From Omnitrophica WOR_2 bacterium RBG_13_41_10 (GTDB lineage Bacteria > Omnitrophota > Gorgyraeia > Gygaellales > Profunditerraquicolaceae), in NCBI GenBank assembly GCA_001805465.1, contig MHGH01000015.1, positions 20,709 to 58,232 of the forward strand: DNA of 37,524 nucleotides, in the 5' to 3' direction. Numbering within the stretch: position 1 is the stretch's first letter; the number at the start of each line of letters is the position of its first letter. Under the pieces are notes generated by a model. The model was not told the DNA's origin, did not search any database, and saw only the letters and a list, made by a program, of their open reading frames with translations. Shown here piece after piece: positions 1 to 37,524 of the stretch. Both the position numbers and the translations under genes were made by a program.

Positions 1-3000
1 ACCAATTTATCCAGCCGCACAATTTCTTATAAGGGATTGCTTATGCCCCAACAGCTGGATAAGTTCTTTCTTGACTTAAGAGACCAAGCCTTAGAGAGCG
101 CTCTTGTTCTGGTTCATTCCCGTTATAGCACCAATACCTTTCCTACTTGGGATTTAGCGCAGCCATTCAGATTCCTTGCCCATAATGGAGAGATAAATAC
201 CTTGCGGGGTAATATTAATTGGATGCGTGCGCGGGAAGGCCTATTAAGGAGTGACTTATTTGGGAAAGACTTAAAAAAGATACTTCCTGTTATCGTGCCT
301 GGCGGAAGCGATTCAGCAACAATAGATAATGTTTTTGAGCTCTTAGTCTTAGCCGGTCGGCCGCTTGCCGAGGCGATGATGATGCTTATCCCTTGCGCTT
401 GGCAGCAGGATAATTTTATGGATGAGAAATTAAAGGCCTTCTATAAGTATCAGGCCTGTTTAATGGAGCCATGGGATGGTCCGGCTGCGATTGTATTTAG
501 TGATGGTATAAGGGTGGGTGCTAGTTTAGATAGAAACGGCTTACGTCCCGCGCGTTACATTATTACTAAAGACGGCCGGGTAGTTATGGCTTCAGAAGTT
601 GGCGTTTTAGATATCAACCCAAGCGATATCCAAACTTGCGGAAGACTTGAGCCGGGAAAGATACTTTTTATTGATACCCAACAGGGCCGTATCATAGAGG
701 ATCAAGTGCTAAAAGGGTTAATTTCTAGAATAGAACCCTATAGCCAGTGGATTAAGGAGGGTGTGGTTAAACTTGATAGCTTAAAAGTTACCAAGTCGCT
801 CCCTCGACTGCCCTGGAGACAGGCAAATCGCCAGGTCACTGGTGAAGATATTTTGACTCAATTAAAAGCTTTTGGATATACCCGCGAAGATTTAAAGTTT
901 ATCATAAAACCGATGGTAGAAAATGCCCAGGAACCGATAGGCTCTATGGGCTGCGATACTCCTTACGCGGTTTTATCACAGAGACCCCAACTTTTGTACG
1001 CATATTTTAAGCAATTATTTGCGCAGGTTACTAATCCGGCAATCGATCCTATCCGCGAAGAATTAGTAATGAGTTTAGAGACCTATCTTGGCCCGGAAAA
1101 AAATATCTTGAAGGATTCGCCTAAACATTGCCACAAATTGCTCATTAAAAGGCCGATCATTACCAATGAAGAATTAGAGAAAATCAGGCATATTAAAACG
1201 AATAACTTTAAAGCTAAGACTATTTCTTTATTATTTCCCGCCACAAAGCGTGGCGGGTCCGCCAAAGGCGGAAATATTTCGGGAGAGGATGCTTTCAGGA
1301 AAAAATTAGAAAATATTTGTCAAGATGCAACATGGGCGATAAAAAAAGGTTACACCTTTATTATTTTAAGCGACCGGGGAGTGGATGAAAATCAAGCCGC
1401 ATTACCGGCTTTACTGGCTACCGCAGCAGTACACCATCATCTAGTATCAAGTGTTCTACGTAATCAGATTGGTATTATTGTGGAGAGCGCAGAGCCAAGA
1501 GAGGTACATCATTTTGCCCTGCTATTCGGCTATGGAGCTGATTGCATCAACCCATATCTTGCTTTTGAGGCAGTAAAATATGTTGTTGGAGATGAGCTAA
1601 CGAATTTGAATCCAGAGAAAGTAATTCAGCGTTATATTAAGGCAGCCGAGAAAGGAATCCTAAAAATTCTCTCTAAGATGGGCATCTCTACCTTACAAAG
1701 TTACCGCGGGGCGCAGATATTTGAGGCAGTGGGATTAAGCAGCGATGTTATCGATAATTATTTTAGCGGAACTGTTTCCAGAATAGGCGGCGCTAGTTTA
1801 GATACAATCGCTAAGGAATCATTATTACGGCATAAAGAGGCATTTTATGAACTAGAAACACCGTTTTTAAAGACAGGCGGATTTTATCAGTACAAGAGGG
1901 ATGGTGAATTTCATCTTTGGAATCCTGAAAATATTGCTTTGTTACAGGATGCGACCAGAAACTGTGACTTAAAAAGATACCAGGAATTTGCTAAAGCTAT
2001 TAATAACCAAGCAGATAATCCTACGACATTGCGCAGCTTGCTTAGGTTTAAGAAGAGAAAACCAATTCCTATTGCAGAGGTAGAGTCCCAAGATGAGATT
2101 TTTAAGCGTTTTGCTACGGGTGCAATGAGCTTTGGGTCAATTAGCAAGAATTGCCATGAGACGATTGCTATTGCCATGAATAAGTTAAGTGCTAAATCAA
2201 ACACCGGAGAAGGAGGAGAAGATCCAGCGCGTTTTGTTACTTTAGTAAATGGAGATTCTACGAGGAGTGCAATAAAACAAGTGGCTTCAGGTCGTTTTGG
2301 CGTCACCACGAATTATTTAGTCAATGCCGATGAGTTACAGATAAAGATAGCCCAAGGGGCAAAACCCGGTGAAGGAGGACAACTACCGGGACATAAAGTA
2401 AGCCAGATTATCGCTAAGACACGTTATACGACACCGGGAGTGACCTTAATTTCGCCTCCACCGCACCACGATATTTATTCTATTGAAGACTTAGCACAGT
2501 TAATCTTTGACCTAAAAAATGTAAACCCGGATGCGCGTATCAGCGTAAAATTAGTTTCTGAAGTCGGGGTAGGAACTATTGCTGCCGGAGTGGCTAAAGG
2601 CCACGCAGACACGATTCTTATTTCAGGCGGAGACGGAGGAACCGGCGCTTCACCTTTAAGTTCAATAAGACATGCCGGGCTTCCCTGGGAATTAGGTTTA
2701 GCTGAGACGCACCAAACATTAGTTTTAAATGATTTAAGGAGTAGGGTGCGCCTGCAGACCGATGGACAGATGCGCACCGGTCGCGATGTAGCTATTGCCT
2801 GCCTCTTAGGAGCAGAGGAATTTGGTTTCTCTACTTCCGTTCTGATTGTTTTAGGTTGCGTCATGCTTAGGCACTGTCATTTAAATAATTGTTCAGTAGG
2901 TATCGCCACTCAGGATAAAATCTTAGAGGCAAGATTCCCGGGTAAACCAGAATACATCATAAATTATTTTCATTTTGTCGCAGAAGAGTTGCGTCAGATT

Positions 3001-4008
3001 ATGGCCAGTTTAGGTCTACGTACTATTGATGAGATGGTGGGAAGGCCAAACTTACTGGAATTAAATAGCGATATCTTACCGTGGAAGGCAAAACAAATCG
3101 ATTTTTCAAAAATCCTCTATAAACCTGAAACAGCGAATACCGTAGGAACTCATTGTGCTGTAAAGCAGAGTCACGGGATAAACAAAGTTTTAGATTCAAA
3201 ACTTATCGAGTTAGCAAAACCCGCATTTGAAAAGGGCGAGCCAGTAAGAGCGGCATTAGAGATAAATAATACAAATAGGGCCACAGGCGCTACCTTAAGT
3301 GGTCGGGTATGCAAAGTTTTTGGAGAAGAAGGGCTTTTAGATGATACGATTCATTTTAAATTTAAAGGTATAGCGGGTCAAAGTTTCGGGGCATGGTTGG
3401 CAAAAGGGGTTACCTTTGAGCTGGAGGGGATGAGCAATGACTATGTAGGAAAAGGCATTTCCGGAGGTAAAATCATCATCTATCCGGATAAACAGGCGGA
3501 TTATAGACCGCAAGAAAATATTATTATTGGTAATACTACTTTCTATGGAGCGATAAGTGGCGAGGCGTATATCAGAGGGGTTGCCGGAGAGAGATTTTGT
3601 ATTAGAAATTCCGGTCTAAATGCGGTAGTGGAAGGAGTAGGAGAGCATGGTTGTGAGTATATGACCGGCGGAAGGGTTGTGGTTTTAGGTAAAACCGGCA
3701 GAAACTTTGCTGCTGGAATGTCCGGCGGTATCGCTTATATCTATGATCTAGAGGGTGATTTTAAGGATAAATGCAATACGGATATGGTGCAATTAGAAAC
3801 ACTATTAGAGGCCGACGCCGATACGGTTAGAGAGTTGTTGCTAAACCATTATCGCTATACAAAAAGTTCAGTGGCCAAAGAGGTGCTCGATGATTTTAGT
3901 AATAAAATGCGAAAGTTCATAAAGGTTATGCCTTTTGAGTATAAGCGCATTTTGGAAAAAAGAGGAATAAAAGAAGAGCTAGAATTGATAGAGGTTTCTG
4001 ATGGGTGA
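1..4008 (+). CDS. gltB: Glutamate synthase large subunit, 5' truncated by window edge
   Basis: Frame 1 is open from base 1 (TNLSSRTISYKGLLMPQQLDKFF, upstream of the listed Met), so the true start is outside the window. GATase II, FMN/Fe-S and GXGXG-repeat regions are recognisable (TGEGGEDPARF, PGEGGQLPGHKVS, ISPPPHHDIYSIEDLAQLI, GGDGGTGASPLSS). Confidence 0.97.
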   Translation, partial: TNLSSRTISYKGLLMPQQLDKFFLDLRDQALESALVLVHSRYSTNTFPTWDLAQPFRFLAHNGEINTLRGNINWMRAREGLLRSDLFGKDLKKILPVIVPGGSDSATIDNVFELLVLAGRPLAEAMMMLIPCAWQQDNFMDEKLKAFYKYQACLMEPWDGPAAIVFSDGIRVGASLDRNGLRPARYIITKDGRVVMASEVGVLDINPSDIQTCGRLEPGKILFIDTQQGRIIEDQVLKGLISRIEPYSQWIKEGVVKLDSLKVTKSLPRLPWRQANRQVTGEDILTQLKAFGYTREDLKFIIKPMVENAQEPIGSMGCDTPYAVLSQRPQLLYAYFKQLFAQVTNPAIDPIREELVMSLETYLGPEKNILKDSPKHCHKLLIKRPIITNEELEKIRHIKTNNFKAKTISLLFPATKRGGSAKGGNISGEDAFRKKLENICQDATWAIKKGYTFIILSDRGVDENQAALPALLATAAVHHHLVSSVLRNQIGIIVESAEPREVHHFALLFGYGADCINPYLAFEAVKYVVGDELTNLNPEKVIQRYIKAAEKGILKILSKMGISTLQSYRGAQIFEAVGLSSDVIDNYFSGTVSRIGGASLDTIAKESLLRHKEAFYELETPFLKTGGFYQYKRDGEFHLWNPENIALLQDATRNCDLKRYQEFAKAINNQADNPTTLRSLLRFKKRKPIPIAEVESQDEIFKRFATGAMSFGSISKNCHETIAIAMNKLSAKSNTGEGGEDPARFVTLVNGDSTRSAIKQVASGRFGVTTNYLVNADELQIKIAQGAKPGEGGQLPGHKVSQIIAKTRYTTPGVTLISPPPHHDIYSIEDLAQLIFDLKNVNPDARISVKLVSEVGVGTIAAGVAKGHADTILISGGDGGTGASPLSSIRHAGLPWELGLAETHQTLVLNDLRSRVRLQTDGQMRTGRDVAIACLLGAEEFGFSTSVLIVLGCVMLRHCHLNNCSVGIATQDKILEARFPGKPEYIINYFHFVAEELRQIMASLGLRTIDEMVGRPNLLELNSDILPWKAKQIDFSKILYKPETANTVGTHCAVKQSHGINKVLDSKLIELAKPAFEKGEPVRAALEINNTNRATGATLSGRVCKVFGEEGLLDDTIHFKFKGIAGQSFGAWLAKGVTFELEGMSNDYVGKGISGGKIIIYPDKQADYRPQENIIIGNTTFYGAISGEAYIRGVAGERFCIRNSGLNAVVEGVGEHGCEYMTGGRVVVLGKTGRNFAAGMSGGIAYIYDLEGDFKDKCNTDMVQLETLLEADADTVRELLLNHYRYTKSSVAKEVLDDFSNKMRKFIKVMPFEYKRILEKRGIKEELELIEVSDG
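1237..1272. repeat. 36-bp GC-rich double-hairpin element in-frame within gltB
   Basis: CCCGCCAC-aaagc-GTGGCGGG (1237-1257) plus TCCGCC-aaa-GGCGGA (1258-1272); encodes PATKRGGSAKGG. Confidence 0.8.
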
Positions 4009-5410
4009 TCTGAGAGGATTCTTAAAAGTAAAAAGAGGAGCTTCGCAGTATAGACCAGTGTGCGAACGGCTAAAGGATCATTGCGAGGTTTGCCTACTAC
4101 CCGAGGTAGAGTGTTCTCAAGAGCAGGCTTCGCGCTGTATGGATTGTGGTACACCTTTTTGCCATTGGGGATGTCCAATTGGAAATTACATACCCGAATG
4201 GAATGATTTAGTTTTTCGCGGGCATTGGCAGAAGGCATTCCAACTTTTGGCTGCGACTAATAATTTTCCGGAAATCACCGGAAGGATTTGCTCGGGCCTG
4301 TGCGAATATTCCTGTGTTCTGGGAATAAATGATGACCCTGTAACCATAAAAGAGAATGAATTAGCGATAATTGAATATGCCTTCCAGATGGGGCTAGTTA
4401 AGCCAAGCCTACTTAAGAAACGCACTGGAAAACAGATAGCCATAGTAGGTTCAGGGCCAGCAGGTTTGTCTTTGGCGGACCAGCTGAATAAAGCCGGTCA
4501 TTTAGTAGTAGTTTTTGAAAAAGCAGATAAAATCGGGGGAATGCTGCGTTATGGTATCCCTGATTTTAAACTGGAAAAATGGATACTGGACCGTAGGATT
4601 GAGATTCTTAAAAGAGAAGGGATTATATTTAATACCGGTGTTTATGTAGGTAAAGGATTAAAGGACGAATATTTAAAAAAGGAGTTTGACGCTATCTGTT
4701 TGGCTATGGGTTGCGGCGTACCACGAGATTTAAATATAGAAGGTAGGTCTTTATCAGGGATTCACTTCGCTATGGATTACTTAATTCAGACGAATAAGAA
4801 GGTTAGCGAAGAAAAAATTCCTTCTGATAAATTAATTGATGCAAAGGGCAAAAGAGTCGTGGTGATTGGTGGCGGCGATACGGGTGCGGATTGCTTGGGT
4901 GTAGCGCATCGCCAAGGCGCAAAATGCGTGGTGCAGATTGAACTTTTAGCTAAGCCGCCAGAATGTCGAACCCCAGATTATCCTTGGCCAAAGTATCCTT
5001 TGCTTTGCAAAACTACTACTAGCCATGAAGAAGGTGGGATAAGGGAGTGGTCAGTCTCCACTAAAAAGCTTATCGGAGAGAACGGTTGGGTAAAAAAGCT
5101 CCTTTGTCAGAGAGTGAACCAAGAAACAGCTGGCAGAGAATTTGAAATTGAGGCAGATTTGGTGATTTTAGCCTTAGGGTTTCTGCATCCTGAACGTAAT
5201 GGTTTACTTAAAGATCTATGCTTAGAACTTGACTCAAGGGGCAATGTAAAAACTGATGAGAATTATATGACTTCAAGCAAGGGGATCTTTTCTGCTGGAG
5301 ATATGCATAGGGGGCAATCCTTAGTAGTCTGGGCTATCTCAGAAGGAAGAAAAACTGCCTATGCAATAGATAAATATTTAATGGGCAAAAGTAATTTGTC
5401 AATGCTTTAG
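4001..5410 (+). CDS. gltD: Glutamate synthase small subunit
   Basis: CMDCGTPFCHWGCPIGNYIPEWNDLV Fe-S region, GSGPAGLSLADQL FAD motif, GGGDTGADC NADPH motif; overlaps gltB by 8 nt. Confidence 0.96.
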   Translation: MGDLRGFLKVKRGASQYRPVCERLKDHCEVCLLPEVECSQEQASRCMDCGTPFCHWGCPIGNYIPEWNDLVFRGHWQKAFQLLAATNNFPEITGRICSGLCEYSCVLGINDDPVTIKENELAIIEYAFQMGLVKPSLLKKRTGKQIAIVGSGPAGLSLADQLNKAGHLVVVFEKADKIGGMLRYGIPDFKLEKWILDRRIEILKREGIIFNTGVYVGKGLKDEYLKKEFDAICLAMGCGVPRDLNIEGRSLSGIHFAMDYLIQTNKKVSEEKIPSDKLIDAKGKRVVVIGGGDTGADCLGVAHRQGAKCVVQIELLAKPPECRTPDYPWPKYPLLCKTTTSHEEGGIREWSVSTKKLIGENGWVKKLLCQRVNQETAGREFEIEADLVILALGFLHPERNGLLKDLCLELDSRGNVKTDENYMTSSKGIFSAGDMHRGQSLVVWAISEGRKTAYAIDKYLMGKSNLSML

Positions 5411-5422
5411 AGGCATTGACAA
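5396..5422. promoter_or_regulatory. Perfect 10-bp inverted repeat spanning the gltD stop codon and the predicted -35 box
   Basis: TTGTCAATGC-(TTTAGAG)-GCATTGACAA. Confidence 0.7.
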
Positions 5423-5443
5423 CCAGAGGAAACATGTTATACT
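5416..5443 (+). promoter_or_regulatory. Sigma70-type promoter upstream of pyrG
   Basis: TTGACA (5416-5421), 16-nt spacer, TATACT (5438-5443). Predicted TSS about 5449-5451. Confidence 0.7.
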
Positions 5444-5455
5444 CAATAGTAGTCC

Positions 5456-5471
5456 AAAGTAGTACTACTTT
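5456..5471. promoter_or_regulatory. Perfect 16-bp palindrome just downstream of the predicted TSS
   Basis: AAAGTAGTACTACTTT equals its own reverse complement. Confidence 0.65.
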
Positions 5472-5478
5472 AGAGAAC

Positions 5479-5521
5479 AAAGGCGTTTAGGGCCGGATTG
5501 TTGGCACTGAGCGCTTTTTTT
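5479..5521 (+). terminator. Intrinsic-terminator-like hairpin in the pyrG leader (attenuator candidate, or gltBD terminator)
   Basis: AAAGGCGTTTAG-G-GCC / loop GGATTGTT / GGC-A-CTGAGCGCTTTT, followed by a T run (T7 at 5515-5521, partly in the stem). Includes G-T wobbles and one G-A mismatch. Confidence 0.65.
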
Positions 5522-5526
5522 ATTGA

Positions 5527-5580
5527 GGCCACAACTTATGGAGTAGCAGTTTTAATTTTGGCGACATAAGTTGTATGGCC
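5527..5580 (+). promoter_or_regulatory. Leader hairpin upstream of pyrG
   Basis: GGCC-ACAACTTATG (5527-5540) pairs with CATAAGTTGT-(AT)-GGCC (5565-5580): 10 bp, 2-nt bulge, 4 bp. Confidence 0.6.
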
Positions 5581-5586
5581 GAAATA

Positions 5587-5641
5587 ATCCCGCCTTTTCT
5601 TACTATATGGTGCCTAAATTGCTTTGATGAAAAGGCGGGAT
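5587..5641 (+). promoter_or_regulatory. Leader hairpin directly before the pyrG ribosome-binding region
   Basis: ATCCCGCCTTTTC (5587-5599) and GAAAAGGCGGGAT (5629-5641): perfect 13-bp inverted repeat with a 29-nt loop. Confidence 0.65.
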
Positions 5642-5654
5642 AAGAGGTAAAACT

Positions 5655-7268
5655 ATGGCAAAATACATATTTGTAACCGGTGGCGTAATATCAAGCCTGG
5701 GTAAGGGCATTACTTCCGCTTCAATCGGAAAGATTTTGGAATCACGGGGATTAAAAATTACTCTTATGAAGTTAGATCCTTATATTAATGTTGACCCCGG
5801 CACCATGAACCCTTATCAGCATGGCGAGGTTTATGTTACCGAAGATGGAGCAGAGACAGATTTAGACCTTGGGCATTACGAAAGATTTATCCGCGCCCAG
5901 ATGACCAAATTCAATAATGTTACTACTGGACAGGTATATAACACGGTAATTTCTAAAGAGAGGCACGGTGATTACTTAGGCAAGACAATTCAGGTAATTC
6001 CGCATATCACTGATGAGATCAAAGAGAGAATAAAAAAAGTCGCCCAGGTGTCCGCAGCCGATATCGTTATTATTGAAGTTGGCGGCACAGTAGGTGATAT
6101 TGAGAGTTTGCCGTTTCTGGAAGCAGCCAGGCAATTCAGCTTAGATATAGGTAAGGATAACGTGATTTATATTCATCTTACTCTCGTTCCTTATATAAAA
6201 TGCGCAGATGAGATAAAGACAAAACCGACACAGCATAGCGTAGGTACATTACGTGAAATCGGGATCCAGCCGGATATATTAATCTGTCGTACTGAAAAGA
6301 CATTATCCTGCGAACTAAAGGAAAAGATATCTCTGTTTTGTAATGTGCGCAAGGAAGCAGTTATTGAAGCTAAGGATGTAGAGTCGATCTACCAGATTCC
6401 TCTGGTTTTTAAGAATCAGATTCTAGATGAAATTATCTTAAGTCATTTTAAGTTAATCTGTAAATTTTCAGATTTAAAGGATTGGGAGAAGAATGTAGCA
6501 GAAAGGGTAATTAAGCCTAAAAATAAAGTGACTATAGCGTTGGTGGGTAAATACATTGCTTTACAGGATGCCTATAAGTCCATTTATGAAGCATTAATTC
6601 ATGCCGGTATTTATAATGATACAAAAGTAGAGATTAAAAAGGTAGATTCAGAAGACATCCAAAAAAAAGGCCCGCAAGAATTTCTAAAAGATGTCTCTGG
6701 GATCCTTGTCCCGGGTGGTTTTGGCTATCGAGGAATTGAGGGCAAGATTAAAGCCATTAAATTTTCCAGGGTTAATAAAATTCCTTTTTTGGGTTTGTGT
6801 TTAGGGATGCAGTGTGCAGTAATTGAATTTTCACGGAATATCTGCGGCCTAAAAGATGCCAACTCTACTGAGTTTAGTCCTAAAACAAAAAATCCGGTAA
6901 TCAGTTTACTAGCCCAGCAGAGGAAGATTAAAGATTTAGGAGGCACGATGCGTTTGGGTGCATACCCTTGCAAGATTAAGAAAAATACTTTGGCGTTTAG
7001 GGTATATGGTAAGACATTGATTCAGGAGCGGCATCGCCATAGGTATGAATTTAACAATAAATATAAGAAATTATTAGAGAAAAAAGGTATGAAATTTTGC
7101 GGTATCTATCTTAAGAGAAACCTGGCGGAGATAATTGAATTAAAGAATCATCCTTATTTTATTGCCGTACAGTTTCATCCGGAATTTAAATCTAAACCCG
7201 ATAAGGCCCACCCGTTATTTAGAGAATTTATAAAGGCGGCAATAGAAAGAAGTAAGATTAACTTTTGA
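5655..7268 (+). CDS. pyrG: CTP synthase
   Basis: [33 protein letters not shown]-terminus; GLCLGMQC GATase I nucleophile region; [11 protein letters not shown]. Confidence 0.97.
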
Positions 7269-7272
7269 GTTC

Positions 7273-7356
7273 GTACGGTGTACGGAGTACAGTGTACCGA
7301 GCATACAATGTTATACAAATCAGTAATTACTATGCGCCGTACGCGGTACGCCGTAC
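7273..7356. repeat. Two short arrays of GTACNNN heptamers in the pyrG-carA gap
   Basis: GTAC at 7273, 7280, 7287, 7294 and again at 7339, 7346, 7353; exact 7-nt period in both arrays. Confidence 0.8.
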
Positions 7357-7369
7357 TCAATACTAAAAG

Positions 7370-8455
7370 ATGGATGCAATCTTAGCTTTAGAAGACGGAA
7401 CGATATTTAGAGGTGAATCTTTCGGTGCAGACGGAGAAAGATACGGCGAAGTCGTATTTAACACCAGCATGACCGGATACCAAGAAGTCCTTACTGACCC
7501 TTCTTATAAAGGCCAGATTGTAACTATGACTTATCCTTTGATTGGCAACTACGGGATCAATAAAGAGGATATGGAATCAAGGCGGCCTTTTGTGGAAGGT
7601 TTTGTGGTTAAGGAATGTAGCAAAATTTCCAGCAATTGGCGTAGTGAAAAATCATTAGCGGATTATTTTAAGGAAAATAATATCGTAGGTATTGAAGGTA
7701 TGGATACACGTTCACTTACCTTACACATAAGGCGAGTTGGAACAATGAAGGCGGTTTTATCTACCGAGGATTTGGATGAAGAGAGCCTGGTTCAGAAAGC
7801 CAGAGATTCTCAAGGCTTGGTTGGTATAGATTTAGTCAAGGAAGTAACGTGCAATAAAAAATATATCTGGTCGGAAATAAAAGATAAAGGTTATAAAGTA
7901 GCCGTCTTAGATTGCGGTGTAAAATACAATATTTTAAGGGAATTATTAAATCATGGATGTCAGGTGATTGTGATGCCTGCAAATACATCCGTAAAAGAAA
8001 TATTAGAACTAAAAGCCGATGGGGTATTGCTTTCCAACGGGCCGGGTGACCCCGCAGCAGTTAAATACGTAATTGATACTACCAGAGACCTAATGGGGAA
8101 AATTCCCATTTTTGGAATTTGCTTAGGCCATCAGATGCTGGGTTTGGCACTGGGTGGTGCGACCTATAAACTTAAATTCGGCCATCACGGCGCAAACCAT
8201 CCGGTGAAAGATTTAAAGACAGGAAAGGTTTCTATTACGGTTCAGAACCACGGCTTTTGCGTAGATATGGATTCCCTAAATAAGAAAGATATAGAAATCA
8301 CTCATATCAATCTTAATGACCAGACCTTAGAGGGAATACGGCATAAGAAATTACCTATATTTTCCGTGCAGTTTCATCCTGAAGCCTCAGCAGGCCCGCA
8401 TGATGCCTCGTATCTGTTTGAAGAGTTTATCAAAATGATGAAAAAATATGCCTAA
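7370..8455 (+). CDS. carA: Carbamoyl-phosphate synthase small (glutaminase) subunit
   Basis: [60 protein letters not shown]. Confidence 0.97.
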
Positions 8456-10094
8456 GAGAACCGATATAAAAAAGATTTTAATCATTGGTTCAGGACCTAT
8501 TGTCATCAGCCAGGCCTGCGAATTTGACTATTCCGGAACTCAGGCCTGCAAGGTTTTAAAAGAGGAAGGATACAAGGTAATCTTAGCGAATTCCAATCCC
8601 GCCACCATTATGACTGATCCGGATATGGCAGATAAGACCTATGTTGAGCCTTTAACTGTAGAAACTTTAGAAAAAATTATTGCTAAGGAAAGGCCCGATG
8701 CATTGCTTCCTACCTTAGGCGGACAGACTGCTTTAAATCTTACCGTAGGCTTAGCTGGAAGAAACATACTAAAAAAATATAAAGTAGAGACCATTGGAGC
8801 AAATATTAAGGCCATAAAAAAAGGAGAAAATAGGCAGCTATTCAGAGATTCTATGAGAAAGATAGGCCTGGATTTACCTCGCAGCGTGCTCGCCTATAAT
8901 TTAAAAGCAGCAATGGAAGTAGTAAAAGATATTGGCTTTCCCGTAATTATTCGTCCCAGTTTTACTTTAGGAGGAACAGGCGCAAGTGTAGCCTATAATA
9001 TAGAGGAATTTAAAGGACTGGCCAAGCGAGGTCTGGAGTCTAGCATGATTAGCGAGATCCTTATTGAAGAATCGGTGATTGGCTGGAAGGAATTTGAATT
9101 AGAGGTGATGCGGGATGCCAAGGATAACGTAGTAATTATCTGCTCTATTGAAAATTTTGACCCCATGGGAATCCATACCGGAGATAGCATCACTGTGGCA
9201 CCTGTTCAGACATTGACCGATAAAGAATATCAGAAGATGCGGGATGCCGCGATAGCTTGTATCAGAGAAATCGGCGTAGAAACAGGTGGTTCTAATATCC
9301 AATTTGCTGTTCATCCTGATACCGGGAGAATGGTTATCATTGAAATGAATCCCAGAGTTTCTCGGAGTTCTGCATTGGCCTCTAAGGCAACGGGATTTCC
9401 TATTGCCAAGATTGCAGCAAAATTAGCCGTAGGTTATACTTTAGATGAAATTCCTAATGATATCACCAAAAAAACTCCAGCCTGTTTTGAGCCTACTATT
9501 GATTACTGTGTAGTAAAAATCCCCCGTTTTACTTTTGAAAAATTTCCTTCAACAGATCCGACATTAACCGTTTCCATGAAATCGGTAGGCGAGGTAATGG
9601 CTATTGGTCGGACCTTTAAAGAAGCGTTACAGAAGGCTTTGCGCTCTTTAGAAATTGGATTGAGCGGTTTAGAAGATTTAAAACATAAACCCTCTAGTGA
9701 TGAATTAAAAAATCATTTAAGAATCCCCAATGCCTCAAGGGTTATTTATATTAAGTATGCCCTCAAAGAAGGATGGAGCATCAAAGAGATTTATCAGATG
9801 ACCCGGATTGACCCTTGGTTTTTAGAAAACATTCGACAGATTATCGAATTGGAAGGACAGATAAAAACAAAATTAAAATTGAGCGATGAGAAAAGTTCGG
9901 TGGATTTACTTAAAAGAGCAAAAGAATTCGGCTTTTCAGATTTACAGCTCGCCCGTTTATTAAATCAAAGCGAAGACGTAATAAGAAAGTGGCGTATAGA
10001 ATTAGGGATAAGACCAGATTATAAACTGGTAGATACTTGTGCGGCAGAGTTTGAAGCATTTACGCCTTATTATTATTCTACATACGAACAGTAG
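8448..10094 (+). CDS. carB: Carbamoyl-phosphate synthase large subunit, N-terminal half only (first synthetase domain plus oligomerisation domain)
   Basis: [42 protein letters not shown] through [21 protein letters not shown]-stop. The second synthetase half and MGS domain are absent; purS follows. Confidence 0.93.
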
Positions 10095-10109
10095 ATTTAG
10101 GAGGGATTT

Positions 10110-10358
10110 ATGTTAAAAGCAGAAATTAATATTACCTTAAAAAGAACTGTTGCTGACCCTCAAGGTTTGACTATTAAGCACGCCTTAGAATCATTGGGTT
10201 ATAAAGATTTAGGGGACGTGCGCATTGGAAAATTATTAGTTATTAAACTAAATTTGAAAGATAAAAAAAGGGCGGAACAGGAAATTGACCAGATGTGCAA
10301 GAAATTATTGGCAAATCCAATCATAGAAGATTACCGTTTTAAGATAGAAAAGGAATAA
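10110..10358 (+). CDS. purS: Phosphoribosylformylglycinamidine synthase subunit PurS
   Basis: 82 aa, DPQGLTIKHALESLGY motif, directly upstream of purQ; AGGAGGG ribosome-binding site. Confidence 0.92.
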   Translation: MLKAEINITLKRTVADPQGLTIKHALESLGYKDLGDVRIGKLLVIKLNLKDKKRAEQEIDQMCKKLLANPIIEDYRFKIEKE

Positions 10359-11063
10359 ATGAAATTTGGAGTCGTAGTCTTTCCCGGTTCTAATTGCGAT
10401 CAGGACTGTTTTTATGTAATCAAGGATGTTCTTAGGAAACCCGTTAAGTATATCTGGCACAAGGATACCAACCTTGATGGCCTTGACTGCATTATATTGC
10501 CAGGAGGATTCAGCTATGGAGATTACCTGCGTACAGGCTCAATAGCGAGGTTCTCTCCGGTGATGAAGCCTATTACCGAGTTTGCTAAGAATGGTGGTAC
10601 GGTAATCGGAATTTGTAATGGTTTTCAAATCCTTCTTGAGGCAGGGCTTCTGCCCGGTGTGATGTTAAGAAATAGAGATCTTAATTTTATCTGTAGGTAT
10701 GTTTATATCAAGACAGAAAATAATCGAACAAGATTTACTAATCTTTATAATGCAGGCCAGATTTTAAAAATACCTATCGCGCATAACGAAGGAAATTATT
10801 ATATTGATCCAGCAGGGTTAAAAGAACTAAGAGATAATAACCAGATAGTATTCCGTTATTGTTCTGCTACGGGAGAAGTTATCGACCAATACAATCCCAA
10901 TGGTGCATTAGATAATATCGCGGGTATCATTAACAGAAAAGGGAATGTTTTAGGCTTGATGCCGCATCCTGAACGCAGTGCCGAAAAAGAACTTGGTTCA
11001 GAAGACGGTTATTTTATATTTCAATCGATCATCAAATGGCTCAATAGGAAAAGAACATGGTGA
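10359..11063 (+). CDS. purQ: Phosphoribosylformylglycinamidine synthase subunit PurQ
   Basis: [53 protein letters not shown]. Confidence 0.95.
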
Positions 11064-13264
11064 AACCAGACGTATATCATTCGCTTGGTTTAAGCGATAA
11101 AGAATACCAGGATATCTTAAGGATTCTAAAGCGTAAGCCTACAAATACAGAGCTGGCGATGTTTTCAGTGGAGTGGTCTGAGCATTGTGGATACTTATGT
11201 TCCCGCAAATGGCTAAAACTTTTGCCCAAGACCGGCAAGTATAAGACGCTGATCGGAGAAGATTCTGGAGGGATTATTATTGATGACCTAGCTATAATCT
11301 TTAAGATGGAAAGTCACAATCATCCTTCGCAGATTGAACCGAAGCAAGGAGCGGCTACCGGAGTAGGCGGGATTATCAGGGATATATTTACCGCAGGTGC
11401 CCGGCCGATTGCCTCACTTAATTCGCTGCGTTTCGGCCCGCTTAGTCAGGCATATAATAAATATCTACTCAACGGTGTTGTTAACGGAATTCAGTTTTAT
11501 GGAAACTGTGTTGGCGTACCGACAGTGGGCGGTGAAATTTACTTTGATGAAAGTTATAGCGGAAATTGTTTGGTTAACGCGATGTGCATTGGTATCACCA
11601 AAAAAGAAAAATTAATCAGAGCGCGCGCATATGGTAGAGGTAATGCGATAATGTATGTTGGCTCAAGCACGGGACGGGACGGAATTGGCGGATGCAGTAT
11701 TCTTGCCTCCAATGAGTTTAAAGAGGGGCAAGATAAGAGGCCAACGGTGCAGATCGGAGATCCTTTTACAGAGAAGTGCTTAATCGAGGCGACCTTGGAA
11801 GCAATCAACACAGGCTATCTTGTGGGGATTAAGGATATGGGAGCCGCAGGCCTTACTTGTTGTACTAGCGAGATGGCATCTGCAGGTAATTCTGGAATGG
11901 ATGTAGAGTTAGGGGCTGTTCCCAGGCGAGAAGAGAATATGGAGCCTTGGGAGATTATGATGTCTGAGTCTCAAGAAAGGATGTTGGTTTGTGTTAAAAA
12001 AGGGAAAGAGGAGCAAATAAAGAAGATATTTTTGAAATGGGATCTTAATGCTTCTGTTGTCGGTAGGGTCACCGATGATGGATTAGTTACTATTAGAGAT
12101 AATGGTAAGATAGTGGCTAAGATTAATGCGCATGCTTTAACTAAGGCACCGATATATGATATGCCCTATAGCAAGCCAAGATATTTAAGAAAATTAAATA
12201 AACTTGAAGCTAGCAAAATTCCTGATGCAAAAGATCATAATAAGGTTTTGCTCAAACTTTTAGCTACGCCATCTATTGCTAATAAGGCCTGGGTATACCG
12301 GCAGTATGACCATATGGTGCAAACCAATACTGTAGTTTTGCCTGGTTCAGATGCGGCAGTATTAAGATTGAAAGGAACAGATAAGGGAATAGCTGCTACC
12401 ACTGATTGTAATAGCCGATATTGCTTTCTTAATCCTTACAGAGGCGCGCAGATTGCCGTAGCAGAAGCAGCCAGAAATCTGGTTTGTTCCGGAGCCCACC
12501 CAGCAGCAATTACAGATTGTCTTAATTTTGGAAACCCCAAGAAACCGGAAAGCTTTTGGCAGTTTAAAAATTGCCTGGAAGGTATCCGGGATGCCTGCAG
12601 GTCATTTAATATAGCCGTAGTAAGCGGAAATGTCTCTTTCTACAACGAAAGCCCAAAGTCCGCTATTAACCCCACTCCGGCGATAGGCATGATAGGTATC
12701 TTGAATGATATAAATAAAGCCTGTTCGCAAAATTTTAAGCACGAAGACGACGCTATTATTCTCTTAGGTTATTGTCGGCAAGATTTGGGCGCAACCGAGT
12801 ATTTGAAAGAAATCCATCATTTAACAAAAGGTGATGTTCCGCAATTAGACTTAAAATTAGAACAGGCGGTTCAAAAAACGGCCTTAGAAGCAATAGAGAA
12901 AGGTTTAGTCAATTCAGCCCATGATTGTTCTGAAGGAGGTTTAGCCGTGGCCCTGGCTGAATGTTGTATTTCCAATAAAGATAAAATGATCGGCGCCAAC
13001 ATCAATAAGCTAAATTATGACATGAGGCTAGATGCCTTACTTTTTGGCGAATCCCAATCCAGGATAATTCTTTCCTGCAATCAAGATTCCGCAGGAAAGT
13101 TAAGAAAAATTGCTTTGGAATTTAAAGCTCCATTTTATGTTATTGGTAAAACCGGCGGTAGAGTTTTAAGAATTTTAAATGACACAGAAGAGTTGATTTA
13201 TTTGTCTTTAGAAGATTTATATGAAAAGTGGGGCGGATCGTTACAGAAAAAGATTGAGGGGTAA
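11057..13264 (+). CDS. purL: Phosphoribosylformylglycinamidine synthase subunit PurL
   Basis: [59 protein letters not shown]; 735 aa small-type PurL. Confidence 0.95.
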
Positions 13265-13268
13265 TATC

Positions 13269-13318
13269 TCCCGCCTCATTCGGCGGGATTTCGCTAAATG
13301 CCCTGCCTTCGGCAGGGC
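13269..13318. repeat. Two adjacent GC-rich hairpins between purL and purF
   Basis: TCCCGCC-tcattc-GGCGGGA (13269-13288) and GCCCTGCC-ttc-GGCAGGGC (13300-13318), both perfect. Confidence 0.8.
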
Positions 13319-13333
13319 TTATAGAGGTGCTCA

Positions 13334-14713
13334 ATGTGCGGAATATTTGGGGTATATCCACATAAAGATGCAGCGCAGCTTGCCTGTTTAGGCCTTTATG
13401 CGCTTCAGCATAGAGGAGAAGAATCAAGCGGAATAATCACGCGCAATGGTAAGAAGGTATATTTACATAAAGCCTTGGGTTTGGTAAGCGACGTTTTCGA
13501 TGAAAAAATTATTCGCAGCCTTCGTGGTGAACTGGCAGTAGGACACCTGCGTTATTCTACTACCGGAAGCAGCAATATCAAAAATACCCAGCCCTTTTAC
13601 GTAAAATCAAAAATTGGCGATATCGCTATTGCGCACAACGGAAATCTTACTAATACCTTAAGTCTTCATCGGGAATTAGAGAATAAAGGTGCTTTATTCC
13701 AGACTACTATGGATTCAGAAATTATTGCTCATCTCTTGGCACACAGTCAAAATAAGGATTTTAAAGATGCGGTAATCTGGTCGCTCTCTAAATTAGAAGG
13801 GGCTTATTCTTTAGTTTTGATGCTTAATGATGTTCTGATTGGGGCAAGAGATACTCATGGCTTTCGGCCGCTATGTTTAGGCAAATTAGATGGGGCATAT
13901 GTATTGGCTAGCGAAACTTGCGCCTTAGATTTAATCGGTGCTCAATATTTAAGAGATGTTGAGCCCGGAGAAATTATATTTATAAAAAAAGACGGCCTTG
14001 AGTCATTGAAGCCTTTTGGAAAAACACCGCATGCCTTTTGTATTTTTGAATACATCTATTTTGCCAGGCCGGACAGTAATATTTTTGGCCATAATGTTTA
14101 TATGACACGCAAGAAACTGGGGGCGCAATTGGCAGCGGAGTTTCCCGCCGAGGCAGATTTAGTCATGCCCATTCCCGATTCGGGTACATATGCGGCCTTG
14201 GGCTTTTCTCAAAGCCTAAAGATTCCTTTTGAGTTCGGGATGATCCGTAATCACTATATTGGTAGAACTTTTATTCAGCCGAGTCAAGACCTACGTGACT
14301 TTCGGGTAAAAATAAAACTTAATCCCTTAAGAGATGTATTAAAAAAGAAAGATGTGATTTTGGTTGAGGATTCTATTGTGCGCGGTACTACCAGTAGGGC
14401 ACGCGTTAAGACCCTGCGTCAGGTAGGAGTAGATAAGATACACATGCGCGTCAGCTGTCCGCCGCTTAAATTCCCTTGTTTTTATGGGATAGATTTTCCT
14501 ACCAAGAAAGAACTCGTGGCCTCAAAACACGATATTGCCTGGATCCGCGATTTTATCGGCGCGGATAGCTTAGAATACTTAAGCCTGGAAGGGATGTTAA
14601 GCTCTATGCCTCTTCCTCAAGAAAATTTCTGTACTGCTTGCTTCACAGGCAAATACCCCATTAGTCACGCATGCCACCTCTCTAAAAACATTCTGGAAAA
14701 GTATAACCTATAA
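13334..14713 (+). CDS. purF: Amidophosphoribosyltransferase
   Basis: MCGIFGVY N-terminal Cys, ALQHRGEESSGI, DVILVEDSIVRGTTSRARV PRPP motif. Confidence 0.96.
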   Translation: MCGIFGVYPHKDAAQLACLGLYALQHRGEESSGIITRNGKKVYLHKALGLVSDVFDEKIIRSLRGELAVGHLRYSTTGSSNIKNTQPFYVKSKIGDIAIAHNGNLTNTLSLHRELENKGALFQTTMDSEIIAHLLAHSQNKDFKDAVIWSLSKLEGAYSLVLMLNDVLIGARDTHGFRPLCLGKLDGAYVLASETCALDLIGAQYLRDVEPGEIIFIKKDGLESLKPFGKTPHAFCIFEYIYFARPDSNIFGHNVYMTRKKLGAQLAAEFPAEADLVMPIPDSGTYAALGFSQSLKIPFEFGMIRNHYIGRTFIQPSQDLRDFRVKIKLNPLRDVLKKKDVILVEDSIVRGTTSRARVKTLRQVGVDKIHMRVSCPPLKFPCFYGIDFPTKKELVASKHDIAWIRDFIGADSLEYLSLEGMLSSMPLPQENFCTACFTGKYPISHACHLSKNILEKYNL

Positions 14714-14751
14714 ATAATAACTTTCTTTTTCTCTCTAAATCCAAAATATTC

Positions 14752-14780
14752 TTGCCATAGCAAGGTATTACGTATATAAT
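14752..14780 (+). promoter_or_regulatory. Sigma70-type promoter directly upstream of queH
   Basis: TTGCCA (14752-14757), 17-nt spacer, TATAAT (14775-14780); the GTG start is at 14788. Confidence 0.75.
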
Positions 14781-14787
14781 TCCCTTT

Positions 14788-15342
14788 GTGAATAAGGTAA
14801 GTAAGGTATTACTTCATACCTGCTGTGCGCCTTGTCTAATTTATCCCTTAGAGCAACTAAAGGAAAAAGGTTTTAGAGTAACAGGGCTATTTTATAATCC
14901 GAATATTCATCCCTTTAGTGAATATAAAAACCGAAAGGAAGCAGTAGAAGATTTTAGCAAGGCCGGTAATATTGAAATAATTTATCCGGAATATAAGCCT
15001 GAAGAATTCTTCCAAGCGGTAAATTCAAAAGAGGCCAGCCTTGATAGATGTAATATTTGCTGGTCGCAACGCCTGGAAAAGACAGCTAGCTTAGCGAAAG
15101 AGAAGGGGTTTGATTTTTTCTCAACGACTTTATTAGTTAGCCCCTACCAAGACCAGGAATTATTAAAAAAAATAGGTACGGATATTTCTCAAGAAACGCA
15201 GGTCAGTTTTTATTATGAAGATTTCCGAGTGGGTTTTAAAAAGGCACACGATGAGGCAAAAGCTAAAGGAATATACTGTCAGAGATATTGCGGTTGTATT
15301 TATTCAGAGCTAGAGCGATGCAAGAAATCGGCAAAACATTAA
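14788..15342 (+). CDS. queH: Epoxyqueuosine reductase QueH
   Basis: KVLLHTCCAPCLIYPLEQL, FYNPNIHPFSEYKNR, DRCNICWSQRLE, YCQRYCGCIYS. Confidence 0.92.
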   Translation: MNKVSKVLLHTCCAPCLIYPLEQLKEKGFRVTGLFYNPNIHPFSEYKNRKEAVEDFSKAGNIEIIYPEYKPEEFFQAVNSKEASLDRCNICWSQRLEKTASLAKEKGFDFFSTTLLVSPYQDQELLKKIGTDISQETQVSFYYEDFRVGFKKAHDEAKAKGIYCQRYCGCIYSELERCKKSAKH

Positions 15343-15533
15343 TAATTTTTGGCATAATCTTATTAGGGGTTGGATTATTCTTGACTTTTTTCCAGAGGAT
15401 TCCTTTTTTGGGAAAGCTGCCCGGGGATATCTTAATTCAAAAGAAAAATTTTAGCTTTTATTTTCCCATAATGACCTCTCTATTAGTAAGCATTATCCTT
15501 TCTTTAATTTTTTGGATATTTTCTCGCCGATGA
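15318..15533 (+). CDS. DUF2905-family small membrane protein
   Basis: MQEIGKTLIIFGIILLGVGLFLTFFQRIPFLGKLPGDILIQKKNFSFYFPIMTSLL; start placed at internal ATG 15318 rather than the listed 15288. Confidence 0.8.
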   Translation: MQEIGKTLIIFGIILLGVGLFLTFFQRIPFLGKLPGDILIQKKNFSFYFPIMTSLLVSIILSLIFWIFSRR

Positions 15534-16649
15534 AAATAATTTTTAAATCGATAATAATTTTATTTGTTAGCATTATGTTTATGGTGGTTAGTTTATCCGC
15601 GCAAAACGATAAATATATCCGCGTGGCCATCATACAGGATATCGAGTCTCTGATTATTAAGATAAAAGGTTCCTATGAAATAACGGATTCCGCTAGCGGA
15701 AAAATCCTATACCGCAGTAAAAATTTAAAAAGTACTGTTACCAGCTATAAAAATGGCATACTTATAGCAGGCCTCACTTTAAATGCTGCCAAGATTTCAC
15801 TTAAAGCCAATGACCCCGAAGCTACCCTGGTAAATAATCGACGATTTAACGGGGATATACAGCTGATTAATAAAGAAAATGGGCATCTATTGGTTATAAA
15901 TTATGTGGAGTTAGAAGATTATGTTAAGGGTATCTTGTATCATGAGGTATCGCATTATTGGCCGATAGAGGCGCTAAAGGCCCAGGCAGTGGTGTGCCGC
16001 ACTTACGCTATTTATCAGATCAATGAGAATAAGGCAAAAGATTATGATCTAACAGCAGATATCTACTCTCAGGTTTATGGCGGAAAGACTTCAGAGCGTT
16101 ACCGCACCAACAAGGCAGTTGATGAGACTAAAAGGCAAGTGCTCGCCTATAAAGACAAAGTTTTTCCCGCCTACTTTCATGCTACTTGTGCAGGGCATAC
16201 CCAAGATGCCTCTTTGCTTTGGAATATAGATATCGCGCCTTTAAAAGGAGTATCTTGCGGATTTTGCAAAGAATCACCCCATTTTAAATGGCATAGTGTA
16301 TTATCGCTAAAAAAGATAAAAGATTCACTGTTAAAATCAGGGTATAGCGGATTTGAAAAAATAAAAGATATAGTAATATTAGCTAAAGATAACTCCAGCC
16401 GCATTACTTATTTAAAAATCATTACCGATAAAAAAGATATCAAAATATCCGCTAAGGATTTCAGGGAAATACTTAAACCCAATATTATCAAAAGTACCAA
16501 TTTCACTTTAACTATTGTAGGAGAGGATGCGGTTTTCCAAGGCCTAGGCTGGGGCCACGGCGTAGGCATGTGTCAATGGGGGGCTTATTTTATGGCAAAA
16601 AAAGGATATAATTACAGACAGATTCTAGAGTATTACTATCCGCTAAGTT

Positions 16650-16666
<17 letters not shown>
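15530..16666 (+). CDS. SpoIID/LytB-domain protein
   Basis: Signal-like N-terminus, LEDYVKGILYHEVSHYWPIEALKAQAVVCRTYAIYQ, and GLGWGHGVGMCQWGAYFMA. ATG 15530 overlaps the preceding TGA. Confidence 0.88.
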
Positions 16667-19440
<2,774 letters not shown>

Positions 19441-19453
19441 AAGGAGTGAAGAT

Positions 19454-19810
19454 ATGGATAAAATTAAATTAATTGAAGAAGCCTATACCAAGAAAAAGGT
19501 CCCGGCTTTTAATGTAGGTGATACTGTGCGGGTATTGGTAAAGATAGCGGAAGGACAAGATAAGGTACGCCTGCATCCCTTTGAAGGAATAGTTATCGCC
19601 AAGCGCGGTAGCGGTACAAATACTAGTTTTACCGTGAGAAAAATCTCCTATGGTGAAGGCATAGAACGCGTTTTTCCTTTATATTCTCCCGGTATCGAAC
19701 GTATCGAAGTATTGCGTTCGGGTAAAGTAAAAAGGGCCAAACTTTATTATTTAAGAGAAAAGATCGGTAAACGCGCCACTAAAATTGAAAGCGAAGAAGA
19801 AAAAGCATAG
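19454..19810 (+). CDS. rplS: 50S ribosomal protein L19
   Basis: [61 protein letters not shown]. Confidence 0.97.
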
Positions 19811-20417
19811 GCCCACGCTTTATTACGAAAAGAAATGTAAAAAAAGAGGCTTTAGGCTAGTTATCGGAGTAGATGAAGCCGGCCGCGGCCCTCTTGCCGG
19901 TCCGGTGGTAGCTGCAGCTGTGGCCTTAAAAAATCCGAATTTTAACAATTATATAGATGATTCTAAGAAATTAAATTCTCGCCTGCGAGAAAAGGCATAC
20001 CTGGAGATCATTGAGAAATCCGTCTTCGGCATAGGAATAGTAAATGAGAAGGTTATCGATCAACTAAATATTTTGGAAGCTACGCGCATTGCTATGGAGA
20101 ACGCAGTAATACAGCTCCTTGATAAGATAAAGACTTATAGAAAAAAGAATATCCATATCCTGATAGACGGCAATGTCAAGCTGGATACGGATTTAGCTGT
20201 TACTAATATCATTAAGGGCGATTGCCGATGTATCAGTATTGCCTGTGCTTCGATTTTAGCCAAGGTAACCCGCGACCGAATTATGTCTTTATACCATAAG
20301 ATATATCCGCAGTATGAATTCCAGAAACATAAAGGTTATCCTACTAGAAGGCATAGGCTGGCTTTAAAGAAATTCGGCCCCTCAATAATACACAGGATGA
20401 GTTTTTACGGTGTTTAA
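19785..20417 (+). CDS. rnhB: Ribonuclease HII (TTG start overlapping rplS; start uncertain)
   Basis: [49 protein letters not shown]. Confidence 0.95.
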
Positions 20418-20793
20418 GAAGCATCTTGAGTCAGGCAAAAGCGGAGAAGAATTAGCGGCTGTGCTATTAAGAGAAAACGGCTATAAAATTATAGCCAGAA
20501 ATTATAAAACCAAGTTAGGCGAAATAGATATCATCGCCAAAGATAAAGACACCCTTTGTTTTGTGGAAGTAAAGCTGAGGAATTCCGATAAGTTCGGCCT
20601 GCCGCAGGAGGCAGTTTTAAAATCCAAACAGTTGCATATTGCTAAAACTGCGTTAAGTTATCTTAAAGAAAATAATCTCCTAGATGCAAAAGCCAGATTC
20701 GACGTTGTTGCCATCAATTATTCAGAAAAAGACAAGCCTTGTTTAGATTTGATTAAGGACGCCTTTGAATTAGATGAACGCTATGTTATATGA
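20410..20793 (+). CDS. yraN: UPF0102 / YraN-family endonuclease-like protein
   Basis: SGEELAAVLLRENGYKIIARNYKTKLGEIDIIAKDKDTLCFVEVKLR. Confidence 0.92.
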   Translation: MFKKHLESGKSGEELAAVLLRENGYKIIARNYKTKLGEIDIIAKDKDTLCFVEVKLRNSDKFGLPQEAVLKSKQLHIAKTALSYLKENNLLDAKARFDVVAINYSEKDKPCLDLIKDAFELDERYVI

Positions 20794-20799
20794 TATAAT
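20791..20799 (+). promoter_or_regulatory. Extended -10 promoter candidate for the folate/acsB operon
   Basis: TGATATAAT, i.e. TGnTATAAT, at the yraN stop codon; no good -35 seen. Confidence 0.45.
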
Positions 20800-20817
20800 A
20801 AGTTCAAGGTGAGTGTT

Positions 20818-21378
20818 ATGTATAAAGACGAATCACTAAAAAAATATTTGGAAGATTTAGCTGCAAGGCTTCCTGCTCCGGGAGGCGGTTCTGCTGCGGC
20901 ATTAACTGCCGCATTAGGGGCGTCTTTATTGAGCATGGTAGTAAATTTTACCTTGGGAAAAGCAAAATATGCTCAATACGAAAATGATCTTAAGGCGGCA
21001 TTATTAAAAACAGAAAAGCTAAGAGGGGAATTCTTAAATTTAGTGGACCTGGATGTCACAGCTTATAAAAGCAGAAACTTGCGCAATGCCTTAGATGTGC
21101 CTTTTATGCTGGCCCGTTTATGTTTTGAAGGTATGAAGCTATGCCCGCCTTTGATAAAAAAAGGCAACATCAATCTTATCAGCGATGTGGCAGTAGCCGC
21201 GGTTCTTTTGGAGTCTGCTTTTACTTCGGCTTATTTTAACGTAGAAATAAACTTAAAGTCCATTGCCGATACAAAATTAACCCAAAAGATAAGAAAAGAA
21301 TTAACTGGTAAGGCGCGAATGATTCAGAAAATAAGGTCGGAAACGGAGGAAAAAGTTGGCAAGATTATTAGAGGGTAA
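20818..21378 (+). CDS. Cyclodeaminase/cyclohydrolase family protein (FchA-like, FTCD C-terminal-type)
   Basis: LPAPGGGSAAALTAALGASLLSMVVNFTLGK signature. ATG 20818 with AAGGTGA Shine-Dalgarno preferred over the listed GTG 20809. Confidence 0.85.
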   Translation: MYKDESLKKYLEDLAARLPAPGGGSAAALTAALGASLLSMVVNFTLGKAKYAQYENDLKAALLKTEKLRGEFLNLVDLDVTAYKSRNLRNALDVPFMLARLCFEGMKLCPPLIKKGNINLISDVAVAAVLLESAFTSAYFNVEINLKSIADTKLTQKIRKELTGKARMIQKIRSETEEKVGKIIRG

Positions 21379-22195
21379 ACCGGTTGCGGATAAAATAAAG
21401 GAAGAATTAAAACGGCAGATAGGGTCTTTAAAGAAAAAGCCTGTTCTTGCTAGTATTCAGGCAGGGGATAATGCCGGTAGTGCCGCCTACGTAAAATCAC
21501 AGCAAAAAACCGCGCAAAATCTAGGTATAGAGTATCAGTTACATAATTTGAACCAGGGTATAAATGAGGCTGAACTGATTAAATTTATTCAAAAGTTAAA
21601 TTCCGATAACACCATAAACGGTATCATTATTCAAATGCCCCTACCCAGTCAAATAGATTATAAAAAAATAAGCCAATTTATTGCTCCAGAAAAAGATGCC
21701 GAAGGAATGCATCCGGCGAATATCGGAAAAATTGTTTTTGGCAAGGCCAATATATTGCCTTGTACTCCTGCGGCAGTCATGGAATTAATTAAAGAGACCG
21801 GCGTAGATTTATATGGTAAGGAAGTAGTAGTTGTGGGCCATAGCGAAATCGTCGGTAAGCCCTTAAGCCTTTTATTGCTGGAAAAATTCGCCACAGTTAC
21901 AGTCTGCCATATCGGCACAAGTAAGGCCGGTAAATTAGAGGAGCATGTTAGGAAAGCAGAGATTTTAATTGTGGCAGTGGGCAAGGCCAGCCTGATTAAA
22001 GGCGACTGGATTAAGGAAGGCGCAATTGTCATTGATGTGGGGATAAATCGCCTAGGCGATAAAATTGTGGGTGACGTAGAATTTGAAGCTGCAGAAAAAC
22101 GCGCTGCTTGGATTACCCCGGTCCCCGGCGGCGTCGGCCCTTTGACAGTAACCATGCTGATGCGTAACCTCGTCGAAGCAGCGAAATTGCAATAA
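21356..22195 (+). CDS. folD: Bifunctional methylenetetrahydrofolate dehydrogenase/cyclohydrolase
   Basis: GDNAGSAAYVKSQQKTA, PCTPAAVMELI, VVGHSEIVGKPLSLLL, TPVPGGVGPLTVTML. TTG start with GGAGGA at 21345-21350. Confidence 0.95.
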   Translation: MARLLEGKPVADKIKEELKRQIGSLKKKPVLASIQAGDNAGSAAYVKSQQKTAQNLGIEYQLHNLNQGINEAELIKFIQKLNSDNTINGIIIQMPLPSQIDYKKISQFIAPEKDAEGMHPANIGKIVFGKANILPCTPAAVMELIKETGVDLYGKEVVVVGHSEIVGKPLSLLLLEKFATVTVCHIGTSKAGKLEEHVRKAEILIVAVGKASLIKGDWIKEGAIVIDVGINRLGDKIVGDVEFEAAEKRAAWITPVPGGVGPLTVTMLMRNLVEAAKLQ

Positions 22196-22205
22196 TGGCA
22201 ATAAT

Positions 22206-22255
22206 GGGGTCAGATTTATTTTCTGCCCTAATAAATAATTCTGACCCCGTTTTTT
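22206..22255 (+). terminator. Hairpin plus T-tract between folD and metF
   Basis: GGGGTCAGA-t-TTATTT ... AAATAA-t-TCTGACCCC, then G and TTTTTT. Confidence 0.75.
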
Positions 22256-22265
22256 AGGAAATCGA

Positions 22266-23135
22266 ATGACCTTTAAAGAAAAATTAAAATCTGGGAAATT
22301 TTTACTGACTTCTGAGATCGGTCCACCTAAAGGGATTGAGACCAAGCAGCTATTAGATGATGCTGAGCTCATCCGTGGCCGCGTAGATGCTATTAATGTT
22401 ACGGACCTGCAGAGCTCAGTGATGCGGCTGGGGTCATTGGCAGTATGCGCATTATTAAGGAGAGAGGGTTTTGAGCCTATATTTCAGATCACCTGCCGGG
22501 ATAGAAACCGCTTGGCCTTACAATCGGATGTACTTTCCGCCGCTGCCTTGGGAATAGAAAATATCTTAGTGCTTACCGGAGACCACCCTACATTAGGGGA
22601 CCATCCCGAGGCTAAGCCGGTATTTGATTTAGATTCTGTGCAATTATTACAGGTCGTCCACAACCTGCAAAAAGGTTTTGATATGAAACAGAATAAATTG
22701 GTCGGTACTCCGCCCAGGTTTTGTGTGGGTGCAGTGGTTAATCCGGGTGCCGACCCTTTAGAGCCGCAGATCTTGAAAATGGAGAAAAAAATAGAAGCCG
22801 GAGCTGAGTTTTTCCAGACCCAGGCAGTTTACGATCTGAAAGTTTTTGAAAACTTTTTAAACAAGACCAGGCATCTTAAGACTACTGTCCTAGCCGGTAT
22901 TGTGCTTTTAAAATCAGCCGGTATGGCCAGGTACATGAATAAAAATGTCTCCGGTGTATTTGTCCCGGACAATTTAATAAAAGAGATGGAGGAAACAAAA
23001 GATAAAGTAGCCCAGTCAGTTGATATTGCTACCAGATTAATCAAGGATTTACGAGTGATGTGCCAGGGTATTCATATCATGCCTATCGGCTGGGATACGG
23101 TAGTCCCCAAGGTTTTAGATTCCTGCGGTTTCTAA
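22266..23135 (+). CDS. metF: Methylenetetrahydrofolate reductase (Wood-Ljungdahl type)
   Basis: LLTSEIGPPKGIETKQLLDDAELIRGRVDAINVTD, FQITCRDRNRLALQSDVL, NILVLTGDHPTLGDH. Confidence 0.9.
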   Translation: MTFKEKLKSGKFLLTSEIGPPKGIETKQLLDDAELIRGRVDAINVTDLQSSVMRLGSLAVCALLRREGFEPIFQITCRDRNRLALQSDVLSAAALGIENILVLTGDHPTLGDHPEAKPVFDLDSVQLLQVVHNLQKGFDMKQNKLVGTPPRFCVGAVVNPGADPLEPQILKMEKKIEAGAEFFQTQAVYDLKVFENFLNKTRHLKTTVLAGIVLLKSAGMARYMNKNVSGVFVPDNLIKEMEETKDKVAQSVDIATRLIKDLRVMCQGIHIMPIGWDTVVPKVLDSCGF

Positions 23136-23137
23136 CT

Positions 23138-24058
23138 ATGGCAAAAATATTGATTATCGGAAATTCCGCAGCGGGTTTTTCCTGCGCTCAAAATCTGGCG
23201 AAGAATCTTTTAAATCATGAAATAACGGTTATCTCACAAGACGCTTATCCTGCCTATAAAAGGGATCTTTTAATCGATTATTTAAAAGGCAGTGTTGGAG
23301 AACACGAATTATTTTTAGGACACCAAGATTCTTCTAAAAATATAGCGCTCATACTGAATGCTAAGGTTACAAGCGTTGATCCTAAAAAAAAGCGGGTTAT
23401 CCTAAAGGATAATAGCAAAATAAACTTTGATTATCTGATTATTGCTTCTGGCCGAGAACAGTCTATTCCCGATATTCCCGGGCATACAAAAGACGGCATA
23501 TTTACCACTTCCAATATGGAAGATATAAAAACCATAAAAGAGCGCCTGATTACTACTGGCACTATTTGTATTATCGGGGATGCTACCTTGTGTTTACGCC
23601 TGTGGGAAGCCTTAAGTTTAAAAGAGGCCAAAGAAATAAAAATTATCAGTAGCGCTAAACCGGATTCTTTTATTGCTTCCCAGAAGTCAGAGTGGCTAGA
23701 AGGCCTTAGTATCATAGAATTTATCGGTGAGGGTAGTGAATTAAAAGCCATAAAATTAAATAACGGAAAAATCATCGGTGCTTCTTTAGTATTATTTGCC
23801 GGAAATTATTCTCCTGCTACGCAGTTTTTAAAAGATTCGGGTGTGCAAATTGAAAATGGCTATATTAAAGTGAATGAATTAATGCAGACCAACTTCGGGA
23901 ATATTTTTGCCTGCGGAAGCGTAGTGAAAAATACAAATTTGGCACAAATAGATAAAGAAAAAACATGGAGCGAGGCAACTAGGGAAGGAGCCTTAGCTGC
24001 CGAAAAAATAATCACATTATTAGGAAAGGAAAGAATGTCATGTCAGCAGAACTCTTAG
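23138..24058 (+). CDS. FAD-dependent pyridine-nucleotide-disulfide oxidoreductase-like protein with degenerate cofactor motifs
   Basis: MAKILIIGNSAAGFSCAQNL FAD motif, YLIIASGREQSIPDIPG; start at 23138, not the listed 23060, which lies inside metF. Confidence 0.8.
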   Translation: MAKILIIGNSAAGFSCAQNLAKNLLNHEITVISQDAYPAYKRDLLIDYLKGSVGEHELFLGHQDSSKNIALILNAKVTSVDPKKKRVILKDNSKINFDYLIIASGREQSIPDIPGHTKDGIFTTSNMEDIKTIKERLITTGTICIIGDATLCLRLWEALSLKEAKEIKIISSAKPDSFIASQKSEWLEGLSIIEFIGEGSELKAIKLNNGKIIGASLVLFAGNYSPATQFLKDSGVQIENGYIKVNELMQTNFGNIFACGSVVKNTNLAQIDKEKTWSEATREGALAAEKIITLLGKERMSCQQNS

Positions 24059-26226
24059 TACAGCTTGGCACAAAAGGCGCAGGATTAGTTATTAAACTTA
24101 CTCAACAGGTTTTGGATAAAGAAATAAAAAGTAAGGGCCCCAAACAAGAGGTTAAATTTCCTGAAACCAATTATTATTTGCCGCTTGCCAATGCCATGCT
24201 GAAAAAAGAAGTCAAGACTTTAGGGGATTGTTTGGATGTGGTCAAACAAGCAGAAAAATTGAACAATAATCAACCTGCGGAAAGCGGCCTAAGAATTGAC
24301 GCCTTGGGTGGCATTTTAAATAAAGGCATCGCTACTTTACTTTGCGAAGAAGTTTTGGCGGCGCTTAAATATTTGAATAAAGAGCATCCCCAAAAATATT
24401 ATGCCGGGTTTTTATCGGATACCTTATTAAGGTCTTTAGGTATTCAGCTTGTCGACGGAAGAATCGCTGGTATCGCTGTAATATTGGGGCCGGCTAAAGA
24501 TGCGGATTGCGCGGTTACATTGATCCGGGATTTACAGGCAAAAAGCATAGTCAGTATTTTAGTAGGCAACAAAGACGGCAATAGCATGAAGAAGCAGCTG
24601 GAAAGTAAAAATGTAGCCTTGGGGTTAGAGGATTATGTAGTACCTTTGGGTGAAGATTATTTATCGGCAATTTATGCTGTGAATTGGGCAGTGAGAGCTC
24701 CCCTTATGTATGGAGGCCTAAAGAGCGGGCAATGGCAGGATATATTAAAATATACCCAACAAAAGGTTCCGGCTTTTGTTGTGCTTTTAAGCCATGTCGA
24801 TGAAGTTTTGGTAGCAACCGGCCTGGGAGTTCTGGCGATGGGGTTTCCTATTATTACCGATTTAGAGGTACCCGAGCTGGGTAAAATTGATACTACTTTA
24901 TATGAGGCCTTGGTTATTGAAAAAGATTATACAAAGATTGCAGCTAAATGCATTGAGGCTAGGGGCTTAAAGGTTAAAGTTACCAATATTCCGATTCCTA
25001 TTCCTTATGCCGCAGCCTTTGAGGGTGAGCGCGTAAGAAAAGAGCAATTGTATGTTGAATTCGGAGGCAAGGCTAGTAGAGCTTTCGAATTTTTGACTAC
25101 TAAGAAATTAGATGAAGTCGTAGATGGAAATGTAGAATTAATAGGACCGGATATAGATAAATTAGAGAGCGGTAAAAAATCTTTTGCCTTGGCAATTATT
25201 GTAGAAGTAGCCGGCCGCAAGATGCAGAAAGATTTTGAGTCTATCCTGGAGCGGCAGATACACCGTTTTACCAATTACGCCATGGGCATAATGCATATCG
25301 GCCAACGCGATATGAATTGGATAAGAATCTCCAATGATGCCTTTAATAAAGGATTTCGCCTAAAACACATCGGTGTAATAATACATGCAATGTTACATCA
25401 GGAATATAATGCTATTGTTGATAAAGTCCAGGTAAAATTATATACCAAGCTTCCCGACGTAGAAAAGCTCATGCCGCAGGCAAAAAAGGCCTACGATGAA
25501 CGCGATGCGCGCATCAGCGGCATGCTGGATGAGAGCGTAGATACTTTTTTTTCCTGCACCCTATGCCAGAGTTTTGCCCCTAACCACGTTTGCATTGTTA
25601 CGCCCGAGCGTTTAGGATTATGCGGGGCATATTCTTGGCTGGATGCCAAAACATCCTATGAAATAATGCCTAGCGGCCCAAATCAGCCAATCTTAAAGGG
25701 AAAAATAGTTGATGAAAAATTAGGGCAATGGAAGGCGGTCAATGATTTTGTCTATCAAAAATCCAACAAGATCATTGAGAAGGTAAGTATGTATTCGTTA
25801 ATGGATTCTCCGCAGTCATCCTGTGGTTGTTTTGAATGTATCACCGCTATTATACCCGAAGCTAACGGGGTGATGATCGTCCACCGCGATTATTCAGGGA
25901 TGACCCCTTCTGGAATGAACTTTACTACCTTAGCCGGCTCTGTGGGCGGCGGCATACAGACTCCCGGATTCTTAGGGATAGGCAAGTTGTATATCGTAAG
26001 TAAAAAATTTATTTTAGCCGAAGGGGGCCTAAAAAGGGTGGTTTGGATGCCCAGTGAATTAAAAGAGCTTCTAAAGGAAAAATTAGAAAAATGTGCCAAA
26101 GAAATAGGGGCAAATGATCTAGTCAACAAGATTGCCGATGAGACAGTTGCCACTAGCGCAGAGGATTTATTAAGTTTCCTGCAGAGGGTTAAGCATCCGG
26201 CCTTAGAAATGCCGCCTTTAATGTAA
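24040..26226 (+). CDS. acsB: CO dehydrogenase/acetyl-CoA synthase, acetyl-CoA synthase subunit
   Basis: 728 aa. A-cluster ligand pattern FFSCTLCQSFAPNHVCIVTPERLGLCGAYSW plus CGC (SSCGCFECITA). Confidence 0.95.
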   Translation: MSAELLVQLGTKGAGLVIKLTQQVLDKEIKSKGPKQEVKFPETNYYLPLANAMLKKEVKTLGDCLDVVKQAEKLNNNQPAESGLRIDALGGILNKGIATLLCEEVLAALKYLNKEHPQKYYAGFLSDTLLRSLGIQLVDGRIAGIAVILGPAKDADCAVTLIRDLQAKSIVSILVGNKDGNSMKKQLESKNVALGLEDYVVPLGEDYLSAIYAVNWAVRAPLMYGGLKSGQWQDILKYTQQKVPAFVVLLSHVDEVLVATGLGVLAMGFPIITDLEVPELGKIDTTLYEALVIEKDYTKIAAKCIEARGLKVKVTNIPIPIPYAAAFEGERVRKEQLYVEFGGKASRAFEFLTTKKLDEVVDGNVELIGPDIDKLESGKKSFALAIIVEVAGRKMQKDFESILERQIHRFTNYAMGIMHIGQRDMNWIRISNDAFNKGFRLKHIGVIIHAMLHQEYNAIVDKVQVKLYTKLPDVEKLMPQAKKAYDERDARISGMLDESVDTFFSCTLCQSFAPNHVCIVTPERLGLCGAYSWLDAKTSYEIMPSGPNQPILKGKIVDEKLGQWKAVNDFVYQKSNKIIEKVSMYSLMDSPQSSCGCFECITAIIPEANGVMIVHRDYSGMTPSGMNFTTLAGSVGGGIQTPGFLGIGKLYIVSKKFILAEGGLKRVVWMPSELKELLKEKLEKCAKEIGANDLVNKIADETVATSAEDLLSFLQRVKHPALEMPPLM

Positions 26227-26235
26227 TTTTTTCAC

Positions 26236-26264
26236 TTGACCTTTGGGTGTTTTTCTTATATCAT
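26236..26264 (+). promoter_or_regulatory. Sigma70-type promoter upstream of polA
   Basis: TTGACC (26236-26241), 17-nt spacer, TATCAT (26259-26264). Confidence 0.55.
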
Positions 26265-26324
26265 TAAAAATGTCAGTTTTCCTTACAAGGTTTTTCACGC
26301 CGAAACAATTTCCATGTTTAATTA

Positions 26325-28832
26325 ATGTCGAGAAAGAAGCTCTATTTAATTGATGCCACTGCTTTTTGTTATCGAGCATTTTATGCACTTAGAGGCCTTG
26401 CCACTTCTTTGGGCCAAGCCACAAATGCCGTCTATGGCTTTACAGTTATATTAAATAAGCTGATTAAAGAACAAAAACCCGAATACCTGGGTATTTGTTT
26501 TGATGTTTCCCGTGATACCTTTAGACAAAGAAAATTTGCAGATTATAAAATACAACGGCCGCCCATGCCGGATAGCCTCTCTAGCCAAATACCCTTGATA
26601 AAAGAAATAATCGCTGCTTACGGTATTGCTATATTTGAAAAAGAGGGGTTTGAGGCAGATGATATTATTGCTACCCTTACCCAAAAAGCTAAAGCCGAGG
26701 GCTTAGGGGTAGCCATTGTCAGTTCAGATAAGGATATGCTGCAGCTGGTCGATGATGAAGTAATGGTATTTAGTCCGTCTAAAGATGAAACTATAATTTA
26801 CGATATTAAAAAAGTTCAGGAGCGTTTCAAGGTAAGGCCCCAACAGATACCGGAAATTATCGCGCTGATGGGGGATAATGCAGATAATATACCCGGCGTA
26901 CCCGGGGTGGGAGAAAAAACAGCAGTAGAATTAATTAATAACTTTGGTTCTTTGAAAAATCTATTGGGAAATACCGATAAAATCAAGCAGGAGAAATTAA
27001 GAGAATCAATCAGGGGGAATCTAGAGAAGATAAAACTAAACAAAGAATTATCGCTGCTTTGCGATAATGTTGACCTAGAGTTTGATTTAGACAAAATGAA
27101 GTTGGGTAATCCTAACCTAAAGGAGCTATACCGGCTTTTTAAGCAGTTAGAGTTTAAGAAATTTTTAAAAGAACTACCGCATGATAACGTTCTACTGGAA
27201 GAAATCAAGCCTTTTAGTATCCCGGATAACGAATTAATTATATCTGGTAGCAGTTACGATGAAATTATAGTTCATCACAAAGGCGAAAACTTTTCTTTGG
27301 GCCAGGATATCCTTAAGATAAAAGCCCTTCTTTTGGACACAAAGGTAAAAAAGATTGGCCACGACCTTAAAAAAATAAAAGTAAATTTAGCAAGAAACAA
27401 TCTTTTTCTAGAAGGGCTGTATTTTGATACCATGATTGCAGCTTATCTGCTTAATCCTTCTAAAAGTGGCTATGGTTTACCTGATGTAGCCTGGGATTAT
27501 TTGAATGAGCTTCCCTCCTCGGGATTATTGCCTCAAGAAAAAACCATAAGCCTGATTGCCCGCTTAAAGCCGATTTTAGAAAAAGAGCTTAAGGATAAGT
27601 CGCTGGCAAATCTTTTTTTTGATCTTGAGATGCCGCTAGTAGATGTATTAGCGGATATGGAATTAAACGGCATCAAATTAGATACGCCCGTCTTAAAAGA
27701 GCTTTCGCAGGATTTAGAAAAACGCCTGATAGCATTAATCAAGGATATTTACGATATTTCAGGAACCGAGTTTAATATAAATTCTCCCAAACAACTAAGA
27801 GAGATACTCTTTGAAAGATTAAAACTGCGGGTAATCAAGAAAAGCAAAACCGGCCCATCTACCGACGAAGAAGTCTTAAGGGCATTGGCAGATTCCCATA
27901 AATTACCGGCTTTATTATTAGGGTATCGCCAGTTGACTAAACTAAAATCTACTTACATTGATGCCTTGCCAGAATTAATAGATGCCAAAACCCAGCGGCT
28001 GCATACCTCTTTTAATCAGGCCGGCACAGAAACCGGAAGGCTTAGTTCCAGTAACCCAAATCTGCAAAATATTCCAATAAAGACCGATATCGGCAGGCAA
28101 ATCAGGCGGGCAATTATTGCTTCTAGCCAGGACAGTTATCTTTTGGCAGGAGACTATTCGCAGATAGAATTAAGAATCTTAGCGCATATTTCTCAAGACC
28201 ATGATTTAATCAGCGCATTTAAAAAGGATGAGGATATCCATAAAATTACAGCTTCCTTAATCTTTGGGGCAGACCCAAAGGATGTTACAGATGCCATGCG
28301 CGAAACCGCCAAAAGGATTAATTTCGGAATTATTTATGGATTGTCCTCTTACGGCTTAGCCAAGGATTTAGGGATTTCTTTAGACGATGCCCAACAGTTT
28401 ATTGACAGCTATTTTTTAAGATACCCTAAGGTAAAAGAGTATATGGAGCATCAGATAGAGAATGCAAGAAAAGACGGTTTTGTAACTACTCTATTGGGAA
28501 GGCGCAGGTACCTGCCGGAGATCCATAATAAAAATCAAGCCATCCGTCAGTTTGCCGAGCGTAAAGCCATAAATACGCCTATTCAGGGCTCAGCCAGTGA
28601 CCTGATAAAGCTGGCGATGATTAAGATATTTAAAAAGATTAAAGAAGAAAATTGGCAGGCCAAAATGATCATGCAGATCCACGATGAATTAGTTTTTGAT
28701 GTGCCCAAGGAAGAAATCAATAAATTTTCTCTATTAGTAAAAGAGTGCATGGAAGGCGTTTTAAAGTTGGATGTACCAATAAGGGTCATAATAAAAAAAG
28801 GAAAGAATTGGCTAGAGAGTGAGGAGGTATAA
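26325..28832 (+). CDS. polA: DNA polymerase I
   Basis: 5'-nuclease region (LYLIDATAFCYRAFYAL, LMGDNADNIPGVPGVGEKTA) and family A polymerase motifs (LAGDYSQIELRILAHIS, RETAKRINFGIIYGLSSYGLA, MQIHDELVFDVP). Confidence 0.97.
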   Translation: MSRKKLYLIDATAFCYRAFYALRGLATSLGQATNAVYGFTVILNKLIKEQKPEYLGICFDVSRDTFRQRKFADYKIQRPPMPDSLSSQIPLIKEIIAAYGIAIFEKEGFEADDIIATLTQKAKAEGLGVAIVSSDKDMLQLVDDEVMVFSPSKDETIIYDIKKVQERFKVRPQQIPEIIALMGDNADNIPGVPGVGEKTAVELINNFGSLKNLLGNTDKIKQEKLRESIRGNLEKIKLNKELSLLCDNVDLEFDLDKMKLGNPNLKELYRLFKQLEFKKFLKELPHDNVLLEEIKPFSIPDNELIISGSSYDEIIVHHKGENFSLGQDILKIKALLLDTKVKKIGHDLKKIKVNLARNNLFLEGLYFDTMIAAYLLNPSKSGYGLPDVAWDYLNELPSSGLLPQEKTISLIARLKPILEKELKDKSLANLFFDLEMPLVDVLADMELNGIKLDTPVLKELSQDLEKRLIALIKDIYDISGTEFNINSPKQLREILFERLKLRVIKKSKTGPSTDEEVLRALADSHKLPALLLGYRQLTKLKSTYIDALPELIDAKTQRLHTSFNQAGTETGRLSSSNPNLQNIPIKTDIGRQIRRAIIASSQDSYLLAGDYSQIELRILAHISQDHDLISAFKKDEDIHKITASLIFGADPKDVTDAMRETAKRINFGIIYGLSSYGLAKDLGISLDDAQQFIDSYFLRYPKVKEYMEHQIENARKDGFVTTLLGRRRYLPEIHNKNQAIRQFAERKAINTPIQGSASDLIKLAMIKIFKKIKEENWQAKMIMQIHDELVFDVPKEEINKFSLLVKECMEGVLKLDVPIRVIIKKGKNWLESEEV

Positions 28833-30223
28833 TGAAAATATTGCAGGTGGCTTCTGAAATGGTGCCTTTTGCGAAAACCGGCGGCCTGGCAGATGTGGCA
28901 GGGGCATTGCCTTTGGCGCTTGAAGAATGGGGAGAAGATATCATTGTTGCCTTGCCGCGTTATAAAGCAGTTGACCCAGCTAAATTTAAAATTATTAAAT
29001 TAAATAATGATATTTCTTACTCCATTATAGGTAAAAATATAAAAGTTTATTTTATTGAGAATAATAAATATTTTGATCGCCCAGCCTTATACGGTGATAA
29101 ATCAGGTGACTATCCGGATAACCTGGAGCGTTTTTCTTACTTTTGTAAAAGGGCATTACAGTTATTAAAAGAATTAAAGTTTATACCGGATGCGATTCAT
29201 TGCCACGATTGGCAGTCAGCTTTAATTCCGGTCTATTTAAAAAATTTATATAAAAAAGATTCTTTCTATAAAAAAATTAAGACTCTTTTTACTATACATA
29301 ATATAGGATACCAAGGGCTGTTTCCTAAGGATGAATACCCTAAACTGGGATTAGATTGGGGCCTGTTTAATATGGAGATGCTGGAGTTTTACGGAAAAAT
29401 TAATATACTAAAGGGTGGCATTGTTTTTTCTGACCTTATCAGTACAGTAAGTGAAGCTTATAGCAGGGAAATTCAAACTGAAGAGTTTGGTTTCGGCATG
29501 GAAGGCATTTTAAATAGGCGAAAAAATGATGTATTTGGGATATTAAATGGCCTAGATTATTCTATTTGGGACCCGGCAGCCGATAAACTTATCGCCAAGA
29601 ATTATTCACTTAAAGAACCTCAGGGTAAGCTCAAAGACAAAGAGGATCTACAAAGAATTTGCAAGTTGCCTGTTAAAAAAGAAATACCATTGATCGGTAT
29701 TGTATCCAGATTAGCCGAGCAAAAGGGATTTGATATCTTTGCAGAGGCCCTAGAGCAAATTTGTAAGATGGATTTACAATTAGTCATATTAGGCACAGGA
29801 GATTTAAAATACCACGCCCTTTTAGAAAACGCGGTAAAAAAATACCCCAAGATTATCGTTTTATATTTAAAATTTGATGATCAATTAGCCCATAAGATTT
29901 ATGCGGGCTCCGATATGTTCCTCATGCCCTCAAAATATGAACCCTGCGGATTAGGGCAATTGATCAGTTTTAAATACGGAACTATTCCTATAGTTTTTAA
30001 GACTGGTGGGTTAGCCGATACGGTAAATAAAGATAACGGTTTTGTGTTGGAGAGTTACAGTAAAGAGGATTTGATTAAAGCTGTTCAAGAAGGTTTGGCC
30101 GCTTTTAAAAATAAAGAAAAATGGACTAAGTTGGTGAAGCAGGCCATGCAGTATAATTTTTCTTGGGAAACAGCGGCAAAAAAATACGTCAAGCTTTATG
30201 AAAAGGCAAAGGCCAAGCCATAA
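28832..30223 (+). CDS. glgA: Glycogen/starch synthase, ADP-glucose type
   Basis: MKILQVASEMVPFAKTGGLADVAGALPLAL, CHDWQSALIPVYL, TIHNIGYQGLF, GIVSRLAEQKGFD, MPSKYEPCGLGQL. Confidence 0.94.
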   Translation: MKILQVASEMVPFAKTGGLADVAGALPLALEEWGEDIIVALPRYKAVDPAKFKIIKLNNDISYSIIGKNIKVYFIENNKYFDRPALYGDKSGDYPDNLERFSYFCKRALQLLKELKFIPDAIHCHDWQSALIPVYLKNLYKKDSFYKKIKTLFTIHNIGYQGLFPKDEYPKLGLDWGLFNMEMLEFYGKINILKGGIVFSDLISTVSEAYSREIQTEEFGFGMEGILNRRKNDVFGILNGLDYSIWDPAADKLIAKNYSLKEPQGKLKDKEDLQRICKLPVKKEIPLIGIVSRLAEQKGFDIFAEALEQICKMDLQLVILGTGDLKYHALLENAVKKYPKIIVLYLKFDDQLAHKIYAGSDMFLMPSKYEPCGLGQLISFKYGTIPIVFKTGGLADTVNKDNGFVLESYSKEDLIKAVQEGLAAFKNKEKWTKLVKQAMQYNFSWETAAKKYVKLYEKAKAKP

Positions 30224-30821
30224 AAAGAAAATAATTTTAGGATTAACCGGCGGGTTAGGTAGCGGTAAAACCTACGTGGCAAAAATATTCAAATCATATA
30301 CTGCCCAAGTTATAGATGCCGATAGTATTGCCCATAAGATTATCCGGCCCGGAAAAAAAACTTATAAGCGGGTAGTAAAAAGCTTTGGCAGACAGATTTT
30401 AAATAAGGATAAGACTATTAATCGTTCGTGGTTAGCCCGGATTATATTTAGCGATAAGAAGCTATTATTTAGGTTAAACAGGATAATACATCCGGAGATC
30501 ATCAGGATTATTAAAACCAAAATTAAAACTGCATCAAAGCAAATTATTATTATAGATGCGCCGCTATTGATTGAGGCGGGCTTAGAAAAAATGGTGGATA
30601 AGATTATTGTAGTGGCTGCCACAAAAGAGAATCAGATAAACCGGCTTCTTGCGAGGCGCCACTTGAATAGAGCCGATATCAAAAGAAGAATAAATGCACA
30701 AATTTCTTTAGCGAAAAAGGTCCGCATGGCGGATTTTGTAATAGATAATAACGGTTCAAAGGCAGATACTACAAAACAGGTAGGAATAATAAGGAGGAAG
30801 TTGTGGAAAAATCTGATATAG
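30198..30821 (+). CDS. coaE: Dephospho-CoA kinase
   Basis: [53 protein letters not shown]. Confidence 0.93.
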
Positions 30822-32059
30822 GAAGCCTAAAAGACTCAAAGATTACCGAGTTAAATAAGTTAGCCAAAGACTTAAACGTAAACGGCATAAGCGGCCTTAG
30901 AAAGCAGGATCTGATCTTTAAGATACTGCAGGCACAGGCAGAGAAAGAAGGCCTAATGTTCGGAGAAGGGGTTTTGGAAATCTTGCCCGAAGGATTCGGC
31001 TTTTTAAGATCGCCCAATTACAATTATCTGCCTTGTCCCGACGATATATATGTGTCTCCTTCGCAGATCAGAAAATTTGACCTACGTACGGGTGATACCG
31101 TGAGCGGTGAAATCCGTCCGCCTAAAGAGGGAGAAAAATATTTTGCGCTTCTGAAAGTCAAGGCAGTAAATTTTGAAAACCCAGAGGAAGCTAAAGAAAA
31201 AGTGCTTTTTGATAACCTTACCCCCATATATCCTCATGAACGGTTTGCTTTAGAGTCAAGGCCCGACGACCCTTCTACCAGGATTATGGATCTACTCACT
31301 CCTATCGGTAAGGGCCAGCGCGGCCTTATCGTAGCCCAGCCATATAGCGGTAAGACCGTGCTTTTACAGAAGATCGCCAATTCTATTACTACAAACCATC
31401 CGGATGTTATTTTAATCGTACTTTTAATTGATGAGCGTCCGGAGGAGGTTACGGATATGCAGCGCCATGTTAAGGGAGAGGTTATCTCTTCAACATTTGA
31501 TGAGCCTCCGGAAAGGCACGTGCAGGTGGCAGAGATAGTCTTGGAAAAAGCCAAAAGGTTAGTGGAGCATAAAAGGGATGTGGTAGTTCTTTTGGACAGC
31601 ATTACCCGTTTGGCCCGCGCCTATAATGCGGTAGTACCGCATAGCGGGAAGGTTTTATCCGGCGGTATAGACTCCAATGCCCTTCAGAAACCTAAGCGCT
31701 TTTTTGGGGCAGCGCGCGCAATAGAGGAAGGAGGCAGCCTTACTATAATCGCCACTGCCTTGGTAGATACCGGTAGCAGAATGGATGAGGTCATCTTTGA
31801 AGAATTTAAAGGTACCGGAAATATGGAATTACAGCTTGACCGCAACCTCTTCCAGCGCAGGATTTATCCGGCTATTGAAATAAAACGCTCCAACACTCGC
31901 CACGAAGAATTATTATTAAAGCAGGAGGTATTGCAGAAGGTCTGGATATTAAGAAAGGTTTTAAATGAATTAAACAATGTCGAAGCCATGGAGCTTTTGA
32001 TTGAAAAATTAGCCAAAACCAAAAATAACGAAGATTTTTTAAACAGTATGAACCAATAA
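30803..32059 (+). CDS. rho: Transcription termination factor Rho
   Basis: [81 protein letters not shown]. Confidence 0.97.
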
Positions 32060-32079
32060 AATTTTTAAGGAGAAAAATA

Positions 32080-32289
32080 ATGAAAGACAAGATTCATCCT
32101 AAGTACCAGGACTGCGTAATCGTCTGTGCCTGCGGCAATACCATCCACACCCGTTCTACCAAACCCAATATCAGGGTTGAGGTTTGCTCTAAGTGCCATC
32201 CTTTTTTTACCGGTAAGCAAAAATTCCTGGATTCCGCAGGTAGGGTAGATAAATTTATCAAAAAGTACGGTAAAAAGGCCGCGGAATAA
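32080..32289 (+). CDS. rpmE: 50S ribosomal protein L31 (zinc-ligand type)
   Basis: [52 protein letters not shown]. Confidence 0.96.
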
Positions 32290-32291
32290 TT

Positions 32292-33350
32292 ATGTTTGAA
32301 AAGTTAGAAAAGTTAGAAAAACGTTATCAGGAATTAGAAGAAATCTTGGCTTCGCTCGAGGTTATTTCCAAAAAAGAACAGTATAATAAATACGCCAAGG
32401 AATTATCGGACTTGAAAGAACCGGTTTTTTTATTCAGGGAATATAAAAAGATAAATTCTGAAATAAAAGACCTGAAAAATATGCTACAGGAAAAACACGA
32501 TCAACAGTTTATGGATTTGGCAAAAGGAGAACTCAATGATTTAAAAAATAAACTCCTGAATTTAGAGGAGGAGATCAAGCAATCGTTAGTTGAAGAAGAT
32601 AAAGATAGCGGTAAGGATATGATGATAGAAATAAGGCAGGGCACCGGAGGCGATGAAGCAGGTTTATTTGCCGCTGATCTCTACCGGATGTACACTAAAT
32701 ACGCCTTAAATAAAGGTTGGGCTACAGAAATAATGTCTCTTAATTCCAATGAACTAGGAGGTTTTAAGGAAGTAGTTTTTAGCATCAAAGGAAAAGATGC
32801 TTATAAAAGGCTAAAGTTTGAAAGCGGCGTACACCGTGTGCAGCGTGTTCCTACTACTGAGGCCCAGGGCCGCATTCATACCTCCACAGCAACGGTGGCA
32901 ATATTGGTTGAGCCTGAAGAAGTAGAATTTGTGATTGAACCCAAAGACTTAAGGATAGATACTTACCGTTCTTCCGGCCCAGGCGGACAACATATGCAGA
33001 AGACCGATTCAGCGGTAAGAATCACGCATTTACCTAGCGGCACAGTTGTCGCCTGCCAGGATGAGCGCTCGCAGATAAAAAATAAAAGCAAGGCAATGAG
33101 GATCCTGCGCGCCCGGCTTTTAGATGCCAGACAAATGGAAGAGGCAAAAAGGATGTCTGCCGCAAGGAAATCCCAGATTGGCTCAGGTGATAGAAGCGAA
33201 AAAATCCGCACTTATAATTTTCCCGATCGGCGCGTCACCGACCATCGGATTAATTTTACCTCGCATCAGCTGGAGGCCATATTAGAAGGCGATATGGATG
33301 AATTATCCGATGCTGTTCTGAAAGCAGCACAGGAGAAAAAGAATGAATGA
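32292..33350 (+). CDS. prfA: Peptide chain release factor 1
   Basis: [64 protein letters not shown]. Confidence 0.96.
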
Positions 33351-34137
33351 AGCAGAGCTTTTGTTTACGGAAATACTAGATTGCGACAGAGCCCACTTAT
33401 ATTTAAAGAAAGATTTACCTTTAAATAAAGACAAGGTTTCTTTGATATCTTCTGTTTTTAAAAGAAGGGTTTTAGGTGAACCGCTACCGTATATTTTAGG
33501 TAAAACGGAATTTATGGGATTAGAGTTTAAGGTGACAAAAGATGTGTTAATCCCGCGGCAGGAGACGGAGGTTCTGGTAGAAACAGTGTTAAAAATAATG
33601 TACGGTGTACAGAGTACAGGGTACAGTGCAAAGATATTAGATTTAGGAACAGGGTCGGGGTGTATTGCTGTTTCTTTAGCCAAGCATCTTCCTCAATGCC
33701 AAATTGATGCGCTTGATATATCGGATGGCGCATTAGCTGTGGCTAGAGAAAATGCCAAGTTAAATCAAGTAAAAGTTAATTTTATTCAGTCAGACCTATT
33801 TCATAACACTCACTTAGGGCCGTCTGCTTATGATATAATAGTGAGCAATCCTCCTTATGTGGCATCGCAAGATTTAAAACAGTTGCAGGTAGAAATAAGT
33901 TATGAGCCTTCTTGTGCCTTAGACGCTGGTAAAGACGGCCTAGATTTTTATAAACGCATAATTAACGAATCGCCCAAATATTTAAAACCAGAAGGCCTGC
34001 TGATTTTAGAAATAGGATTCAGGCAGCGTTTTTTTATAGAAAAGATATTGCAAGATTCAGGAGTATTTAAAATTATAGAGCTAATACCTGATTATAATAA
34101 TATTGAAAGAGTAATAGTGGCAAAGAAATATGGATAA
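33343..34137 (+). CDS. prmC: Release factor glutamine methyltransferase
   Basis: [37 protein letters not shown]. Confidence 0.95.
33600..33627. repeat. GTACNNN heptamer array inside prmC
   Basis: GTACGGT GTACAGA GTACAGG GTACAGT; GTAC at 33600, 33607, 33614, 33621. Confidence 0.85.
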
Positions 34138-35392
34138 ACTAATTATTGAGGGTGGGGCTAGGCTAAAAGGGGAAGTGGTTGTTTCAGGCTCAAAGAATTC
34201 AGTGCTTCCCATAATGGCTGCTACTTTACTTACTGACCAGCCTTGTATTATTAAAGGGGTGCCTAATTTACGCGATACCAATACCATGTTAAAGATTCTG
34301 CGTTCCTTAGGCAAGGTTGCTGAATTTGACAAAGGAACAGTTTCCATTATCTCTACCAAGCATGCAAATTTTATCGCGGATTATAAATTAGTTTCGACTA
34401 TGCGTGCTTCATTTTGCGTTTTAGGGCCGATTTTAGCCAAGCTCAAAAAAGCCAAAGTTTCTTTGCCTGGAGGATGCGTTATTGGTCTAAGGCCGGTAGA
34501 TTTACACTTGAAGGGCCTTGTGGCATTAGGTGCGGATATCAGTATCGATTCCGGATATGTGATAGCCAAGGCCAATAAGCTGAAAGGCCACCATCTTTAT
34601 TTAGGAGGAGGTTATGGCTCTTCGGTGTTGGCTACTGATAATATTATCATGGCAGCAACCTTAGCCCAAGGTAAAACCGTAATTGAGGCTGCAGCCTGTG
34701 AGCCAGAAGTAGTAGATTTAGCAGAGTTTCTCATTAAGATGGGGGCAAAGATTAAAGGGCACGGCACTCCTATAGTAGAAATAGAAGGGGTAAAGCATTT
34801 GCATGGGGCAGAGCATGCTATTATTCCGGACCGCATTGAAGCAGGAACACTGATGATAGCCAGCCTTATTACTAAAGGAGATGTTTTGATTAAGAATGTG
34901 CTCTTTCAGCATTTAGGGGCAGTAATTGATAAATTGCAGGAGGCAGGAGCTTATATCATTAAACCAGATTCTGCGGTGCATGTCCGTTGTAAGAAGAAGC
35001 TGCAGCCTATCAACGTTACTACGCTGCCATATCCGGGTTTTCCGACGGATATGCAAGCCCAGATTATGAGCTTGATGACTATAACCCGGGGAATAAGCGT
35101 AATTACCGAAAAGATTTATCCGGATAGGTTTATGCATGTGGCAGAATTAAACCGCATGGGTGCGCATATCCAAAGGGAAGGCCCGCACGCCATTGTCGAG
35201 GGAATAAAACAGTTATCCGGCGCTCCGGTAATGGCCTCAGATTTACGCGCCTCAGCAAGCCTGGTGTTAGCTGGCCTAGTAGCCAGAGGGCAAACTTTAG
35301 TCTCAAGGATTTATCATTTGGAGCGCGGGTATGATAACCTCGATGAGAAATTACGCCAATTGGGGGCTAAGATCTGGAGAGAAAAAGAATGA
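34130..35392 (+). CDS. murA: UDP-N-acetylglucosamine 1-carboxyvinyltransferase
   Basis: [48 protein letters not shown] (catalytic Cys), [15 protein letters not shown]. Confidence 0.97.
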
Positions 35393-35952
35393 TCCTGATG
35401 ATTGATAATTACGATTCTTTTACCTATAATCTGGTGCAGTATTTTGGCGAGTTGGGGCAAAATATCCGGGTATTTAGGAATGATAAAATTACCCTCCAGC
35501 AGATTAAAAGATTAAATCCGGATAAGATTGTGATTTCGCCTGGTCCGGGTAGGCCGGAAAATGCCGGGATCTCCTGCGCCGTAATCAAAGAATTCGCTGG
35601 CAAGATTCCTATATTGGGAGTGTGTTTAGGCCATCAGGCAATCGGTTATGTTTACCGAGGTAAGATTATCGGAGCCAAAAAACTGATGCACGGTAAGACC
35701 TCCCGGATTTACCATAATAAACAAACAATCTTTAAAGGTATACCCAACCCTTTTGAGGCCACGCGTTATCATTCGTTAATTGTAGAAAAAAAGAGCTTAC
35801 CTGAATGTTTAGATATAATCGCCTGGACAAGAGAGGGAGAGATTATGGGCTTAAAGCATAAGAAATTTCCTTTATGGGGAGTGCAGTTTCACCCCGAATC
35901 CATTCTTACTAAAAAAGGCAAAGATATCTTAGCTAATTTTCTAAAAGTATGA
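35389..35952 (+). CDS. trpG: Anthranilate/aminodeoxychorismate synthase glutamine amidotransferase subunit
   Basis: [60 protein letters not shown]; overlaps murA by 4 nt. Confidence 0.93.
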
Positions 35953-36947
35953 TTCACGAGATAACCCAGATACTCACTGATAAGACCAATCTTAGCGCAA
36001 ATCAGATGGAAATAGCCATGGAAGAAATTATGAGCGGACGTGCCGATACCGCAGATATCGTTTCCTTTTTAACCAGCCTGAATAAAAAAGGCCAAACCCT
36101 GCAAGAATTGACCGCAGCCGTTGCAGTAATGCGTAAATACGCCACTAAAATCAATACAGTCGCCTCAACTGTTTTAGATACCTGCGGAACAGGAGGCGAT
36201 AATAAAAATACTTTTAATGTTTCTACGGTTACGGCATTTGTGGCTAGTGGCGCTGGCATTACGGTGGCCAAACACGGTAACCGTTCAGTATCAAGCTGTT
36301 GTGGTAGTGCAGATATATTAGAGGCCTTAGGGGTCAATATTAATTTAACTAAAGAAAAAATAGAAACATGCCTGAATGATATAGGTATAGCATTTCTCTT
36401 TGCCCAGAATCTGCATCCGGCGATGAAATATGCCATGCCGGCAAGGAAACAAATAGCCCAAAGGACAATTTTTAATATCTTAGGGCCCCTGACTAATCCT
36501 GCGGGCGCCAGCCATCAATTAGTCGGCGTATATGATCTGGGTTTGACAAAGTTGTTGGCAGCAGTATTGGGGAATCTCGGTAGTAAACATGCCTTGGTAG
36601 TCCACGGTGAAGACGGATTAGATGAAATTACTACTACCGGAAAAACTTTTATAGCAGAATTCGTTCAGGGTAAACTAAAGAGTTACGAAGTAATTCCGGA
36701 AGATTTTGGATTGAAAAGAGCTCGTCTAGAAGATTTAAAAGGTGGCACTATAGCCGATAATGCCGTAATTATGATGGATATATTAAAAGGCCAGGTTGGG
36801 CCTAGACGGGATATAGTTATTTTAAACGCAGCAGCAGCGATATATGCAGCAGATAGGTCCAAGTCTATTAAAGAGGCTATACCTTTGGCTTATGAAGCAA
36901 TAGATTCCGGCAGCGCCTTAAAAAAGCTAGAATTATTAAAGGAATAA
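35949..36947 (+). CDS. trpD: Anthranilate phosphoribosyltransferase
   Basis: [53 protein letters not shown]. Confidence 0.96.
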
Positions 36948-37524
36948 ATGAAGAAAAACGATACTTTAAAAGAAATCATCCAAAAGAAAAAAGAAGAAAT
37001 TCTTTTATCTAAACAATCGCTTCCCGAAGAGCAATTAAAAGCGAAGATTCCACAATTGGCGCCTAGGCGTCCTTTCTTAGAAGCAATCCATAAACCCCGC
37101 AATATTTCGTTGATTGCCGAAATAAAAAAAGCTTCCCCTTCGCGAGGTGTTATCCGCGAAAATTTTAACCACCAACAGATCGCTCAAATTTATCAAGAGT
37201 GCGAAGTGCAGGCTATATCAGTATTGACAGAATCCAATTATTTTCAAGGGAACTTAAATTATCTCAATGAAATAAAAGGATTAACCAGCGTGCCTATTTT
37301 AAGAAAGGATTTTATCTTGGAGCCTTACCAAGTCTATGAGTCGCGTTTTTACGGTGCAGATGCCATACTTCTCATTGTTGATTTATTATCAAAGGAAAAA
37401 TTATCCGAATTGATACCTTTGTGTGAAGAGTTAGGATTGGATTATATCTTAGAGGTGCATAACGAGAAGGACTTAAAGAAAGCCTTAAGTTTAAAGGCCC
37501 CTATAATCGGGATAAATAACCGGG
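36948..37524 (+). CDS. trpC: Indole-3-glycerol phosphate synthase, 3' truncated by window edge
   Basis: Not in the ORF track because it has no stop in the window. Translated by eye: MKKNDTLKEIIQKKKEEILL...LIAEIKKASPSRGVI...ALLIV-like LLIVDLL...YILEVHNEKDLKKAL...IIGINNR. Confidence 0.92.
   Translation, partial: MKKNDTLKEIIQKKKEEILLSKQSLPEEQLKAKIPQLAPRRPFLEAIHKPRNISLIAEIKKASPSRGVIRENFNHQQIAQIYQECEVQAISVLTESNYFQGNLNYLNEIKGLTSVPILRKDFILEPYQVYESRFYGADAILLIVDLLSKEKLSELIPLCEELGLDYILEVHNEKDLKKALSLKAPIIGINNR

Follow-up and report, generated by a model that had tools for sequence, protein, structure and literature searches.

Between gltD and pyrG, the gene for CTP synthase, the genome of Omnitrophica WOR_2 bacterium RBG_13_41_10 carries a leader in which a promoter is followed by a hairpin that resembles a terminator. 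This raises the question of what would allow RNA polymerase to pass the hairpin and enter pyrG. We analysed the locus within a 37,524-nt stretch of contig MHGH01000015.1 (the window, to which positions refer unless another locus is named). A preliminary description, made from the letters alone, had read this leader as a candidate attenuator or an undescribed RNA element.

Promoter, terminator and gene order

The good promoter described upstream of pyrG was confirmed; it is of sigma-70 type, matches at 11 of 12 positions and has a TG ahead of the −10 box, and equivalent promoters lie upstream of the element in the relatives examined (Table 1). The leader is also as highly structured as had been claimed, with positions 5450–5660 folding far better than shuffled sequences (z = −5.6) and positions 5449–5523 giving z = −4.5. 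The proposed hairpin with a T run is present, spanning 5479–5519 with a predicted stability of about −20 kcal/mol and seven T residues at 5515–5521. A consensus terminator scanner did not list it, probably because the loop length and stem of the hairpin fall outside what the scanner allows.

Downstream of pyrG, carA and the N-terminal half of carB are probably co-transcribed with it. We note that this carB encodes only the 548-aa N-terminal half and is followed by a small purS-like open reading frame, so the large subunit seems to be split, with the other half elsewhere. The interval between pyrG and carA (7269–7369) holds a separate short palindromic repeat of the GTACGCGGTACGCCGTAC type.

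Table 1. Features of the pyrG locus, with related single-hairpin leaders in the last row
Feature	Position	Strand	Basis
gltD, end of nitrogen cluster	4001..5410	+	
Sigma-70-type promoter TTGACA-16-TATACT with TG before −10	5416..5443	+	promoter scan; equivalents in relatives
P1 hairpin GTAGTCC-AAAGTA-GTACTAC	5449..5468	+	compensatory changes at 4/7 pairs, 19 leaders
6-nt linker TTTAGA, P1 to P2	5469..5474	+	2–9 nt in 19 P1-containing pyrG leaders
P2, predicted antiterminator hairpin GAAC-AAAGGC-GTTT	5475..5488	+	covariation across target genes (A-U to G-C)
Intrinsic terminator AAAGGCGTTTAG...CTGAGCGCTTTT plus T run	5479..5521	+	folding, covariation
Truncated copy of interspersed palindromic repeat, outside attenuator	5524..5641	+	BLAST, pattern search
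pyrG, CTP synthase, predicted controlled gene	5655..7268	+	
carA, carbamoyl-phosphate synthase small subunit	7370..8455	+	
carB, N-terminal half	8448..10094	+	
P2-only attenuators, promoter near or abutting P2	L016, L076, L082, L084, L022, L029, own gdhA		

The conserved part of the leader

We compared the upstream regions of pyrG in 30 relatives, found by their PyrG proteins; across these regions only positions 5449–5521 are widely conserved. In front of pyrG, the element is found in dozens of Omnitrophota genera, and it shows compensatory changes. Its core, AAACAAWGGCGUUU, is followed by the terminator and reads as a short hairpin, AAAC-AAWGGC-GUUU, which we call P2. Upstream of this core, we found nothing able to form an antiterminator by long-range pairing; in most leaders P2 is preceded by P1, a hairpin of 7 bp whose loop has 6 nt.

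The two later hairpins that had been counted as parts of the leader (10+4 bp at 5527–5580 and 13 bp at 5587–5641) are both present and were rejected as parts of the attenuator, since they are members of an interspersed repeat family. BLAST found related copies at unrelated places in the genome, and the repeat pattern gave 14 matches in the genome compared to 0 for a reversed control pattern. This multi-hairpin repeat, TGAG..ACAACTTATGG / CATAAGTTGT..CGAAWTAATCC..., occurs at 5524–5641 of the window and in L062, L063, L064 and L067; in L002, L072 and L073, similar sequence also comes after the terminator of pyrG.

With gltD ending just upstream of the element, the hairpin might merely end gltBD transcripts, with pyrG read from a promoter further downstream. 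We consider this very unlikely. Between gltD and the terminator there is a promoter close to the consensus, whereas the promoter scan of the pyrG leader found no strong promoter past 5521. The unit is kept when the gene before pyrG is gltB2, gdhA, gltD or another, and the conservation of P1 and P2 exceeds what a terminator needs. In two relatives, L003 and L012, there is almost no gap between the U-tract and the pyrG start codon. Together with the conservation of the terminator across many genera, these leaders support the conditional terminator between promoter and pyrG that the preliminary description had proposed.

The element is not universal: pyrG lacks it in L006, L009, L013, L019 and L027, and pyrG of L014 and L030 reads like an operon member. 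In L009, the arrangement is leaderless, with the pyrG start codon only a few nucleotides past a consensus −10 box. The start codons in L003 and L012, a few bases from the U-tract, have no obvious Shine-Dalgarno sequence.

Two hexaloop hairpins and a terminator that shares sequence with P2

In the window, P1 is a 7-bp stem with hexaloop AAAGUA, in which six of the seven pairs form and one is a C·U mismatch. P2 is a 4-bp stem with hexaloop AAAGGC and all four pairs formed, one of them G-U. ANTAR-target RNAs have two such small stem-loops, of 3 bp or more. Both loops have A at position 1 (A1) and G at position 4 (G4). Positions 5479–5488 are common to P2 (loop and 3′ arm) and the 5′ arm of the terminator, making the two structures mutually exclusive. 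The predicted stability of P2 alone is about 0 kcal/mol, as against about −20 kcal/mol for the terminator, which implies that a protein must hold P2.

The 16-bp palindrome reported in this leader (AAAGTAGTACTACTTT) does exist, at 5456–5471, where it overlaps P1. What relatives conserve is the shifted hairpin at 5449–5468 and not the palindrome, which we rejected as an operator or structure for this lack of conservation. On its own, it folds slightly better (−6.4 kcal/mol) than P1 plus P2 (−4.2 kcal/mol). This competing fold and the mismatch in the stem leave less certainty on the window's P1, though not on its P2.

Two further candidates were rejected. A kissing loop or pseudoknot between the P1 loop and the terminator loop showed no consistent complementarity, as judged by eye only. 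A leader peptide starting at ACAATGGCG was dismissed because its ATG depends on a T at a loop position that varies.

The same anatomy bears on attenuation of the B. subtilis type, in which transcripts starting with GGGC slip at low CTP and the resulting poly-G pairs with a C-rich terminator arm. Although the gene and the promoter-terminator-gene order are the same, the leaders examined show neither a GGG start nor a C-rich 5′ terminator arm. We regard this mechanism as extremely improbable here, in agreement with the preliminary description, which had set it aside on the missing GGGC start and C-rich pairing.

Covariation and a held-out model

The 19 P1-containing pyrG leaders have linkers of 2–9 nt. 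As these sequences are related, loop counts are not independent events: the P1 loop has A1 in 16 of 19 and G4 in 15 of 19 (G4 thus being missing in four), and the P2 loop has a purine at position 1 and G4 in all 19. Across pyrG leaders, A1 is found in 32 of 34 P2 loops, the informative position for P2, because the P2 finder demanded G4. An automatic scan that picked P1 loops regardless of loop sequence found both A1 and G4 in 23 of 40 P1-like hairpins from real leaders, compared to 7% of those from shuffled leaders.

Two-sided changes occur at four of the seven P1 pairs over the 19 leaders, and the P1 structure is 92% paired, against 21–46% with slid partners. Between target genes, P2 alternates among AAAC/GUUU, GAAC/GUUC and GGAC/GUCC, with two-sided changes in 10 cells versus 3.1 in shuffles; P2 hairpins were chosen as pairing, which biases their percentage paired upward and affects two-sided changes less. 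For the whole unit including the terminator, 12 pairs have two-sided changes across 27 leaders, in an alignment that was fitted to the model and so leans towards it. In alignment A5, counting was confined to the inner four pairs.

A model built from four other genera, with the window excluded, recovered the window at 65.5 bits (E = 1.7e-14 in 62.5 kb). The comparison with relatives suggested earlier bears out P1, P2 and the terminator as covarying. A model trained on pyrG leaders matched 117 of 386 genomes of the phylum at E ≤ 0.01. When the first model (R1) was run over pyrG loci of other phyla, no convincing pyrG leader appeared outside Omnitrophota; the best matches reached 25 bits and were not pyrG leaders. 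The proposed Rfam search gave 0 matches at the gathering score and chance-level matches only at a relaxed threshold.

The element marks nitrogen genes and ANTAR genes

Models trained on pyrG leaders alone match two other leaders of the genome studied here, those of gafANTAR (E = 7.5e-5 and 1.1e-4) and amtB (E = 5e-4). In relatives, such models match the leaders of glnA, gltB, amtB/glnK, carA, carB and gafANTAR, and in other Omnitrophota classes they match at the point where an ANTAR gene adjoins nirBD; NCBIfam, run on fragments, identified NirB and NirD there. The nitrite-reductase operon is a classical ANTAR target.

We counted ANTAR genes in genomes with an R1 match and found one in 53 of 53, compared to 10 of the 16 listed without a match (Fisher p ~7e-5, kinship ignored). 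One 86% complete MAG, G011, has the element and no ANTAR match. In genomes with a single ANTAR gene (e.g., G004 and G083), the element precedes pyrG as well as nitrogen or ANTAR genes, suggesting that one protein probably serves both types of target.

The genome studied here has two GAF-ANTAR genes. The first (G000:C15:14476-15195, outside the window) heads the series gafANTAR-gltB2-amtB-glnK-glnA-gltB-gltD-pyrG, and the second sits between glnA2 and gdhA. The ANTAR domain aligns with that of EutV (6wsh, phmmer), keeping R142, K143, Y164 and M172, with R in place of K147. The GAF part is weakly similar to the GAF domain of NifA, far below the cut-off; on this ground 2-oxoglutarate is a reasonable guess for the signal, no more. 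In the leader of gafANTAR itself (L131:3225-3435), three terminators stand in tandem, and a P2-like hairpin lies at the base of every one; in the first, this hairpin has a loop of 8 nt. This arrangement suggests strong autoregulation of the ANTAR gene.

Recognition of P1 and P2 by another RNA-binding protein, PyrR-like or CsrA-like, would suit the fact that the link between protein and RNA is drawn from sequence. However, the A1/G4 hexaloops, the P2-terminator overlap and the linker length all fit ANTAR, as do the regulon content, the autoregulation of gafANTAR and the co-occurrence, and we judge a different protein highly unlikely.

A model for antitermination of pyrG

The pyrG leader is thus very probably an ANTAR-target RNA, at which a GAF-ANTAR regulator would bind and antiterminate. 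This reading draws on the promoter, the conserved and mutually exclusive P2 and terminator, the A1/G4 hexaloops, the covariation, the shared regulon and the ANTAR genes. We infer the binding itself, the antitermination, the signal and the choice between the genome's two ANTAR proteins. By analogy with EutV targets, P1 would be the recruitment hairpin.

RNA polymerase would begin with P1's 5′ base and, by default, stop at the terminator (5479–5521), ending near 5521. Following the model of PMC8934654, an active GAF-ANTAR dimer would bind the P1 hexaloop and then P2 as it emerges. Held in P2 (5475–5488), AAAGGCGTTT would be withheld from the terminator stem, and transcription would continue into pyrG and probably into carA-carB. 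The likeliest signal is nitrogen or 2-oxoglutarate status, acting through the GAF domain. Of the sensing suggested earlier, the link to nitrogen and glutamine holds up, from the regulon, while we found no supporting evidence for sensing of CTP. The making of nucleotides thus seems to be tied into the nitrogen regulon of the cell.

Leaders with P2 only

In six pyrG leaders that we examined, the −10 box lies 5–13 nt from P2, leaving no room, or barely any, for P1. The spacing is 5 nt in four of them, which come from a single genus, 11 nt in L029 and 13 nt in L022. A similar arrangement occurs at the genome's own gdhA, where the −10 box is 18 nt before P2 and there is no P1 (L132, about 5160–5200).

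A metabolite riboswitch, in which an aptamer for CTP, UTP or glutamine directly controls the terminator, would explain a conserved leader ahead of a nucleotide gene without an Rfam match. These compact leaders stand against it, as a distance of as little as 5 nt from the −10 box to the stem leaves no room for an aptamer. The element has no conserved core beyond the two hexaloop hairpins, and the motif is also found before genes for ammonium, glutamine, glutamate and nitrite metabolism and before ANTAR genes. A riboswitch is therefore very improbable, and the idea of an undescribed RNA class did not survive: the anatomy is that of an ANTAR-target RNA, which would act through a protein.

In the eut system, both hairpins are required, and the recruitment hairpin is thought to be obligatory. 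Under the ANTAR reading, P2-only leaders may be weaker attenuators, or P1 may be dispensable with GAF-ANTAR proteins. Whether one GAF-ANTAR regulon couples the nitrogen-assimilation genes amtB, glnK, glnA, gltB and gdhA with pyrG, carA and carB, whose nucleotide synthesis consumes glutamine, with several lineages using a single hexaloop, we consider evenly balanced. If this is true, natural P2-only attenuators would make the recruitment hairpin dispensable, contrary to the eut view. Such leaders make the need for two hexaloops in ANTAR systems directly testable.

Comparison with known systems

The attenuator of pyrG in Bacillus and Lactococcus works by reiterative transcription, with a GGGC start and a poly-G antiterminator. 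The leader described here shares the terminator between promoter and pyrG, but has neither the GGGC start nor the poly-G antiterminator, and its mechanism would depend on a protein. The nas leaders controlled by NasR/NasT undergo antitermination before nitrite-reductase genes; they are similar through the element at the ANTAR-nirBD junction in other Omnitrophota classes, whereas the sensor domain and target gene differ.

ANTAR antitermination of nitrogen genes is already known. Desulfotomaculum acetoxidans and others have predicted ANTAR nitrogen regulons with several attenuators per genome, preceding genes for PII, ammonium transporters and glutamine or glutamate synthases (PMC3369931). The regulon described here is similar in its multiple attenuators per genome and nitrogen targets, and differs in belonging to Omnitrophota and in the addition of pyrG and carA/carB. 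Our literature search found no description of ANTAR targets in Omnitrophota and no paper joining ANTAR with CTP synthase, although the supplementary tables of PMC3369931 may hold a pyrG entry. The literature searched appears to contain no description of ANTAR control of pyrG/car or of natural P2-only versions. The analysis offers an explanation for a leader that is conserved and unannotated in this phylum of uncultured bacteria, and would add CTP synthase and carbamoyl-phosphate synthase to the targets of ANTAR antitermination.

There is also a close likeness to the eut leaders of Enterococcus faecalis, controlled by EutV/EutW. ANTAR-target RNAs have hexaloops with A1 and G4 and a P2 that overlaps the terminator, with linkers of 5–12 nt in eut leaders (PMC3369931). 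The pyrG leader shares the hexaloop pair, the overlap of P2 with the 5′ arm of the terminator and a short linker, which at 6 nt in the window falls within the eut range. The eut consensus, AGCAANGRRGCUY (PMC3369931), closely resembles AACAAWGGCGUUU of the pyrG leaders. In EutV, G4 stacks on Tyr164 and Met172 forms a plug (PMC8934654), and the RNA-contact residues of this ANTAR domain are kept in the GAF-ANTAR protein. The systems differ in that the GAF sensor here is part of the same protein, whereas eut uses a kinase-fed REC domain, in the CTP synthase target, and in P1, which is sometimes absent in relatives and at other targets.
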